DNA of 64,000 bases from an uncultured Coriobacteriaceae bacterium (lineage in GTDB: Bacteria > Actinomycetota > Coriobacteriia > Coriobacteriales > Atopobiaceae). Below the pieces are notes generated by a model. That model had not been told where the DNA came from and ran no database searches. It saw nothing but the letters and a program-made list of their open reading frames with translations. Positions 1 through 64,000 of the stretch are shown piece after piece. Where the stretch lies: positions 1-64,000 of the forward strand of contig CADALE010000007.1 of the NCBI GenBank assembly GCA_902788705.1, read 5' to 3'. The translations under genes and the position numbers were made by a program. Position 1 is the stretch's first letter. Each line of letters opens with the position of its first letter.

Positions 1-15
1 GATGGTGCTCGGGCC

Positions 16-32
16 AACCATCAACTTGTAGG
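16..32 (+). promoter_or_regulatory. Candidate operator motif upstream of the SDR operon
   Basis: The 17 bases AACCATCAACTTGTAGG match 14 of 17 positions of AACCGTCAATCTGTAGG at 2995-3011, which lies upstream of the other operon next to the PucR-type regulator. A motif shared by two operons flanking a regulator gene is a reasonable candidate binding site. No partner inverted repeat is visible here, unlike at 3002-3045. Confidence 0.35.
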
Positions 33-145
33 CTCCCTCGCCAGCGCTAGCCAATGAATCGTGGGTTTCGGAGGAAGCGATGCATCCTGAATAATCTTCC
101 TTAAGTAACGACGCTCGAGGAACAAGTGATCAGGAGGCGGACCAT

Positions 146-1057
146 ATGGCATACGAACCCGATTCTCGTGAGGTGAACCTCCTGAGGGGCAACCTCAACA
201 ACATGACGTCCCTGGCAGACATGCTCTCTGTGGCCGGTAAGGTGGCAATCGTTACCGGCGGAAGTTCGGGGCTTGGTTTCAATATCGCCGCGCGCTTCCT
301 TGAAGGTGGCGCCAACGTCGTCATCGCAAGCTTCGACGAACAGGGATGCGAGAACGCGCTCGGCCTTCTTGCCGAGCATGGGTATGGTCCTGACCGCGTC
401 AAGCACTTCATCATGGACGTGCGTGACGAAGCCTCTGTGGCTGCCCTCGTCGAGTTCGCAGACCAAACCTTCGGCTCCATCGACATCTTCGTCAACAGCG
501 CTGCGATCTGGAACTATGCTCACATCTACGACATGCCCGAGGGCGAGTTCATGCGGGTCATCGACATCAACCTCAACGGGTCGTACCGCCTGATCAAGCA
601 CATCTCCAAGTACATGATCGAGAAGGGCATCCACGGCGCGATGTGCCTCATCTCCTCTAACTGTGCTTGGCTACCCTATCCCACCTTCGGTGGGTACCCG
701 CACTACGCGGCTTCCAAGGGCGGCATCAACTCGCTGGCCATCGAGGCTGCGAAGGAGCTCAAGCGCTTTGGCATACGCGTGAACGCGGTTGCACCGGGCG
801 CCATGCAGACCAACGGAGCTGTAACCAACATGGTGATCGATGACCTTGACGAGGACGCCCAGGATGCCCTCTACGAGGAGATTACCGTTCCCCAGACTGA
901 CGAGATGAAGCCTGTCGACTGCGTGGCGCGCGTGGCTTACCTGATGTGCACCGACTTCATGGAGGCAGTGACTGGCGAGTGCTACACCGTCGACAACGGC
1001 ATGAGCCACAACATCATTAAATACCAACCCGCCATCGAGCGCTATCCCTACGAATAA
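146..1057 (+). CDS. SDR family NAD(P)-dependent oxidoreductase
   Basis: A 303-residue short-chain dehydrogenase/reductase, expected to act in the cytoplasm. The Rossmann glycine motif TGGSSGLG is at residues 37-44, an NSAA motif at 117-120, and the catalytic Tyr187/Lys191 pair lies in YAASK with serines at 170-171, so the active site looks complete. About 30 residues precede the Rossmann fold, more than in minimal SDRs. A strong GGAGGCGG ribosome site lies just before the ATG. A 70-residue protein follows after 53 bases, probably in the same transcript ending at the 1347 hairpin. The substrate cannot be read from sequence. The motif at 16-32 suggests shared control with the 3132-5402 operon. 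Confidence 0.88.
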   Translation: MAYEPDSREVNLLRGNLNNMTSLADMLSVAGKVAIVTGGSSGLGFNIAARFLEGGANVVIASFDEQGCENALGLLAEHGYGPDRVKHFIMDVRDEASVAALVEFADQTFGSIDIFVNSAAIWNYAHIYDMPEGEFMRVIDINLNGSYRLIKHISKYMIEKGIHGAMCLISSNCAWLPYPTFGGYPHYAASKGGINSLAIEAAKELKRFGIRVNAVAPGAMQTNGAVTNMVIDDLDEDAQDALYEEITVPQTDEMKPVDCVARVAYLMCTDFMEAVTGECYTVDNGMSHNIIKYQPAIERYPYE

Positions 1058-1110
1058 CAGGGAAGGCCCCTGTATTCATAACCGTCTCCGGAAAAGAAGG
1101 AGGAACTGCA

Positions 1111-1323
1111 ATGGCGCTTTCCGTCGACTCCAAGCTCAAGGACATCCTGCGCAATCCCGAGGCTAAGGCAATCCTGCTCAAGTACACCCCCAACATCGCT
1201 ACGCATCCCGCCCTCAAGATGATCCAGATGATGAGCATCCGCAAGCTCTGGTCGTATCCCGAAGCCGCTGAGTATGCCGTGCATCTGGATGAGCTCGATG
1301 CCGAGTTGAAGGCCCTCGGCTAA
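1111..1323 (+). CDS. Small protein with a DILRNPEAKAIL-type helical module
   Basis: A 70-residue, mostly helical protein with a good ribosome site (AAGGAGGAA). The pattern of Asp-Ile-Leu, Asn-Pro-Glu-Ala, Leu-x-Lys-Tyr, Pro and a late Met-Ser-Ile-Arg-Lys-Leu resembles a short module I recall at the C-terminus of various hydrolases of gut bacteria. Here it stands alone. It follows the SDR gene at 53 bases and precedes a strong terminator, so the two are likely co-transcribed. It has no signal peptide, membrane segment or cysteines. A partner or scaffold role for the SDR is inference only. Confidence 0.7.
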   Translation: MALSVDSKLKDILRNPEAKAILLKYTPNIATHPALKMIQMMSIRKLWSYPEAAEYAVHLDELDAELKALG

Positions 1324-1346
1324 ACCCTGACACAACGAACCTACTG

Positions 1347-1380
1347 GGCCGGAGACGCCGCGACGCGTCTCCGGCCTTTT
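1347..1380. terminator. Strong terminator between convergent genes
   Basis: A 12-bp perfect stem (1347-1358 with 1365-1376, GGCCGGAGACGC arm) with a 6-base loop is followed by TTTT. It closes the SDR operon and touches the stop codon of the convergent regulator gene. Confidence 0.9.
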
Positions 1381-2918
1381 CATCCGTTCTCTTTGATCGC
1401 CTTCTCCACATCCATCGCCTTGAGAATGAGCTGCAGGTATAGGCGGGTATCTGGGTCGTGGAGGTCAAGTCCGTAGTTATGCTCGATCTTGTTGATGCGG
1501 TCGACGAGAGTGCTCCTGTGGACATAGAGAAGGGTGGCAACCTTGGAGTAGTTCATGTTTTCGTTGAGGAAGACCCTGAGCGTTTCGAGGTATGAGATGG
1601 CAGACGTCCGGTCGTGCTCAACAACTCGTCTGAGTTCGCGAGGGAAGAGGCTCTCGATAGGGGCGCCCGAGATGGCGTTGACGACGAGTTCGGTGAGAGC
1701 GTAGTCCTCGAAGTAATGGTGAGTCGCCTTAGGATCCATAATGCTCCCGTCGACAAGCGCTGCCTCAGCCTGCTGTACGTAGACGGGGGACTCGTTCAGG
1801 TCGGAATAGTCGAAGCTTACACCAGCCTTGAGTCTCAGTGCGTCCACGAGCGAGGAGAGCGTGGGGTCGATGCAGTCGCGAAGATCGGCAGTCTCGGTAT
1901 CCGCATCAGACAGGTCTACGATGCCTACCACCATCTGACCTATAGGAAAGGCGTAGCCGTTGGGGAAGGCCGACTCGAAGCTATTGCAGATGAAGCTTGA
2001 GGGAAGTGCCTGCTCATGGGCGAATGTGTGGATGGACACGCAGGCATAGCGCGGGTTTTCCGAAATGGGGTCGAGCAGTCTACGAAGGTTAGTACCTAGG
2101 GGCTTGCCCTCCACGAGGTCGCGCAGGGCTCCCTTGCGCGCGCCGTGCTCTGAGACGAGTAACGAAGGGTTCTTCAGGATGGCCGCCTCAATCACATGCG
2201 CAAGGTAGACGACGAGGGCTGAGAGCCCCGCTTGTGGGTAGTCGGTATCCAGGATTGCACAGAGGCATCCGATGTAGCGGCCGCTCGCATCGAAGAGGTT
2301 TACGCAGAGTGAGTTCGTTTCCACTGACTTGAGAAGCATAGGACCATGATCGTCGGTATGGAGTTCGTTGACGGAGAGGAAGTTGCGCAGCGAGTACTGG
2401 CTGAGGTTCTCCCTCTCGTCCTTCCAGCGTCGTGCAGATGGCAACTCTGTTTGGCGCGACGCGGCAAGCACCCTAAAGCTGCCGTCGATGACGATGAGGG
2501 GCAGTCCAAGGCAATCGGCGCTTAGCGACACTATGCGATTGACGTCAGCATCCTGCTTGAAGAGATCGAAGAGCTCGTCATTCCACGTGTCGTAGACCTC
2601 GAAGGCCTGTTGGATGGCCAGGTAGACCGAGAAGAAATCCGGATGGCCCTTAACCTGCAGTACCGTACATTGCCTTAGATAACGCCTGAGCTGCAACGAC
2701 TCGCCGATACACACGATGACCGCACCGCGCTTGATGATGGGACGCGTAGGTAGATGGTCCGCAGAGGCCAGATAAAGGCTATCCGACTCGAAGACGGTCT
2801 GCTCCTCCATATAGAAGAGGGGGCGAGAGAGGTGGAGGCGGTCACCCGGGTCTCCGTGAAGTTCGACGTCAAATCTTGTGCGAAGGTGCTCATAAATGAT
2901 GCCTGCGTTGAGCTTCAT
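1380..2918 (-). CDS. PucR/CdaR-type transcriptional regulator
   Basis: About 512 residues. The last 80 hold the PucR-type helix-turn-helix, with the sequence YSKVATLLYVHRSTLVDRIN followed by a Pro-Asp-Thr-Arg-Leu-Tyr-Leu-Gln-Leu segment. The middle resembles a GAF-like sensing region. PucR-family proteins control catabolic genes for purines, amino acids or aromatic compounds. I chose the ATG at 2918 because AGAAAGG lies 9 bases before it. An in-frame ATG at 2951 would add 11 residues but has no ribosome site. It converges on the SDR operon and is divergent from the 3132 operon, so it is the likely local regulator of both. The effector is unknown. Confidence 0.85.
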   Translation of the reverse strand: MKLNAGIIYEHLRTRFDVELHGDPGDRLHLSRPLFYMEEQTVFESDSLYLASADHLPTRPIIKRGAVIVCIGESLQLRRYLRQCTVLQVKGHPDFFSVYLAIQQAFEVYDTWNDELFDLFKQDADVNRIVSLSADCLGLPLIVIDGSFRVLAASRQTELPSARRWKDERENLSQYSLRNFLSVNELHTDDHGPMLLKSVETNSLCVNLFDASGRYIGCLCAILDTDYPQAGLSALVVYLAHVIEAAILKNPSLLVSEHGARKGALRDLVEGKPLGTNLRRLLDPISENPRYACVSIHTFAHEQALPSSFICNSFESAFPNGYAFPIGQMVVGIVDLSDADTETADLRDCIDPTLSSLVDALRLKAGVSFDYSDLNESPVYVQQAEAALVDGSIMDPKATHHYFEDYALTELVVNAISGAPIESLFPRELRRVVEHDRTSAISYLETLRVFLNENMNYSKVATLLYVHRSTLVDRINKIEHNYGLDLHDPDTRLYLQLILKAMDVEKAIKENG

Positions 2919-2994
2919 GATGGCGTGCCTTTCTGATTCTTGACCCATCAAACAGTCTAGCGGCTACTTTACGAGATGCCGAACCCCATCGGCT

Positions 2995-3045
2995 AACCGT
3001 CAATCTGTAGGGTTTGGCGCGGCAGAAGCCTAGGCCCTACGGATT
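2995..3045 (+). promoter_or_regulatory. Candidate operator with inverted repeat in the divergent promoter region
   Basis: AATCTGTAGGG (3002-3012) and CCCTACGGATT (3035-3045) form an 11-bp inverted repeat with one mismatch. The centres are 33 bp apart, about three helical turns. The left half is part of the 17-bp motif shared with positions 16-32. The site lies between the PucR-type gene and the divergent 3132 operon, as expected for a regulator operator. Confidence 0.45.
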
Positions 3046-3131
3046 ACGAACAATTAGGCGCGCGCCGTAGCATGACTAGGAGTCGATTTGTGTCCGCACG
3101 ACCGCAAGGCACCTCAACGAAGGGATGGGAT

Positions 3132-4367
3132 ATGACGAAAAAGATCGACCAGCGCCTGCCTCAGGATTCTGGGGCGACCAAACTGCCGTGCTATGCGGCG
3201 ATAAAGTCCCCCTGGGAGAAGATGTACGGCTTCCGAGAGGCGATGCGCTACGTGACACGCTACGAGGCGGTGTTTGGAGCCTCTATCTTGCAGGGCATCC
3301 GCATCCTAATCCCGGATTATGAGGAGCGCGCACAGACTCTGTGCCAGGCAGCGTTTGACCGCATGTACGAGACGGCACAGAAGTACGGCATCACGCAAGA
3401 CTACCTCCTCAACATGCATCCCTTCATGTGCGGGGAGTTTACGGGTGCCCTCATCGGCGACGAGGGCGACGACGCCATGATGATGCCCGGTCGCGTGCAG
3501 GACTTCGGCACCTACCGTTGTGAGAAAGAGCTCGATGCCTGCCCGTGGGACATCATCGGTAGCGAGCTCTGCCGCGCTACCACGATGTCGCTCCAGGCTC
3601 AGTCAAAGGGCGCGGCCGAGCGTCGTCGCGAGGGACCGTCGCTCGACTACGCGATGGTCGAAGCACGCGGCTGTGGTGACCGCCACTGCCGCATCGTCGC
3701 CGAGAACCGCGAGAAGTACCCCATGCCCGAGCACCCGCTCTGGCAGAGCTTTGGCCCTATCGCCACGGCCGACATGATCAAGTTCACCCCTGAGGAGGAG
3801 TGCGTCGAGGACCCGATGGTCTTCCGCGAGGAGTGCGACTTCCGCTTCGCCAACGGCACCAATCTTGAGGAGACCTCCGAGATGGCGGCCATGGTGCAAT
3901 TCGCGACTTCCTCCTGCCTGTACTTCTTCCCGATGCTCACGCGCTGCATCGCCGAGGGGAAGCTCGACGAGAAGATGGTCCTCCACGTGCTCAAGTGCGT
4001 CCTCGAAGCCTCCGGTAAGGCGGCTTTCGGAGAGCCATATGCCCGCCTCGCTGCGCGCGAGTGGTTGGGCGTGCCCGTGGAGGCCCCGTGGGACGGCCGC
4101 ATCATGGGCGGCCATATCGAGATGATGCTGCAGGCGCTCATGTGCGCCTACGAGGTCGAGGCGTTCAATAAGGACGAGGTCATTTTGGTCATCGACCGCA
4201 AGGGGCTCGAGATCTCCAATGGTTGGATGCAGACCCCGTGCCACGTGGCCTACTGGAACGGCATGGTGAAGACCCTCGTGAGTCCGCAGTGGTTCGTCTT
4301 CGAGGAGGGCTCTACCGACAAGCAGATTCGCGTGCGCATCTGCAAGAAGATCGACAAGTTCTGCTAG
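3132..4367 (+). CDS. Cysteine-rich protein of uncertain family, partner of a GcvT-like enzyme
   Basis: About 411 residues, soluble, with 15-20 cysteines, many clustered in the first half. Two stretches are suggestive: a YRCEKELDACPW...ELC segment and an ARGCGDRHCRIVAE segment. The Gly-Asp-x-x-Cys pattern recalls V4R-type ligand domains and the L-2-amino-thiazoline-4-carboxylate hydrolase family, but I am not sure of either. I set the start at 3132 (MTKKID), where AGGGATGGG lies just upstream. The in-frame ATG at 3072 has no ribosome site. It lies 18 bases before the GcvT-like gene and was probably acquired or lost together with it. It may bind or prepare the substrate, or carry a metal or thiol cofactor; this is inference. 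Confidence 0.75.
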   Translation: MTKKIDQRLPQDSGATKLPCYAAIKSPWEKMYGFREAMRYVTRYEAVFGASILQGIRILIPDYEERAQTLCQAAFDRMYETAQKYGITQDYLLNMHPFMCGEFTGALIGDEGDDAMMMPGRVQDFGTYRCEKELDACPWDIIGSELCRATTMSLQAQSKGAAERRREGPSLDYAMVEARGCGDRHCRIVAENREKYPMPEHPLWQSFGPIATADMIKFTPEEECVEDPMVFREECDFRFANGTNLEETSEMAAMVQFATSSCLYFFPMLTRCIAEGKLDEKMVLHVLKCVLEASGKAAFGEPYARLAAREWLGVPVEAPWDGRIMGGHIEMMLQALMCAYEVEAFNKDEVILVIDRKGLEISNGWMQTPCHVAYWNGMVKTLVSPQWFVFEEGSTDKQIRVRICKKIDKFC

Positions 4368-4385
4368 GGAAGGGGAGGGAGACCT

Positions 4386-5402
4386 ATGTATCGCAACATC
4401 TTCAAGTACGACGACATGAAGCGCGCCGAGCACATGGCGGTGCGCGAGAGCGTGGGCTGGTACCTCTTCACGCACCAGCTTATGCAGGTAGAGGGAGAAG
4501 GCGCCGAGGCGTTCCTGGACTACATGTTCCCCAACAACATCGCGACGTTGAGGCCTGGCCGCGACCGCTACACCACCATGCTTGATCAGCAGGGCGAGAT
4601 TATCGACGACGTCGTTGTCATGCGTTTCGACGACCACTTCTGGATTTCGACGCTCTTCCCGTCCTACATGGACGACTGGTTCTATGCGCACCAGGGAGAC
4701 TACGACGTGGACTACTACGAAGTCAGCGACGACTGGCACATGTTTGCCGTGCAGGGGCCGCGCTCGAAGGATGTGCTGAACGCTCTTTGCGCCGAGCCCG
4801 TCGACGACCTGCGCTTCTTCGCGCATGTGGAGAACTCAATCGACGGGATCGACGTCATCATCAACCGCGCCGGCTTCACTGGCGAGAAACTCGGCTACGA
4901 GGTGTACTGTGCCGAAGGAGACACTGACGCTATCGAGGAGAAGATTGGGGCTGCAGCGGAGCAGTTCGGCGGACGGCGTGTGACCGAGTTCCAGGTCATG
5001 GCGTGGACACTTCCCACCGAGGCGGGCTTCTACTATATGCGCGACCTGCGCCACACCAATCCTTTCGAGGTGGGCCTTGCCGGCAACATCAACTGGGATA
5101 AGGACTTCGTGGGGAAGGCGGCGCTCGAGAGGGTGCGCGAGGAGGGGCCAGCACGCGAGATGGTAGGCTTCACGGTCGCCGAATCCGACATCTTCATCCA
5201 GGCAAAGCAGTACGGCGGGCCTGGCGAGGCGGTTTACCTTGACGGCGAGGAGGTCGGACGCGTGTCGAAGCTGGTCTACTCGTACGTAAGGGACACCAAT
5301 TGCGGCTACATCCTTGCGAAGAAAGGCACCCTGCACGCGGGCGACGTCATCGACATCCATGGTTTTGAGGCTGTGATCTGCCCGAAGAACTGGCTCGCAT
5401 AG
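4386..5402 (+). CDS. GcvT-like tetrahydrofolate-dependent aminomethyl-/methyltransferase
   Basis: 338 residues spanning a full GcvT/LigM/DmdA-type fold. The family signature GEIIDDVVV at 70-78 keeps the Asp pair at the catalytic position, GFTGEKLGYEVY matches the usual GYTGExGxE motif, and the C-terminal barrel (DGEEVGRVSK through the end) is present. Family members move a one-carbon unit from an N-, O- or S-methyl substrate to tetrahydrofolate. No glycine-cleavage H, P or L gene is nearby, so this is probably a stand-alone demethylase rather than glycine cleavage T protein. AGGGGAGGG precedes the ATG. It is the second gene of a two-gene operon. The substrate is unknown. Confidence 0.82.
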   Translation: MYRNIFKYDDMKRAEHMAVRESVGWYLFTHQLMQVEGEGAEAFLDYMFPNNIATLRPGRDRYTTMLDQQGEIIDDVVVMRFDDHFWISTLFPSYMDDWFYAHQGDYDVDYYEVSDDWHMFAVQGPRSKDVLNALCAEPVDDLRFFAHVENSIDGIDVIINRAGFTGEKLGYEVYCAEGDTDAIEEKIGAAAEQFGGRRVTEFQVMAWTLPTEAGFYYMRDLRHTNPFEVGLAGNINWDKDFVGKAALERVREEGPAREMVGFTVAESDIFIQAKQYGGPGEAVYLDGEEVGRVSKLVYSYVRDTNCGYILAKKGTLHAGDVIDIHGFEAVICPKNWLA

Positions 5403-5472
5403 CGAGGAGAAAGGCGGCTCGGTAGTTTTCGCAAAAGTTTGAGACGAGATCCGAACACAGGCGCACCAATAG

Positions 5473-5757
5473 GTGGAAGGACACGGCGACGAGCCGTTTC
5501 GAGCCACGACAAAGCCTGCAGATGAACAGCTTGACGCCATCGCCGGTGGCCTCATCATCGATGAAGGGCCAAGTGCCAACCCAGCAACCCGCTATGCGGT
5601 CGTCGACGATAAGACGGGCCAGGCCATCTGCTTCACCAATGAGCTCCAAGAGGCCCTCATTACGTGCAAGGGCGGGCGTAGCGGTCAGGAAGAGCGCTAT
5701 GACCCGACGATCATTACGCCGCAGCAGTACGAGGAGAGGTTTGGCATCGCCTGGTAG
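5473..5757 (+). CDS. Small hypothetical protein with a double-glycine leader-like motif
   Basis: 94 residues starting at a GTG directly after an in-frame stop, with no clear ribosome site, so the start and even expression are uncertain. The N-terminal part ends in DEQLDAIAGG, which resembles the double-glycine processing signal of peptide-leader families. It is followed by about 68 residues containing YAVVDDKTGQAI and a C-terminal ITPQQYEERFG. Small proteins with an ELDxxxGG motif and such a tail occur in gut Firmicutes and Actinobacteria, but no transporter-peptidase or modification gene is nearby. It could be a peptide precursor or a decayed gene. Confidence 0.45.
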   Translation: MEGHGDEPFRATTKPADEQLDAIAGGLIIDEGPSANPATRYAVVDDKTGQAICFTNELQEALITCKGGRSGQEERYDPTIITPQQYEERFGIAW

Positions 5758-5879
5758 GAACACGGCTGAGACATCTGGAACAGGGGATACTTCCTTCGTC
5801 CTTACGAGCCTATCGCAGCTATGGGCACGAACGGACTAAGGGAGTATCACTTGCTCCAGCATCCAATGTTTAAGTCTTT

Positions 5880-6015
5880 ACGTCTCAGCGTCGTAGAAGC
5901 AGCTCGGCGAAGTGGCTTAATCTTGGTTGTTGTACGTATGAGTCAGGGATTCCGTCTAAGCGAGATGGACGCACGTCAAAGTGACTCGCTGAGACGTCTT
6001 GAGCGTATACTCAAG
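5880..6015 (+). promoter_or_regulatory. Structured leader upstream of the lipid kinase-like gene
   Basis: ACGTCTCAGCG (5880-5890) pairs perfectly with CGCTGAGACGT (5987-5997), enclosing 96 bases. Inside, AGTCA (5941-5945) pairs with TGACT (5982-5986), stacking directly under the outer helix. A second hairpin, CTTGAG/CTCAAG (5998-6003 with 6010-6015), ends at the GGGGAGG sequence. No known riboswitch motif was recognised. The rest of 5758-5879 holds nothing I can name. Confidence 0.4.
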
Positions 6016-6055
6016 GGGAGGATTGTGGGCCCTTGCCGGAGAGGAGACGCTTCAA

Positions 6056-6760
6056 GTGTTGATGAACGTGCTTGCATGCCTCCTACGCTATGTGGCCATA
6101 ATCATCCCCGTAGTGATAACACTCTTCTTGGTGCGTTACCTGCTGCCGGTTCCGCACGAGGTCTTCAGGAAGGTGCTGCACGCCGTCGCGTTCACTTCGA
6201 CACCGCTCATCATGTGGCTTGCGGGCGACTGGCACGTCGCCTGCCTCACGCTACTGGTGGTGGGAGCGGTCGTATGGCCGATCCTCGCAGCCCTTGAGAG
6301 GGTTCCCCTCTACTCTTACTCCCTCGTAGAGCGGCATATGCATGAGATCCGTAGAAGCATGTTGCTATTTTTCTGGGGAGACGCCTTGCTTGTGGCTCTG
6401 TGCTGGGGGCTCTTCGGGAATCCCCAGGCGACAGCGACATCGATTCTCATGTGGGGTTTCGGAGATGCGTCCGCAGCCTTGGTGGGGAAGCGATGGGGTC
6501 GTCACCATACTGAGTTGCCCCTTGCCGACCCAGCAAAGACCTGGGAGGGCTCTGGCGCCATGTGCGTGGTCTCCACGGTGGTGGGCGTGGCGTCGCTCAT
6601 GGCGTTTGGCGCTGCGGGCGTGCTGGGGTGCCTGGTGTGCGCCGTCGTCGCAGCTGTGGTGGGTGCCTACGTGGAGCTGATAACCAAGAACGGCAACGAC
6701 ACCATCACGGTGCCCTTTGCCATCGCCGCGGTGCTGCTGTCCTTTGCCCTTTTGGCGTAG
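6056..6760 (+). CDS. Dolichol/phytol kinase-like (polyprenol or diacylglycerol kinase) membrane protein
   Basis: About 234 residues with five to seven hydrophobic segments. An RKVLH motif near the N-terminus, a central GFGDASAALVGKRWG motif and KTWEGS after it match the CTP-dependent dolichol kinase / phytol kinase / DGK1 superfamily, which phosphorylates lipid alcohols in the membrane. The start is ambiguous: GTG at 6056 has GAGAGGAG about 9 bases upstream and the ATG at 6062 is also possible. TTG codons at 5999 and 6023 look less likely. A 26-base gap separates it from the HAD phosphatase, so the two may be one transcript. The lipid substrate is unknown. Confidence 0.78.
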   Translation: MLMNVLACLLRYVAIIIPVVITLFLVRYLLPVPHEVFRKVLHAVAFTSTPLIMWLAGDWHVACLTLLVVGAVVWPILAALERVPLYSYSLVERHMHEIRRSMLLFFWGDALLVALCWGLFGNPQATATSILMWGFGDASAALVGKRWGRHHTELPLADPAKTWEGSGAMCVVSTVVGVASLMAFGAAGVLGCLVCAVVAAVVGAYVELITKNGNDTITVPFAIAAVLLSFALLA

Positions 6761-6786
6761 GATCGAACCATCCCGAAGGGAGCCCG

Positions 6787-7629
6787 ATGGCCATCAAGCT
6801 GGTGCTTTGCGACATGGACGGCACGCTGGTGCCGTTCGGGCACGACGGCGTGTCCGACCGGACGATTCGCGCCATCCACGAGTTGGTTGAGTCGGGTATC
6901 CACTTCGGCCCTTCCAGTGGCCGCGAGCGTGGCGACCTCGTGCGCTTCTTCTACGGGGACGAGCTCTGCCTTGGCACGGGCATCATGGGCGGCGGCAAGA
7001 TGGTGTACGTGGACGGCGAGCTGGTGTATCGTCGTACGCTTCCGTACGACGCGCTGCTGGACATGGTGTCTGAGCTGCTGCTCATTGACGGCGCGGTGTT
7101 CAACTTCTACCTGCCTACTGACGAGCACGGACGCGGCCCGGCGGGATTTGGTGCCGCCGGCGTGACGCCGCAGCAGCTTCGCGTGATATCGGAGCATCTC
7201 GGTGAGGGCTTCTCGTTCGGCTTGTTCCCAGAGCCGCCGGAGGGCGTCACCACGGGTGCCATCCTGTTCGACGAGCAGCAGGTGACAGGCCCCGAGGTGA
7301 TTGCCCGCCTGAGCGCGGCCTGCCCCGAGATAGACTTCGTGAGGTCGGCACCTTACGCCTACGACGTGTTGGAGAAGGGCTGGTCAAAGGTGAACGCGCT
7401 GCCCATCATCCAGGAGAGCCTGGGCGTGGGGCTGGACGAGATTGCCTACTTTGGCGACTCGCACAACGACCTGACCATGATGGAGGCCATCCCCAACTCG
7501 TTCTGCCCTGCGAACGGTGTGCCCGAGGTCAAGGCCGTGGCGCGCTACGTGATAGGGGACTGCGAGGACGACAGCGTGGCCGAGGTGATGGAGTCCCTGG
7601 TGCGGCATCGCGGGCGGATCGTGCTGTAG
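6787..7629 (+). CDS. Cof-type HAD superfamily hydrolase
   Basis: 280 residues. Motif I DMDGTL with Asp9 and Asp11 is intact, SSGRERGD supplies the motif II region, a Lys lies in GWSKVNAL, and motif IV is GDSHNDLTMM. The spacing and C2-type cap match the Cof/YbjI group of sugar-phosphate and nucleotide-phosphate phosphatases. The start at ATG 6787 follows GAAGGGAG, and motif I begins only nine residues in, as usual for the family. It follows the lipid kinase-like gene by 26 bases. The specific substrate cannot be told. Confidence 0.9.
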   Translation: MAIKLVLCDMDGTLVPFGHDGVSDRTIRAIHELVESGIHFGPSSGRERGDLVRFFYGDELCLGTGIMGGGKMVYVDGELVYRRTLPYDALLDMVSELLLIDGAVFNFYLPTDEHGRGPAGFGAAGVTPQQLRVISEHLGEGFSFGLFPEPPEGVTTGAILFDEQQVTGPEVIARLSAACPEIDFVRSAPYAYDVLEKGWSKVNALPIIQESLGVGLDEIAYFGDSHNDLTMMEAIPNSFCPANGVPEVKAVARYVIGDCEDDSVAEVMESLVRHRGRIVL

Positions 7630-7651
7630 CGTTGTCGTTGCTGGGGCCACA

Positions 7652-8110
7652 GCCCCGCTGCGGGACATCGCACCCCCGGCGGGTGCGTTGTTGCGGGCCT
7701 CGGCCCCGCGGCGGGACATCTCACCCCGTGCGGGTGCGTTGCTGCGCCGGGAGGCCCCGCTGCGGGACATCGCACCCCGTGCGGGTGCGTTGCTTCGCCT
7801 AGAGGCCCCGCTGCGGGACATCGCACCCCGTTCGGGTGCGTTGCTGCGCCTAGAGGCCCCGCTGCGGGACATCGCACCCCGTTCGGGTGCGTTGCTTCGG
7901 CTAGAGGCCCTGCGGCGGGACATCGCACCCCCGGCGGGTGCGTTGTTGCGGGCCTCGGCCCTGCGGCGGGACATCGCACCCCCGGCGGGTGCGTTGTTGC
8001 GGGCCTCGGCCCTGCGGCGGGACATCTCACCCCGTGCGGGTGCGTTGCTGCGCCGGGAGGCCCCGCTGCGGGACAACTAACCCCGCGCGGGTGCGTTGCC
8101 GCAGGCCCCG
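7652..8110 (+). repeat. Nine-copy 51-bp GC-rich tandem array
   Basis: Nine head-to-tail units begin every 51 bases from 7652 to 8060, with eight exact intervals. Each unit contains a GCGGGACATCGCACCCC core, and in most units CGCACCC pairs with GGGTGCG around five bases. Units differ mainly at the centre (CGTGC, CGTTC, CGGC) and in the linker (GCCTAGAG, GCCGGGAG, GGGCCTCG). The last unit is degenerate and reads an in-frame stop. Because 51 is divisible by three, long reading frames exist on both strands, but none has a convincing ribosome site. The array fills the gap between two convergent genes. Confidence 0.93.
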
Positions 8111-8120
8111 GCCCACCCGG

Positions 8121-8504
8121 CTAGTAGAACTTGTGCGCGTTGGTGGCGAACTCGCCCCAGTCCTGGTCGTTGGGGCGCGGCATGTGCCCGCCGCCCAGGA
8201 TGTGGATGTGGAAGTGCTTCACGCTCTGGCTGGCGTCGTCTCCGGTGTTGACCATGAGCCGGAAGCCGTCCGTTAGCCCCTCCATCTGCGCAATCTTGCT
8301 CACCACCGAGAAGCAGTGGCCCAGCGTGGCCTCGGGCACGCCGTCGGTGATGTCGCGGTAGTGGTCCTTGGGAATCACCAGCACGTGCGTGGGCATGAGC
8401 GGCTCCATGTCGCGGAAGGCGACGCACGTCTCGTCCTCATACAGCTTGTTGGTGGGCACCTCGCCCCGCGCGATCTTGCAGAAGATGCAGTTGTCGTCTT
8501 GCAT
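8121..8504 (-). CDS. HIT family protein (Hint-like nucleotide hydrolase)
   Basis: 127 residues. It has the zinc-type Cys-x-x-Cys start (CIFCKIARG) and the histidine triad HFHIHILGG near the C-terminus, the hallmark of Hint/HIT hydrolases acting on adenosine phosphoramidates. I chose the ATG at 8504 because AAGGAGG precedes it by 6 bases; the frame is open further upstream but without a signal. The 51-bp array ends just beyond its stop codon. A second HIT protein lies at 35555-35902. Confidence 0.92.
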   Translation of the reverse strand: MQDDNCIFCKIARGEVPTNKLYEDETCVAFRDMEPLMPTHVLVIPKDHYRDITDGVPEATLGHCFSVVSKIAQMEGLTDGFRLMVNTGDDASQSVKHFHIHILGGGHMPRPNDQDWGEFATNAHKFY

Positions 8505-8707
8505 GGAGCCTCCTTCGCTCGAGCTACCCGCAAGAGGATAGCGTGCGGCGCGTCGCCGCTCGCAATCGTTAACCCACTGGACAATGAGCCCCACCCGCCG
8601 TACCTCGCTCCCGTCGAGACGCGCACGTGCCATACTAAGCTGATACGGGCTGACGGACGCGGCACGGCGCGTGCCGCGGCCAACCGAGACGACGGAAGGC
8701 GGGCACC

Positions 8708-9142
8708 ATGGGGCTCCTCTCGTTTCTTCGCGAGATGATTGACGGCGGCGGCACCGACGAGGACAAGCGCATGCACGCCGAGCTGGACCAGGTGCGCGCC
8801 ATGGCCGAGGCCGCCGAGAGGGGAGAGGCCATGCCTGACGGCGCCACCCTGGGCCCCAAGATGAGGCGCCGCTACCACTTCGTGGGCATGGTGCAGGGCG
8901 TGGGCTTCCGCTTTACGGCCACCAACCTGGCCAGCTCGGTGGGCGCCACGGGCTGGGTTTCAAACGAGCGCGACGGCTCTGTCATCGCCGAGGTGCAGGG
9001 CATATCCGAGCAGATTGACGCGGTGATTGACGGGCTGGACCGCTACTATAACGGTCGCCGCTTCATGGGAGGCTTCACCATCGAGAGCGTGAGCACCGTG
9101 CCGGTGGTGGAGGATGAGCACGACTTTCATCCCAAGTACTGA
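8708..9142 (+). CDS. Acylphosphatase with N-terminal extension
   Basis: 144 residues; a typical acylphosphatase is about 90. The catalytic domain occupies residues 54-144 with VQGVGFRF (phosphate-binding Arg68) and GWVSNERDG (catalytic Asn86). The first ~50 residues are a charged helix (LLSFLREMID, then DEDKRMHAELDQVRAMAEAAERG), not part of the domain, and may mediate assembly or membrane contact. GGAAGGCGGG precedes the ATG. It is 31 bases from cls and probably co-transcribed. The family hydrolyses acyl phosphates such as carbamoyl or acetyl phosphate. Confidence 0.88.
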   Translation: MGLLSFLREMIDGGGTDEDKRMHAELDQVRAMAEAAERGEAMPDGATLGPKMRRRYHFVGMVQGVGFRFTATNLASSVGATGWVSNERDGSVIAEVQGISEQIDAVIDGLDRYYNGRRFMGGFTIESVSTVPVVEDEHDFHPKY

Positions 9143-9173
9143 GATGTCCCAACACGTCCAAAGGAGCGGAGCG

Positions 9174-10730
9174 ATGGAGGAGAAGACCCTAGAGCAGAGC
9201 GCCGACGTCAAGAACGGCGTGAAGCGCATGGTGTTTGCGGGCATTGCCATCCTGCTGGAGCTCGCGTTGGTTCTGCTGATCATCCTGCGGTTCAACGAGA
9301 GCGCGGAGTGGGTGGCCATCGGCACGCGCATCATGGGCACCCTGCTGGTGCTGCTCATCTACAACTCCAACCAGACCTCGGCGATGAAGATGCCCTGGAT
9401 CATCCTGATTATGCTGGCGCCCGTGCTGGGCGTGGCGCTGTACCTGATGATGGGCCTGAACGGCAGCACGTGGAAGATGCGGCTGCGCTATGAGGCGGTG
9501 GACAAGGCGCTGTTCCGCCACCTGGGCGACGGCGAGGAGGCGCTCGCGCGGCTTGACGCGGTAGACCGTCGCGCGGCCAACATCGCGCGCTACGTGCGCC
9601 ATGGCTCGGGCTATCCCTTGTATGACGACACCGCCATCACCTACTACGATGACGCGTCGACCGGCCTCGAGGCCCAGAAGGAGGCCCTGCGCAAGGCCGA
9701 GAAGTTCATCTTCATGGAGTATCACGCCATCGAGGACGCCGAGAGCTGGCACGGCATCCAGAAGATCCTGGAGGAGCGCGTGGCCGCGGGCGTGCGGGTG
9801 CGCGTGTTCTACGACGACATGGGTTCTATCGGCTTCATCAACACCGACTTCGTGAAGCGCCTCGAGGCGAAGGGCATCCAGGCGCGCGTGTTCAACCCCA
9901 TGGCCCCGGGCCTGAACCTCTTCCTGAACAACCGCGACCACCGCAAGATCACGGTCGTCGACGGCAAGGTGGGCTTCACGGGTGGCTACAACCTGGCCAA
10001 CGAGTACTTCAACGTGACGCACCCCTTTGGCCGCTGGAAGGACACGGGCGTGCGCCTGGAGGGTCCGGCGGTGCGCAGCCTGACGGTGGCCTTCCTTGAG
10101 ATGTGGAACGCCGTGAGCGACAAGGACGTGGATGACCACAACTTTGACCGCTGGTTGCCCAAGGTGTCGCCCGTACCGGACACGACGGGCTTCGTGATGC
10201 CCTATGCCGACACGCCCATGGACCAGGAGCAGGTGGGCGAGGACGTGTACATCTCGGTGGCCGAGTACGCCAAGGAGTACGCCTGGTACATCACGCCCTA
10301 CCTCATCCTTACCGACGAGATGGTGCACGCCTTGGGCCTTGCCGCCAAGCGCGGGGTGGACGTGCGCATCATCACGCCGGGCATCCCCGACAAGAAGCTG
10401 GTGTACTCCATCACGCGCTCGTACTACCACAGCCTGGTGCGCAACGGCGTGCGCATCTTTGAGTACACGCCCGGCTTCTGCCACTGCAAGATGTGCGTAA
10501 GCGACGACATGGTGGCCACCTGTGGCACCATCAACCTTGACTACCGCAGCCTGTACCACCACTTTGAGAACGGCTGCCTGTACTGCGCGTGCAAGGCCGT
10601 GATGGATACCAAGGCCGACTTCGAGGCCACGATGGCGGAGTGCCGCGAGGTGACGTCCGACTACGCCAACCCAGGTGCGGGCATGCGCCTCGCGCAGCTG
10701 GTGCTGCGTCTGTTTGCGCCGTTGCTGTAG
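9174..10730 (+). CDS. cls: Cardiolipin synthase (phospholipase D family)
   Basis: 518 residues. Two to three N-terminal membrane segments (about residues 17-37, 43-60 and 66-85) are followed by two phospholipase D HxKxxxxD motifs: HRKITVVD in the first half and HCKMCVSD in the second, each followed by the usual Gly/Ser/Asn pattern. This is the bacterial cardiolipin synthase architecture: transfer of a phosphatidyl group between phosphatidylglycerols at the membrane. The start at 9174 has AAGGAG 7 bases upstream; an in-frame ATG at 9114 inside the acylphosphatase gene is less likely. Confidence 0.93.
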   Translation: MEEKTLEQSADVKNGVKRMVFAGIAILLELALVLLIILRFNESAEWVAIGTRIMGTLLVLLIYNSNQTSAMKMPWIILIMLAPVLGVALYLMMGLNGSTWKMRLRYEAVDKALFRHLGDGEEALARLDAVDRRAANIARYVRHGSGYPLYDDTAITYYDDASTGLEAQKEALRKAEKFIFMEYHAIEDAESWHGIQKILEERVAAGVRVRVFYDDMGSIGFINTDFVKRLEAKGIQARVFNPMAPGLNLFLNNRDHRKITVVDGKVGFTGGYNLANEYFNVTHPFGRWKDTGVRLEGPAVRSLTVAFLEMWNAVSDKDVDDHNFDRWLPKVSPVPDTTGFVMPYADTPMDQEQVGEDVYISVAEYAKEYAWYITPYLILTDEMVHALGLAAKRGVDVRIITPGIPDKKLVYSITRSYYHSLVRNGVRIFEYTPGFCHCKMCVSDDMVATCGTINLDYRSLYHHFENGCLYCACKAVMDTKADFEATMAECREVTSDYANPGAGMRLAQLVLRLFAPLL

Positions 10731-10908
10731 GGGTGCCGCCGCCAGCGCCATCCGACAAAACGTAGGGGAGCAAGGCAAAAAGATACGCACTATTGAGCAT
10801 GCGACCGACCGCCCGCGCCAACTATGCTTTATGTGGGATTACGGTTATGCATGGGCTCATGCCAAAAGCGAGGCACATGGCATCCGCGTCTTGTTGGAAA
10901 ATGGTTGT

Positions 10909-10936
10909 GTGGGTAAACCGGGCTCAAGCCCCCACC
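10909..10936 (+). promoter_or_regulatory. Hairpin directly before the fhs ribosome site
   Basis: GTGG (10909-10912) pairs with CCAC (10932-10935), and GGGC/GCCC closes a TCAA loop inside. The element ends five bases before AAGGAG. It could modulate translation of fhs. It does not match the THF riboswitch consensus as I know it. The rest of 10731-10951 shows no other clear signal. Confidence 0.3.
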
Positions 10937-10951
10937 AGATAAGGAGCACAG

Positions 10952-12625
10952 ATGGCTGAGTACAAGAGCGACATCGAGATCGCGCAGGAAGCTACCATGC
11001 TACCCATCAGCGAGGTGGCCGCAAAGGCCGGCCTCTCCGAGGACCAGCTCGAGCACTACGGCAGGTACAAGGCCAAGGTGGACATCCACTCCATGGCCGA
11101 CATGCCGTCGCGCGCCAAGCTCATCCTGGTCACCGCCATCAACCCCACGCCCGCGGGCGAGGGCAAGACCACCACGTCCGTCGGCCTGGCCGACGCCCTC
11201 AATCTCACCGGCCGCCAGACGATGCTCTGCCTGCGCGAGCCGTCGCTGGGCCCCGTGTTTGGCGTGAAGGGCGGCGCCGCGGGCGGCGGCTATGCCCAGG
11301 TGGTTCCCATGGAGGACATCAACCTGCACTTCACCGGCGACTTCCATGCCATCGGCGCGGCCAACAACCTGATTGCGGCCATGCTGGACAACCACATCAA
11401 GCAGGGCAACTCCCTGAACATCGACCCGCGCCGCATTACCTGGCGTCGCTGCGTTGACATGAACGACCGCCAGCTGCGCAACGTGGTTGACGGCATGGGC
11501 GGCATCGGCGATGGCGTGCCGCGCCAGGACGGCTTCGACATCACCGTGGCCTCCGAGGTCATGGCCGTGTTCTGCCTGGCCACCAGCCTGGAGGACCTGA
11601 AGGCCCGCCTTGGCCGCATGGTCATCGCCTACACCTACGATCGCAAGCCCGTCACCGTGTCGGACATCAAGGCCGAGGGCGCCTGCACGGCCCTGCTGAA
11701 GGACGCCATCAAGCCCAACCTGGTGCAGACCCTCGAGAACAACCCCGCGTTCGTGCATGGCGGCCCCTTCGCCAACATCGCGCACGGCTGCAACTCGGTG
11801 ATGGCCACCACCACCGCCATGAAGATGGCCGACTACGTGGTGACCGAGGCCGGCTTCGGCGCCGACCTTGGTGCCGAGAAGTTCTTGGACATCAAGTGCC
11901 GTGCCACGGGCCTCAAGCCCAGCGCCGTGGTGATCGTGGCCACCGTGCGCGCCCTCAAGCACAACGGTGGCGTGGCTAAGGCCGACCTGGGCAAGGAGAA
12001 CCTCGAGGCGCTCGAGGCCGGCATGCCTAACCTGCTGCAGCACGTCTCCAACATCAAGGATGTGTACGGCCTGCCCTGCGTGGTGGCCATCAACGCCTTC
12101 CCGACCGACACCAAGGCCGAGCTTGACCTCGTCGAGGCCAAGTGCAAGGAGCTGGGCGTGAACGTGGCGCTCTCCGAGGTGTGGGCCAAGGGCGGCGAGG
12201 GCGGCCGCGCGCTTGCCGACGAGGTGGTGCGCCTGTGCGACGAACCTAGCGACTTCCGCTTCTCCTACGAGCTTGACCAGGACATCTATGGCAAGCTGCA
12301 CGACATCGGCCACAAGATTTACCACGCCGAGCATGTCCTGCTGCTTCCCGCCGCAGCCAAGAAGGCCAAGGAGCTGGAGAGCCTGGGCTTTGGTAACCTG
12401 CCCATCTGCGTGGCTAAGACGCAGTACAGCTTCTCTGACGACCCCACGCTGCTGGGCGCCCCGAAGGGCTTCACGCTCAACGTGCGCGACCTCAAGGTGT
12501 CTGCCGGCGCGGGCTTCATAGTGGCGTACACCGGCGACATCATGACGATGCCCGGCCTGCCCAAGGTGCCCGCCGCCGAGAAGATCGACGTCATGCCTGA
12601 CGGCAAGATCGTGGGCCTGTTCTAA
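10952..12625 (+). CDS. fhs: Formate--tetrahydrofolate ligase
   Basis: 557 residues, the normal length for this family. The nucleotide-binding segment [12 protein letters not shown] lies at residues 64-75, and the family blocks [23 protein letters not shown] and [19 protein letters not shown] are intact. The enzyme interconverts formate, THF and ATP with 10-formyl-THF, ADP and phosphate. Run in reverse it makes ATP and formate. AAGGAG precedes the ATG by 6 bases. It heads a folate block (fchA, folD, folE, channel, folC), though a 230-base gap with hairpins separates it from fchA. Confidence 0.97.
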
Positions 12626-12661
12626 GGACTGCGTGCCGGCGCCGTCATCCTCAGCGTCCTG

Positions 12662-12701
12662 CGCAAACGTCCTCGCCGCGTTCGCGGCTGCGGGATGTTT
12701 G
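12662..12701 (+). terminator. Long imperfect hairpin after fhs
   Basis: GCAAAC near 12663 pairs with GTTTGC near 12701, and GCCGC/GCGGC closes a GTTC loop at the centre. No T-run follows, so it may be a processing or attenuation structure rather than a simple terminator. The remaining gap to 12858 holds another GGCGCC/GGCGCC hairpin and no gene. Confidence 0.4.
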
Positions 12702-12858
12702 CTCCGGAAGCCGAGGGGACGGCGCCGGTTCTACTGCTGGGTTCTGGCCCACGAGCTTGCCGTCTGGCGTGTGAGGCGCCTCCGCGGCGGGCGCCTTGGG
12801 CAGGACGGGACCTGCTTTGCCGTGTACTGTGCGTTGGGAAATGAGTGGAGGGTTCTGC

Positions 12859-13485
12859 ATGGGTGAGAGGCTTACGGAGAGGAGCTGCGCCTCATTTGCG
12901 GAGGTGCTGGCTGCCAAGGAGTCGGTGCCGGGCGGTGGCGGGGCTGCCGCGCTGGTGGGCGCCCTGGGTGTCGCGCTGGGCTCGATGGTGGGCAACTTCA
13001 CCACGGGCAAGAAGCGCTACGCCGACGTCGAGGACGACATCCGCCGCATGCTGGCCGATGGAGAGGCCATCCGCCTGACCCTGCTCGAGCTGGTGGAGGA
13101 GGACGCGGCGGCGTTCTATCCGCTCTCGCAGGCCTACGGCATCCCCAAGGAGGACCCAACGCGCGCCCAGGTGCTGGAGGACGCCACCAAGAACGCGTGC
13201 GCCGCCCCAGTAGAGATGATGCGCCAGATCGCCAAGGCCATCGAGCTGCTGGAGGAGATGGGCGAGAAGGGCTCGCGGATGCTGCTGTCCGATGTGGGCT
13301 GCGGCGCCCTGTTGTGCCGTGCGGCCCTCGAGGCGGCCAGTCTGAACGTGTTCGTGAACACCAAGACGCTGGCTGACCGCGCCTTTGCCGAGTCCGTCGA
13401 GGCCGAGTGCGACGCGCTGCTGGCCGAGTACGGCCCGCGCGCCGAGGCTTGCGCCGCCAAGGTGATGGCGCACATCCGCAAGTAA
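12859..13485 (+). CDS. fchA: Methenyltetrahydrofolate cyclohydrolase (FchA/cyclodeaminase family)
   Basis: 208 residues, matching the cyclodeaminase/cyclohydrolase family (about 200-210). PGGGGAAALVGALGVAL near the N-terminus and the helical SDVGCGALLCRAALEAASLNVFVN block near residues 155-180 are typical. The enzyme opens 5,10-methenyl-THF to 10-formyl-THF in anaerobes that use a separate cyclohydrolase. The start at 12859 has GGAGGG just upstream. It lies 33 bases before folD, whose own cyclohydrolase residues are replaced, so the pair likely divides the two steps. Confidence 0.92.
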   Translation: MGERLTERSCASFAEVLAAKESVPGGGGAAALVGALGVALGSMVGNFTTGKKRYADVEDDIRRMLADGEAIRLTLLELVEEDAAAFYPLSQAYGIPKEDPTRAQVLEDATKNACAAPVEMMRQIAKAIELLEEMGEKGSRMLLSDVGCGALLCRAALEAASLNVFVNTKTLADRAFAESVEAECDALLAEYGPRAEACAAKVMAHIRK

Positions 13486-13518
13486 GCCCAACGTCACCCC
13501 TGGGTGGAAGGAGACATG

Positions 13519-14373
13519 ATGGCAGAGCTGCTGCTGGGGCTTCCCGTGGCGAACGCCCTCACCGAGATGCTGGCCGACAAGGTGGCCCGGCTGGTGGAGC
13601 GCGACATCGTTCCCACGCTCGCGATCGTGCGGGTGGGGGAGCGCGACGACGACCTCTCCTACGAGCGCGGCGCGCTGAAGCGCTGCGAGAAGGTGGGCAT
13701 CGAGGTGCGCCAGTTCGTGCTGCCGGCCGACTGCACGCAGGACGAGCTCATGGCTGTGATTGCCGAGGTGAACGCCGACCCCTCCATCCATGGTTGCCTC
13801 ATGTTCCGCCCGCTGCCAAAGACGCTGGACGAGGCCGCGGCGTGCGCCGCCCTCGACCCCGCGAAGGATGTTGACTGCATCACCGAGGGGTCGCTGTACG
13901 GCGTCTTCGCCAACCGGCCCGTCGGCTTTGCGCCGTGCACGGCCGAGGCATGCATCGAGGTGCTGGACCACTACGGCTACGACCTCACCGGCGCGCGCGT
14001 CACCGTGGTGGGGCGCAGCCTCGTCATTGGCAAGCCGGTCTCGATGATGCTGCAGGCGCGCAACGCCACCGTGAAGATGTGCCACACACGCACGCGCGAC
14101 CTTGCCGCCGAGTGCCGCGACGCCGAGATCGTGGTGGTGGCGGCGGGGCACATCGGCACGCTGGGCAAGGACGCCGTGGCGCCTGGCCAGGTGGTCATCG
14201 ACGTGGGCATCAACTGGGACGAGGCTGCGGGCAAGCTGTGCGGCGACGTCCTGTTCGACGAGGTGGAGCCCATCGTGGGCGCCATCACGCCCGTTCCGCG
14301 CGGCGTGGGCTCGGTCACCACGGCGGTGCTGGCCAAGCACGTGGTGGAGGCTGCCAAGCGCCAGAACGCGTAG
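13519..14373 (+). CDS. folD: Methylenetetrahydrofolate dehydrogenase (FolD family, cyclohydrolase site altered)
   Basis: 284 residues with both FolD domains; the Rossmann motif [14 protein letters not shown] is at 165-178. In canonical bifunctional FolD the cyclohydrolase lysine follows the active-site Tyr by four residues and a Gln stands in VQLPLP. Here Tyr48 is kept, but Tyr+4 is Ala52 and the Gln position is Phe96 in MFRPLP; the downstream DPAKDVD aspartates remain. PCTP is PCTA and PGGVGPMT is PRGVGSVT. I infer a dehydrogenase that has lost or weakened cyclohydrolase activity, complemented by fchA 33 bases upstream. The start at 13519 is five bases after AAGGAG; ATG 13516 is too close. 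Confidence 0.93.
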
Positions 14374-14438
14374 CGGTGCCGTGCCGACGAGCCGCTGCCG
14401 TCGCGCATCCGCGCAACCATACAGGGAGGAGAGGCCCT

Positions 14439-15026
14439 ATGTCTGAGGAACTGACCTATCGTCCGCTCGACAAGCCGCGCGTTGAGGCGGCGGTGCGCGA
14501 GCTGTTGGTCGCCATCGGCGAGGACCCCGACCGCGAGGGCCTGCTGGGCACGCCCGACCGCGTGGCCCGTGCCTGCGAGGAGATCTTCGGCGGCATGCAG
14601 GAGGACCCGTCGCTCCACCTGCTGAAGCAGTTCCACGAGCCCGGCAACGAGAACATGGTCATCGTGAGGGACATCCCCTTCAACTCGATGTGCGAGCATC
14701 ACCTGCTGCCGTTCACGGGCAAGGCGCACGTATGCTACCTGCCGCGCGACGGGCGCATCACCGGCCTCTCCAAGCTGGCCCGCTGCGTGACCGGCTACGC
14801 GCATCGCCCCCAGCTGCAGGAGCGCCTCACCGAGCAGATCGCCGACGCGCTTGAGCTGCGGCTCGAGCCGCGCGGCGTGCTGGTGGTGCTTGAGGCCGAG
14901 CACTCGTGCATGAGCATGCGCGGCATCCGCAGCGTGGGGTCGTCCACGGTCACCTCGGCCGTGCGGGGGTGGTTCAAGGAAGACCTGAAGGCTCGCGAGG
15001 AGGCGCTCAAGCTCCTCGGGCTGTGA
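14439..15026 (+). CDS. folE: GTP cyclohydrolase I
   Basis: 195 residues. The zinc and active-site residues are all visible: Cys85 and the following His pair in MCEHHLLPF, and Cys157 in [33 protein letters not shown] is the usual core helix. It converts GTP to 7,8-dihydroneopterin triphosphate, the first step of folate synthesis. AGGGAGGAGAGG precedes the ATG. It lies 65 bases after folD in the same orientation and is probably co-transcribed. Confidence 0.96.
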
Positions 15027-15091
15027 TGTGCGATACTGTCTGCGCCCGGCCTTGCGTGAGGTCGGGCGCTTTGTCGTAGAAGGGAGAGACC

Positions 15092-15928
15092 ATGGCGGCA
15101 CCAAGCTATCCGACCGTCGACGCGCTTGCCCCGGCGCAGACCTATGCCAAGGCCGTGGCCGTGGGAAAGGCCAAGGCTACCATGCCTGCGTACCGGGCCT
15201 TCGTGCTGGCCGTGGCGGCCGGGTTCTACATCGGGCTGGGCGGCATGCTCATGCTGCTGGTCAAGTCCGACACCACGCTGGGGTTTGCGGCCTCGTCGCT
15301 TCTGGGCGGGTTCGTGTTCAGCCTGGGCCTCTTCGCGGTGCTGGTGGCGGGCGCCGAGCTGTTCACGGGCAACAGCCTCATGGCCATCGGCCGCTTCGAG
15401 GGCGCCTACAGCCTGGCCCAGCTCCTGCGCAGCTGGGCCGTGGTGTATGCCGGCAACCTCTGCGGGTCGCTTTTGCTGGTGGCGCTGCTTCGCCTGGCCC
15501 GCTTCGCCGACCTGAACGGCGGCGCCGTGGGCACCACCATCCTTTCGGTGGCGACAGCCAAGTGCGCGCTGCCCTGGGTCACGGCGGCCTTCCGCGGGGT
15601 CATGTGCAATGTGCTGGTGTGCCTTGCCGTGTGGATGGGCTTTGCCGGCAAGACGGTGGTGGACAAGTTCCTCGCCGCCGCGATGCCGGTCATGGCGTTC
15701 GTGGCCTGCGGCTTCGAGCACTGTGTGGCCAACATGTTCTTCATCCCCATGGGGCTGGTCACGCTGGGCATGACCGGGGCGCCGGCCGGCGCGGACGTCT
15801 CGGCGCTTACCGTAGGCGGGATGCTCTCCAACCTCTCGGCAGCCACGCTGGGCAACGTGCTGGGTGGCGTGTGCTTCCTGGCCGCCCTCTACATCTTTGC
15901 CTTCGGAACCAACGTCGAGAAGAAGTGA
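15092..15928 (+). CDS. Formate/nitrite transporter (FNT) family channel
   Basis: 278 residues with six hydrophobic segments typical of FNT pentameric channels, including AELFTGNSLM in the first repeat and FEHCVANMFFIPMG in the second, both family signatures. GGGAGAG precedes the ATG. Its place inside a folate block headed by formate--THF ligase argues for formate rather than nitrite or hydrosulfide as cargo; this is context, not sequence proof. It sits 65 bases after folE and 3 bases before folC, so it is probably in one operon with them. Confidence 0.9.
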   Translation: MAAPSYPTVDALAPAQTYAKAVAVGKAKATMPAYRAFVLAVAAGFYIGLGGMLMLLVKSDTTLGFAASSLLGGFVFSLGLFAVLVAGAELFTGNSLMAIGRFEGAYSLAQLLRSWAVVYAGNLCGSLLLVALLRLARFADLNGGAVGTTILSVATAKCALPWVTAAFRGVMCNVLVCLAVWMGFAGKTVVDKFLAAAMPVMAFVACGFEHCVANMFFIPMGLVTLGMTGAPAGADVSALTVGGMLSNLSAATLGNVLGGVCFLAALYIFAFGTNVEKK

Positions 15929-15931
15929 CGC

Positions 15932-17362
15932 ATGATGAGTGACTATCGCATTCCCTTCGAGGTGCCGGACTGGACCTACGAGCAGGCCCTCCATCGCCTG
16001 CACGAGGTGCTGCGCTTTGGCATCGTCCCCATGCTCGAGACCGTCGAGGACATGCTTGTCGAGCTGGGCAGCCCCGACTCGTGCTTTGACTCCATTCAGG
16101 TGGCGGGCACCAACGGCAAGACGTCCACCTCGCGCTACACCGCGGCCATCTTGCGCGCCGAGGGGTACCGCACGGCGCTGTACACCAGCCCCGAGCTGGT
16201 GAGCTACACCGAGCGCATGGAGGTTGACGGCGCCCCGGTGAGCGAGACGGCCTTCGCACGCGGCATCGCGGCTGCGTCGCTGGCGGGCGAGCGCGTGAAC
16301 GACCACCGCCGGTCAGTGGGGGAGCGCCCCTACGACATCACCGAGTTTGACCTGCTGACCGTTGCCGCCTGCGTGGTATATGCCGAGGCGGGCGTTGACG
16401 TGGCGGTGCTCGAGGTGGGCATGGGAGGCCGCTGGGACGCCACTAGCGCGGTCACTTCCATCAGGACGGTCGCCGTCACGGGCATCGGGCTTGACCACAT
16501 GCACATCCTGGGCGACACCCTCGAGGCCATCGCTGCCGAGAAGGCGGCGGTCATCAAGGCCGGACGACCCTGCGTGCTGGGTGTGGGAACCGCCACGCCC
16601 GACAGCGTGGAGGATGTGTTCCTCTCGCGCTGCGAGGTGGAGGGTGTGCGCCCCGTGCTGCTGCGTCCCGAGCGGCTGAGCGACGCGCAAGGCGAGATGC
16701 ATCCCGGCGTGCCGCGCGAGCATCCTGGCACCCCGCATGCCAGCTACGTGATCACCAAGCGGCCCTCCAAGCTGGGCCTTCCCCTCCAGCTGAGCGTCAC
16801 CACCCCGCGCGCCACCTATGCGGGCCTCGTCACGCCCAAGCCCGCCTACCAAGCAGCCAACGTGGCTTGCGCCGTGGCCCTTGCCGAGGCGCACCTTGGG
16901 CGCGAGCTTGACCATGAGCTGCTGCATGAGGCTGTGGCCACCTGTCCCACGCCGGGGCGCTTCGACCAGCTGCGGTCAGACCCGCCCGTCATCATCGACG
17001 CGTGCCACAACCCGCAGTCGGTGGAGACGTTCCTCACGGCGGTGCGCGACATCCAGCCCGACGCGTCCGGAAGGCCCGCGCTGCTGTGCGCCGCGCTGGC
17101 CGACAAGGACTGCGCGGGCATGGTTGGGCTGCTGGCGCACGAGTTTCCCTGCGTGTACGTCACCCAGACGTCGTCGCCCCGCGCGCTGGCCGCCGAGCAG
17201 CTTGCGCAGCTGTTTGCCGAGGCAGGGGCCGAGGTGCGCGGCGTGTACCCCACGGTGGGGGAGGCCGTCTTGGCACTGGAGGGCGTCTCCTACGTGGCGT
17301 GTGGGTCCATCACGCTGGCGGGAGAGGTGGCCGGCATACTGCGGCCTCCGGTGCGCTCGTAG
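15932..17362 (+). CDS. folC: Folylpolyglutamate / dihydrofolate synthase
   Basis: 476 residues of the Mur-ligase-like FolC family. The P-loop VAGTNGKTST is at residues 57-66, YTSPELVSYTERMEVDG follows as in FolC, and EVGMGGRWDATS and the C-terminal DACHNPQS motif are present. It adds glutamates to folates and may also make dihydrofolate from dihydropteroate. Two ATGs (15932, 15935) are possible. The start lies almost on the stop of the channel gene, which suggests translational coupling. Confidence 0.95.
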   Translation: MMSDYRIPFEVPDWTYEQALHRLHEVLRFGIVPMLETVEDMLVELGSPDSCFDSIQVAGTNGKTSTSRYTAAILRAEGYRTALYTSPELVSYTERMEVDGAPVSETAFARGIAAASLAGERVNDHRRSVGERPYDITEFDLLTVAACVVYAEAGVDVAVLEVGMGGRWDATSAVTSIRTVAVTGIGLDHMHILGDTLEAIAAEKAAVIKAGRPCVLGVGTATPDSVEDVFLSRCEVEGVRPVLLRPERLSDAQGEMHPGVPREHPGTPHASYVITKRPSKLGLPLQLSVTTPRATYAGLVTPKPAYQAANVACAVALAEAHLGRELDHELLHEAVATCPTPGRFDQLRSDPPVIIDACHNPQSVETFLTAVRDIQPDASGRPALLCAALADKDCAGMVGLLAHEFPCVYVTQTSSPRALAAEQLAQLFAEAGAEVRGVYPTVGEAVLALEGVSYVACGSITLAGEVAGILRPPVRS

Positions 17363-17435
17363 GGGACGGCGGACCGTCGCGGCCTGTGTTGGGGTGGTGT
17401 GATGTGAGTCCGCATCCGCCACGCACGGTGCTGTC

Positions 17436-17444
17436 TGCTACAAT
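17436..17444 (+). promoter_or_regulatory. Extended -10 promoter
   Basis: TGCTACAAT is a TGn-extended -10 element without a clear -35, 79 bases before the 17523 gene. A 12-bp palindrome GAAGGCGCCTTC follows at 17478-17489 in the leader. Confidence 0.45.
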
Positions 17445-17522
17445 GCCAAAGAATGTGTAGGGGGGCTAGCCAGTGGCGAAGGCGCCTTCACGGCCCCACG
17501 TGCGGCAAAGGAGCGAGATCCG

Positions 17523-17954
17523 ATGTCTGAACTGCTTGACCAGCTTATTACCCCTGAAGTGCGCATGGTCCTGTACCTCATGGTGGCCTGCCTCGTGATG
17601 CTCTACATCCTCTCCATCGTGTACGTGATCCGCGACGCCCAGCGCCGTGGCGCCGAGCCGTGGTGGCTGTGGGCAACCATCTCGGTCATCCCCATCGTGG
17701 GCCTGCTTGCCTACGTCATCCTGCGTCCCAGCTCCTACCTCATCGACCGTGAGGAACAGGACCTCGACATCGCCCTGCGCGAGCACCAGCTGTCGCACTA
17801 CGGCATCTGCCCCAAGTGTGGTGCCCCCATCGACCGCGACTTCATCGTGTGCCCCATCTGCAACACGCAGGTGCGCAATGTGTGCCCCACGTGCCACCGT
17901 CCCCTCAACGCCGACTGGAAGGTGTGCCCGTACTGCCGCACCCGCATCCAGTAG
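17523..17954 (+). CDS. Membrane protein with C-terminal double zinc ribbon
   Basis: 143 residues. Two membrane segments (about 13-37 and 46-66) resemble the N-terminal membrane domain often seen before phospholipase D or in small envelope proteins. The C-terminal half carries three CxxC knuckles plus a fourth (CPKC, CPIC, CPTC, CPYC), forming two zinc ribbons. AAAGGAGCG precedes the ATG. A second zinc-ribbon membrane protein follows at 18184 but is separated by a strong terminator. Function unknown. Confidence 0.8.
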   Translation: MSELLDQLITPEVRMVLYLMVACLVMLYILSIVYVIRDAQRRGAEPWWLWATISVIPIVGLLAYVILRPSSYLIDREEQDLDIALREHQLSHYGICPKCGAPIDRDFIVCPICNTQVRNVCPTCHRPLNADWKVCPYCRTRIQ

Positions 17955-17996
17955 CGACGGACTGCACCGGCTTCGGCCGGCAAAGACGACTGCATG

Positions 17997-18028
17997 GGCG
18001 ACGTCCTTCGGGGCGTCGCCTTTTGTTT
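17997..18028 (+). terminator. Terminator with TTCG loop
   Basis: A 10-bp stem (GGCGACGTCC with GGGCGTCGCC, one G-T pair) closed by the stable TTCG tetraloop is followed by TTTTGTTT. Confidence 0.93.
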
Positions 18029-18183
18029 GGCCCTTCTCCGCAAATCCCGACATACCCGGCTTGAGGGCATTCCACAAGGGATGGTTTGCCTTTGGCCAAA
18101 TCCCCACGTAGGCAGGCGGGCGGTTTGCTACCCTAGGCATAGGCGCGTGCCCGAGGCGGCATGCCACGCCAGGAGGGGGACTC

Positions 18184-19935
18184 ATGTTTTGTTCGAACTG
18201 TGGGGCCGAGCTGCAGCCCGGCCAGAAGTTCTGCCACAACTGCGGGCATCCGACGTCGCAGCAGGTAGCAGCCGAGGTGCAGGATCAGGTGCCCACCATG
18301 CCGGTGGTGCCGGTGACCGCTGATGCGCCAGCGGAAGCGGAGGTTCCCGCAGAGCCCGTCGTGCCGGTAGAGGCAGTCATGCCGGAGGAGGCCGCGGAGC
18401 CCGTCATGCCGGTTGTGCCCGAGGAGCCGGTCATGCCCGCGGAGCCCGTCGTGCCGACCGTGTCGGTAGAGGCTGTCATGCCGGAGGAGGCGACCGAAGC
18501 GCCATCTGTGCCCGAGGAGCCCACGGCGCCCCAGCCACCCCTTGACCCTGCGTCGCCTGCCGCAGACCGGCTTGACGATGAGCCTAAGACGTGGGGCTTC
18601 TCCCAGGCCAACGACGATCTGTGGCTGAAGTCTCCCGACGCCGCGGCGGCCGCCACGGAGGTGGGTCAGGTGTGGCATGAGATCGAGCCCACGCGGCCCC
18701 AGCCTCTGCCCATCGTGGACGTGCTCGCTGACCAGGACCCCACGCGGGTGACGTCCGTGCCGGCTGATGGCAGCTTTGCCGAGGACGAGCCGAGCGAGCC
18801 CGTCGTCACGGCGCCGTCTGATGAGTCCACCGTCGACGGCCCCACCACCGTGATCGCGGCTGACGCCCCCGTGGCCCCGGTTGAGCCCACGCTCCTGATG
18901 CCGCAGGTGGCAGAGGCCCCCACGCCGGCGTCCCAGTCCCAGCCTCAGCCCCAGTCCCAGCCCCAGCCCCAGCCCGTCGCGAGTCCCTACGACGGCATCC
19001 CGCAGCCCGTTGACACCCAGATGCCCATGCGTGGTTCGTCGGCTCCGGTGGCCCCAGCCGGCCTGGAGACGCCTACCGTCCAGACGGCGGCCTACGCCCA
19101 GGTGGTCCCGCAGCAGGACGTGCCGCTCACGCCGCAGGTGGTGGAGCAGCCCAAGCAGCGTCGTGGCCTCTCCACGGGCCTGAGGGTGGCTGCGGTAACG
19201 CTCGTTGCCTTCATCCTCATCCGCGTCGGCCTTTCGGCGCTGGGTTTCTTTGGGAGCGACGACACCAAGCCCGTGGACACCGGCATCACCGAGGTGCAGA
19301 CTGAGAAGGAGCGTCCCACGTCCATCGTGCCCGACGTCGACGAGGAGCCCATCTCCAACGACAAGCCTGTCTCGTCCGTGGGGGCCGATCCCGTGTCCGA
19401 CGTCTCGGCGTCCACCTACCTGGCGGCCAACGGCTACCCGACGCTGCTTGCCTATATGGACCTCACGGGCCAGCAGCTGGCCGACCTGGTGCAGGCCAAC
19501 GGCTACATCTACTACGAGAGCGAGGACGCCGACGTGTATGCCAAGGAGGACGGCACCGTCGTGTTCAATGCGGTCCTGACGGACGGCTCGGCAAACGAGG
19601 CCTCCTTCACGGCGCTCGGACGCGGCGGCATCGGCCAGCCCGTGGTGTACGTGACCGTGTTGGAGGGCTTTGACTCGGTGGAGGAGGTGCTGAGCGGCAT
19701 CGCCAACTGCTCGGTGACCATGCAGAAGACCGTGGGCGACGGCAAGGAGCTGGTGGCGCTGGTGCACGGCCCGTCCCTGCGCGAGTACCTGGTCAACATA
19801 TACGACGTTGAGGATGGCGACTACGAGATCGACCTCTACAATCCCGAGGCCATAGAGGTGGGCTTCTTTGACGTCGTGAACGACGGCACGTATGGCTCCA
19901 CGACGGGAGAGGTGTACAAGAACTACGGGGCATAG
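18184..19935 (+). CDS. Zinc-ribbon, Pro/Glu/Val-repeat, single-pass membrane protein
   Basis: 583 residues in four parts: an N-terminal zinc ribbon (CSNC at 3-6 and CHNC at 19-22); a long low-complexity linker rich in Pro, Glu and Val with imperfect VPVEAVMPEEA/VPEEPVMPAEP repeats and a Ser-Gln-Pro-Gln run; one membrane segment near residues 325-350; and an extracytoplasmic domain of about 230 residues with DVSASTYLAANGYPTLLAYMDL. GGAGGGGG precedes the ATG. Proteins with this layout are common in Coriobacteriia, but their role is unknown. The linker would span the cytoplasm and the tail would lie outside. Confidence 0.82.
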   Translation: MFCSNCGAELQPGQKFCHNCGHPTSQQVAAEVQDQVPTMPVVPVTADAPAEAEVPAEPVVPVEAVMPEEAAEPVMPVVPEEPVMPAEPVVPTVSVEAVMPEEATEAPSVPEEPTAPQPPLDPASPAADRLDDEPKTWGFSQANDDLWLKSPDAAAAATEVGQVWHEIEPTRPQPLPIVDVLADQDPTRVTSVPADGSFAEDEPSEPVVTAPSDESTVDGPTTVIAADAPVAPVEPTLLMPQVAEAPTPASQSQPQPQSQPQPQPVASPYDGIPQPVDTQMPMRGSSAPVAPAGLETPTVQTAAYAQVVPQQDVPLTPQVVEQPKQRRGLSTGLRVAAVTLVAFILIRVGLSALGFFGSDDTKPVDTGITEVQTEKERPTSIVPDVDEEPISNDKPVSSVGADPVSDVSASTYLAANGYPTLLAYMDLTGQQLADLVQANGYIYYESEDADVYAKEDGTVVFNAVLTDGSANEASFTALGRGGIGQPVVYVTVLEGFDSVEEVLSGIANCSVTMQKTVGDGKELVALVHGPSLREYLVNIYDVEDGDYEIDLYNPEAIEVGFFDVVNDGTYGSTTGEVYKNYGA

Positions 19936-19990
19936 CCCCGGCCCTGCAAGTTCCGGCCTGCCCAGGCCTCGGCAAGGCGCGCTTCCCAGG

Positions 19991-20040
19991 CTCCCCGGCA
20001 TCCGCCACGCAAGGCGGGCGCCGGGGAGTCTGTCGGTTTT
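19991..20040 (+). terminator. Probable terminator after the zinc-ribbon repeat protein
   Basis: CTCCCCGGC (19991-19999) pairs with GCCGGGGAG (20020-20028), with a nested CCGCC/GGCGG. A T-rich stretch ending in GGTTTT follows. Confidence 0.7.
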
Positions 20041-20126
20041 GGCAGGGCAGGCGCTTTGGGCTGCACCAGGCCGCATCATGTGGTACAACATCTTGGTGCG
20101 AATCATCGAGGTTAGGAACGGAGCAC

Positions 20127-20156
20127 ATGCCCAACCGGCAAACCCAGACTTTCTAG
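20127..20156 (+). CDS. thrS leader peptide (MPNRQTQTF)
   Basis: A nine-codon reading frame ATG-CCC-AAC-CGG-CAA-ACC-CAG-ACT-TTC-TAG, preceded by AGGAACGGAG. Two of its last four sense codons are threonine. The TAG overlaps the first base of the antiterminator arm at 20156-20165. This is the geometry of a ribosome-mediated attenuator: stalling at the first Thr codon would leave that arm free, while a ribosome at the stop codon would cover it. Too short to support by sequence composition; the case rests on position and codon content. Confidence 0.6.
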   Translation: MPNRQTQTF

Positions 20157-20238
20157 GCGCTTGTCCCTTCGTCACGGCCGCGGAGCCGCCCGACAAGCGC
20201 CACACGCCGCTCGGTGCCAGGGGCACGGGCGCTTTTTT
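20156..20238 (+). promoter_or_regulatory. Transcription attenuator of thrS (competing hairpins)
   Basis: Arm A GGCGCTTGTC (20156-20165) pairs perfectly with arm B GACAAGCGCC (20192-20201). The AAGCGCC part of B (20195-20201) can instead pair with arm C GGCGCTT (20228-20234), which with the nested GTGCC/GGCAC hairpin (20214-20218 with 20222-20226) and six T residues (20233-20238) forms a terminator. A:B and B:C are mutually exclusive. I see no T-box sequence. A TATAAT at 20244-20249 could be a secondary promoter. Confidence 0.65.
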
Positions 20239-20270
20239 GTGCATATAATCCCAGCTACAAGGAGAGTCAC

Positions 20271-22034
20271 ATGAAGATCCTGTACAACGACGGTACCGTG
20301 GGCGAGTGCCCCGAGGGCGAGGAGCTGCACGTCATCCGCCACAGCGCCGCCCACATCCTGGCGCAGGCCATCAAGCGCCTCTATCCCGAGGCCGACTTTG
20401 CCTATGGCCCCGCCACCGACAACGGCTTCTACTATGACGTCGACCTGCCCGACGGCGTCAAGATCAGCGAGGACGATTTCCCCGCCATCGAAGCCGAGAT
20501 GCGCCGCATCTGCAAGGCCAACCTCAAGTTCGAGACCTACGAGCTGCCCCGCGCCGAGGCCATCGCCCACATGCAGGAGCGCGGCGAGAAGTACAAGGTA
20601 GAGCACGTCGGCGACCTTCCCGAGGACGCCCGCATCACCTTCTACCGCCAGGGCGAGTACGTTGACATGTGCGTGGGCCCGCACGTGCTGTACACCAAGG
20701 CGGTCAAGGCCTTCAAGCTCACCGGCGTGTCCGGCGCTTACTGGAAGAACGACGCCAACAACAAGATGCTCACCCGCATCAACGGCATTGCCTTCCCCAG
20801 CAAGGAGGAGCTTGACGCCTACCTGGCCTTCATCGAGGAGGCCAAGAAGCGCGACCATCGTCGCATCGGCCAGGAGATGGAGCTGTTCATGATGGCCGAC
20901 GAGGGCCCGGGCTTCCCGTTCTGGCTGCCCAACGGCATGCGCCTGAAGAACGCCCTGATGGACTACTGGCACGAGATGCAGGACGCCTACGGCTACGACG
21001 AGGTGCAGACGCCCATCATCCTGTCCCGCAAGCTGTGGGAGACCTCCGGCCACTGGGACCACTACAAGGAGAACATGTACACGACGGTGATCGACGAGGA
21101 GGACTTCGCCGTCAAGCCCATGAACTGCCCGGGTGCCTGCCTCATCTACCGCAGCAAGCCGCGCAGCTACCGCGACCTGCCGCTGAAGCTTGCCGAGGCC
21201 GGCCTTGACCACCGCCACGAGCTGCGCGGCGCCCTGCACGGGCTCTTCCGCGTGCGCTCCTTCACGCAGGACGACGCGCACCTGTTTATCCGTCCCGACC
21301 AGATCACCGACCTGGTCACCGAGACGGCGCACCTCATCACCACCTACTACCAGCAGTTTGGCTTCCCGTACCACGTGGAGCTGTCCACCCGCCCCGAGAA
21401 CTCGATGGGCTCTGACGAGGACTGGGAGCGTGCCGAGGCGGGCCTCAAGGAGGCCCTTGAGTCGATGGGCGTGGAGTACATCCTCAACGAGGGCGACGGC
21501 GCCTTCTACGGCCCCAAGATCGACTTCCACCTGGAGGACTGCCTAGGCCGCACATGGCAATGCGGCACCATCCAGCTTGACTTCCAGCTGCCGCAGAACT
21601 TCGAGCTTGAGTACACGGGTGCCGACGGCGAGAAGCATCGTCCCATCATGATCCATCGCGCGGGCTTCGGCAGCTTCGAGCGCTTCATCGGCATGCTTAC
21701 CGAGCAGTACGCAGGCAAGTTCCCCACGTGGCTGTCACCCTGCCAGGTGAAGGTGCTTCCCGTGTCCGAGAAGACGCGCGCGTATGCGCTTGAGGTGGGT
21801 GCTAAGCTACGTACCGCGGGCATCCGCGTGAAGGTTGACGAGCGCGACGAGAAGATTGGCTACAAGATTCGCGAGGCGCGTGCCGTCGACCGCGTGCCGT
21901 ACATGCTGATCCTGGGCGAGAAGGAGCGCGACGCCGGCATCATCAGCGTGCGCGACCGCTCGAACGAGACCGTACAGCGCGATCTTGACGAGTTCATCGC
22001 CGACATCACGGCCGAGGTTGCCGAGCGTAGGTAG
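20271..22034 (+). CDS. thrS: Threonyl-tRNA synthetase lacking the N-terminal TGS domain
   Basis: 587 residues; E. coli ThrRS has 642. The protein starts only 17 residues before the first motif of the editing domain (RHSAAH, His24 and His28). The canonical N-terminal TGS domain is therefore absent, and the upstream frame is closed by a stop and an attenuator. The editing domain (YVDMCVGPHV), class II motif 2 (FRVRSFTQDDAHLF), the zinc-site KPMNCPG and the C-terminal anticodon domain are intact. AAGGAG precedes the ATG by six bases. It charges tRNA-Thr; editing of mischarged Ser should be possible. Confidence 0.96.
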   Translation: MKILYNDGTVGECPEGEELHVIRHSAAHILAQAIKRLYPEADFAYGPATDNGFYYDVDLPDGVKISEDDFPAIEAEMRRICKANLKFETYELPRAEAIAHMQERGEKYKVEHVGDLPEDARITFYRQGEYVDMCVGPHVLYTKAVKAFKLTGVSGAYWKNDANNKMLTRINGIAFPSKEELDAYLAFIEEAKKRDHRRIGQEMELFMMADEGPGFPFWLPNGMRLKNALMDYWHEMQDAYGYDEVQTPIILSRKLWETSGHWDHYKENMYTTVIDEEDFAVKPMNCPGACLIYRSKPRSYRDLPLKLAEAGLDHRHELRGALHGLFRVRSFTQDDAHLFIRPDQITDLVTETAHLITTYYQQFGFPYHVELSTRPENSMGSDEDWERAEAGLKEALESMGVEYILNEGDGAFYGPKIDFHLEDCLGRTWQCGTIQLDFQLPQNFELEYTGADGEKHRPIMIHRAGFGSFERFIGMLTEQYAGKFPTWLSPCQVKVLPVSEKTRAYALEVGAKLRTAGIRVKVDERDEKIGYKIREARAVDRVPYMLILGEKERDAGIISVRDRSNETVQRDLDEFIADITAEVAERR

Positions 22035-22060
22035 GTAGCTTGACCAGCGCATGAGACGAG

Positions 22061-22099
22061 CGCCCCCTGGTTGGTTTCGCGTGGGACCGCCAGGGGGCG
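22061..22099 (+). terminator. Probable thrS terminator
   Basis: CGCCCCCTGG (22061-22070) pairs perfectly with CCAGGGGGCG (22090-22099). Only TCCTTG follows, so the T-run is weak. Confidence 0.65.
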
Positions 22100-22247
22100 T
22101 CCTTGTGTGGCAAGGATGTCGGGATTGCTGCATGCGCGCCACGCTTCCGCCATCAGGGCATCCCGAACGTGGGCATTGCCTTCAGAGCTATCCCTGCCAA
22201 GAGCGGTATCATCATCGAAGTAGCTTAGGACAACACATGGAGGTGCG

Positions 22248-22994
22248 ATGTCCGGCACAAGGCGCCATGAAGGCGCGGCACTCGAAGGCATGGCAACCAA
22301 TGGCGCGTCCGCCCACGCGCTCCTCCGCGCCGTGCTGGCCCGTCGCCTTGGCGCAGGCCGCGTGCAGGTGATAGCGCTTCCCATAGATGAGGTGCTGTCG
22401 CTTCTGCCCCTGGACGACGCCATCGTGGCCGAGCCCCTCACGCATGGCAGGCCGCTTGCCTGCACCGACGTGCGAGCCTGTGGCAAGCAGGCGCGTGAGG
22501 AGGGGAGGGCGCTCGTGGTGGACAACTCGTCGGCCACCTTCGTGGGCTGTGCGGCCGTGCGCCTTGGGGCCCACCTCTCCGTCGAGTTGCTTGGCGTGGG
22601 GGAGAAGCCCGCCACGCTGGTGGGAATCGCTCGCGACGCGTCCCGTGTGCTGCCCGGCCTTGCCATGCTGGATGGGCTGCCTACCCTGCCTGACGAGCGC
22701 TGCCAGGAGCTTCTGGACTCCCTGCCCCAACGCGAGGCATCCTGGAGGGCAGTCAGCGACGTCGCGCAGGTGGTGGCCAGCTACCTCGCGTGCCATCCGC
22801 GCGTGAAGCAGGTGCGCTATCCGGGCCTGCGAAGCGATCCGAGCTTCGAGATTGCGGCCCGCACGCTTACGGGCGGTTTCGGACCTTGGGTTGACTACCA
22901 GTGGGAAGGCGCTGCAGGTTGGGTGCGTTGGGAGGCCTCGCCCCACGACGACGCCCGCGAGGCCGCGCTGGCGCTCGAGGCTGCCCTGAAGTGA
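22248..22994 (+). CDS. Degenerate Cys/Met-metabolism PLP-fold protein (likely pseudoenzyme)
   Basis: 248 residues aligning by eye with the large and C-terminal domains of cystathionine gamma-synthase/lyase: ALVVDNSSAT (89-97), LGAHL (106-110), and HPRVKQVRYPGLRSDP...EIAARTLTGGFG toward the end. The usual SxTK motif carrying the PLP-binding lysine reads ELLGV at this place; the lysine position is Val117. The first ~140 residues of a normal enzyme are missing or strongly shortened. GGAGGTGCG precedes the ATG and the frame is intact, so it is expressed-looking rather than a decayed pseudogene. Catalysis is unlikely; a regulatory or binding role is possible. Confidence 0.7.
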   Translation: MSGTRRHEGAALEGMATNGASAHALLRAVLARRLGAGRVQVIALPIDEVLSLLPLDDAIVAEPLTHGRPLACTDVRACGKQAREEGRALVVDNSSATFVGCAAVRLGAHLSVELLGVGEKPATLVGIARDASRVLPGLAMLDGLPTLPDERCQELLDSLPQREASWRAVSDVAQVVASYLACHPRVKQVRYPGLRSDPSFEIAARTLTGGFGPWVDYQWEGAAGWVRWEASPHDDAREAALALEAALK

Positions 22995-23484
22995 GGGCCA
23001 CGAAGTCTTCGCGCATCAGCTTGGCCCCGAGCCTCATTTGAGGGAAGCCCGATTGGCTTGCTGAAGCATTTGTGGCGATCGTCAGGGCTGCTGGGAAGCT
23101 TGTTTGATTTCGTGAAACAAGTTGGGGGTTTCCAGCCTCGTTTCGAGAAGCTCATGGCCTTTGCTGAAACAAGTACGTTTCAGCAAAGGCCATGAGCTTC
23201 CTGCTCACTAAAGGTCTCGCCGAAATAACGTTTCATCAAGCTTCAAAATCTTCCTGTGCACTTCAAAGCCACGGCAACATGCTTCAGGAAAGACCAAGAG
23301 TTTCTCACGCGCAGGCTCGCCCTCCGCGCCCGGACCATCAGCTGCGCCTCGCGCCCGTGCCATGGGGCGATGACGTCGGGTTGTGTGCCTTCACTCCTTG
23401 TCGGTGACTGGTGGCGCACCGTCACCTCACTTTAGCTACCATTTGCTTATCCGTGCCATTTGTCGACAACAGATAGGGGAAGAC
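22995..23484. other. Gene-free, palindrome-rich spacer before adhE
   Basis: 490 bases with lower GC than the flanking genes and no credible reading frame. It carries several GAAAC/GTTTC and AAGCTT motifs: a CTTGTTT/AAACAAG hairpin at 23099-23121, a CTCG/CGAG hairpin near 23138-23148, a 24-bp perfect palindrome at 23147-23200, and an ACGTTTCATCAAGCTTC stretch near 23228. TTGTCGACAA at 23460-23469 lies just before the adhE ribosome site. Confidence 0.7.
23147..23200. repeat. 24-bp perfect inverted repeat, 6-base loop
   Basis: The left arm at 23147-23170 (begins GAAGCTCATGG, ends TTGCTGAAAC) is perfectly complementary to the right arm at 23177-23200, with loop AAGTAC. No T-run follows on either side, so it is not a standard terminator. 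Confidence 0.9.
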
Positions 23485-26109
23485 ATGGCAATCAGCAACA
23501 GGACGCCCATAGACAGCGTCAGCGCACTGGTGGCGCGCCTCTCGGCGATGCGTGCCGCGCAGGCCGAGTTCGCCACGTTCAGCCAGGAGCAGGTGGACCG
23601 CATCTTCTACGAGGCCGCCATGGCGGCCAACAAGGCGCGCATCCCGCTTGCCAAGATGGCCGTCGAGGAGACGGGCATGGGCGTCGTGGAGGACAAGGTC
23701 ATCAAGAACCACTATGCCTCGGAGTACGTGTACAACAAGTATCGCAACACCCGTACCTGCGGCGTCGTGGACGAAGACCCCGTGGCTGGCATCAAGCACA
23801 TCGCCGAGCCCATGGGCATCGTGGCGGCGGTCATCCCCACCACCAACCCCACCTCCACGGCCATCTTCAAGTGCCTCATCGCGCTCAAGACGCGCAACGC
23901 CATCATCATCAGCCCGCACCCGCGCGCCGGCCGCTGCACCGCCGAGGCTGCCCGCATCGTGCGTGAGGCCGCCGAGGCCGCGGGCTGCCCCGAGGGCATC
24001 ATCGACTGGATCGACCAGCCCTCGCTGGACATGACCAACACCGTCATGCGCTCGGCCGACATCATCCTGGCCACCGGCGGCCCGGGCATGGTCACCGCAG
24101 CGTACAGCTCGGGCAAGCCGGCCATCGGCGTGGGCCCGGGCAACACCCCCGTCATCATCGACGAGACGGCCGACATCCGCATGGCCGTCAACTCCATCAT
24201 CCACTCCAAGACCTTCGACAACGGCATGATCTGCGCCTCCGAGCAGTCCGTGACCGTGGTGGGCGACGAGGCATACGCCGCTGTGAAGGCCGAGTTCGAG
24301 CGCCGTGGCTGCTACTTCCTGCAGGGCGACGAGCTTGACCGCGTGCGCAAGACGGTCATCATCAACGGCTCCGTGAACGCCAAGATCGTGGGCCAGAGCG
24401 CCTGGCGCATCGCCCAGATCGCGGGCGTCGAGGTGCCGCGCAGCACCAAGATCCTGATTGGCGAGGTGGAGAGCGTCGACCCATCCGAGGAGATGGCGCA
24501 CGAGAAGCTCTCTCCGGTGCTGGGCATGTACAAGGCCACCGACTTTGACGACGCCATCGCCAAGGCCGAGCGCCTCGTAGCCGACGGCGGCTATGGCCAC
24601 ACATCCTCGCTGTACATCGACACGCGCGAGACCGAGAAGATGGCCCGCCACGCCGCGGCCATGAAGACCTGCCGAATCCTGATCAACACCCCCTCCAGCC
24701 ACGGCGGCATCGGCGACCTGTACAACTTCGCGCTTGCCCCGTCGCTCACGCTGGGCTGCGGCTCGTGGGGAGGCAACTCCGTCTCGGGCAACGTGGGGCC
24801 CATGCACCTGCTCAACATCAAGACGGTCGCAGAGAGGCGTGAGAACATGCTGTGGTTCCGTACCCCCGACAAGGTGTACTTCAAGCGGGGCTGCATGCCT
24901 GTGGCCCTCGACGAGCTGGGCCGCGTGCTGGGCAAGCGCCGCGCCTTCATCGTCACCGACAGCTTCCTGTACAAGAGCGGCTTCACCAAGCAGATCGAGG
25001 CCAAGCTCGACGAGATGGGCATCACCCATGCCTGCTTCTACGACGTGGCACCCGACCCCACGCTGCAGTGCGCGCAGGACGGCGTGAAGCAGATTGCCTC
25101 CTTCGAGCCCGACACCATCATCGCGGTGGGCGGCGGCTCGGCCATGGACGCGGCCAAGATCATGTGGCTGATGTACGAGCACCCCGAGGCCTCGTTCGAG
25201 GACATGTCCATGGACTTCATGGACATCCGCAAGCGCATCTACACCTATCCCGAGATGGGGCAGAAGTGCTACTTCGTGGCCATTCCCACCAGCTCGGGTA
25301 CGGGCTCGGAGGTGACGCCCTTCGCCATCATCACCGACGCCGAGACCGGCATCAAGTGGCCGCTGGCCGACTACCAGCTGCTGCCCAACATGGCCATCGT
25401 GGACACCAACAACATGATGAGCCAGCCCAAGGGCCTTACCTCGGCCTCGGGCATCGACGTGCTTACGCACGCGCTGGAGGCCTACGTGTCGGTGATGGCC
25501 AGCGACTACACCGACGGCCTGGCACTGCAGGCCGGCAAGCTCGTGTTTGACTACTTGCCGCGCGCCTACGACGACCCCAACGACTTCGAGGCCCGCGACC
25601 ACATGGCAAGCGCCAGCTGCCTGGCGGGCATGGCCTTCGCCAACGCCTTCCTGGGCGTCAACCACTCGATGGCGCACAAGCTGGGCGCCTTCCACCACAT
25701 CCCGCACGGCTGGGCCAACGCGGTGGTGCTTACCCGCGTCATGCGCTACAACGCGGCCGAGCGCCCCACCAGGATGGGCTCGTTCAGCCAGTACCAGTAT
25801 CCGCACGCCAAGCAGCGCTACTGCGAGTTTGCCCGTCACTGCGGCTTCACGGGCGCGACCGAGGACGAGCTGTTCGAGAACTTCCTCGCCGGCGTCGAGG
25901 AGCTGAAGCGCCACATTGGCGTGCACGCCACCATCGCCGAGTACGGCGTGGACGAGCAGTACTTCCTTGACACGCTTGACGAGATGAGCGAGCAGGCCTT
26001 CAACGACCAGTGCACCGGCGCCAACCCGCGTTACCCGCTCATCTCCGAGATCCGCGAGCTGTACCTCGACGCCTACTATGGGCGCGAGCCAAGCTCCTAC
26101 GAGGACTAG
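23485..26109 (+). CDS. adhE: Bifunctional acetaldehyde-CoA / alcohol dehydrogenase
   Basis: 874 residues, the standard AdhE length. The N-terminal aldehyde dehydrogenase half has the catalytic Cys250 in GMICASEQS and NPTSTAIFK before it. A linker leads to the iron-dependent alcohol dehydrogenase half with AVGGGSAMDAAK, TSSGTGSEVTPFA and the metal-binding histidines in VNHSMAHKLGAFHHIPHGWAN. It reduces acetyl-CoA to ethanol using two NADH and often forms filaments (spirosomes). The start at 23485 follows AGGGGAAG. The palindrome-rich spacer upstream may carry its control sites. Confidence 0.97.
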   Translation: MAISNRTPIDSVSALVARLSAMRAAQAEFATFSQEQVDRIFYEAAMAANKARIPLAKMAVEETGMGVVEDKVIKNHYASEYVYNKYRNTRTCGVVDEDPVAGIKHIAEPMGIVAAVIPTTNPTSTAIFKCLIALKTRNAIIISPHPRAGRCTAEAARIVREAAEAAGCPEGIIDWIDQPSLDMTNTVMRSADIILATGGPGMVTAAYSSGKPAIGVGPGNTPVIIDETADIRMAVNSIIHSKTFDNGMICASEQSVTVVGDEAYAAVKAEFERRGCYFLQGDELDRVRKTVIINGSVNAKIVGQSAWRIAQIAGVEVPRSTKILIGEVESVDPSEEMAHEKLSPVLGMYKATDFDDAIAKAERLVADGGYGHTSSLYIDTRETEKMARHAAAMKTCRILINTPSSHGGIGDLYNFALAPSLTLGCGSWGGNSVSGNVGPMHLLNIKTVAERRENMLWFRTPDKVYFKRGCMPVALDELGRVLGKRRAFIVTDSFLYKSGFTKQIEAKLDEMGITHACFYDVAPDPTLQCAQDGVKQIASFEPDTIIAVGGGSAMDAAKIMWLMYEHPEASFEDMSMDFMDIRKRIYTYPEMGQKCYFVAIPTSSGTGSEVTPFAIITDAETGIKWPLADYQLLPNMAIVDTNNMMSQPKGLTSASGIDVLTHALEAYVSVMASDYTDGLALQAGKLVFDYLPRAYDDPNDFEARDHMASASCLAGMAFANAFLGVNHSMAHKLGAFHHIPHGWANAVVLTRVMRYNAAERPTRMGSFSQYQYPHAKQRYCEFARHCGFTGATEDELFENFLAGVEELKRHIGVHATIAEYGVDEQYFLDTLDEMSEQAFNDQCTGANPRYPLISEIRELYLDAYYGREPSSYED

Positions 26110-26145
26110 CCAGGTGCCGTCAACAGCCAAGAAAGGTGAGCGACC

Positions 26146-26928
26146 ATGATCATCTCCGACAGCGCCGTCATCATCGAGCAGCGCAACAACAAGGTCGTCT
26201 ATCGTGACGGCGACCGCATCGTGAAGGTATTCAACGACGTGAAGCCGGCCTCTGACGTGTTCAACGAGGCGCTGAACACCGCCCGCGTGGCCGAGGCGGG
26301 CATCCGCGTGTCCGAGCCGATCGAGGTGAGCCAGGTTGAGGCAGGCCCCTATGCGGGCAGCTGGGCCCTGGCAAACCGCTACGTGCCCGGAAAGACCATG
26401 TACCAGGTGTTCGACGAGGCGGAGGACGACGGGACCTTCGACCAGTGGTTCGACCGCTTCATCGACCTGCAGCTTGAGGTGCAGGGCTTCCGTGCGCCGC
26501 TGCTTAACCGTCAGAAGGACAAGCTCAACCGCATGGTGTCCAACACCAAGGGCATCATCGACGCCACCACCCGCTACGACCTGCACATCCGCATCGAGGG
26601 CATGATGAGCGACGAGCGCGTGTGCCACGGCGACTTTATCCCGTCCAACGTGATCGTGGCCGACGACGGCGAGCTGTACCTGTGCGACTGGGCTCACGTC
26701 ACCGCCGGCACGCCCGAGGTGGACGCAGCCATGACCTACCTGCTGTTCAGCCTCAGGCACCCCGAGAGCGCCGACCGCTACCTGAAGCGCTACTGCGACC
26801 GCGCCGACGTTGCGCGCCAGTCCATCATGCGCTGGATGCCCGTCATCGCGGCGGCCGAGCTGTCGCGCGGGCGCAAGCGCGACGAGGAGTTCCTGAAGAG
26901 CTGGGTCGAGGTGTACTCGGGAGAGTAG
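26146..26928 (+). CDS. APH-like phosphotransferase family protein
   Basis: 260 residues of the aminoglycoside phosphotransferase/choline-kinase fold. Key motifs are IVKVFND (nucleotide-binding lysine region), VCHGDFIPSNVIV (catalytic loop HGDxxxxN) and YLCDWAHVT (metal-binding Asp). Such proteins phosphorylate small molecules such as thiamine, choline, homoserine or sugars; resistance is not implied. AAGAAAGGTGAG precedes the ATG. It lies 36 bases after adhE and 27 before a lipoprotein gene. Confidence 0.85.
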   Translation: MIISDSAVIIEQRNNKVVYRDGDRIVKVFNDVKPASDVFNEALNTARVAEAGIRVSEPIEVSQVEAGPYAGSWALANRYVPGKTMYQVFDEAEDDGTFDQWFDRFIDLQLEVQGFRAPLLNRQKDKLNRMVSNTKGIIDATTRYDLHIRIEGMMSDERVCHGDFIPSNVIVADDGELYLCDWAHVTAGTPEVDAAMTYLLFSLRHPESADRYLKRYCDRADVARQSIMRWMPVIAAAELSRGRKRDEEFLKSWVEVYSGE

Positions 26929-26955
26929 GCCCGTGTGGATGAAAGGATTGATGCT

Positions 26956-27561
26956 ATGAGAAGCGCGCTTGTGTCTGCCAGGAGGGCCCTTGCGTCCCTT
27001 GTCGTTGCCGCCATGGTGGCGTGCCTGGCCGCGTGCGGCTCGTCCGGCGCCGCCGAGGAGGTTCGCACGACCGTGGACAACACGTTTGCCGTGTTCAAGG
27101 ACCCCGCCTCGGCTGACATCTCCTCGTATGTCGACGACGAGACGCGTTCGCTGCTTACCGACTACGGCGTGAATGTGAACGACTTCTTGGCCTCCGCCTT
27201 CAAGCACCTGGCCTACGAAATCCAGGACGTGCAGGTGGATGGCGACCAGGCCACCGTCAAGCTGAGCATCAGCAACGTGAACCTTGATGACGCCATGGAT
27301 GCGGCGCTCGAGGACTTTGATGCGTGGACCGACACCGACGAAGCCGCCACTGCCTATACCGACGGTGGCGAGGCGGCGCTGTACCAGAAGCTGTTCGAGC
27401 TGCTGTACGCCCGCATCGACACGATGGGGGAGAGCCTTGTCACCAACGAGGTCGAGCTGAAGCTGCAGCGCACGGAGGACGAGGCGTGGGACGTCACCCC
27501 CGAGGGTAACGAGGACTTCTACGCTGCGCTGTACGGTGGCGCCACCCTCGACCTGGGCTAG
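26956..27561 (+). CDS. Putative lipoprotein
   Basis: 201 residues. A signal peptide with hydrophobic core ends in the lipobox LAAC (about residues 23-26). The mature part begins at CGSSGAAEEVR and is acidic, with KDPASADISSYVD and a C-terminal LLYARIDTMGE, resembling Gram-positive lipoproteins of the DUF5105 kind. It is anchored outside the membrane. AAAGGATTG precedes the ATG. Function unknown. Confidence 0.8.
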   Translation: MRSALVSARRALASLVVAAMVACLAACGSSGAAEEVRTTVDNTFAVFKDPASADISSYVDDETRSLLTDYGVNVNDFLASAFKHLAYEIQDVQVDGDQATVKLSISNVNLDDAMDAALEDFDAWTDTDEAATAYTDGGEAALYQKLFELLYARIDTMGESLVTNEVELKLQRTEDEAWDVTPEGNEDFYAALYGGATLDLG

Positions 27562-27604
27562 GCTAACCCTCTGCTCCACCTGACGTAGCACGCGCACTGA
27601 CAAC

Positions 27605-27640
27605 CGTGCCCCCGAGGCCCTGAGGCTTCGGGGGCACGTT
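27605..27640 (+). terminator. Terminator hairpin after the lipoprotein gene
   Basis: CGTGCCCCCGA (27605-27615) pairs with TCGGGGGCACG (27628-27638) with further GGCC/GGCT pairing around CTGA. Only two T residues follow. Confidence 0.75.
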
Positions 27641-27668
27641 CATGGACAGTGGCCGGACAGTGGGGACG

Positions 27669-27789
27669 GGACAGTGGGGACGCGGACAGTGGGGACGTAG
27701 CACTTTGTCCTAGGCCTCCCTTGCTAAGTCGGCACTGAGAGGGCCTAGGACAAAGTGCTACGTCCCCACTGTCCGCGTCCCCACTGTCC
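27669..27789. repeat. Dispersed palindromic repeat, copy 1 (48-bp arms)
   Basis: The left arm 27669-27716 and the right arm 27742-27789 are perfectly complementary over 48 bases, with a 25-base loop. The arm contains GGACAGTGGGGACG twice in tandem, then TAGCACTTTGTCC. Additional partial copies of GGACAGTGGGGACG lie at 27644-27668. The same core occurs at 41989-42081 and 56403-56531. Confidence 0.93.
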
Positions 27790-27814
27790 GGCCACGTCTT
27801 TATCCAGGTGGTGG

Positions 27815-28345
27815 TTAACGGGCCCGCACGTAGGTGACGTAATCGAAGCGCACGCCCTCGTCGGTCACGCCACCCGGCTCGCAAGACTCCACCTGCCACG
27901 CGGGGTCGTCGTCCAGGTTGGGGAAGGTGGCATCCACCGGCACCACGACGTCGTTTTTGGTTACGTACACGCGTTGGCACTGCGGCAGCAGCTGCCGGTA
28001 CAGGCTCTCGCCGCCGATGAGCCACACGGTGTCAGGGTCGTCGCCCGCCACCAGCGCAAGCGCCTCGTCCAGGCCGTGCGCCACCTCGGCGCCGGGCGCC
28101 GCGTACGTTGCGTCGCGCGTCACCACCACGTTGCGCCGCGCCTTGAGCGCCCCTCCCGGGAAGCTCTCGAACGTCTTGCGGCCCATCACCACGGTGCCCA
28201 GCACCTCGTCGGGACCTGCGTCCTTGGGGCGCCTCCCGCCGCAGGTTAGCTGCACGAAGCGGCGCATGTCGCTGCGGTTTGCCACGGCGAGGCCTCCCTC
28301 AAGCCCGATGCCCCAGTCGCGCGTGACCGATACGATGGCGTTCAC
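27815..28345 (-). CDS. folA: Dihydrofolate reductase
   Basis: 176 residues, normal for bacterial DHFR. The N-terminal strand NAIVSVTRDWGIG, VVMGRKTFESFP (NADPH site) and VWLIGGESLY (second nucleotide signature) are intact. It regenerates tetrahydrofolate for the many folate enzymes of this region. It starts with GTG at 28345, six bases after AAGGAGG. It follows thyA by 33 bases on the same strand, the classic thyA-folA arrangement. Confidence 0.95.
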   Translation of the reverse strand: MNAIVSVTRDWGIGLEGGLAVANRSDMRRFVQLTCGGRRPKDAGPDEVLGTVVMGRKTFESFPGGALKARRNVVVTRDATYAAPGAEVAHGLDEALALVAGDDPDTVWLIGGESLYRQLLPQCQRVYVTKNDVVVPVDATFPNLDDDPAWQVESCEPGGVTDEGVRFDYVTYVRAR

Positions 28346-28378
28346 GTCCGTCCTCCTTGCTGGCCTGCCCGCGCCCGC

Positions 28379-29230
28379 CTAGATGGCGATGGGGATGTTC
28401 TTCACCTGGGGGCCGGTCTCGTAGTTTTCCACCACGAGGTCGTCGGTGGTGAAGGCGTAGAAGTCGTGCACGTCGGGGTTCAGCGTGACGCGTGGTGCCG
28501 GGTGCGTGGGCCGCGTGATCAGCTCGCGCACGATGTCCACGTGGCGGTCGTAGATGTGGGCGTCGGCGATCATGTGCACCAGCTCGCCCGCAACCATGCC
28601 GCTTACCTGCGCCACCATCATCAGCAGCAGCGCGTACTGGCACACGTTCCAGTTGTTGGCCGCCAGCACGTCCTGGCTGCGCTGCACCAGCACCATGTTC
28701 AGGGTGAGCCTGCCGTCGTCGCGGCGGTCGTCGGTCACGTTGTAGATGGCGTTGTATGCGCAGGGATAGAGGTGCATCTCGCTCAGCTCGGAGATGTCGT
28801 ACAGGTTGGTCATGATGCGTCGGGAGAACGGCGTCTCGCGCAGGTCCTTCAGCACGCGGTCCATCTGGTCGTAGTCGCCGTCGGAGTAGTGGCTCACCTT
28901 GCCCACCTGGTAGCCGTACGCCTTGCCGATGCTACCCGTCTCGTCGGCCCACTCGTCCCACACGTGGGGCTTCAGGTCGTGTATGTTGTTGGACTTGCGC
29001 TGGTAGATCCACAGGATCTCGTCCATGCAGCTCTTCAGGGCCGTGCGCCGCAGCGTGAGTGCGGGAAACTCCTCGCGCAGGTCGTAGCGGTTGCACACGC
29101 CGAAGCGCTTGATGGTGTAGGCGGCCGTACCGTCCTCCCAGTGCGGCCTCACGGCCTGGCCCTCGGTGGTGGTGCCGTGCTCGATGATGTCGGTGCACAT
29201 CTGCACGAAGATGTCGTCTGCCCTGCTCAT
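28379..29230 (-). CDS. thyA: Thymidylate synthase
   Basis: 283 residues. The catalytic Cys157 lies in LYPCAYNA, and QRSQDVLAANNWNVCQYALL matches the dUMP-binding RSxD block. The usual PCH after the catalytic cysteine is PCA-Tyr, and the LGVPFN segment is AANNWN. I recall this variant pattern in the Bacillus ThyA / phage phi3T subgroup rather than the E. coli type. It makes dTMP from dUMP with methylene-THF and yields dihydrofolate, recycled by folA directly downstream. GGGAG precedes the ATG. Confidence 0.93.
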   Translation of the reverse strand: MSRADDIFVQMCTDIIEHGTTTEGQAVRPHWEDGTAAYTIKRFGVCNRYDLREEFPALTLRRTALKSCMDEILWIYQRKSNNIHDLKPHVWDEWADETGSIGKAYGYQVGKVSHYSDGDYDQMDRVLKDLRETPFSRRIMTNLYDISELSEMHLYPCAYNAIYNVTDDRRDDGRLTLNMVLVQRSQDVLAANNWNVCQYALLLMMVAQVSGMVAGELVHMIADAHIYDRHVDIVRELITRPTHPAPRVTLNPDVHDFYAFTTDDLVVENYETGPQVKNIPIAI

Positions 29231-29254
29231 GGCTGCTCCCGTCGTGGGGCGTCG

Positions 29255-29593
29255 CTAGGCGCGCGCCTGGCTTCCCATGCCGTCCTGCTCGATGAGGTGC
29301 TCGTACAGGTCGTCAAGGTTGTCGTAGTCGTCGATGTCGTACGAGTCGTAGGGGTCAAGCAGCTCCTGGTGCTCGACGTAATAGTTGAGGTCGTCCTCCA
29401 CCAGGTAGTACAGCGATTTCATGGTGGCTGACGCGCAGCTTCCCAGGCTCATCGACAGCATGATGGCAAGCACGAGGCCCGCCGCGGCGATCAGGTAGGC
29501 CGTGTTGCCCGAGTTGGTGTTGTCGGGCGAGGTGGTTGCCGACGCCGTCTCGATGACGCGGGGCGAGGGCTGGCCGTTGGTGCCGTATTCCAT
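29255..29593 (-). CDS. Small single-pass membrane protein with acidic Tyr-rich tail
   Basis: 112 residues. A 30-residue Ser/Thr/Asn-rich start leads into one membrane segment (about 33-55, AAAGLVLAIMLSMSLGSC), followed by a tail extremely rich in Asp, Tyr, Glu and Leu (DPYDSYDIDDYDNLDDLYEHL). AAGGAG precedes the ATG. It lies between thyA and the acyl-ACP thioesterase on the same strand. No family recognised. Confidence 0.75.
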   Translation of the reverse strand: MEYGTNGQPSPRVIETASATTSPDNTNSGNTAYLIAAAGLVLAIMLSMSLGSCASATMKSLYYLVEDDLNYYVEHQELLDPYDSYDIDDYDNLDDLYEHLIEQDGMGSQARA

Positions 29594-29618
29594 GGTGGCT
29601 CCTTCCTACGAACGCGTC

Positions 29619-30356
29619 CTATGATAGTGCAAGCGCGGGCGCAAGCGGCGCGAACGACACCACCGTGTAGGCCTCGCCGCCTTCGTCGGCCAGCACCACC
29701 GTGCGCGTGCCGTCCTGCTCGTGGACGGTGGGCACCAGCACGTCGCCCAGATGGGCCTGCATGCGGTACTGCACGCAGATGCGCATCGGCGCGGACAGGT
29801 GCCCCGTATCCTCGACGGCCTGCTCGGCCATCAGCACGTACTGAGCGTTGTTCACGTGGCCGTTGGTGTCTAGGTTCTGCTCGCTCACCACGATGGGCGT
29901 GCCCACGCGGGGCGTACCTGCCACCTCCAGCTTGCGGTGCGTCTCGGGCATGTCCATGCGGGGCTCGTCGGTAAGGTAGGCCCGCTCCGAGTCGGGGATG
30001 CGGCAGGGGCGCTGCGTCTGCGTATCGAAGGTGAACCACAGCGAGTCGGCCTGCACGTAGGGGGTGCCGTCCGGTGCGCAGATGCTAAAGTTGCGCTTGG
30101 CCAGGGTGCGCGACATGTCGTAGCACCAGGTGCCCACCACGATGTCGTCGCAGAAGCGGGGGAGGCGCAGCACCTCTATCTGCCACGCCGCCAAAAGCCA
30201 GGCAAAGTGGTTGCTGGCCATGAAGTCGATGCCCAGCCCCAGGCTCTCGGTGTGGAAGGTGGAGCAGTCCTGCAGGTAGTTGACCAGCGACACCAGCGAG
30301 AGCTGGGCGTGCTCGTCGCACTCGCTGTAGCGCACGCGCGAGGTGAATGAGTACAT
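29619..30356 (-). CDS. Acyl-ACP thioesterase
   Basis: 245 residues forming two tandem hot-dog domains, as in the plant FatA/FatB-like family found in bacteria. VRYSECDEHAQLSLVSLVNYLQD opens the first hot dog; DTNGHVNNAQYV near the C-terminal third holds the catalytic Asn/His region. It releases fatty acids from acyl carrier protein. I set the start at 30356, where AAAGGAGG precedes the ATG; the frame is open upstream without a signal. Confidence 0.88.
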   Translation of the reverse strand: MYSFTSRVRYSECDEHAQLSLVSLVNYLQDCSTFHTESLGLGIDFMASNHFAWLLAAWQIEVLRLPRFCDDIVVGTWCYDMSRTLAKRNFSICAPDGTPYVQADSLWFTFDTQTQRPCRIPDSERAYLTDEPRMDMPETHRKLEVAGTPRVGTPIVVSEQNLDTNGHVNNAQYVLMAEQAVEDTGHLSAPMRICVQYRMQAHLGDVLVPTVHEQDGTRTVVLADEGGEAYTVVSFAPLAPALALS

Positions 30357-30411
30357 GGCGCCTCCTTTTTGGCCTCGGTGTACCAGTATGCGCCTTTTGG
30401 GGCCGTGGACC

Positions 30412-30879
30412 CTAGCCCTTGCGCAGGCCTCGGAAGAACTCCCGCACGGTGCACGCCTTGTCGGCCATGCACACCACCCAGCCCTCCTTGGTGCGTGGCG
30501 GCAGCGGGTGGAAGGGAAACATGTGCCGCACGATGACGTCGCGCTCCACGGGTGTGAGGTCGTCGAAGTCGGCCTCGGCGTTGCGCAGGGCGTGTCCCGG
30601 GTGGGTGAAGCCGTGCCAGCGGTCTGGCGCGTGCTCGTGGTCGTGCCAGTCGTACAGGAAGTAGTCGTGCAGGATGGCTCCCCGCACGAGCGATGCCTCG
30701 TCAATGCGCAGGCGCAGCCCGCGCGCCATGGTAAGCGCCAGCCGCGCCACCGCCGTGGTGTGGTCAAGCGTGGAGGTGTCGCCGTGCTGCACGAAGCGCG
30801 CCATCTCCTGCACCCGGCCACTTGCCAGCGTCTTTGCGGACAGCTCCTCAAAGCGCTCGTGTATCGCCTGCAGTTTCAT
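30412..30879 (-). CDS. HD domain phosphohydrolase
   Basis: 155 residues with an HD-type metal site: His in TLDHTTAV, the HD pair in AILHDYFLYDWHDHE and an Asp in CMADKA. The family hydrolyses phosphate esters of nucleotides or related compounds. GGGAAGG precedes the ATG. It lies between the thioesterase and the lipid kinase on the same strand with short spacers. Confidence 0.85.
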   Translation of the reverse strand: MKLQAIHERFEELSAKTLASGRVQEMARFVQHGDTSTLDHTTAVARLALTMARGLRLRIDEASLVRGAILHDYFLYDWHDHEHAPDRWHGFTHPGHALRNAEADFDDLTPVERDVIVRHMFPFHPLPPRTKEGWVVCMADKACTVREFFRGLRKG

Positions 30880-30896
30880 GTGGCCTTCCCGCGCGG

Positions 30897-31823
30897 CTAT
30901 GCCTGCTGGGCGTAGCGGCTGAGGGCGTCCATGATCACGTCGCAGCAGCCAGGCAGCACGTGCGCCTCCCAGCTCACCACGTCGCCGGTAACCACGTCGC
31001 CGTCAATCTCCATCTTCATGGGTTCGTCGGCCGTCACGTGGATGTCGCGGCCGCTGTAGGTGGCGATGCGCGGGCGCCCCACCTCGCGGCCTGACGGGTC
31101 CACGATGCCGGCAAGCATGGGCGCCAGCAGCTGCGCGGTGCCGGTGGTCTCCAGCACGATGACGTCAAGCATGCCGTCGTCCATGCGGCAGTTGGGCACG
31201 ATCTCTATCTCGCCCTGCATCATGGCGTTGTTGGCCACAAGGCACGAGATGCCGTCGTGCTCGTAGGTCTGGCCGTCGATGTCGATGGTAAAGTGGTGCA
31301 CCTTGGGCCACACGTTGGCAAGTACGGCAGCGAAGTAGGCCGCCTCGCCAAGCAGCTGCTTGGTGGGGATGGCGTCGTGCATCAGCTGCGCGTCGAAGCC
31401 CATGCCCGACATCAGGCCAAACCCGCGCGTATGGGGCTCGCCCTTTGCGTCCGTCCAGCTGATCTCGCCCAGGTCCGAACTGAAGGTGCGGCCGGCGCGG
31501 CAGGCAGCCGCCAGGGCCGCGGGCTCGGTGGCGTTGCCGATGTTGGCCGCAAGCAGGTTGGCGGTTCCCGAGGGAAAGACGCAGGTGGCAACGCCGCGGT
31601 TTCGCAGCGCGTACAGGGCGTGTGCCACGGTGCCGTCGCCACCGGACACCACCACCAGGTCATACTCCTCGGCGTCGGCCAGGCGCCGCTCGTCCTGCTG
31701 CGGGTTGGCCGTGAGCACGCGAAGCACGCACTCGTCGCCAGCGCGCAGAAGCGCGCGCTGGAACTCGTAGATGGCGTCCGAGCCGAATCCCGACCTTGGG
31801 TTGTGTACTATAAGCGCACGCAT
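30897..31823 (-). CDS. Diacylglycerol/lipid kinase family protein (YegS/DagK type)
   Basis: 308 residues. The nucleotide motif SGGDGTVAHAL and PSGTANLLAANIG follow the DAGK catalytic pattern, and GMGFDAQLM and the C-terminal PMKMEIDGDVV are also typical. It phosphorylates diacylglycerol or another lipid at the membrane surface. TAGGGGGC precedes the ATG. It is divergent from rnd across 125 bases. Confidence 0.92.
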   Translation of the reverse strand: MRALIVHNPRSGFGSDAIYEFQRALLRAGDECVLRVLTANPQQDERRLADAEEYDLVVVSGGDGTVAHALYALRNRGVATCVFPSGTANLLAANIGNATEPAALAAACRAGRTFSSDLGEISWTDAKGEPHTRGFGLMSGMGFDAQLMHDAIPTKQLLGEAAYFAAVLANVWPKVHHFTIDIDGQTYEHDGISCLVANNAMMQGEIEIVPNCRMDDGMLDVIVLETTGTAQLLAPMLAGIVDPSGREVGRPRIATYSGRDIHVTADEPMKMEIDGDVVTGDVVSWEAHVLPGCCDVIMDALSRYAQQA

Positions 31824-31948
31824 GGAATGCCCCCTAGACGTAAAGTATCATGGTGCTGGCGCATGGTCGTCGCACCCATTACTTGATGGTACCCATTTTG
31901 CGACGTGGGCGGCTATTCCGCACGCAAAGGAAAGAATCGAGAGACCGC

Positions 31949-33079
31949 GTGTACATACGAGACTTTGAGGCGCTCAGCCAGTTTTGCGAGCGAGCGGCAC
32001 ATTCGAGGGTCGTGGCCGTCGACACCGAGTTCATCCGCGAGCGAACCTACTACCCAAAGCTCTGCCTCGTGCAGGTTGCCACGGCAGACGAGGCCGTGGC
32101 CATAGACCCCCTGCTCATCGACGACCTGACGCCCCTGCGCAAGATCATGCTGGACAGCCGAGTTACCAAGGTGTTCCATGCTTGCACGCAGGACCTCGAG
32201 GTGCTGCTCAACGCCTTTGGCGCCGTGCCCGCACCCGTCTTTGACACGCAGCTTGCGGCCGCCTTCCTGGGGCAGCGACAGCAGCTGGGTTACGGTGCGC
32301 TGGTCGAGGCGTACTGCGGCGTGCGGCTGGCCAAGGCCGAGTCGCTCACCGACTGGGCGCGCCGCCCGCTTGACGTCGAGCAGCTTCGCTACGCCGAGGA
32401 CGACGTGCGCTACCTCCCGGGCATCTACGACCAGATGCTTGAGCAGCTCTCGCGCCTGGACCGCCTCTCGTGGCTGGGGCCCGAGATGGACGCCCTCACC
32501 GACGCCGCACGCGTGCAGCGCGACCCCAACGAGGCGTACCTGCACCTCAAGCGCTCGTCGTCGCTCACGCGGCGCCAGCTGGCCGTGGCGCGCGAGGCGT
32601 GCGCCTGGCGCGAGCGCACGGCTTCCCGGCGCAACATCCCGCGCAAGTGGGTGGTTACCGACGAGGTGCTGGTGGAGTCGTGCCGGCGCGTGCCGCGCAC
32701 CGTGGAGGCGCTGCGGCGCATCAGGGGCACCGAGTCGCTTGGCGAGCGCGATGCGCTGGCGCTGGTCGAGGCCATCGAGCGTGGGGCAGACAGCGATCCT
32801 GCAACCTATCCCCAGGTGCAGCACCGCGACCGTCCCTCGGCCGAGATGGAGAGCGTGCTTGACCTCATGTACGCCATGCTGCGCATCGTGTCCGACAAGA
32901 GCGGCATAGCCCCGCAGCTCATCGCCTCGCGCGACGACCTGCACGACCTTGCGCTGGGCCGGCCCAAGGCGCGGCTTGCACGCGGCTGGCGCCACGAGCT
33001 TGCCGGCAGGTCGCTGCAGCGGCTGTTGGCGGGCGAGGTGGGCCTCACCGTGAAGGAGGGTCGCGTCGAGACCCTGTGA
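31949..33079 (+). CDS. rnd: Ribonuclease D
   Basis: 376 residues, like the E. coli enzyme (375). The DEDDy exonuclease motifs are Asp25-x-Glu27 in AVDTEF, HACTQDLEVL and YAEDDVRYL. A C-terminal HRDC domain follows (VVTDEVLVESCRRVP region and a second one near the end). It trims tRNA 3' ends. I chose GTG at 31949 because the fold starts immediately after; the frame is open to 31850. The ribosome site (GAGAG or AAAGGAAAG) is weak. Confidence 0.93.
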   Translation: MYIRDFEALSQFCERAAHSRVVAVDTEFIRERTYYPKLCLVQVATADEAVAIDPLLIDDLTPLRKIMLDSRVTKVFHACTQDLEVLLNAFGAVPAPVFDTQLAAAFLGQRQQLGYGALVEAYCGVRLAKAESLTDWARRPLDVEQLRYAEDDVRYLPGIYDQMLEQLSRLDRLSWLGPEMDALTDAARVQRDPNEAYLHLKRSSSLTRRQLAVAREACAWRERTASRRNIPRKWVVTDEVLVESCRRVPRTVEALRRIRGTESLGERDALALVEAIERGADSDPATYPQVQHRDRPSAEMESVLDLMYAMLRIVSDKSGIAPQLIASRDDLHDLALGRPKARLARGWRHELAGRSLQRLLAGEVGLTVKEGRVETL

Positions 33080-33225
33080 TGGGGCTCGTGCTGGTCCCAA
33101 CCATCCTGACAAGATGCCCCTTTGCGTGCGGCGGGTGGCGTCCGCGTGTGGATGCCGCAACACTTGTCTGGTGGATGCGCTAACCTTGGGTACATACCTT
33201 TCGTCGGCCAACGAACGGAGGAACG

Positions 33226-33915
33226 ATGTACTACGGGTACGGCTTCGACATGAGCTACCTCATCCTTACGCTGGTTACCATGGTGCTTGGCATGGCAACG
33301 CAGGCGTACATCAGGCGGACCTACAACAAGTGGTCGCAGGTGCCCTCGCCGGGCGGCTACACGGGCGCCGAGATGGCGCAGCGCATGCTGCAGACCTCAG
33401 GCGCTACGTCGGTGGGCATCGGGCGCGTCTCGGGCTACCTTACCGACCACTACGACCCGCGCGACAACAACCTGCACCTCTCCGAGCAAAACTTCACGGG
33501 CGGCTCGGTGGCGTCGGTGGCGGTTGCCTGCCACGAGGCTGGTCACGCGGTGCAGACGGCCCAAGGCTACGTGTTTGGCAACCTGCGCACGGCGCTGGTG
33601 CCGGTGGCCAACCTCTCGCAGCAGCTGTGGAGCCTCCTGTTCTTCGCGGGCATCATGCTCAACGTGATGGGCCTCGTGCGTGCTGCCATCGCCCTGTTTG
33701 CGTTCTCGGTGCTGTTCCATGTGGTCACGCTGCCGGTCGAGATAGACGCCTCGCGCCGCGCGGTGGCCTACCTCTCGCAGTACGGCACCGCGCTTGACCA
33801 GCAGGGCGCCAGGGAGGTGCTTACCGCCGCGGCGCTCACCTACGTGGCGGCCGCGCTGTCCTCGCTGCTGCAGCTTCTGTACCTGATGTCGCGCACCCGC
33901 AGGTCGGAGCGCTAG
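33226..33915 (+). CDS. YugP-like zinc metallopeptidase (membrane)
   Basis: 229 residues. An N-terminal membrane segment (9-27) is followed by the zinc motif HEAGH at 103-107 and two further hydrophobic stretches, ending in another membrane helix. This matches the Zn_peptidase_2/YugP family. VEIDASRRAVAYL after the second hydrophobic segment holds the likely third metal ligand (Glu). GGAGGAACG precedes the ATG. Substrates are unknown. Confidence 0.92.
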   Translation: MYYGYGFDMSYLILTLVTMVLGMATQAYIRRTYNKWSQVPSPGGYTGAEMAQRMLQTSGATSVGIGRVSGYLTDHYDPRDNNLHLSEQNFTGGSVASVAVACHEAGHAVQTAQGYVFGNLRTALVPVANLSQQLWSLLFFAGIMLNVMGLVRAAIALFAFSVLFHVVTLPVEIDASRRAVAYLSQYGTALDQQGAREVLTAAALTYVAAALSSLLQLLYLMSRTRRSER

Positions 33916-33916
33916 C

Positions 33917-35257
33917 GTGGCTGGACAGAACGATCCCATCTCGGTAACGCAGGCCCTCCAGGACGCCAAGGCCTGCCTCAAGACGCTACCCATGATGGTT
34001 GTGGCCGGCGAGGTCACGGGCTTCCATGGTCCCAACGCCCGGTCGGGGCACTGCTACTTCCAGGTTAAGGACGACCAGTCGGTCATGGACGTCATCGTGT
34101 GGCGCGGCACGTACGCAACGTGCGGATTCCAGCTGCACGACGGCCTTGCGGTGCAGCTCACGGGTGGCTTCGACGTGTATCCGGGCAACGGGCGCATGTC
34201 GTTCGTGGCGCGCAAGCTGGAGGCTTCGGGCGAGGGCCTGCTGCGCCAGCAGGTTGCCGCGCTTGCCCGCAAGCTCAGCGCCGAGGGCCTCATGGACGAC
34301 GCGCGCAAGCGTCCCATCCCGCGATTCTGCACCCGCGTGGCCGTGGTCACGTCGCTCTCGGGCAAGGTGGTGGACGACGTGCGCCGCACGCTGCTGCGCC
34401 GCAACCCGCTGGTCGAGCTTCAGGTGGTGGGCTGCCAGGTGCAGGGGCCCGAGGCGCCCGCAACCATCATCCGGGCCTTGGGCGTGGCGGCCTCCGTGCG
34501 TCCCGACGCCATCCTGCTCGTGCGCGGCGGTGGCTCGTTCGAGGACCTCATGACCTTCAACGACGAGGCCCTGGCGCGCGCCGTGGCCGCCTGCCCCGTA
34601 CCCGTCATCACCGGCATCGGCCACGAGCCCGACACCTGCATCTGCGACATGGTGGCCGATCGCCGCTGCTCCACCCCCACAGCTGCCGCCGAGTCGGTTG
34701 CGCCCGCGATGGACGAGCTTGCGCAGGTTACGGCCACGCGTCAGCAGCGCCTAGCGCGGGCCATGTCGCGCATGCTCGAGCAGGCCTCGGTGGCAACCGA
34801 GTCAAGCGCCGAGCGTGCCCAACGCGCCATCGGCTCCGACCTCTCGCGCAGGCGCCTCGCGCTTGAGGCACTGGCCAGCCGTCGGTGCCTCACGCAGCCC
34901 CAGTCGCTCGTGGAAGACCGCCTTTCGGCCCTCGAGCTCACCGAGGAGCGCCTGCACGGTGCGTTGCCGCGCTCCATCGAACGCCGCAAGGATACCACTA
35001 CGGCCCAGGCCACGCGCCTCGAGGCTGTGGCCCAGCGGCTGCTTGTGCCCTACGACGCCTCGCTGGCACGCGCGGCGGCCTCGCTCGAGGCGCTCTCGCC
35101 ACTCAAGGTGCTGGCCCGAGGCTATGCCATCGCCCGCGACGAGGAGGGTCACGTCGTGTCCGACGCCTCGGCCCTCCAGGTGGGCGACCAGCTGTCGGTG
35201 CTGCTGGGCAAGGGCACCGCGCACACCCAAGTCATGTCTGTCGAATCCGCAAGCTAG
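33917..35257 (+). CDS. xseA: Exodeoxyribonuclease VII large subunit
   Basis: 446 residues with the N-terminal OB fold (GEVTGFHGPNARSGHCYFQVKD), the catalytic core TSLSGKVVDDVRRTLLRR, the signature VRGGGSFEDLMTFNDEALARAVAACPVPVITGIGHEPD, and the long C-terminal coiled coil. With XseB it degrades single-stranded DNA to short oligonucleotides. GTG start at 33917, one base after the YugP stop. It lies 10 bases before xseB. Confidence 0.96.
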   Translation: MAGQNDPISVTQALQDAKACLKTLPMMVVAGEVTGFHGPNARSGHCYFQVKDDQSVMDVIVWRGTYATCGFQLHDGLAVQLTGGFDVYPGNGRMSFVARKLEASGEGLLRQQVAALARKLSAEGLMDDARKRPIPRFCTRVAVVTSLSGKVVDDVRRTLLRRNPLVELQVVGCQVQGPEAPATIIRALGVAASVRPDAILLVRGGGSFEDLMTFNDEALARAVAACPVPVITGIGHEPDTCICDMVADRRCSTPTAAAESVAPAMDELAQVTATRQQRLARAMSRMLEQASVATESSAERAQRAIGSDLSRRRLALEALASRRCLTQPQSLVEDRLSALELTEERLHGALPRSIERRKDTTTAQATRLEAVAQRLLVPYDASLARAAASLEALSPLKVLARGYAIARDEEGHVVSDASALQVGDQLSVLLGKGTAHTQVMSVESAS

Positions 35258-35267
35258 GAGGAACACG

Positions 35268-35540
35268 ATGAACGAAGCACAGGCTGCACGTCCCGTTGAC
35301 GAGATGAGCTTCAAGGAGGCCTCCGTCGAGCTCGAGCAGATTGTCCGCTCCCTCGAGCAGGGCGACCTCGAGCTGGAGGATGCGCTGGGCCGCTACGCCC
35401 GGGGTGTCGAGCTGCTGCGCAGCCTCCGCGAGCGGCTGGCACACGCCGAGCAGAAGGTACAGGTCCTGATGGACGCCGCAAGCGACGTGGCGGTGGCCGA
35501 CACCACGGCTGCCCCCTCCACGGCCTTCATCAACGAGTAG
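35268..35540 (+). CDS. xseB: Exodeoxyribonuclease VII small subunit
   Basis: 90 residues. The family signature MSFKEASVELEQIVRSLEQGDLELEDALGRYARGVELLRSLRERLAHAEQKV spans residues 14-66, forming the helical hairpin that binds XseA; it is followed by an Ala/Thr-rich tail. AGGAGGAACACG precedes the ATG. xseA and xseB form one operon with the HIT gene 14 bases later. Confidence 0.95.
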   Translation: MNEAQAARPVDEMSFKEASVELEQIVRSLEQGDLELEDALGRYARGVELLRSLRERLAHAEQKVQVLMDAASDVAVADTTAAPSTAFINE

Positions 35541-35554
35541 GGGAGCGTACGAGC

Positions 35555-35902
35555 ATGGCAGTGAGGGACGATTGCATCTTCTGCAAGATCGCCAACCACG
35601 TGATCGAGTCGAACTACGTGTACGAGGACGACCTCGTGTGCGCGTTCCGCGACATGAGCCCGCTGGCACCTACCCACGTGCTGGTGGTGCCCAAGCAGCA
35701 CCACGAGACCATCGTGGACGACGTGCCGGCAGAGACCTTGGCGGCCATGGTGCACGCGGTGGACGAGGTGGCCAAGGCCGAGGGCATCGAGGCCTCGGGC
35801 TTCCGTGTGGTGTCCAACGCCGGGGCCGATGCCGGCCAGGCAGTGCCACACCTGCACTTCCACGTGCTTGGCGGCCATCGTCTGGGCGACGACTTCGCAT
35901 AA
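35555..35902 (+). CDS. HIT family protein (Hint-like)
   Basis: 115 residues, closer to canonical Hint than the 8121 paralog. CIFCKIANH supplies the zinc-type cysteines and HLHFHVLGG the histidine triad. AGGGGAGCG precedes the ATG. It is the last gene of the xseAB operon. Confidence 0.94.
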   Translation: MAVRDDCIFCKIANHVIESNYVYEDDLVCAFRDMSPLAPTHVLVVPKQHHETIVDDVPAETLAAMVHAVDEVAKAEGIEASGFRVVSNAGADAGQAVPHLHFHVLGGHRLGDDFA

Positions 35903-36041
35903 GGGCGCGTGCGCCTTCGGATGGCGCTTGCCCGGTGGCCTCAGGTTGAGGTTTATCAGTTTGGAACTCAGTTTTGCCTCGCAGCGGCCCGCGGCGGTCG
36001 TATGATGGTGTATGGCGTTTTCAACACGTGAGAGGAGTCCC

Positions 36042-37214
36042 ATGAACGTACTGGTCATCAACGCAGGCAGCTCGTCGCTCAAGTTCCAGCTCCTGGACGT
36101 CGACACTGCCGAGGTCTATGCAAAGGGCAACTGCGAGCGCATCGGCATCGACGGCTCCTTCGTGGGCTACGAGTCCATCGCCGTCGAGGGCAAGCAGAAG
36201 ATCGAGGCCCCGCTGCCCGATCACAAGACGGCCATGCAGTACGTCATCGAGATCATCAATGCCACGGGCAAGGACTTCATCGGCATCGGCCACCGCGTCG
36301 TTCAGGGCGGCTGGTACTTCCCCGAGTCGAAGGTCGTCACCGACGAGAGCCTGGGCTGGGTGCGCGAGGTGGCCCCGCTGGCCCCGCTGCACAACTACGC
36401 CGAGGCCGACGCCATCGAGGTCTGCCGCGAGCTGTTCCCCGACAAGGGCAACGTGGTCGTGGCCGACACCTCCTTCCACTATGCCATCCCCGAGCGCGCG
36501 CACCGCTACGCCCTGCCGCGCGACGTGGTTGACAAGCTGCACATCCGCAAGTACGGCGCCCACGGCACCAGCCACCGCTACATCTGGCGTGCCACCAAGG
36601 AGTTCCTGGGCGACGACGTGCACAAGCTCGTGAGCTGCCACCTGGGCTCCGGCGCCTCCCTGTGCGCCATCACCGACGGCAAGAACATGGACACCACCAT
36701 GGGCCTCACGCCGCTTGACGGCCTCATCATGGGCACCCGCTGCGGCACCATCGACCCGGCCACCGTGTGCTACCTGCAGCGCGTTGGCGGCTATACCGTC
36801 GACGAGGTCGACACCATGATGAACAAGCAGTCGGGCCTGCTGGCCATCTCCGGCCTCTCCTCCGACTCTCGCGACATCGAGCTCGCGGCTGACGACGGCG
36901 ACAACAACGCCCGCCTGGCCATCGAGATGTTTGCCTATCGCACCGCCCAGCTGGTGTGCGAGATGGCCCAGGCCAACGAGGGCGTCGACACCATCGCGTT
37001 CTCGGCCGGCATCGGCGAGAACTCTGCCACCATGCGCGCCGAGGTGTGCAAGAAGCTCGAGTGGCTGGGCGTGAAGCTTGACCCCGAGAAGAACCGCGTG
37101 CGCTCCGGCGAGGTGCGCGAGATCTCGGCCGCCGACTCGAAGATCCGCGTGCTGGTGGTTCCCACCAACGAGGAGCTCATGATTGCCCTCGACGTGAAGG
37201 ACCTGCTGGGCTAA
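36042..37214 (+). CDS. ackA: Acetate kinase
   Basis: 390 residues. The ASKHA signatures NAGSSSLKFQ (N-terminus), HRVVQGG, GAHGTSHRYI, CHLGSGASLCAI and FSAGIGENS are all present. It makes ATP and acetate from acetyl phosphate; pta lies 5.7 kb away on the other strand rather than adjacent. GAGAGGAG precedes the ATG at 36042; the in-frame ATG at 36012 is less likely. A clean terminator follows. Confidence 0.97.
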   Translation: MNVLVINAGSSSLKFQLLDVDTAEVYAKGNCERIGIDGSFVGYESIAVEGKQKIEAPLPDHKTAMQYVIEIINATGKDFIGIGHRVVQGGWYFPESKVVTDESLGWVREVAPLAPLHNYAEADAIEVCRELFPDKGNVVVADTSFHYAIPERAHRYALPRDVVDKLHIRKYGAHGTSHRYIWRATKEFLGDDVHKLVSCHLGSGASLCAITDGKNMDTTMGLTPLDGLIMGTRCGTIDPATVCYLQRVGGYTVDEVDTMMNKQSGLLAISGLSSDSRDIELAADDGDNNARLAIEMFAYRTAQLVCEMAQANEGVDTIAFSAGIGENSATMRAEVCKKLEWLGVKLDPEKNRVRSGEVREISAADSKIRVLVVPTNEELMIALDVKDLLG

Positions 37215-37256
37215 GGGCCTGCACACGCCTTCCGGCACAATGCTTCGCAGTACAAG

Positions 37257-37290
37257 AAGGGCCCTCGGGAGCAATCCCGAGGGCCCTTTT
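37257..37290 (+). terminator. ackA terminator (bidirectional)
   Basis: A 14-bp perfect stem (AAGGGCCCTCGGGA arm, 37257-37270 with 37275-37288) closed by a GCAA tetraloop is followed by TT after TT. Shared with the convergent epimerase gene. Confidence 0.95.
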
Positions 37291-37310
37291 CATGCGTCTG
37301 GGCTCAAGGG

Positions 37311-38189
37311 CTACAGCGGCAGCATCGTGAAGCTGTACACGGCGGTCTCGCCGGGCTCAAGGAAGTCCATGCCCTGCTTGTGCTCGAACACGTCGTCCTC
37401 GTCGGTGCGCGTGGCGGTGCCGCGCCAGGGCTCCAGCGCCACGAACGGCGCGTTGGGGGCGCTCCACACGCCCAGCCAGTCAAAGCCCGCGAAGTCGACG
37501 CGCATGCCATGGCCGGAGGGCCCGACCAGGCTCACGGTGCGCTCGGGAACGTCCTCGAAGGTGAGGGTGTCCACGTCAAACAGCTGGTGCGTGAGGGGCA
37601 GCTGGTCGGCGTCGTCCACCAGCGTGAAGCGGTTGCCATAGTCAAGCAGGCCGGTCTCGGTCGAGATGGTGGGGGAGGCGTAGGTCCACGGGCGGGCGAA
37701 CACCAGCTTGTAGTCGGCGAAGTCCTCGTCCTCGCAGCCGGGTGCCGGCACGTTGAATGCCGGGTGCCCGCCCACGCAGAAGGGAAGCGTCACGTCGCCG
37801 GTGTTGGTAACCTCAAACTCCTGCTCCAGGCCATCGCCCACCACGCGGTAGGTCATGCGCAGCTGGAAGTCGTAGGGGAACGCGGCACGCGTGTCGTCGC
37901 TGGACACCAGTTGGAACGTGACGGCGTCGTCGGCGGCCTCGACCACGTCATGCTCGTAGTTGCGGGCCAGGCCGTGGCGACCAAAGGCCACCTCGCCCTG
38001 GGCGCTCTCGGCGCGGTCGTTGCGCAGGTTGCCCACGATGGGGAAGAGCACCGGTGCGCAGCGGGGCCAAAACGCCGGGTCACGCTGCCAGAGATACTCC
38101 TTGCCGTCAAGCTTGAGGCTCATGAGCTGGGCGCCCTTCGAGTCGATGGTTGCCTCGACGCGTCCCTTTGCGATGGTGGTCAGTGCCAT
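37311..38189 (-). CDS. Aldose 1-epimerase family protein (galactose mutarotase-like)
   Basis: 292 residues of the beta-sandwich mutarotase family. SKGAQLMSLKLDGKEYLWQRDPAFWPRCAPVLFPIVG and GRHGLARN are the usual N-terminal blocks; GGHPAFNVP carries the catalytic histidine and the Glu in ALEPWRG is near the end. It interconverts anomers of hexoses or hexose-6-phosphates. I set the start at 38189, with GAGGAG upstream. Confidence 0.93.
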   Translation of the reverse strand: MALTTIAKGRVEATIDSKGAQLMSLKLDGKEYLWQRDPAFWPRCAPVLFPIVGNLRNDRAESAQGEVAFGRHGLARNYEHDVVEAADDAVTFQLVSSDDTRAAFPYDFQLRMTYRVVGDGLEQEFEVTNTGDVTLPFCVGGHPAFNVPAPGCEDEDFADYKLVFARPWTYASPTISTETGLLDYGNRFTLVDDADQLPLTHQLFDVDTLTFEDVPERTVSLVGPSGHGMRVDFAGFDWLGVWSAPNAPFVALEPWRGTATRTDEDDVFEHKQGMDFLEPGETAVYSFTMLPL

Positions 38190-38251
38190 GTGCGCTCCTC
38201 TCGTCGGTTGGGCTATCATGATGGCAAGACATAGCGCCGATAGGAGGCACC

Positions 38252-38860
38252 ATGCGCCACGCCCGGGTTGCAATCTCCCTCTCGATGATACTCTCTCTTG
38301 TGCTCGTGCTCACGGCTTGTGGCGGTGCGCGTGACGAAGCTGCTCCGCAGGCGGAGGATGAGGCAGCGCAGGAGACGCTGGCGCAGGAGCAGCAGCCGGT
38401 CGAGAGCCCGTATCGCATCGCGTCGGTAAGGGGCCAGGCGCCCTCGGGCGTGGCCGTCGTGGGGGATGCGTGGGGATGCGACGTCAGCTCGTCGGTTGAC
38501 ACGCTGGCCAAAGACCTCATCGCCGGTAGGGTGGACTTCGCGGTGGTCCCCTCCGACATGGCATCGCAGCTGTACAATGCCACGGTAGGGGCGGTGATGG
38601 CCGTCGACGCGGTGGATGCTGGCGATGGCCTGCTGTGCGTGACCGTGGTGCGCACCGAGCACTTCGCGAGCGATCCCGACCAGGTGGTCGAGTTCGTGGC
38701 GCGCCATGGCGAGCTGGCGTCCGGTGCCTCGGGGGTCACTTTCTACCGTGGGTCGGCCATGCAGTCCGCCGTGACCGAGCAGCTGAAGGACCTTTATGTA
38801 CAGGATGCCTCGCAGGTGGGTGGCCAGCTTCCGCCAGACAACTTCTACTTCCTTGGGTAA
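38252..38860 (+). CDS. Lipoprotein with a solute-binding-like domain
   Basis: 202 residues. The signal peptide ends in the lipobox LTAC (about residues 20-23); an acidic linker follows, then YRIASVRGQAPSG and DFAVVPSDMASQLYNATVGAVMAVDAV, which resembles one lobe of NMT1/ABC-type substrate-binding proteins. At this length only part of such a protein is present, and no permease gene is nearby. GGAGGCACC precedes the ATG. Confidence 0.8.
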   Translation: MRHARVAISLSMILSLVLVLTACGGARDEAAPQAEDEAAQETLAQEQQPVESPYRIASVRGQAPSGVAVVGDAWGCDVSSSVDTLAKDLIAGRVDFAVVPSDMASQLYNATVGAVMAVDAVDAGDGLLCVTVVRTEHFASDPDQVVEFVARHGELASGASGVTFYRGSAMQSAVTEQLKDLYVQDASQVGGQLPPDNFYFLG

Positions 38861-38983
38861 GGGCATCTACCTGCTGAAACTGGGCGTCTTATAGGGATGT
38901 TAATGGGCAATTGCGGCATGCATGGGCGTGCACGGACGATTGTGGCCAGCTTGCCGCGAAGCATACTCGAAAGGAAGGCGTTC

Positions 38984-40072
38984 ATGGACAAGACGATGAC
39001 AAGAAGGGCGTTCCTTGCGCTGGGCGGGTCGCTGGGTGCCGCGATGATGGGCGGATGCAAGGGCAATGACGCTGGCGAGCAGCCCACCGCCGAAGGAAGT
39101 GCGCAGGCCGAGGCCGCCGGCGCGGGCATCGACTACCTGGCGCTGGTCAACAAGCAGCACAAGCTGCCGGACAACTGGGAGGACGAGGTCGAGATCGTCA
39201 GCCTCACCAACTCCGAGGACTGGGACGTGGACGTTGAGGCCAAGGCCTACGAGGCGTATCTCGCCCTTAAGGAGGACCTCGAGGCCGAGGGCGTCTACAT
39301 TGACCTCGACTCCGCCTATCGCAGCGTGGCCGAGCAGCAGCGCATCGTGGACGAGTTCACCGAGAAGTACGGCGAGGAGTACGTGAAGCTGTACGTGGCG
39401 GTGCCTGGCTACTCCGAGCACCACACGGGCCTCGCGCTCGACCTCTTCCTCATCATTGACGGCAAGGGCGTGTACCTCAACGAGGACATGGTGCAGTACC
39501 CCGAGATCTGGGAGAAGATTCACGCCAAGCTTGCCGACCACGGCTTCATCCTGCGCTACCTGCCTCAGCGCAAGATGTTTACCGGCTACAGCTACGAGCC
39601 CTGGCACATCCGCTACCTCGACGATGTCGAGATAGCGCACCAGATTACCGAGGCAGGCCTCACCTTTGAGGAGTACCTAGGAGAGGTTGACCCGCAGGTC
39701 GCTGGGTGCGAGGTGGACTACGGCACCTCGGAGCTGTACACGGAGGCGGACATCGACTCTGCCCTTGGGGCAGTCCTCACCGAGTTCTCTGGCTGGAAGG
39801 GCTGCACCTTGAAGCGCTTCGCCTATGCCGGCGACGAGGCGTGCGGCGCCGACGAGATAGCCTATGCCAACGAGCTGCGTGAGGCCAACATGCCCGACCT
39901 GCCCGCCTTTGACCAGGTCATTGTCTTCGTGAGCGACCTGCGCTCGCCGAGTGCGGAGGACGCCGAGGGCACGGCGTGGGAGCCCGACACCGACTACACC
40001 AACTGGAGCTGGCACCTTGGGCGCACGGATGCAGACGGGGCTTGGCAGCTTCTTACGTGGGGCCTGGGCTAG
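38984..40072 (+). CDS. D-alanyl-D-alanine carboxypeptidase, VanY-type, with extra C-terminal domain
   Basis: 362 residues. The N-terminus MTRRAFLALGGSLGAAMMGGC shows a twin-arginine-like pattern with a lipobox cysteine. The M15B/VanY domain follows (AYRSVAEQQRI, SEHHTGLALDLF with His and Asp ligands, EPWHIRY with catalytic Glu and His). After about residue 240 comes a 120-residue extra domain ending in WSWHLGRTDADGAWQLLTWGLG, which I cannot name. The enzyme trims peptidoglycan stem peptides outside the membrane. AAGGAAGG precedes the ATG. Confidence 0.88.
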   Translation: MDKTMTRRAFLALGGSLGAAMMGGCKGNDAGEQPTAEGSAQAEAAGAGIDYLALVNKQHKLPDNWEDEVEIVSLTNSEDWDVDVEAKAYEAYLALKEDLEAEGVYIDLDSAYRSVAEQQRIVDEFTEKYGEEYVKLYVAVPGYSEHHTGLALDLFLIIDGKGVYLNEDMVQYPEIWEKIHAKLADHGFILRYLPQRKMFTGYSYEPWHIRYLDDVEIAHQITEAGLTFEEYLGEVDPQVAGCEVDYGTSELYTEADIDSALGAVLTEFSGWKGCTLKRFAYAGDEACGADEIAYANELREANMPDLPAFDQVIVFVSDLRSPSAEDAEGTAWEPDTDYTNWSWHLGRTDADGAWQLLTWGLG

Positions 40073-40156
40073 GGGATGGCACACCGCGCGCAGGTGCTGG
40101 GTGCCCACCGTGCCTCCACAATTTAGCTAGCAGTGTGTTACGCCCGAGGTGTCCCA

Positions 40157-40183
40157 TTGACACTTGGCGTATTCTACTATCTG
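40157..40183 (+). promoter_or_regulatory. Probable pckA promoter
   Basis: TTGACA at 40157-40162 is followed by 15 bases and TATCTG at 40178-40183, 58 bases before the pckA start. The spacer is slightly short. Confidence 0.4.
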
Positions 40184-40240
40184 TCAAGTGCATGGCGGCA
40201 ACTGTTCAGCATTTGCCGTCGAGTGGCAGAAGGAGGTTTT

Positions 40241-41905
40241 ATGGCCACCGTTCAGGAACGTATTGATACCATCACGAACTATGTCATGGCTCGCGGTGAG
40301 GGTAAGCGCGGCGCAACCGTGCACGACCTTCTGGCTATTGGCGGCATCAACAACTGCCGTGGTGCCGTCGTCATGGACGAGGCTCCCGCAGGCCTCATCG
40401 AGCGTGCGCTGCGCCGCAACGAGGGCGTGCTCACCGATACCGGTGCCCTCTCGGTCGAGACTGGCAAGTACACCGGTCGCTCGCCTGAGGACCGCTTCAT
40501 CGTGGACACCCCCGACGTGCACGACCAGATTCACTGGGGCAACGTCAACAAGCCGTTTAGCCCCGAGAACTACGACATCGTGAAGCAGGCCGTGGTTGAC
40601 TACCTGAGCACGCGCGACCTCTACGTGGTGCGTGCCATCGCCGGCGCCGACCGTCGCTGGTGCCGCAAGTTCCTCATCGTGTGCGAGCGCGCCAGCCAGG
40701 CGCTCTTTGCGCGCCAGCTTCTGGTGCGTCCGTCCAAGCGCCAGCGCGACAGCTACTTCCCGCAGGACTTCACCGTGCTCGCGGCGCCCGACTTCAAGCT
40801 TGACCCCCTCAAGCACGGCACCAACTCCGAGGCCGCCGTCCTCATCAACTTCGCCGACCGCTGCATCATCGTGGCAGGCACCGCCTACAGTGGCGAGATC
40901 AAGAAGGCCGTGTTCTCGGTCATGAACTACGTCATGCCCACCGAGGAGAACGTGCTTCCCATGCACTCCTCGGCCAACATGGACCCGGTCACCGGCGAGA
41001 CGGCCGTCTTCTTTGGCCTGTCCGGCACCGGCAAGACCACGCTCTCGGCCGACACGCAGCGCGTCCTCATCGGCGACGACGAGCATGGCTGGGCGCAGAA
41101 CTCCATCTTCAACTTTGAGGGCGGCTGCTACGCCAAGGCCATCAAGATCACCCCGGTTACCGAGCCGCAGATCTATGGGGCCATCCGCTTTGGTGCCATC
41201 TGCGAGAACGTCGTGGTTAACCACGTCAATCGTCGCCCCGACTACTTCGACGACCGCCTTACCGAGAACACCCGCGTGGCGTATCCGGTGGACTACATCG
41301 ACAACGCGGCCGTCATGGGCCAGGGCCGCTATCCCAACGTGGTCATCTTCCTGACGCTCGACGCCTTCGGCGTGCTGCCGCCCATCTCTCGCCTGGACAA
41401 GAACGCCGCCATGTACCACTTCCTGTCGGGCTTCACCAGCAAGGTGGCCGGCACCGAGCGCGGCATCACCGAGCCCCAGCCCACGTTCTCGACCCTCTTT
41501 GGCGAGCCCTTCATGCCGCTTGACCCTGTGCACTATGCCGACATGTTCGGCGAGCGCATGGAGCGCTCCGGCACGCGCGTGTACCTGATCAACACCGGCT
41601 GGTCGGGTGGCTCGTACGGCGTTGGCCAGCGCATGGATCTTGCCTCCACGCGCCAGATGGTGACGGCCGCGCTCAACGGCTCGGTGGAGGACGCCGACTT
41701 CGTGCACGACCCCATCTTCAACGTGGACGTCCCGCAGTACGTGGCCGGCGTCTCCAGCCGCGTGCTCAACCCTCGTGATACGTGGCTGGACAAGGACGCC
41801 TACGACGAGACGGCCCGTCGCGTGGCTAAGATGTTCGTGGACAACGCGGCTGCCAAGTATCCCAACATGGCACCCGAGGTGCGTGCAGCCGGCCCGATTG
41901 CCTAG
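40241..41905 (+). CDS. pckA: Phosphoenolpyruvate carboxykinase (ATP)
   Basis: 554 residues. The ATP-type P-loop GLSGTGKTTLS, the preceding GTAYSGEIKKAVF (metal and PEP site), SGGSYG and the C-terminal NPRDTW block are intact. It can run oxaloacetate to PEP or, in fermenting cells, fix CO2 onto PEP while making ATP. AAGGAGG precedes the ATG. A terminator follows at 41928. Confidence 0.97.
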   Translation: MATVQERIDTITNYVMARGEGKRGATVHDLLAIGGINNCRGAVVMDEAPAGLIERALRRNEGVLTDTGALSVETGKYTGRSPEDRFIVDTPDVHDQIHWGNVNKPFSPENYDIVKQAVVDYLSTRDLYVVRAIAGADRRWCRKFLIVCERASQALFARQLLVRPSKRQRDSYFPQDFTVLAAPDFKLDPLKHGTNSEAAVLINFADRCIIVAGTAYSGEIKKAVFSVMNYVMPTEENVLPMHSSANMDPVTGETAVFFGLSGTGKTTLSADTQRVLIGDDEHGWAQNSIFNFEGGCYAKAIKITPVTEPQIYGAIRFGAICENVVVNHVNRRPDYFDDRLTENTRVAYPVDYIDNAAVMGQGRYPNVVIFLTLDAFGVLPPISRLDKNAAMYHFLSGFTSKVAGTERGITEPQPTFSTLFGEPFMPLDPVHYADMFGERMERSGTRVYLINTGWSGGSYGVGQRMDLASTRQMVTAALNGSVEDADFVHDPIFNVDVPQYVAGVSSRVLNPRDTWLDKDAYDETARRVAKMFVDNAAAKYPNMAPEVRAAGPIA

Positions 41906-41927
41906 CGGCCCTGCACGTAAGATGAAA

Positions 41928-41964
41928 AGAGGCGCGGCTCCCATCAGGGGGCCGCGCCTCTCTT
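41928..41964 (+). terminator. pckA terminator
   Basis: AGAGGCGCGGC (41928-41938) pairs perfectly with GCCGCGCCTCT (41951-41961), followed by CTT. Confidence 0.8.
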
Positions 41965-41988
41965 GTGTCGTTGGATTGGGAGCGGGAC

Positions 41989-42081
41989 GGCGGGACAGTG
42001 GGGACGTAGCACTTTGTCCGCGCCAGTTCGGCTCGTTCTTTGCTTAGCGCGGACAAAGTGCTACGTCCCCACTGTCCCGCC
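41989..42081. repeat. Dispersed palindromic repeat, copy 2 (35-bp arms)
   Basis: 41989-42023 and 42047-42081 are perfectly complementary over 35 bases, with a 23-base loop. The arm holds GGGACAGTGGGGACG then TAGCACTTTGTCC, as in copy 1, but the loop sequence is unrelated. It lies between convergent pckA and slyD. Confidence 0.93.
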
Positions 42082-42120
42082 ATCCCCGCTGTCCCGCGTC
42101 CGCGAGCTGCGCTCTGCGAG

Positions 42121-42690
42121 CTACTGCTCGTCGCAGCAGCAGCCTTCACCCTCGCCGTGGCAGCACTCGCCGTCTTCGTGGTGATGTCCGTGGCCCTCGC
42201 CGTGGCAGCAGCCACCCTCGCCATGGCCATGGCCGCGACCGTGGCAGCAGTGGTGCTCCTCGGTCTCGCTGGCCTCCAGCAGCTCGATTTCGAAGTTGAG
42301 CGCCTTGCCTGCCATCTCGTGGTTCAGGTCGAAGGTGATGGTCTCGTCGTCCATGGCGTACACCACGGCCGGCATGGGCTGGCCCATGGGACCACCCAGC
42401 ACCACGCGCATGCCCACGCGGGCGTTCTCGGCACCGGGCATGTTGGCGATGGGCACGCTGATTACCATGTCGTCACGGCGCTCGCCATAGGCCTCGCTGG
42501 GCTCAAGCCGCACGTTGACGGTCTGGCCCACCTCCATGTCACGCACGGCGACATCAAAGCCGGGAATCATCTGCCCAGCCATGCACACAAAGCTGAGGGG
42601 CTCGCCGCGGTCGCGCGACGAGTCGAACTTGGTTCCGTCATCCAGCGTGCCCACATAGTGCACGCTTACGTGCTTGCCTTCGTTGCTCAT
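42121..42690 (-). CDS. slyD: FKBP-type peptidyl-prolyl isomerase (SlyD-like)
   Basis: 189 residues. The split FKBP domain (VSVHYVGTLDDGTKFDSS ... GQMIPGFDVAVRDM) with an insert-in-flap region and FDLNHEMAGKALNFEIELL matches SlyD. The C-terminal 45 residues are a His/Cys/Gly-rich tail (HCCHGRGHGHGEGG and further CCHGEGHGHHH), which binds nickel or other metals in E. coli SlyD. It folds proteins and may feed nickel enzymes. AAAGGAG precedes the ATG. Confidence 0.95.
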   Translation of the reverse strand: MSNEGKHVSVHYVGTLDDGTKFDSSRDRGEPLSFVCMAGQMIPGFDVAVRDMEVGQTVNVRLEPSEAYGERRDDMVISVPIANMPGAENARVGMRVVLGGPMGQPMPAVVYAMDDETITFDLNHEMAGKALNFEIELLEASETEEHHCCHGRGHGHGEGGCCHGEGHGHHHEDGECCHGEGEGCCCDEQ

Positions 42691-42873
42691 GATTCTCCTT
42701 TGTTCGACGATGCAGCGCTAACAGTCTACCCATACGGCGCGGAACGCGGGGGTTGGCCGGCCTCTCAACATAAGAAGTGCAGGTACGTGGCCAGGGGAGA
42801 TGCGTGACCGCAGCGTAGGTGCCCGGAGCGGAACCGTCGCCCGCGGGAAACCCACAGGGCTTGGCACACGAAA

Positions 42874-42897
42874 GGGCCCCGGACGTCTCCGGGGCCC
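42874..42897 (-). terminator. pta terminator
   Basis: A 10-bp perfect stem (GGGCCCCGGA arm, 42874-42883 with 42888-42897). On the minus strand it is followed by TTT. Confidence 0.85.
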
Positions 42898-42943
42898 CAA
42901 CAGGTGCGCAATGGGCCCAAGGCCCGGAATGTGCTGGGATTCG

Positions 42944-43918
42944 CTATGCCATCTGCGCCTGGACGGCGGTAATGGCCACGACGCCCACGATGTCGTCGGC
43001 CGAGCAGCCGCGCGACAGGTCGTTGACCGGCTTGGCGATGCCCTGCAGCACGGGGCCGTACGCCTCGGCCTTGGCGAAGCGCTGCACCAGCTTGTAGCCG
43101 ATGTTGCCGGCGGCGAGGTCGGGGAACACCAGGATGTTGGCGTTGCCCGGAACCTTGGATTCGGGGGCCTTCAGCAGGCCGACGCTCGCCTCGAGCGCGG
43201 CGTCAAGCTGCAGGTCGCCGTCGAGCGCAAGCTCGGGCGCCTTCTCCTTGGCCAGACGGGTGGCCTCCTGAACCTTGACGGCGGTGTCGCCACCGGCCGA
43301 GCCCATGGTGGAGTAGGAGAGCATGGCCACGACGGGCTCGTCGCTCATCAGCGAGCGCCAGGTGGCGGCGCTGGAAATGGCAATCTCGCTCAGCTGGTCG
43401 GCGTCAGGTGCGATGTTCAGGCCGCAGTCGGCAAACAGCAGCGTGCCGCCCTCGCCGTACTCGGTGGCCGGCGTGCACATGATGAAGAACGAGCTGACCA
43501 GCTTGGTGCCCGGGGCGGTCTTGAGGATCTGCAGCGCCGGGCGCAGGGTGTTGGCGGTGGAGTGGCAGGCACCGGACACGAGGCCGTCGGCGTCGCCCAG
43601 CTTCACCATCATGGTGCCGTAGTAGGTGTTGTCGGCAACCTGCTCATAGGCCTGCTCGGGCGTCATGCCCTTGGCCTTGCGCAGCTCGTACAGGGCGTCG
43701 GCGTAGGCCTGGCGCTTGTCGCTGGTGGCAGGGTCGATGACGGTGGCACCGGGCACGTCGATCTCGGCGGGGTTGCCCAGGATGACGATGGTGGCCAGGT
43801 CCTCGGCCACGATCTTGGCCGCAGCCTCGATGGTGCGCGGGTCCTCGCCCTCGGGCAGGACGATGGTCTTCTTGTCGGCCTTGGCAAGGGCCTTCATACG
43901 GTTAAGGAAGTCGCTCAT
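42944..43918 (-). CDS. pta: Phosphate acetyltransferase
   Basis: 324 residues, the short Pta form without N-terminal regulatory domains. IVLPEGEDPRTIEAA, the DGLVSGACHSTANTLRPALQI block and FPDLAAGNIGYKLVQR are family signatures. It converts acetyl-CoA to acetyl phosphate for AckA. The ribosome site GGAGAGG lies about nine bases upstream. It is divergent from glf. Confidence 0.96.
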   Translation of the reverse strand: MSDFLNRMKALAKADKKTIVLPEGEDPRTIEAAAKIVAEDLATIVILGNPAEIDVPGATVIDPATSDKRQAYADALYELRKAKGMTPEQAYEQVADNTYYGTMMVKLGDADGLVSGACHSTANTLRPALQILKTAPGTKLVSSFFIMCTPATEYGEGGTLLFADCGLNIAPDADQLSEIAISSAATWRSLMSDEPVVAMLSYSTMGSAGGDTAVKVQEATRLAKEKAPELALDGDLQLDAALEASVGLLKAPESKVPGNANILVFPDLAAGNIGYKLVQRFAKAEAYGPVLQGIAKPVNDLSRGCSADDIVGVVAITAVQAQMA

Positions 43919-44045
43919 GTGCCTAAACCTCTCCTTCTGGTTGGCCTACGTTAGGGGCGCCGCTGGTATGGGCGCCGTATTGCCGCCCTTAATTATGCAC
44001 GTGCGTTGGGCATTTGCTACCGAACAATCGCCAACTGCGCGAGCA

Positions 44046-44054
44046 TGATAGAAT
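44046..44054 (+). promoter_or_regulatory. Extended -10 promoter of glf
   Basis: TGATAGAAT is a TGn-extended -10 element; no -35 is clear. The same nonamer occurs on the minus strand before ppk1. Confidence 0.45.
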
Positions 44055-44162
44055 TTCTGTTGAAGCCGAGGGTGCTGGCCAGTTGCCAACCGCTCGGCAC
44101 GTTCATGCATAGGCGACGAACGGGGCTGCAAAGAGTCACTCATTGCCCCGAGGAGGAACGCA

Positions 44163-45365
44163 ATGGGTATCTTGCACGGCCTTCCGGCCACCTTCAATCC
44201 CGATTCTTACGACGCTATCATCGTGGGCGCCGGATATGCTGGTGCCGTCTGCGCACGGCGCCTGGCAGAGGCCTGCGGCAGCAAGGTGGCCATCCTCGAG
44301 CGCCGGCCGCACATCGCGGGCAACGCCTACGACCGCATCGACGACGCCGGCGTGCTCATCCACGAGTATGGCCCGCACATCTACCACACCACCAACGACC
44401 GCGTGCACGAGTTCCTCTCGCGCTTCACCGAGTGGACCGACTACCAGCACAAGGTGCTGGCCAACATTCACGGCACGCTCATGCCCGTCCCGTTCAACCA
44501 CACCTCGCTCAAGCTCGCCTTTGGCGACGAGAAGGGCGAGTACCTGTACCAGAAGCTGGTGGCCACCTTCGGCGAGAACAAGAAGGTGCCCATCATGGAG
44601 CTTCGCGAGCAGAACGACCCCGACCTCACCGAGGTGGCGGACTACGTCTACGAGAACGTCTTCCTGTACTACACCATGAAGCAGTGGGGTAAGACGCCCG
44701 ACCAGATTGACCCGTCCATCACCGGCCGCGTGCCCGTGTTCGTGGGCGACGACGACCGCTACTTCCCCGCGGCCCCGCACCAGGGCATGCCCGCCGAGGG
44801 CTACACCAAGCTGTTCGAGCGCCTGCTGGACCACGACCTGATCAGCGTGTTCCTGGACGTTGACGCGCGCGATCTCGTGTCGGTTGAGGGCGACGCCGTG
44901 CTGGTGTGCGGCAGGCCCTACGGCGGCGACGTCATCTACACCGGCCCGCTGGACGAGCTGTTTGGCTCCGACCTGGGCGCCCTGCCGTACCGCACGCTTG
45001 ACATGGTGTTCGAGACGCTCGACCAGGATCAGTTCCAGCCCGTGGGCACGGTCAACTACACCACCTCCGAGGACTTCACGCGCATCACCGAGTTCAAGAA
45101 CATGACGGGTCAGGTGCTTCCCGGCAAGACCACCATCATGCGCGAGTACTCCAAGGCCTTCGAGCCCGGCAGTGGCCAGACGCCGTACTACGCCATCCTC
45201 GAGGACGAGAGCCAGGCCCTGTACAAGGCCTATCGCGACCGCGTGGCGGCCGTCCTCAACTTCTGGGTGGTTGGTCGCCTGGCCGAGTACCGCTACTACG
45301 ACATGGACGGCGTCGTGGCGTCGGCGCTCGAGCTGTCCGACGAGATCATCGCCAACAACCGCTAG
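44163..45365 (+). CDS. glf: UDP-galactopyranose mutase
   Basis: 400 residues. The FAD-binding GAGYAGAVCARRLAE at 22-36 is followed by IAGNAYDRID and GPHIYHTTN (UDP-Gal binding histidines), and the C-terminal VGRLAEYRYYDMD. It makes UDP-galactofuranose for cell-surface glycans. GAGGAGGAACG precedes the ATG. A glycosyltransferase follows, probably in the same pathway. Confidence 0.97.
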   Translation: MGILHGLPATFNPDSYDAIIVGAGYAGAVCARRLAEACGSKVAILERRPHIAGNAYDRIDDAGVLIHEYGPHIYHTTNDRVHEFLSRFTEWTDYQHKVLANIHGTLMPVPFNHTSLKLAFGDEKGEYLYQKLVATFGENKKVPIMELREQNDPDLTEVADYVYENVFLYYTMKQWGKTPDQIDPSITGRVPVFVGDDDRYFPAAPHQGMPAEGYTKLFERLLDHDLISVFLDVDARDLVSVEGDAVLVCGRPYGGDVIYTGPLDELFGSDLGALPYRTLDMVFETLDQDQFQPVGTVNYTTSEDFTRITEFKNMTGQVLPGKTTIMREYSKAFEPGSGQTPYYAILEDESQALYKAYRDRVAAVLNFWVVGRLAEYRYYDMDGVVASALELSDEIIANNR

Positions 45366-45394
45366 CAGGCCACAGACAAGCTGAACCTTGGGAC

Positions 45395-45423
45395 CCGCGA
45401 CGTCGCCTGGCGATGTCGCGGGC
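45395..45423 (+). terminator. Hairpin between glf and the glycosyltransferase
   Basis: CCCGCGAC (45395-45402) pairs with GTCGCGGG (45416-45423) with nested TCGC/GCGA. A weak T-run follows, so it may only partly stop transcription. Confidence 0.55.
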
Positions 45424-45537
45424 CTTGTGGAAAGGCACATGAACGGCTTATCGGCGGTTCACGAGCGGTTAACCAGAGAGGCCTACGATGCCCAGGCAAC
45501 GCGACGAGGGCATCACGTGCGACAAGAAAGGCAGCAC

Positions 45538-46572
45538 ATGAGCAAGACCATCAGCTTTGGCATTCCGTGCTACAACTCGGCCGAGTACATGGACCACTGC
45601 ATCTCGTCCATCCTTGAAGGCAGCAACTACGCCGAGGACGTGCAGGTCATCATCGTGGATGACGGCTCCACGAAGGACAACACCTACGAGAAGGCCCTGG
45701 AGTGGCAGGATCGCTATCCCACGCTGGTGAAGGCCGTGCACCAGGAGAACGGCGGGCATGGCATGGCCGTGCTTGCCGGCCTGCAGAATGCGGACGGCGT
45801 GTACTACAAGGTGGTGGACTCCGACGACTGGCTGGACGGCGAGTCGCTGCGCAAGCTGCTGGACACGCTGCGCGGCTTCGTGGCGTCGGGCGTGCGCGTT
45901 GACCTTGTGATCAGCAACTACGTGTACGAGCACGTGGAGGACAACAAGCAGACCGCCATCGACTACGCGCATGCGCTGCCCAAGGACAAGGTGTTTGGGT
46001 GGGGCGAGATTGGCCACTTCTTCATGTGGCAGAACCTGCTGATGCACTCGCTGTGCTACCGAACCGACGTGCTGCGCGAGGGTGGCGTGCCCATGCCGGC
46101 GCACACGTTCTACGTGGACAACATCTACGCATACGTGCCGCTGCCGCGCTGCAAGACGCTGTACTACCTTGACGTCGACCTGTACCGCTACTTCATTGGT
46201 CGCGGCGACCAGTCGGTGAACGAGAAGGTGATGGTGAGCCGCATCGACCAGCAGATACGCATCACGCGCATCATGATGGAGGCGTACCACCTGTACGAGG
46301 ACGTGGCCGAGGCCAAGCTGCGGAACTACATGCTGCAGTACTTCACGATGATGATGGCGGTGTCGTCCATCTTCTCGAAGCTGTCCGACAAGCCCGAGGC
46401 CGACGCCAACCTCGCGGCGCTTTGGTCCGACCTGAAGGCGTATGACGCCAAGATGTACCGGCACGCACGCCACGGCCTTGTGGGGACGGCCGTGACCCTG
46501 CCTACCGAGGTGGGGAAGCGTGCCTCGATTGGCATCTACCGCATTGCGCAGAAGCTCGTGAAGTTTAACTAG
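45538..46572 (+). CDS. Glycosyltransferase family 2
   Basis: 344 residues. The GT-A start SFGIPCYNSAEYMDHCISSIL, the UDP-sugar VIIVDDGSTKDNT and the metal-binding VVDSDDWLDG are typical of GT2 enzymes. C-terminal residues lack obvious membrane helices. It follows glf by 172 bases and probably adds galactofuranose or another sugar to a surface polymer. The start at 45538 has AAGAAAGG upstream; the frame is open to 45388. Confidence 0.93.
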   Translation: MSKTISFGIPCYNSAEYMDHCISSILEGSNYAEDVQVIIVDDGSTKDNTYEKALEWQDRYPTLVKAVHQENGGHGMAVLAGLQNADGVYYKVVDSDDWLDGESLRKLLDTLRGFVASGVRVDLVISNYVYEHVEDNKQTAIDYAHALPKDKVFGWGEIGHFFMWQNLLMHSLCYRTDVLREGGVPMPAHTFYVDNIYAYVPLPRCKTLYYLDVDLYRYFIGRGDQSVNEKVMVSRIDQQIRITRIMMEAYHLYEDVAEAKLRNYMLQYFTMMMAVSSIFSKLSDKPEADANLAALWSDLKAYDAKMYRHARHGLVGTAVTLPTEVGKRASIGIYRIAQKLVKFN

Positions 46573-46592
46573 AGGCTTGATGCGGGGGGGTC

Positions 46593-46657
46593 GGGTGGCC
46601 TCCCTTGCGCGCGGGCTCCAAGGACGAAAGTCGCCCGCGCCGCAAGGGAGGCCACCC
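46593..46657. repeat. Long near-perfect hairpin
   Basis: GGGTGGCCTCCC... at 46593-46616 pairs with ...GGGAGGCCACCC at 46633-46657, with one bulged base and a 16-base loop. No T-run follows on either strand. It lies in the 322-base gene-free gap 46573-46894. Confidence 0.8.
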
Positions 46658-46789
46658 GCCGCGTCTCGCCACATAGTCCGTGCGTGGAGGGGCAAGTGTC
46701 GCGAGTGTCGGAGCGTGCAGCACCTCCGACGGAATTAGGTGCTCGTGTGACGGTAACGATGCATGTGCGGAACAGTTGCTTTTTAGTTG

Positions 46790-46818
46790 TTGCAACGCAC
46801 GGCCTAAACGTGTACAAA
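46790..46818 (+). promoter_or_regulatory. Ferredoxin promoter
   Basis: TTGCAA (-35, 46790-46795) and TACAAA (-10, 46813-46818) are spaced by exactly 17 bases, 76 bases before the ferredoxin start. Confidence 0.55.
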
Positions 46819-46894
46819 AGTAGGTAGTGTCCGGGAGTTGGAGGCCTGGACCTGAGCATCGTAGCGCCCTAGGCGCACAAGGAGAGGAGCCAAC

Positions 46895-47080
46895 ATGAAG
46901 GTCACTATTAGCGAGGAGTGCATCGGCTGCGGTCTGTGCGAGGGCACGGCTGCCGACGTTTTCGCGCTCGGCGACGAGGGCGTCGCTGAGGTCATCGTCG
47001 ACGAGATTCCCGAGGAGCTTGAGGACGACGTCCAGCAGGCTGCTGACGACTGCCCGGTGGGGGCCATCGAGGTCGAGTAG
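46895..47080 (+). CDS. Single-cluster 4Fe-4S ferredoxin
   Basis: 61 residues. Cys9, Cys12, Cys15 and Cys53 fit the one-cluster ferredoxin pattern CxxCxxC...CP, with an acidic surface (EELEDDVQQAADDCP). It carries low-potential electrons to or from oxidoreductases such as pyruvate:ferredoxin oxidoreductase. GGAGAGGAG precedes the ATG. It is probably monocistronic, followed by a terminator. Confidence 0.95.
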   Translation: MKVTISEECIGCGLCEGTAADVFALGDEGVAEVIVDEIPEELEDDVQQAADDCPVGAIEVE

Positions 47081-47120
47081 CCTCACGGCTCGCATCGTCT
47101 TCTGACGAGGCGTACAATGG

Positions 47121-47150
47121 CGGGGGCCGCACAAGCGGTCCCCGCTTTTG
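47121..47150 (+). terminator. Ferredoxin terminator
   Basis: GCGGGGGCCGC (47121-47131) pairs with GCGGTCCCCGC (47136-47146) with one G-T pair, loop ACAA, then TTTT. Confidence 0.9.
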
Positions 47151-47205
47151 TGTGGCGCGAGGTGGCGCTGCGGTGGGCATGAGGTGCGATAGGGGAGGTT
47201 TGCGC

Positions 47206-47829
47206 ATGATTCTTGCTTCGGCTTCGCCGCGACGGCTCGAGCTGCTGCGTGCATGCGGCATCAGCGTGTCGGTGCGTCCGGCAGACGTGGACGAGACGCG
47301 CCAGGAGGGCGAGTCGCCTACCCATCTGGTGCGCCGACTTGCGCGTAGCAAGGCCCATGCTGCTCGCGAGGCGCTCGAGGAAGGGCTGTATGAGCCGCTC
47401 GTGGCCGCAGATACCATCGTGTGGGACGATCAGGGCGACGTGCTGGGAAAGCCCCACGACAGCGAGGATGCAGCGCGCATGCTGCATGCGCTCTCGGGCA
47501 AGACACACCACGTGTCCACCGGCGTGTGCGTGCTGGTGCCGCGCACAAGCTCGTGCCTGGAGGCCTGCTTCGTGGAGACGACCGACGTCACCTTCTGCCA
47601 GCTTTCCGAGCACGAGGTGGCTGCCTACGTGGCGTCGGGCGAGCCCATGGACAAGGCCGGCGCGTACGGCATCCAGGGCATGGGGCGCCTGTTGGTGAGC
47701 GAAATCCGGGGAGACTATCCCAACGTGGTGGGTCTGCCTGTCAATCGCACCCTGCGCACGATAGACGAGTTGAGCGGAATGGCCGAGGACGGCCTGGTGG
47801 TCACGACATTGGGAGGCAGTCATGCGTGA
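47206..47829 (+). CDS. maf: Maf family nucleotide pyrophosphatase
   Basis: 207 residues. LASASPRRLELL at the start, AADTIVWDDQGDVLGKP and YGIQGMGRLLVSEIRGDYPNVVGLP are the three Maf signatures. Maf proteins hydrolyse modified nucleoside triphosphates and can delay septation. AGGGGAGG precedes the ATG at 47206. The end overlaps the P1 peptidase start by eight bases. Confidence 0.95.
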   Translation: MILASASPRRLELLRACGISVSVRPADVDETRQEGESPTHLVRRLARSKAHAAREALEEGLYEPLVAADTIVWDDQGDVLGKPHDSEDAARMLHALSGKTHHVSTGVCVLVPRTSSCLEACFVETTDVTFCQLSEHEVAAYVASGEPMDKAGAYGIQGMGRLLVSEIRGDYPNVVGLPVNRTLRTIDELSGMAEDGLVVTTLGGSHA

Positions 47830-48793
47830 GTATCGCAGCGTTACCGACATCGAGGGCATCTACGTGGGGCATGCCACCAACGAGGAGGCAGGGACGGGCT
47901 GCACCGTCATCGTGTGCCCCGCTGGGGCCACGGGGGCCGTGGACGTGCGCGGCGGCGCCCCTGCCACGCGCGAGACCGACCTGCTGCGCCCCGAGGAGAC
48001 CGTGCAGGCGCTGCATGCGGTTGTGCTCTCCGGTGGAAGCGCCTTCGGGCTTGCTGCGTCGGTGGGCGTGGCCGACGAGCTTGAGCGCCGCGACGTGGGC
48101 CTGGACGTGGGCGTGGCCAAGGTGCCCATCGTGAGCGGTGCCTGCCTCTTCGACCTCATGTGCGGCCGTGCGGACGTGCGGCCCACCACCGCCGATGGCG
48201 CGGCTGCCGTGGCGGACGCCTTCGCGTCGGCCGACAAGCCGGTTGTGCGCGGCAATGTGGGCGCTGGCACAGGGTGCACCGTGGGCAAGCTGGCTGGCCC
48301 CACCCGCTGCATGAAGACGGGCCTGGGCGAGGGCATCGCCACCTGCGGTGAGCTGGTATGCGGCGCCCTGACGGCCGTGAACGCCGTGGGAGACGTGGTG
48401 GACCCCGCCAACGGCACCCTGGTGGCGGGCCTGCTTGACGAGGCGGGGGAGCACCTGACAAGCAGCGTGGACGCCCTGCTGTCGCTTGCGGCCACCATGC
48501 CGCTGGAGCGCACCAACACCACCATCTCCTGCGTGGTCACCAACGCGCGGCTTACCAAGGCAGAGGCCACCAAGGTGGCCCAGATGGCGGCTGACGCCTA
48601 CGCGCACGCCATCCGTCCCACGCACACCACCAACGATGGCGACACCATCTTCGTGATGGCAACGGGCGAGGTGCCGATGCCGGTGGACGTGGTGGGCGTG
48701 CTGGCCACCAGGGCCCTTGAGCAGGCAATCGTTGACTCCGCGCGCTCGGCCACAGGCGCCTACGGCCTCAAGGCGGCCTGCGACCTCGCGTAG
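47822..48793 (+). CDS. P1 family peptidase (DmpA/aminopeptidase-esterase type)
   Basis: 323 residues of the DmpA-like N-terminal nucleophile family. VGHATNEEAGTGCTVIVC, LSGGSAFGLAAS and the central GNVGAGTGCTVGK block match. In DmpA self-cleavage exposes a serine nucleophile in an NTTxGxV-like context; here NTTISCVVTNA occupies that region, so the Gly before the serine differs. Starts eight bases inside maf (translational coupling). Confidence 0.9.
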   Translation: MREYRSVTDIEGIYVGHATNEEAGTGCTVIVCPAGATGAVDVRGGAPATRETDLLRPEETVQALHAVVLSGGSAFGLAASVGVADELERRDVGLDVGVAKVPIVSGACLFDLMCGRADVRPTTADGAAAVADAFASADKPVVRGNVGAGTGCTVGKLAGPTRCMKTGLGEGIATCGELVCGALTAVNAVGDVVDPANGTLVAGLLDEAGEHLTSSVDALLSLAATMPLERTNTTISCVVTNARLTKAEATKVAQMAADAYAHAIRPTHTTNDGDTIFVMATGEVPMPVDVVGVLATRALEQAIVDSARSATGAYGLKAACDLA

Positions 48794-48828
48794 GTTGCGC
48801 TTACGCTCAAAGCATCTCCGCCATATGA

Positions 48829-48866
48829 AAGGAGGGCGCCCGCATCGCCGCGAGCGCCCTCCTTGT
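48829..48866. terminator. Bidirectional terminator
   Basis: AAGGAGGGCGC (48829-48839) pairs perfectly with GCGCCCTCCTT (48854-48864). AAA precedes the stem and TTGT follows, so it can serve both convergent genes. Confidence 0.85.
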
Positions 48867-48883
48867 CTGTCAGCGCGTCAGCC

Positions 48884-51800
48884 CTACTGCAAGCCCTTGT
48901 ACTCCAGGCACAGCATCGTGAGGTCGTCAAACTGCTCGGCACCTTGCACAAACCCGTCCACGGCGGCGCGGACGTTGGCAAGCAGCTGCTGCGGCGCGTC
49001 GTCGGGCTGGCTGTTGAGGGCGTCGATCATGCGCTCGAGGCCAAACATCTGGTTTTGGGCATCGGTCGCCTCGGGCACGCCGTCGGTGTACACAAACAGC
49101 TTGTCACCCGGCTCCAGCTGCAGGTGGTACTCCTTGTACCGCATGCCCTCCATGATGCCGATCATTAGGCCATGCTTGTCCTTCAGCAGCTCGAAGGGAC
49201 CGCCCGCGCGCTTGATGGCCGGGTACTCGTGCCCGGCGTTGGCCGCCACCAGCTTGCCCGTCGATATCTCGAGGATGCCCATCCACACGGTCACGAACAT
49301 GTCGGCCTGGTTGTCGGCGACCAGGGTCTCGTTCGTCTTTGCCAACACGTCCGCGACGGACTGCCCCGCGGTGGCGAAGCTCTGCAGGATGACCTTCGAG
49401 ATCATCATGAACAGGGCGGCCGGGATGCCCTTGCCGCTAACGTCGGCGATCACCAGGCACAGGTGGTCATCGTCAATGAGGAAGAAGTCGTAGAAGTCGC
49501 CGCCCACCTCCTTGGCGGGGTCCATCGAGGCGTAGAGGTCAAACTCCTCGCGCTCGGGGAACGGCGGGAAGATGTGGGGAAGCGATCCTGCCTGGATCTG
49601 GTTGGCCATGCGCAGCTCGTTGCTGATGCGCTCGCGCTCGGCCTCCTCGCGGTGCTTCTCTTCGAGGGCCCGCATCTGGCGGTTCACGTACGCCCTCACC
49701 AGCACCATGATGGACAGGGCCGCCAGGCCCAGCGTGACCACGTAGAACCACGCCTGCTCGTACAGGGCCTTCTGCTTGGTGATCAGCACCGACATGGTCT
49801 TGCTCTCGCGTCCCATGGCGTCCTGGAGCTTCATCACGAAGCGGTACTCGCCGCCAGGAAGGTTGGTGTAGCTGATGGGGCCAAGCTCGCTGCAGCTGAT
49901 GGTGGTGGGCTCGTCGTCGAAGCCCATCAGCTGGTAGGACACCTGCGGATTGGTGAGCGAGTAGGTGTACACGTAGGCGTGCACGGTCAGTTTGCGCACG
50001 TGGGACCCAAGCGTGAAGTTGCCTGTCTTGTCGGGGTAGATGTGCGTGCCGTCCGCATCCAGGTAGGGGATCGACTGCTTGAGGCTGCCGATCACCTCCA
50101 GCGGCGTCTCTATGTTCACCTTGGTCACGCCCGAGCTGCCGGCGATGTAGAGGTTGCCGTCAGGCGTCAGCTCGCTGTACGAGTTGCTGGTGGTGAGGTG
50201 CGGAAGCCCGTTGGCGATGCCATAGTGCACCGACTCGATCTTGCCGTTGGCGATGAGCTGCTCGGTGGAGGTCACGTAGATGCCGTTGCTGCTTAGCACC
50301 CACATGTCGCCCTGGCTGCTCTCGTACAGGTCGAAGTTGTTGGAGTAGGGGAACTGGTGCAGCGTGGTCACGTGGTAGTTCTCGTCCATGTAGGCAAGCG
50401 AGTTTGACGTGACCACCCAGTACAGCTTATGTGCGGCGTCGTACTTGATGCGCATCACGATGCCGGAGCTCAGGCCATCATGCTCGTTGATGAAGTGCGC
50501 GCCCCTCCCGTCAAAGACGTAGATGCCGCCGCCGTCGGTGCCCGCGAGCACCTCGCCGTATGGACCGGAGGCAACCGTGAGCACCTCGAGGTTGGCGATG
50601 CCGTCGTCGGCGTCGTACAGCCTGGTGAGGCGGTCTCCTTCGAGCACGCCCACGCCGCCAGCACACGCCACGATTATGGAGCCGGTGGGCGTCTCGCTTA
50701 CCGCGCGGAAATGGTTGGTGGGGAAGCCGTCCTCCTCGTTGAAGGCCACCACCGTGCCGTGGTCGTAGCGGATGAGCCCGACGCCGCGCCACGTGGAGAT
50801 CCAGAGCCTGTCCCGGCTGTCGTGCAGCACCGAACGGATGCGGCACCCGTCCAGCAGCTCGAGGAGGTCGGACTCGCCGAGGTCGGCCCCCGATGCAGTG
50901 GTGGCCGACGTGAGCGGCAGCGAGGTCACGGGACCGTCGGTGCCAATGACCACCAGCCCGGTGTCGGTGCCCAAGAACAGCTGCCCGTCATGCATGCAGG
51001 TGGAGTTGACCACCATCTTGCCCAGGCCGTAGCGTGCCGAGAGGTCCATGAAGCGGTTGGGCACCAGCTTCATGACGCCCTGGCGCGACGAGGTGAACCA
51101 GAGGTTGCCCTCGTAGTCCTGGATGACCTGGTTGACCGAGCCGTTGAGGGGAAGGTTGCCCAGGTAGTGGAAGCCCTCGTCGTCCAGCAGGCCGATGCCG
51201 GTGCGACCGCACAGCCACACCTGGTCGCCAATCTGCTCGATGTCCACCACGTTGTTGAGCGGCGAGACGTCAACTACCTCCATCGCAGTGGCGTCGCGCT
51301 TGGGGTTGCCGTGGTACAGCAGCGAGTCCTCGGTGCCCACGTACAGCGACCCGGGATCGTTGAGGTCGGCGGCGATGCAGGTCATGCCCGGGATGCTGGT
51401 CTCGTTATGGTTGATGTACTCCACCAGCAGGCCCCTGCGCATGGCAAAGTAGTCGTCGGTGCTGGTGAGGCAGTACACCAGGTTGCCGGCGCCCTTCCTG
51501 ATGCTGTCGATGTAGGCGGTGCCCAGGCGATAGTCGGCCGCGGCGGAGAGGGTGAGGTCGGGGTTTACCACCGAGATGCCGGCAGAGGTGCCAACGTAGA
51601 TGGTGCCCGAGCCGTCCTCCTCGATGTCGGTGATCTTGTTTGAGCCCAGGCCGTCGGCCACGCCCCACCAGCGCAGATCGTCGTCATCCAGCATGGCCAG
51701 GCCGCTGTCGTTGGTGCCGATCCACAGGCGGTCCTGCTCGTCCACGTGCAGGCAGGCCACGCCGCCGATGCCCATGCTGGAGTCCATGCGCTCGAAGGTG

Positions 51801-52087
51801 GTGCCGTCGTAGCGGATGAGGCCGCTGTAGCTGCCTATCCAGATGAAGCCCTCGTCGCTCTGCACGATGTCGTTGGCCTCCGAGGTGGGAAGCCCGTTGG
51901 CGCTGTTGTACAGCACGGCCGAGTACTCGTCGGCGTGGCGCACCGGGTCGATGACCCGGCCTGGCGTGGCGGACTCGTCAGCCCATGCGGTGAGCGCGGT
52001 GGTGGCAAGCGCGAGGGCCAGCACGAGGCAGGCCACGAGGTGGCGCACCCCCGCCCGTCGCGTCGTATGCCTCATCGACCCTGTCAT
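48884..52087 (-). CDS. Sensor phosphatase: signal peptide, beta-propeller repeats, Y_Y_Y domain, SpoIIE-type PP2C
   Basis: 1067 residues. A signal peptide or anchor (about 14-35) is followed by ten or more two-component-regulator propeller repeats (IWIGSYSGLIRYDGTTF, LWIGTNDSGLAMLDDD and others), then a Y_Y_Y-like domain (YQLMGFDDEP...GEYRFVMKL), one membrane helix near 770-795, a coiled coil, and a complete SpoIIE/RsbU-type phosphatase with VGGDFYDFF, IADVSGKGIPAALFM and FDDLTML metal sites. An outside ligand would control dephosphorylation of an anti-sigma-factor antagonist. AAAGGA precedes the ATG. No antagonist or anti-sigma gene is nearby. Confidence 0.92.
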   Translation of the reverse strand: MTGSMRHTTRRAGVRHLVACLVLALALATTALTAWADESATPGRVIDPVRHADEYSAVLYNSANGLPTSEANDIVQSDEGFIWIGSYSGLIRYDGTTFERMDSSMGIGGVACLHVDEQDRLWIGTNDSGLAMLDDDDLRWWGVADGLGSNKITDIEEDGSGTIYVGTSAGISVVNPDLTLSAAADYRLGTAYIDSIRKGAGNLVYCLTSTDDYFAMRRGLLVEYINHNETSIPGMTCIAADLNDPGSLYVGTEDSLLYHGNPKRDATAMEVVDVSPLNNVVDIEQIGDQVWLCGRTGIGLLDDEGFHYLGNLPLNGSVNQVIQDYEGNLWFTSSRQGVMKLVPNRFMDLSARYGLGKMVVNSTCMHDGQLFLGTDTGLVVIGTDGPVTSLPLTSATTASGADLGESDLLELLDGCRIRSVLHDSRDRLWISTWRGVGLIRYDHGTVVAFNEEDGFPTNHFRAVSETPTGSIIVACAGGVGVLEGDRLTRLYDADDGIANLEVLTVASGPYGEVLAGTDGGGIYVFDGRGAHFINEHDGLSSGIVMRIKYDAAHKLYWVVTSNSLAYMDENYHVTTLHQFPYSNNFDLYESSQGDMWVLSSNGIYVTSTEQLIANGKIESVHYGIANGLPHLTTSNSYSELTPDGNLYIAGSSGVTKVNIETPLEVIGSLKQSIPYLDADGTHIYPDKTGNFTLGSHVRKLTVHAYVYTYSLTNPQVSYQLMGFDDEPTTISCSELGPISYTNLPGGEYRFVMKLQDAMGRESKTMSVLITKQKALYEQAWFYVVTLGLAALSIMVLVRAYVNRQMRALEEKHREEAERERISNELRMANQIQAGSLPHIFPPFPEREEFDLYASMDPAKEVGGDFYDFFLIDDDHLCLVIADVSGKGIPAALFMMISKVILQSFATAGQSVADVLAKTNETLVADNQADMFVTVWMGILEISTGKLVAANAGHEYPAIKRAGGPFELLKDKHGLMIGIMEGMRYKEYHLQLEPGDKLFVYTDGVPEATDAQNQMFGLERMIDALNSQPDDAPQQLLANVRAAVDGFVQGAEQFDDLTMLCLEYKGLQ

Positions 52088-52119
52088 GGAAGTCCTTTCC
52101 TTGGCAGCTGCTGCACCAT

Positions 52120-52125
52120 AGTATA
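52120..52125 (-). promoter_or_regulatory. -10 element for the sensor phosphatase gene
   Basis: TATACT on the minus strand lies 33 bases before the start. It is flanked by GCAGCAGC / GCAGCAGCTGCC repeats. No clear -35. Confidence 0.35.
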
Positions 52126-52183
52126 CGTGCTGCTGCCTGCGCTTTCTACGGGGTATGGCACGGATGCGCCATCCTTGGCATAC

Positions 52184-53503
52184 CTAGCGTGACCGCTCCA
52201 GCACGGTGACGGTCTCCACATGGAAGGTCTGTGGGAAAAGGTCCACGGGTGTCACGCGCACCGGCTCGAAGGTGCCTAGGTCCTCGAAGCGCGCGAGGTC
52301 GCGCGCAAGGGTGGCGGGGTCGCAACTCACGTAGGCGATTGCGCGGGCCGGCTGCTCGGAGAGCCGCCGCACCACGTCATCGGCAAGGCCGGCGCGCGGA
52401 GGGTCCACCACGATGACGTCGGCATCAGTGTCGGGAAACTCCCGCCCCGCGTCGCCGCCGATGGCGTCCACGTTGTCCAGCTGGGCATGCTCGAGGTTGC
52501 GCCGCAGGTCGCGTACGGCGGGGCCGTAGCTCTCCACGGCGCTCACAAAGGCGCATGAGCGCGCAAGCGGCAGCGTGAAGGTGCCCGCCCCACAGTACAG
52601 GTCCATGGCCTCGTCGTCCTCGCTGGGCTGCAGGGCGTCCATCACCAGCTGCACCAGGCGCTCGGCCCCGGCGGTGTTCACCTGGAAGAACGAGGGCGCC
52701 GAGAGGGCCATCCGGCCGCCTGCCACGCGCTCGGTCCAGTAGCCCTTGCCCGACAGGCGCTCTACGCCCACGACGCGGCGGGCCTTGCTGGGGCCCTTCG
52801 ACAGCACGTGCACCACCGACGTGGCGCGCAGCGCGTCGCCCAGCACCTTTGCCACCTTGCCACGCGGGAAGCCGCCGGGCGAGGTCCACAGCGACACCTC
52901 CACGTCGCGGGTGCGACTGGACGAGCGCACGCCGATGCGCTCGAACGAGAGGTCGAAGGCGTTGGACACATAGCCCATGGCGCCCGCGAGCGACCTCACC
53001 AGGCGCTTGTCCTGGGCATCCAGCAGTGGGCAGGCGTCAACCTTCACGAGGCCGTTGCCGTTGTCCTCGTGCATGCCCACCACCGTGCGACGTCCCGCGC
53101 GGGAGAAGCCCAGCTCGATCTTGTTACGATAGCCCCAGTCGTTGCCGGGGCGCTCCGCCGGCGCCACCAGGCGCTCGGCTCGGTCCTGGTCAAAGTGGCC
53201 GATGCGCGTGAGCGCGCCCACCACGCCGTCGCGCTTCTCGTCGAGCTGCGCTTGGCGCGAGAGGTGTGCCCACGGGCAGCCGCCGCACAGGCCGACGAAG
53301 GGGCAGGGGACATCGACGCGCTGGTCGGAGGGCTGTGCCACCCGCTGCAGGCGCGCGCGGGAGAACGTGGGGCGCTCCTCCTCGAGGCTGGCCTCCACCA
53401 CGTCGCCGGGAACGGCCCCGCCCGATACAAAGACCGTCTTGCCGTCGGGGTCGTGCGCGATGGCGTCGGGACCGTAGGACATGCGCTCTATCTGCAGCGT
53501 CAT
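52184..53503 (-). CDS. RlmD/RumA-like 23S rRNA (uracil-5-)-methyltransferase
   Basis: About 439 residues. An N-terminal TRAM domain (MTLQIERMSYGPDAIAHDPDG...VFVSG) is followed by a 4Fe-4S cysteine set (CPFVGLCGGC and a later CPLL), then the SAM Rossmann domain (DLYCGAGTFTLPLA) and the catalytic DPPRAGL and SCDPATLARD (nucleophilic Cys). It methylates a uridine in 23S rRNA or tRNA. The start is unclear: ATG 53503 fits the family, while GTG 53569 has AAGAAGGAATAG just upstream and would add 22 residues. A hairpin (53509-53541) lies between the two. Confidence 0.93.
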   Translation of the reverse strand: MTLQIERMSYGPDAIAHDPDGKTVFVSGGAVPGDVVEASLEEERPTFSRARLQRVAQPSDQRVDVPCPFVGLCGGCPWAHLSRQAQLDEKRDGVVGALTRIGHFDQDRAERLVAPAERPGNDWGYRNKIELGFSRAGRRTVVGMHEDNGNGLVKVDACPLLDAQDKRLVRSLAGAMGYVSNAFDLSFERIGVRSSSRTRDVEVSLWTSPGGFPRGKVAKVLGDALRATSVVHVLSKGPSKARRVVGVERLSGKGYWTERVAGGRMALSAPSFFQVNTAGAERLVQLVMDALQPSEDDEAMDLYCGAGTFTLPLARSCAFVSAVESYGPAVRDLRRNLEHAQLDNVDAIGGDAGREFPDTDADVIVVDPPRAGLADDVVRRLSEQPARAIAYVSCDPATLARDLARFEDLGTFEPVRVTPVDLFPQTFHVETVTVLERSR

Positions 53504-53508
53504 GAGGG

Positions 53509-53541
53509 GGCCACCCTCCCGCGCGGGGCGAGAGGGTGGCC
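53509..53541 (-). promoter_or_regulatory. Hairpin covering the start region of the RNA methyltransferase gene
   Basis: GGCCACCCTC (53509-53518) pairs perfectly with GAGGGTGGCC (53532-53541). In minus-strand sense the GAGGG that would serve the 53503 start lies in the 3' arm of the stem. Either it regulates translation, or the start at 53569 is correct and the hairpin is inside the coding region. Confidence 0.45.
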
Positions 53542-53572
53542 GGTTTGCGTTCTGGTTGCGTGCGGGCACGTG

Positions 53573-56293
53573 CTATTCCTTCTTGTCAGAGATGCGTCCG
53601 AAGAAGATGGCCTTGAAGCCCAGCGCGATGAGCTTGAAGCCCAGGGCAAAGCGACCGGGCGTGCGCTTCTCGATGGCGCGGCTGGTGGCCTGGGCCTCGT
53701 CCACCTGGGTGGCCTCGGCGGCGGGCTGCACGGGCTCCTCGGCCTCAGCCTCGGGCTCGTCGTCGATGATGTGCGCGTGCACGTGCTCGGCCTCGACGGC
53801 CGCGGGTCGTGCCGCGCGCGCAGGCTCGGCAGGGGCCTCTGCCTGCTCGGCAGCCTCGGGAGCCACCTCAACCTGCTCGTCGGCCTCAGGCGCCGCCTCA
53901 ACCTGCTCGGTGGCCGGTGCCACCTCTGCGGCCGGCGCCTCGGCAGCCTGGTCCTTGGGATCGTCGTCTACGAAGCTGTGGCTGGGGATGGACGAGACTC
54001 GGCGCAGCTGGTCAAGCGTGAGGTCGGGCACGATGCGGCTTGCCGGCGTCATGGGGGCCAGCTCGGCCTCGTCGGCATTGGCGCGCATCTCGGCCACGGT
54101 TATCAGCAGCTCCTGGCTGTTGATGGTGGGCTCGCCCGGCTCGGGAAGCACCTTCTCCCAGGTGCCGTCGGCCGTGAGCTGGCGCGCCTTGGCGTTGTCG
54201 GCCAGCTGCAGGTTCACGTACTGCATCACCAGCGAACGGCAGTGGTCGTCAAGCACGGGGTAGGCAATCTCCACGCGGTGCTCGGTGTTGCGCGTCATCA
54301 TGTCGGCGCTGGACAGGTACACGAGGTCGGTGTCTACGCCAAAGGCGTACACGCGCGCGTGCTCCAGGAAGCGTCCCACGATCTGGCGGACCACCAGGCC
54401 GTCGGTCTTGCCGGGCACGCCCGCCTTGATGCAGGTGATGCCGCGGATGATCATCACCACGGTGACGCCTGCCTGGCAGGCCTCCGAGATCTTGTCGATG
54501 ACGTCGCGGTCGGTGAGGGAGTTCATCTTCATGAACACCTGCGCCGGCTCGCCGGAGCGCGCGCGGGCGATCTCGCGGTTGAGGCCGCGCATCACCAGCG
54601 GCTTCAGGCTGGACGGTGCCACGCCCAGGTGCTTGTAGGTGCCGTTGAGGTTGCCCAGCGACAGGTTGCGGAAGAAGGTGTTGCCGTCGTCGCCGATGCC
54701 CTCGTGGGCCGTGAGCAGCATGAAGTCGGAGTACAGGCGCGCGGTCTTCTCGTTGAAGTTGCCGGTGCCCAGGCACGTGATGCGGTGGATGGTGCCGTGG
54801 TCGCTGTAGGTGATCTGGCAGATCTTGGAGTGGCACTTGAAGCCCTCGGAGCCGTAGATGACGGTGCAGCCGGCGCTTTCCAGCCGCTCGGCCCACGCGA
54901 TGTTGTTGGCCTCGTCAAAGCGGGCACGCAGCTCCATGAGCACCGTGACCTCCTTGCCGTTCTCGACGGCGGCGATGAGGCTCTCGCACAGGCGGGACTG
55001 CTTGGCCACGCGGTACAGCGTGATCTTGATGGAGATGCACGACTCGTCAACCGACGCCTCGCGTAGCAGACGCAGCAGCGGCGCCATGCTCTCGTAGGGG
55101 TAGAACAGCAGCACGTCGTGGTCCTCCACCTGCTCGCGCATGGGGCGCGAGAGGTCGACCATGGGGGAGTTCTGCGGCTCGAAGGGTTCGTACAGCAGGC
55201 GGTCCTGGAACTCCTGCGGGATGTGGTCCTCCAGGCTGTACACATAGCCCAGGTCAAGCGGCATGTTGGTGTGGAACACGTGGGTGTCGTCCAGATGCAT
55301 GGCGTCGGCGATGAAGGCCTCCACGTCGTGGTCGAGGTCGCGGTCAATCTCCAAGCGCACGGCCTGCAGGCGCAGGCGGCGCTTGAGCACGGCCTTCATG
55401 TGGTCGCGGTAGTCCTCGTCCACGTCGCTGCCCTCGTCGGGGTCGACGTCGGCGTTGCGCGTCACGCGGATTACCGCCGCGCTCGTGGGGATGTAGTCGC
55501 CGAAGCAGTCGCCCAGGCGGGAGAGGATGACGTCCTCAAGCAGCATGTAGCGCCAGTTGCGCGGCGTGGAGGGCAGCTCCACCACGCGCGGCAGCGAGTG
55601 GGGAACCTCCACGATGCCCAGCAGGCCCTCCTCGTCGGTGCCGTCAAGCGAGCAGATGGCGTACAGGCGGCCGTTCTTGAGGTTGGGGAAGGGGTGCCGC
55701 GGGTCGACGATCATCGGCGAGCTGATGGGGGCCACGTTCTGCTTGTAATAGTGGGCCACCTGTCGCAGGTCAACGTCGGTGAGGTCCTCGGTGCGCACGC
55801 GGGTGAGGCCCGCGCCGGAGAGGTTGGCCTCGATGCCCGAGAAGGCCGACGCCTGCTTTACCAGCAGGCCCTTGAGTTCGGAGAGTGCGTGCTCGATCTG
55901 CTCGCCGGGCGTCTCGTTGGAGCGGATGTCGCGCGGCTGCAGCTTGAGGCGCGTGAGGTCGGACAGGCTGCCGATGCGCACCATGAACCACTCGTCCAGG
56001 TTGCTGCCAAAGATGGAGACAAACTTGAGGCGCTCGAACAGGGGCACCGTCTCGTCCAGCGCCTCGTCAAGCACGCGCTCGTCGAAGCGCAGCCAGCTTA
56101 CCTCGCGACCCTGGGTGTAGGAGTAGTCGCGCGAGTGCTCAGGCTCCTCGGGTTTGATGACCGTGCGCTTGCGACTCTTGCCCAGCGCCTTCTTGGTGCG
56201 TCGCTCCGTTGCCTCCTGCAGCTTGGCCTTGGCAGCGGCACGACGCGCCTTTAGGTCGTCCTTCTTGTCACGCTTCTTCTTGGATTTGGCCAT
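53573..56293 (-). CDS. ppk1: Polyphosphate kinase 1 with long acidic C-terminal extension
   Basis: 906 residues, about 200 more than a typical PPK1. The N domain, the head domain and both catalytic phospholipase D-like domains are present: EGFKCHSKICQI carries the phosphorylated histidine and NTEHRVEI the second one. After about residue 705 comes an Ala/Glu/Pro/Val-rich tail (AAEAPAAEVAPATEQVEAAPE and similar) and a short hydrophobic end (FALGFKLIALGFKAIFFGR). The N-terminus is Lys-rich. It makes polyphosphate from ATP, reversibly. Start at 56293; AAAGGGG lies a little far upstream. Confidence 0.95.
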   Translation of the reverse strand: MAKSKKKRDKKDDLKARRAAAKAKLQEATERRTKKALGKSRKRTVIKPEEPEHSRDYSYTQGREVSWLRFDERVLDEALDETVPLFERLKFVSIFGSNLDEWFMVRIGSLSDLTRLKLQPRDIRSNETPGEQIEHALSELKGLLVKQASAFSGIEANLSGAGLTRVRTEDLTDVDLRQVAHYYKQNVAPISSPMIVDPRHPFPNLKNGRLYAICSLDGTDEEGLLGIVEVPHSLPRVVELPSTPRNWRYMLLEDVILSRLGDCFGDYIPTSAAVIRVTRNADVDPDEGSDVDEDYRDHMKAVLKRRLRLQAVRLEIDRDLDHDVEAFIADAMHLDDTHVFHTNMPLDLGYVYSLEDHIPQEFQDRLLYEPFEPQNSPMVDLSRPMREQVEDHDVLLFYPYESMAPLLRLLREASVDESCISIKITLYRVAKQSRLCESLIAAVENGKEVTVLMELRARFDEANNIAWAERLESAGCTVIYGSEGFKCHSKICQITYSDHGTIHRITCLGTGNFNEKTARLYSDFMLLTAHEGIGDDGNTFFRNLSLGNLNGTYKHLGVAPSSLKPLVMRGLNREIARARSGEPAQVFMKMNSLTDRDVIDKISEACQAGVTVVMIIRGITCIKAGVPGKTDGLVVRQIVGRFLEHARVYAFGVDTDLVYLSSADMMTRNTEHRVEIAYPVLDDHCRSLVMQYVNLQLADNAKARQLTADGTWEKVLPEPGEPTINSQELLITVAEMRANADEAELAPMTPASRIVPDLTLDQLRRVSSIPSHSFVDDDPKDQAAEAPAAEVAPATEQVEAAPEADEQVEVAPEAAEQAEAPAEPARAARPAAVEAEHVHAHIIDDEPEAEAEEPVQPAAEATQVDEAQATSRAIEKRTPGRFALGFKLIALGFKAIFFGRISDKKE

Positions 56294-56333
56294 GATGGAT
56301 GGGCACCCCTTTGGTCGGTTGACATGCCCATCC

Positions 56334-56342
56334 ATTCTATCA
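56334..56342 (-). promoter_or_regulatory. Extended -10 promoter of ppk1
   Basis: On the minus strand this reads TGATAGAAT, identical to the element before glf. No convincing -35 was found. Confidence 0.45.
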
Positions 56343-56402
56343 GTGCTGTGCACTTGTGGGTATGACTTGTTCAGAGGGAGTGCAGGTGACGGCCAGCGGA
56401 GG

Positions 56403-56531
56403 GCCGGACACCGGGAGCGCGGACAGTGGGGACGGGCTGCGGGGAGGGCGGGCGCAGCCCGTCCCCACTGTCCCGCGCCCGCAGCCCCGCCTCCCCGGAC
56501 AAAGTGCTACGTCCCCGGTGTCCGCGCCCGG
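56403..56531. repeat. Dispersed palindromic repeat, copy 3 (composite)
   Basis: CGGACACCGGG at the left pairs with CCCGGTGTCCG near 56514-56524. Inside is a second hairpin: GGACAGTGGGGACGGGCTGCG pairs with CGCAGCCCGTCCCC... A right-side GGACAAAGTGCTACGTCCCC matches the right arms of copies 1 and 2, but its left counterpart is missing. It occupies most of the divergent ppk1-arcA gap. Confidence 0.85.
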
Positions 56532-56573
56532 TGAGGAGAAGCGGTCGAGGATCGCCACGCTGCGGCGCACAAT

Positions 56574-56589
56574 GTTACGATTGAGTAAC
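56574..56589 (+). promoter_or_regulatory. Inverted repeat before arcA
   Basis: GTTAC-GATTGA-GTAAC, 27 bases upstream of the arcA start, with a possible -10 CACAAT at 56568-56573. It is a plausible regulator site but does not match the ArgR consensus I know. Confidence 0.35.
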
Positions 56590-56615
56590 GCGCCACCCAA
56601 GCAAGGAGGTTCGAC

Positions 56616-57869
56616 ATGCCACAGGGTCTGAGCGTTCGAAACGAGATCGGTCGTCTGAGAACGGTGATGCTGCATCGCCCAGGCGATGAGCTGCTCAACC
56701 TCTCTCCGGACAGCCTGGGCAGGCTCCTCTTCGATGACATTCCCTTCCTTGCCGGTGCCCAGGCCGAGCACGACGCCTTCGCGCAGATGCTGCGCGACGA
56801 GGGCGTGGAGGTGCTCTACCTCGACCAGCTTGTGGCCGAGGCCATTGACGCATGCCCCGACGGCCGCAACCTCTTTGTCAGACGTTACGTGGACGAGTGC
56901 GGCCTCGGAGGTTGCGACGCCCTGCAGGGCCTCGTGCGCGAGGTGCTGCTTGCCCAGCCCACCACGGTCGACCTCGTGCGCAAGGCCATATCGGGCATCC
57001 GCGCCGACGAAGTGGGCGAGTCGCCTGCGTACGCGCGGTCGCTGGCCGACATCCTCAACGTAAACGGCAGCGAGGAGGACGGCCTGCTGGTAGACCCCAT
57101 TCCCAATAGCTACTTCACGCGCGACCCCTTCACGGTGCTGGGCTCCGGCGTGAGCATAAACCGCATGCTGTCGGCCACGCGCCGGCGCGAGACCCTTCTG
57201 GGGGACATGATCTTTGCCTATCACCCCAGCTACCGAGGGGTTCCGCGCTGGTATGGGCGCGACCTTCCCTTCCACATGGAGGGCGGCGACATCCTGGTGC
57301 TGGGCAACCGCACCCTTGCCGTGGGCATCTCGGAGCGCACGCAGTCCGCTGCGGTGGACGTCTTCGCGCGCAACGTTCTGTGGGGAGGCGAGGGTACCGA
57401 CGTCGACCGCGTGCTTGCCCTGCTCATCCCGCGCAAGCGCGCGTTCATGCACCTAGACACGGTGTTTACGCAGCTCGACGTGGACGCCTTCACCATGCAT
57501 CCCGGCATCTTGGGAACGCTGCGCGTGTTCGAGCTTACCCGCGGCGCACGCCCAGGCGAGGTTCGCATACGGCAGCGCGACGAGACGCTGGGGGAGGTGC
57601 TTGCGGGGGCCCTTGGCCTGGACGCGGTTCGCCTCATCAAATGCGGCGGCGACGACGCCATTGCCGCGACGCGCGAGCAGTGGAACGACGGCTCCAACAC
57701 GCTGGCGGTCTGCCCGGGGCGCGTCTTCGTGTACCAGCGCAACCAGGTTACCAACGACATCCTGTACAAGGAGGGCTTCGAGATCCTGGAGATCCCCTCG
57801 GGCGAGCTTTCGCGCGGCCGCGGCGGCCCGCACTGCATGAGCATGCCCTTCGTGCGCGACGAGCTGTAG
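56616..57869 (+). CDS. arcA: Arginine deiminase
   Basis: 417 residues. The N-terminal VRNEIGRLRTVMLHRPGDEL, FTRDPFTVLG, MEGGDILVLGN and the nucleophilic Cys407 in GGPHCMSMP are all intact. It hydrolyses arginine to citrulline and ammonia. AAGGAGG precedes the ATG. arcB follows after 63 bases; no carbamate kinase or arginine/ornithine antiporter is in the window. Confidence 0.97.
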   Translation: MPQGLSVRNEIGRLRTVMLHRPGDELLNLSPDSLGRLLFDDIPFLAGAQAEHDAFAQMLRDEGVEVLYLDQLVAEAIDACPDGRNLFVRRYVDECGLGGCDALQGLVREVLLAQPTTVDLVRKAISGIRADEVGESPAYARSLADILNVNGSEEDGLLVDPIPNSYFTRDPFTVLGSGVSINRMLSATRRRETLLGDMIFAYHPSYRGVPRWYGRDLPFHMEGGDILVLGNRTLAVGISERTQSAAVDVFARNVLWGGEGTDVDRVLALLIPRKRAFMHLDTVFTQLDVDAFTMHPGILGTLRVFELTRGARPGEVRIRQRDETLGEVLAGALGLDAVRLIKCGGDDAIAATREQWNDGSNTLAVCPGRVFVYQRNQVTNDILYKEGFEILEIPSGELSRGRGGPHCMSMPFVRDEL

Positions 57870-57932
57870 CCACCGTCGCCCCCGATACGCTACCATGTTC
57901 CCATCGCATCAACTGTAGGAAGGACAATACCC

Positions 57933-58928
57933 ATGGGCGTCAACCTCTCCGGCCGCAGCTTCCTCAAGCTGCTCGACTTCACCACCGACGAGATCGAGTA
58001 CCTGCTCGCGCTGTCTCGCAACCTCAAGGACCTCAAGCGAACTGGCACCCCGCACAAGTACCTGGAGGGCAAGAACGTGGTGCTGCTGTTCCAGAAGGAC
58101 TCCACGCGCACCCGCTGCGCCTTCGAGGTCGGCGCGATGGACCTGGGCATGGGCGTCACCTACCTGGGCCCCTCGGGCTCGCAGATGGGCAAGAAGGAGT
58201 CCATCGAGGATACCGCCCGCGTGCTTGGCCGCATGTACGACGGCATCGAGTTCCGCGGCTTCCTGCAGAGCGACGTCGAGGAGCTTGCGGCCAAGAGCGG
58301 CGTGCCCGTGTGGAACGGCCTCACCGACCTGTGGCATCCCACGCAGATGCTGGCCGACATCCTTACCGTGCAGGAGCACTTCAACTACGACATCAAGGGC
58401 AAGACCCTCGTGTTCATGGGCGATGCCAAGAACAACGTGGCGCGCTCGCTCATGGTTGTCTGCGTCAAGCTGGGCATGAACTTCGTGGCTTGCGGGCCGC
58501 GTGCCTGCTGGCCGGCCGACGACGTGGTGGACGCCTGCAAGCCCATCGCCCAGGCCAACGGGTGCACCGTTACCCTCACCGACGACCCCGTGGCTGCCGT
58601 GACCGGCGCCGACGTGGTGTACACCGACGTGTGGGTGTCGATGGGCGAGCCCGACGAGGTGTGGGCCGAGCGCATCGAGCAGCTGCAGCCCTACCGCGTC
58701 ACGCAGAAGCTCATGGACCTCACCGCTGACGACTCCATCTTCCTGCACTGCCTTCCCAGCTTCCACGACACCAACACCACCGTGGGCGCCGACATCGCGG
58801 CGCGCTTCGGCGTGACGGAGATGGAGGTTGAGGACGCGGTGTTCGAGGGCCCGAAGTCCAAGGTGTTCGACGAGGCAGAAAACCGCATGCACACCATCAA
58901 GGCGGTGATGTACGCCACCCTCAAGTAG
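57933..58928 (+). CDS. arcB: Ornithine carbamoyltransferase
   Basis: 331 residues. The carbamoyl phosphate motif STRTR is at 57-61, DLWHPTQMLAD carries the ornithine site, and HCLPSFHDTN replaces the common HCLPAFHD near residue 271. The catabolic enzyme splits citrulline to ornithine and carbamoyl phosphate, the second step of arginine deiminase fermentation. AGGAAGGAC precedes the ATG. Confidence 0.96.
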   Translation: MGVNLSGRSFLKLLDFTTDEIEYLLALSRNLKDLKRTGTPHKYLEGKNVVLLFQKDSTRTRCAFEVGAMDLGMGVTYLGPSGSQMGKKESIEDTARVLGRMYDGIEFRGFLQSDVEELAAKSGVPVWNGLTDLWHPTQMLADILTVQEHFNYDIKGKTLVFMGDAKNNVARSLMVVCVKLGMNFVACGPRACWPADDVVDACKPIAQANGCTVTLTDDPVAAVTGADVVYTDVWVSMGEPDEVWAERIEQLQPYRVTQKLMDLTADDSIFLHCLPSFHDTNTTVGADIAARFGVTEMEVEDAVFEGPKSKVFDEAENRMHTIKAVMYATLK

Positions 58929-58966
58929 CCTTTGGGGCTAGACGCCACGTAGCGAAGGGGGCTGCC

Positions 58967-59860
58967 GTGCTCACTCGTCGCGCGTTCGCATCGCAGGTGC
59001 TGGGTAGCCTCTCGCTGGGGCTGCTTGCCTTACCCGGTTGCTGGAAGAGCATCGAGTTCGAGGGCCGTCTCATCAAAAGCGTGCTCTATACGTCGGGCGG
59101 GGGCATGACGGGCGGCGGCGAGTCGAGCGAGCTTAGACGCCAGAAGGATGGTTCCGTCACGCTTGCCACGCGCTCGAGGGAGTGGCACAACTCTCGTGAG
59201 ACGGGTTTCGACTACGTTGTGGACGAGAGCGCGTTCGACCGCTTTGCGCAGATCGCCAACGACTACGACCTGCTTGCTGCCTCCAAGCGCAAGGATAGCA
59301 CCCTCATCGTCTACGATGCCCCATCGAGCAGCCTCTCGTTCACGGTCATGAAGGAGGACGGTACCTACGACCTGGATGCGTCGTTCAGGATCAGCAGCAA
59401 CCAGGAGCTCACCGATAGGGATCGGGAAGGGTTCCACGCGGTCGTGGTCGCGCTTTCAGAGCTTGCGGCTGCGAGCGAGGGCGTCGAGTATCTCGAGCCT
59501 GCGACCATGACCATCGTCGCTGCCGGCGTGCAGCATCAATTCACCCTCAACGAAAGCCCCGCCGCCTACGATCTCGCTTCGCGCTGCCCGCTTGAGATCG
59601 AAATTGAGAACTACGCGGACAACGAGAAGATCTTCCATCTCGATGAGCCGCTCGACACCACCGATGCCGTGCCCGCAACGGGCGAGGCGGGAACGCTTTG
59701 CTACTTCGAGCCCGACGACGATGTGGTCGTCTTCTATAAGGACGGCGAGCCCGCCGAGGGGCTCTACGAGCTGGGGCGCATTGACCATGACGCCATGACC
59801 CAGTATCTGGGAGAGGTGGGGCCTGGCGCGGCCTCCCTCTGGAGCAATGTCAGCGACTAG
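58967..59860 (+). CDS. Lipoprotein with C-terminal cyclophilin-like domain
   Basis: 297 residues. MLTRRAFASQVLGSLSLGLLALPGC is a twin-arginine-type signal with lipobox cysteine. The first half (about 30-165) is homologous to the next gene: GGGMTGGGESSELRR, FDYVVDESAFDRFAQIANDYDL, NQELTDRDREGFHAVV. The second half (about 175-297) matches the cyclophilin-like fold of small proteins (ENYADNEKIFHLDEPL, GTLCYFEPDDDVVVFYKDGEPAEGLYELGRI). GTG start after GAAGGGGG. It sits 38 bases after arcB. Confidence 0.8.
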   Translation: MLTRRAFASQVLGSLSLGLLALPGCWKSIEFEGRLIKSVLYTSGGGMTGGGESSELRRQKDGSVTLATRSREWHNSRETGFDYVVDESAFDRFAQIANDYDLLAASKRKDSTLIVYDAPSSSLSFTVMKEDGTYDLDASFRISSNQELTDRDREGFHAVVVALSELAAASEGVEYLEPATMTIVAAGVQHQFTLNESPAAYDLASRCPLEIEIENYADNEKIFHLDEPLDTTDAVPATGEAGTLCYFEPDDDVVVFYKDGEPAEGLYELGRIDHDAMTQYLGEVGPGAASLWSNVSD

Positions 59861-59879
59861 CGAGTGATCGGAGGGGCTC

Positions 59880-60428
59880 ATGCTTTCGAGGCGCAGGTTT
59901 TTGAGGCTTGGGGTTCTGGCGGCGACGTTGCTTTCCGGCTGCAGTTGGGAAATTGGGGGAGAGGGCACGGTGGACGGGACGGACGGCGAGCCGAGCACCC
60001 CGGTGGAGCTCGTCGCTGGCGAGAGCCTGTACTACGTCGCCTATGGCTATGGCGGCGGGATGGACGGCGGGTCGGAGTCCATCGAGCTCACCCGCGCCGA
60101 CGACGGTAGCGCGCTGCTGGCGTGGAGCCACAAAGAGACCTGGAACATGACCGAGAAGTCGAAGAACCTGCGGCTTGACGCCTCGACGTTCGACGAGTTC
60201 GAGCGGCTTGCCCTGGAGTATGACCTGCGCGGGGCCTCCGAGCAGCCCGAAAGCGAGTATCAGGCGCTTGACGCGGCTGTCGAGCACATCACCTTAGCCT
60301 ATGTAGACGAGGACGGTGACATGGACGTGGACAGCATGTTCTCGGTGAGCGAAACGCAGGAGCTGGACCAAGCGCAGCTCGAGGGCTTTCGCGCCGTAAT
60401 CGCCGCGCTGAAGGAGCTGGCAGAATAG
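59880..60428 (+). CDS. Lipoprotein paralog without the cyclophilin-like domain
   Basis: 182 residues. MLSRRRFLRLGVLAATLLSGC is a Tat-like lipoprotein signal. The mature part matches the first half of the preceding protein (GGGMDGGSESIELTR, STFDEFERLALEYDL, TQELDQAQLEGFRAVIAALKELAE) and ends where the cyclophilin-like domain would start. The tandem arrangement implies local duplication with domain loss or gain. GGAGGGGCTC precedes the ATG. Function unknown. Confidence 0.8.
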   Translation: MLSRRRFLRLGVLAATLLSGCSWEIGGEGTVDGTDGEPSTPVELVAGESLYYVAYGYGGGMDGGSESIELTRADDGSALLAWSHKETWNMTEKSKNLRLDASTFDEFERLALEYDLRGASEQPESEYQALDAAVEHITLAYVDEDGDMDVDSMFSVSETQELDQAQLEGFRAVIAALKELAE

Positions 60429-60445
60429 GGTAGCGCTTTTGCAAC

Positions 60446-60495
60446 GAGAAGGCCCGCCATCTCCGGGGTGTTCCCCAGAAATGGCGGGCCTTCTC
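60446..60495. terminator. Strong hairpin between convergent genes
   Basis: GAGAAGGCCCGCCAT (60446-60460) pairs perfectly with ATGGCGGGCCTTCTC (60481-60495), with a nested GGGG/CCCC. It can terminate both the lipoprotein and trpS transcripts. Confidence 0.85.
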
Positions 60496-60546
60496 AGGGC
60501 GAAAGCGCCACAAGCGGGGCAACGCCCCGGTCACGTGGACTTCGGC

Positions 60547-61596
60547 CTAGTACACCATGCCCATGGCCTCGCGCACCTCGGCGAGCGTGGCGTCGGCCAC
60601 CTCGTTGGCGCGGCGGTTGCCCTCGGCCAGCACGTCGTGGATGTAGTCCATGTCGGCCAGCAGCTCCTCGCGGCGCGCGCGGATGGGCGCAAAGTAGCCG
60701 TTCACGGCCTCGGTCACGTAGCGCTTGAGGGCGCCGGCACCGTCCATGCCAATCTCGTCTGCAATCTCCTTGGGGTCGCGGCCGGTGCAGATGCCGGCGG
60801 TGGTAAGCAGCGCCGACACGCCGGGGCGGTTCTCGGGGTCAAAGGTGATCATGCGCTCGGAGTCGGTCTTGCTCTTCTTGATGAGGCGCGCCGTCTCCTC
60901 GGCGGTCATGCTGATGGCGATGGAGTTGCCGTAGCTCTTGCTCATCTTGCGGCCATCAAGGCCGGGCAGCAGCGGGGTGCTGGTAAGCAGGCCCGCTACC
61001 TCGGGAAACACCTTGCCGTAGCGCTCGTTGAAGCGGCGCGCAATCTTGGCGGTGATCTCGATGTGCGGCAGCTGGTCGCGACCCACGGGCACGATGTTAC
61101 CCTTGCAGAACAGGATGTCGCAGGCCTGATGCACGGGGTAGGTTAGCAGCAGGCCGGTGAGCGCGTGGCCACTGGCCTCCTGCTCGGCCTTCACGGTGGG
61201 GTTTCGCTGCAGCTCGGCTTCGGACACCAGCGACAGGAACGGCAGCATCAGCTGGTTGAGCGCGGGCACTGCGGAGTGCGTGAACACCATCGTCTTGGCG
61301 GGGTCGATGCCGCAGGCAAGGTAGTCAACCACCATGTTCAGGACGTTGTCCTGGATGTTGGCCGTGGTGTCGCGGTCGGTGATTACCTGGTAGTCGGCGA
61401 TGATGATGTTGGTGTGCACACCCATGTTCTGCAGGCGCACGCGGTCGACGATTGTGCCGAAGTAGTGGCCCAGGTGCAGGCGGCCGGTGGGGCGGTCGCC
61501 GGTGAGCATGGTGTACTTCTCGGGATGAATCGGCAGGTCGGCGTGGATCTGGTTGCTGAGGCGCAGTGCGGCCTCGTAGCTTCCCTCGTTGGGCAT
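60547..61596 (-). CDS. trpS: Tryptophanyl-tRNA synthetase
   Basis: 349 residues. The HIGH motif is HLGH at 41-44 after TGDRPTGRL, and KMSKS follows LDGR near residue 218. Length and the GDRPTGRLHLGHYFG start match the usual bacterial enzyme. It charges tRNA-Trp. GAGAGGAACG precedes the ATG. Directly upstream are two 26-bp direct repeats with TCGCGA palindromes. Confidence 0.96.
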   Translation of the reverse strand: MPNEGSYEAALRLSNQIHADLPIHPEKYTMLTGDRPTGRLHLGHYFGTIVDRVRLQNMGVHTNIIIADYQVITDRDTTANIQDNVLNMVVDYLACGIDPAKTMVFTHSAVPALNQLMLPFLSLVSEAELQRNPTVKAEQEASGHALTGLLLTYPVHQACDILFCKGNIVPVGRDQLPHIEITAKIARRFNERYGKVFPEVAGLLTSTPLLPGLDGRKMSKSYGNSIAISMTAEETARLIKKSKTDSERMITFDPENRPGVSALLTTAGICTGRDPKEIADEIGMDGAGALKRYVTEAVNGYFAPIRARREELLADMDYIHDVLAEGNRRANEVADATLAEVREAMGMVY

Positions 61597-61611
61597 GGGC
61601 GTTCCTCTCTA

Positions 61612-61663
61612 TGCGGTCGCGATATTCGCGACGATCGTGCGGTCGCGGTGTTCGCGATGCGAT
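61612..61663. repeat. Two 26-bp direct repeats upstream of trpS
   Basis: Units 61612-61637 and 61638-61663 share TGCGGTCGCGRTRTTCGCGA. Unit 1 contains TCGCGA-TAT-TCGCGA, a perfect inverted repeat; unit 2 is TCGCGG-TGT-TCGCGA. They lie 16-67 bases from the trpS start. Confidence 0.8.
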
Positions 61664-61828
61664 GCGTGCGCAACATTTCTATGTTAGCGCACCTCGGGGC
61701 ACCGCGGGAGGCGAGACTAGCGAGGCCACCAGAGCCCATATTTGGCCCGTAAATCGCCGTGAAGGCATAAATGACCTTGCTGCTGAGCCGCCAAATAGCC
61801 AAGTGAGGCTACAAGGGGCCAATCTGGT

Positions 61829-61894
61829 CGTACATCTGAGACGTTTCATGCATAAAGCTGCTGGATTCAAAACGCGAAACGTCACAGATGTACG
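61829..61894. repeat. 19-bp inverted repeat with one mismatch
   Basis: CGTACATCTGAGACGTTTC (61829-61847) and GAAACGTCACAGATGTACG (61876-61894) pair with a single mismatch and a 28-base loop. Confidence 0.85.
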
Positions 61895-61989
61895 GTCACA
61901 AAGTGCCCTCGGCCGATTTGTGTTGTGCACAACTGCGTTACCAGGTGGTCTGAGCAACACAAAACCGCAGGATTGCTCCTCCGCTACCC

Positions 61990-62736
61990 TCACTCCCGCG
62001 CTGCGGCCTTCAACATCGCCCGCGCCTCGCGCCACGCGGGGTAATGCTGCTCCATCAGTGCGTAAAAGCGTGGCCCGTGGTTAGCCTCTACCAGGTGGCA
62101 CAGCTCGTGCACCACCACGCCCTCAAGGCAGGCTGGTGGCAGTTCCGCTAGCTGCAGGTTCATCGTGATGGCGCCGCTTTTTGTGGCGCATGACCCCCAT
62201 CGCGTGCGCATCCGCCGGATCCGCACCGCCGAGGCATGCACGCCCATCTGCTGCTCGTAGCGGTTGAACAGGGGAGTCATCGCCTCCTGCAGCTGCAGCC
62301 GCAGGAAGGCATCGACCAGCTTTGCCCGGTGCTCGCGCGCGGCATCGTCCGCATCTGCCCACCGCTTGCGAACGCGCAGCACGAGGGCCTCGTCCTCAAT
62401 TGCCGCACCCTCGAGCCGCGCCTGCGCAACCACCTCAAGGCGTACCGGCAGCCGCCTGCCCCACAGCCGCACCGTGTCGCCCTCGGTCAAGTCGGTGCTG
62501 GCCCGCTCGGACCGGCGGCGCATCAGCTCCTGCCGACTTGCGATCCACGCGGCCCTGCTGTCAACAAACCGATTGACCTCGGCCACCGACACGCGGCCTG
62601 GCGCACTTACGCGCACCGTCCCATCGGGGCGAACGCGCAGGTTAAGGTTCTTCACGTTGGCACGAATCAGCTGGTAGACGATGCCCTTCGGCGAGACCGT
62701 ATCAGAAACATGGGTTTTGCGTGCTTCTCTCGGCAT
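61990..62736 (-). CDS. YgjP-like metallopeptidase
   Basis: 248 residues. The family signatures RTRWGSCATKSGAITMNLQLAELPP and VVVHELCHLVEANHGPRFYALM (zinc site HELCH plus downstream His) mark the YgjP/DUF45 family. VKNLNLRVRPDGTVRVSAP forms the N-terminal beta region. GGAGAAG precedes the ATG. Substrate unknown. Confidence 0.93.
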   Translation of the reverse strand: MPREARKTHVSDTVSPKGIVYQLIRANVKNLNLRVRPDGTVRVSAPGRVSVAEVNRFVDSRAAWIASRQELMRRRSERASTDLTEGDTVRLWGRRLPVRLEVVAQARLEGAAIEDEALVLRVRKRWADADDAAREHRAKLVDAFLRLQLQEAMTPLFNRYEQQMGVHASAVRIRRMRTRWGSCATKSGAITMNLQLAELPPACLEGVVVHELCHLVEANHGPRFYALMEQHYPAWREARAMLKAAARE

Positions 62737-62892
62737 GTAGCTGCTTCTCCGGGTGCCTAGGTTTCACTAACATGTGAAAATATACTTGATTGGGATTAAT
62801 TAGGCGTAGGCCCGCCTCATGGAATCCGGCCCGCCTCGGCGCGGGTGGCTGGCTTTGCGGCGTGGCCTACTGGGATTGGGAAGGAGTTGCTC

Positions 62893-63432
62893 GTGGCTAG
62901 TTCCTATGGCGAGGATGCCAGCAAGCAGGCGTTGAGGTCAGCGTATTTGGACCTTCCCACCCTCTCACCCACGCACCAGGCGCGTCTCGACGGCGACGCC
63001 CTGGCGCATCTGCGCACCTATTCCAAGTACCGCAATGCCTCGCTGGTGCTGGTGTTTCCGTCGCAGCGTGAGGAGGCCGACACGCTGGAGGCGGCGCGTC
63101 AGGCTCGCCGCGACGGCAAGGTCGTGGCCATGCCCACGTTTGCCAACGACGGTACGGTCACGTTCAAGCTGGACGACGGCACGGTGGTGGACGAGAATGA
63201 CGACCTTGCCAACTCGCTGTGTCTGGTGCCGGGGCTGTGCTTTGACGCCGAGGGCTACCGCGTGGCGTACGCCGCCGGCTACATCGACAACTTCCTGGCC
63301 AGCTATGCGGGGCTGAAGGTCTCGCTGGCGCGCACCGTGCAGATAAGCAGCAACCCGCTGCCGCATGACGACCACGACGTGGCGGTTGACGTGCTGATTA
63401 GTGACGGTGCCATCTGGCAGTGTCGCAAGTAG
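62893..63432 (+). CDS. 5-formyltetrahydrofolate cyclo-ligase family protein, divergent active loop
   Basis: 179 residues, close to the family length. The C-terminal loop normally reads G-x-R-L-G-x-GGG-YYDRxL; here it is GYRVAYAAGYIDNFL, so the glycines and the YYDR are changed. VPGLCFDAEG before it is conserved. The N-terminal ATP-binding KQALRSAYLDLP segment is present. The normal enzyme rescues 5-formyl-THF to methenyl-THF. GTG start at 62893 follows AAGGAG by six bases. Activity is uncertain. Confidence 0.78.
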   Translation: MASSYGEDASKQALRSAYLDLPTLSPTHQARLDGDALAHLRTYSKYRNASLVLVFPSQREEADTLEAARQARRDGKVVAMPTFANDGTVTFKLDDGTVVDENDDLANSLCLVPGLCFDAEGYRVAYAAGYIDNFLASYAGLKVSLARTVQISSNPLPHDDHDVAVDVLISDGAIWQCRK

Positions 63433-63461
63433 GCTAGCTACACAAGATAGAAGAGTTGTTC

Positions 63462-63486
63462 CAGCGGTCCCGACGAGGGACCGCTG
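63462..63486. terminator. Hairpin between convergent genes
   Basis: CAGCGGTCCC (63462-63471) pairs perfectly with GGGACCGCTG (63477-63486) around GACGA. No strong T-run follows on either strand. Confidence 0.65.
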
Positions 63487-63546
63487 AACGTGTGTGGTCC
63501 GCCGGTGACGGCGGTGACCCAACCTTCCCCAGCTGCGTCGACAGCC

Positions 63547-64000
63547 CTACATCCCCAGGTACTCGGCCAGATGCTGGATGGCCACCCGATATCCCTCGAT
63601 GCCCATCCCGGTGATGGTCTCGATGCAGGCCTGCCGCACGTACGACACCTGCCGGAAGTCCTCGCGCTCCTCGACCTTTGAGATGTGCACCTCGATCGTG
63701 GGAATCGACACGGCCTTCAACGCGTCGAGCAGCGCGATGGAGGTGTGCGTGTAGGCGCCCGGGTTGATGACGATGCCATCAAACACCTGGTAGGCGTCCT
63801 GGATTTCGTCGACAAGATCGCCCTCGTGGTTAGACTGGAAGCAGCGGCAGTCCACGAACCCCGCCTCCCGCGCAGCCAGCTTGCACAGCTCGAGCATGGC
63901 GGGGTAGTCCTCGCGGCCATACAGGTCGGGCTCGCGGATGCCGATCATGTTGATGTTGGGCCCGTTGATCACCAGCACGCGGCGCTCGAGCGCGGCGTCC
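63547..64000 (-). CDS. aroQ: 3-dehydroquinate dehydratase type II (5' end outside window)
   Basis: The sequence INGPNINMIGIREPDLYG (type II signature with catalytic Tyr), FQSNHEGDLVDEIQ, INPGAYTHTS and EVHISKVEEREDFR are intact, so this is the dodecameric shikimate-pathway dehydratase converting 3-dehydroquinate to 3-dehydroshikimate. A GTG at 63978 could be a start, but the frame stays open to the window edge (…DAALERRVLVINGPN) without a visible ribosome site, so the start may lie outside or the protein may be fused to an upstream domain. Confidence 0.93.
   Translation of the reverse strand, partial: DAALERRVLVINGPNINMIGIREPDLYGREDYPAMLELCKLAAREAGFVDCRCFQSNHEGDLVDEIQDAYQVFDGIVINPGAYTHTSIALLDALKAVSIPTIEVHISKVEEREDFRQVSYVRQACIETITGMGIEGYRVAIQHLAEYLGM

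Follow-up and report, generated by a model that had tools for sequence, protein, structure and literature searches.

A FolD lacking the catalytic lysine and glutamine, encoded beside fchA and fhs in an uncultured Coriobacteriaceae bacterium, is a predicted dehydrogenase-only enzyme

The FolD protein of Clostridium perfringens, although annotated as bifunctional, is said to have been shown by Aluri et al. in 2016 to act as a dehydrogenase only, with FchA serving as the cyclohydrolase, and FolD and FchA of this organism were reportedly both required to replace E. coli FolD. Both folD and fchA are present in most acetogens (PMC10103890), and the fhs-fchA-folD methyl-branch module of C. autoethanogenum occupies consecutive locus tags (PMC9618320). 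The methylene-tetrahydrofolate (THF) dehydrogenase of Peptostreptococcus productus is described as monofunctional in a passage of one report (PMC6443876). For the bifunctional enzyme of E. coli, the K54N variant has ~19% dehydrogenase activity and no detectable cyclohydrolase activity, while Q98H has ~8% and ~1%, respectively, and the authors of that work proposed Lys54 to be indispensable to the cyclohydrolase reaction (PMC5688156). The human counterparts of the active-site residues are Lys56, Gln100, Tyr52 and Asp125 (PMC6443876), and a computational study of MTHFD2 did not settle what exactly the Lys does (PMC9173628).

We analyzed a window of 64,000 nucleotides, the whole of the stretch studied here, from an uncultured Coriobacteriaceae bacterium (assembly GCA_902788705.1, contig CADALE010000007.1), in which fhs, fchA, folD and folE follow one another on the + strand (Table 1). 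A preliminary description of this DNA had placed the fchA start 660 bases upstream of folD with 33 bases between the two genes, and had read Ala52 in place of the Lys four residues after the active-site Tyr of FolD, Phe96 in place of the Gln of VQLPLP, and an intact dinucleotide site; the coordinates and codons in Table 1 agree with each of these readings. The folD start codon was taken as the ATG at 13519, with an alternative ATG at 13516.

Table 1. Features of the fhs-fchA-folD-folE region, in window coordinates
Feature	Position	Strand	Evidence
fhs, formate-THF ligase (formate to 10-formyl-THF)	10952..12625	+	PF01268 3e-269; NF010030 above cut-off
fchA, methenyl-THF cyclohydrolase, FTCD_C family	12859..13485	+	PF04961 4.7e-60; NF045657 FchA 7.3e-51, under cut-off
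folD, predicted monofunctional methylene-THF dehydrogenase	13519..14373	+	PF00763 5e-32; PF02882 6e-53
FolD Tyr48 (E. coli Tyr50), retained	13660..13662	+	>97% conserved in both FolD types
FolD Ala52 (gcg), replacing catalytic Lys (E. coli Lys54, human Lys56)	13672..13674	+	
FolD Phe96 (ttc)-Arg97, replacing Gln-Leu/Met (E. coli Gln98)	13804..13809	+	
FolD Asp119 (E. coli Asp121), retained; followed by Cys120 replacing Gly	13873..13875	+	
FolD dinucleotide-binding motif GRSLVIGKP, intact	14011..14037	+	G, R, S, G and P positions common to both FolD types
folE, GTP cyclohydrolase I, downstream folate gene	14439..15026	+	TIGR00063, PF01227
Terminator-like hairpin 3' of folE	15042..15069	+	12-bp stem, then T-rich tail; consensus match only

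The hairpin downstream of folE is a possible transcript end. Past it lies a formate/nitrite transporter homolog (15092-15928; best NCBIfam match FocA, under cut-off), and a Mur-ligase-type protein that extends the run of folate genes (15932-17362) is probably the folylpolyglutamate synthase FolC. On the other side of fhs, the first 29 bases of a cardiolipin-synthase-like PLD gene (9114-10730) overlap an acylphosphatase-domain gene (8708-9142). No Rfam match to a THF riboswitch upstream of fhs was found in the window.

The folD product has both Pfam domains and the fold of a bifunctional FolD, but lacks the Lys of YxxxK and the Gln of VQxPLP. It keeps the Tyr and the Asp, and both replacement residues are hydrophobic, which is the pattern of the subfamily that we hereafter refer to as K/Q-less. 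The AlphaFold model of the protein (pLDDT 97; TM 0.94 to C. jejuni FolD, 3p2o) superposes on bifunctional FolDs at TM ~0.94, indicating an intact fold that differs only in its active-site chemistry. Against the NCBIfam 'bifunctional FolD' models the protein scored at best 246.7 bits (cut-off 421), and none of the 25 matches listed for it passed the NCBIfam cut-off. As a PF00763 profile search of its own genome (assembly ~90% complete) returned exactly one match, we excluded a second, canonical FolD elsewhere in that assembly that could supply the missing activity.

We then related these residues to the presence of FchA across the host's class. A total of 197 genomes were searched with PF00763 and PF04961, and FolD residues were read in 160 of them from fetched loci. 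Lys and Gln were both replaced in the FolD of all 98 genomes with FchA and both retained in all 62 without it (Fisher's test 6e-46, a value that treats related genomes as separate and does not count independent events, so that the raw counts overstate independence). Both kinds occur within a single family (f3: 25/25 genomes with FchA K/Q-less, 15/15 genomes without FchA with Lys and Gln). One apparent exception, a K/Q-less FolD with no FchA at its locus (L047), was rejected, since the contig breaks there and the FchA of this genome lies on another contig (L046). With two positions changed in every genome with FchA and in none without it, the Ala52 and Phe96 substitutions are not attributable to chance. 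The survey of Coriobacteriia called for in the preliminary description thus yields the co-occurrence it had anticipated and none of the fchA-less relatives with the same substitutions that would have spoken against it. As loss of the two residues and presence of fchA always coincide in the 160 genomes, and as the published E. coli mutants agree, its view that the annotation 'bifunctional' is probably wrong is supported.

From these data, we consider it highly probable that this FolD is a dehydrogenase only, that FchA is the cyclohydrolase, and that together with Fhs they form a formate to methylene-THF module that was acquired and displaced an ancestral bifunctional FolD; the two enzyme activities are those we infer from the E. 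coli FolD mutants and from homologous systems. In this module, formate would be loaded onto folate, FchA would interconvert 10-formyl-THF and methenyl-THF, and FolD would interconvert methenyl-THF and methylene-THF with NAD(P)H. With a small hydrophobic residue in the place of Lys, and Phe, Leu or Met in that of Gln, the ring-opening chemistry would be lost while the substrate site (Tyr48, Asp119) and the cofactor site remain. Because methenyl-THF also hydrolyzes spontaneously, FchA need not be essential. MetF is present in the genome and a PF03598 search of it (assembly ~90% complete) gave no match to acetyl-CoA synthase, and the role of the module is therefore probably anabolic. On the same ground we rejected a full Wood-Ljungdahl pathway, and with it an acetogen, MetF notwithstanding.

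The window protein is a member of a diagnosable subfamily that spans Bacillota, Spirochaetes and Synergistales. Position 52 is Lys in 120/120 canonical representatives and Ala, Ile, Leu or Val in 141/141 K/Q-less ones, and further marks of the latter type are Arg38 (134/141), Asp45, Glu49, Arg97 (128/141), Val169 and Thr268. Arg97, which directly follows the lost Gln, may alter the shape of the pterin pocket. Replacement residues varied among the genomes of the class survey (Ala, Leu, Ile or Val for Lys; Phe, Leu or Met for Gln), as might be seen if the substitutions were drift in a gene partly redundant with FchA and signified nothing functional beyond relaxed constraint at the cyclohydrolase site. 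We regard such drift as unlikely, as the replacements are exclusively hydrophobic and come with the fixed co-changes at positions 38, 45, 49, 97, 169 and 268, and as conservation of the Tyr, the Asp and the cofactor motif across three families indicates that the dehydrogenase function of FolD is under selection.

Outside the class, an FchA-based scan of named genomes across phyla, which may omit near relatives of the window genome, gave 80 loci. K/Q-less genes or fragments made up 34 of the 35 FolD matches listed near fchA (of the two fragments from L233, a single one spans the motif), and they came from Lachnospiraceae, Oscillospiraceae, Flavonifractor, Sporobacter, Spirochaetes and Synergistales. 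The exception among the 35 is a proteobacterial MAG (L226) whose FolD near FchA retains the Lys but carries Glu at the Gln position (YKE). In a sample from the Clostridia-like class of an Oscillospiraceae MAG, the Lys was absent in 33/36 FolDs of genomes with FchA (in one of these, L359, a run of ambiguous bases covers the Lys position) and present in 53/54 FolDs of genomes without it. As to the three exceptions with FchA, one genome has an additional Lys-less FolD and another has its FchA beside an imidazolonepropionase-like amidohydrolase. A small 1.2 Mb MAG (G258) carries a K/Q-less FolD (L345) with no FchA detected in it, so that either the assembly is incomplete or the genome truly departs from the rule. 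In five FolDs, all from genomes with FchA, the Lys is lost and the Gln retained (L331, L336, L338, L268 and L262; YQQ, YLQ or YIQ); nested in the canonical clade, these are apparently independent Lys losses.

Genomes that combine a canonical FolD with an FTCD_C gene are mainly those in which the latter belongs to a histidine-degradation cluster. In the named genomes with this combination (L188, L209, L227, L206, L240 and L228), the FTCD_C gene adjoins urocanase, formiminotransferase, amidohydrolase or histidine-lyase-type genes, and FTCD_C genes in such clusters are expected to act as cyclodeaminases. The co-occurrence rule is therefore tied to FchA on the formyl-THF route. It is blurred by one genome (G279) whose sole FchA lies beside a histidine-degradation-type amidohydrolase.

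To place the two types relative to one another, we used a FastTree phylogeny of 269 FolDs, which was rooted at its midpoint and in which some deep nodes are weak. K/Q-less FolDs separate from the canonical type with support of 0.996 on the canonical side, the window FolD (L001) falls inside a K/Q-less clade of 135 tips whose node is weakly supported (0.234), and parsimony places five changes of the Lys state on the tree. Canonical FolDs of family f3 cluster with most canonical FolDs of the other orders of the class (support 0.999), which fits vertical descent, whereas K/Q-less FolDs of the class are interspersed with those of Bacillota and other phyla, apart from its canonical FolDs. Within one genus (g22), the genomes examined that lack FchA have a folD with Lys and Gln immediately after fhs, and most of those with FchA have no folD there and carry a fchA-folD pair elsewhere (~10 kb off in G076); in two (G161 and G185) the pair is near fhs. 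In this class, an imported fchA-folD pair thus appears to have taken the place of a bifunctional FolD acquired by vertical descent, in more than one event, a history that we infer through weak deep nodes and a midpoint root. Had Lys and Gln instead been lost in place after fchA arrived, a true fission with no displacement, the independent Lys losses within the canonical clade (the YQQ group) would offer a parallel elsewhere; we find this very unlikely given that the K/Q-less FolDs of the class group with Bacillota, Spirochaetes and Synergistales and its canonical FolDs stand apart, some weak deep nodes notwithstanding. The preliminary description had read the locus as a split of a normally bifunctional enzyme. 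Its functional side is supported by the class survey and the E. coli mutants, but its historical side is probably incorrect, as the tree and the g22 loci point to the arrival of an already specialized subfamily.

The window FchA matches the FchA of structure 7vg4 (3.7e-38), retains the invariant GKKxY and SD motifs of the active site, lies between fhs and folD, and is the only PF04961 match in its genome (assembly ~90% complete). The flanking genes examined include no histidine-degradation gene and give no indication of such a role for this FchA. In one genome (G102), a single 562-aa open frame (L096:1909-3594) encodes both domains of a K/Q-less FolD (YAM) followed by an FTCD_C domain, in addition to an unfused fchA-folD pair (L095); this fusion supports consecutive action of FolD and FchA. 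A further, very unlikely alternative is that FolD remains bifunctional by a changed mechanism, with Arg97 or Arg38 substituting for the Lys and FchA providing extra capacity or formimino-THF cyclodeamination, for although FchA falls in the cyclodeaminase family and these strongly conserved arginines or other subfamily-specific residues could in principle restore some cyclohydrolase activity, single Lys changes abolish the cyclohydrolase of E. coli FolD, the class survey contains no K/Q-less FolD without FchA, and the window fchA has the gene context just described.

A dehydrogenase-only FolD of this kind would also bear on inhibition. Carolacton receives two hydrogen bonds from Lys54 of E. coli FolD, and the dehydrogenase activity left in K54N does not respond to this compound at all (PMC5688156). 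As K/Q-less FolDs lack the carolacton-binding Lys, we predict that they are intrinsically insensitive to it, and absence of this residue would mark bacteria that are out of reach of carolacton-type FolD inhibitors.

On balance, we lean towards a wider reading, held with clearly less assurance than that of the locus itself: a widespread dehydrogenase-only FolD subfamily, diagnosable from sequence, travels with fchA, has replaced bifunctional FolD in gut bacteria on repeated occasions, and has once been re-fused to FchA as a new two-domain bifunctional enzyme, with its carriers insensitive to carolacton. If this is true, species of genus g22 should differ in carolacton sensitivity. Natural switches of type inside one genus allow a matched comparison between bifunctional and split enzymes. 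As two residues and one neighboring gene discriminate the types, sequence data could serve to correct the annotation of many gut-bacterial genes labeled 'bifunctional FolD', and metabolic models that assign one bifunctional enzyme to K/Q-less genomes overlook the required step of fchA. In the literature consulted, neither the residue rule nor the switch inside one family nor the carolacton prediction was described, although an earlier mention may exist elsewhere.

Among described systems, yeast MTD1 (1edz) is a monofunctional dehydrogenase that shares a superfamily with the window FolD (profile match 5e-21) but is distant from it. The P. productus dehydrogenase is bacterial and monofunctional like the predicted window enzyme; it was characterized biochemically and is likened here by description only. 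The acetogen module of C. autoethanogenum has the same gene content and order as the fhs-fchA-folD run of the window, but the window genome has no acetyl-CoA synthase match and its module is likely anabolic. C. perfringens likewise has separate FolD and FchA with Fhs, in another phylum than the window genome. As the division of labor between FolD and FchA is thus already present in acetogens and clostridia, it is not in itself new. Compared with the canonical bifunctional FolDs (E. coli 1b0a, human 1a4i and C. jejuni 3p2o), the window FolD has the Tyr, the Asp and the cofactor motif in common and its model superposes at TM 0.93-0.94 on 1a4i and 3p2o, but it lacks the catalytic Lys and Gln and belongs to a distinct clade.
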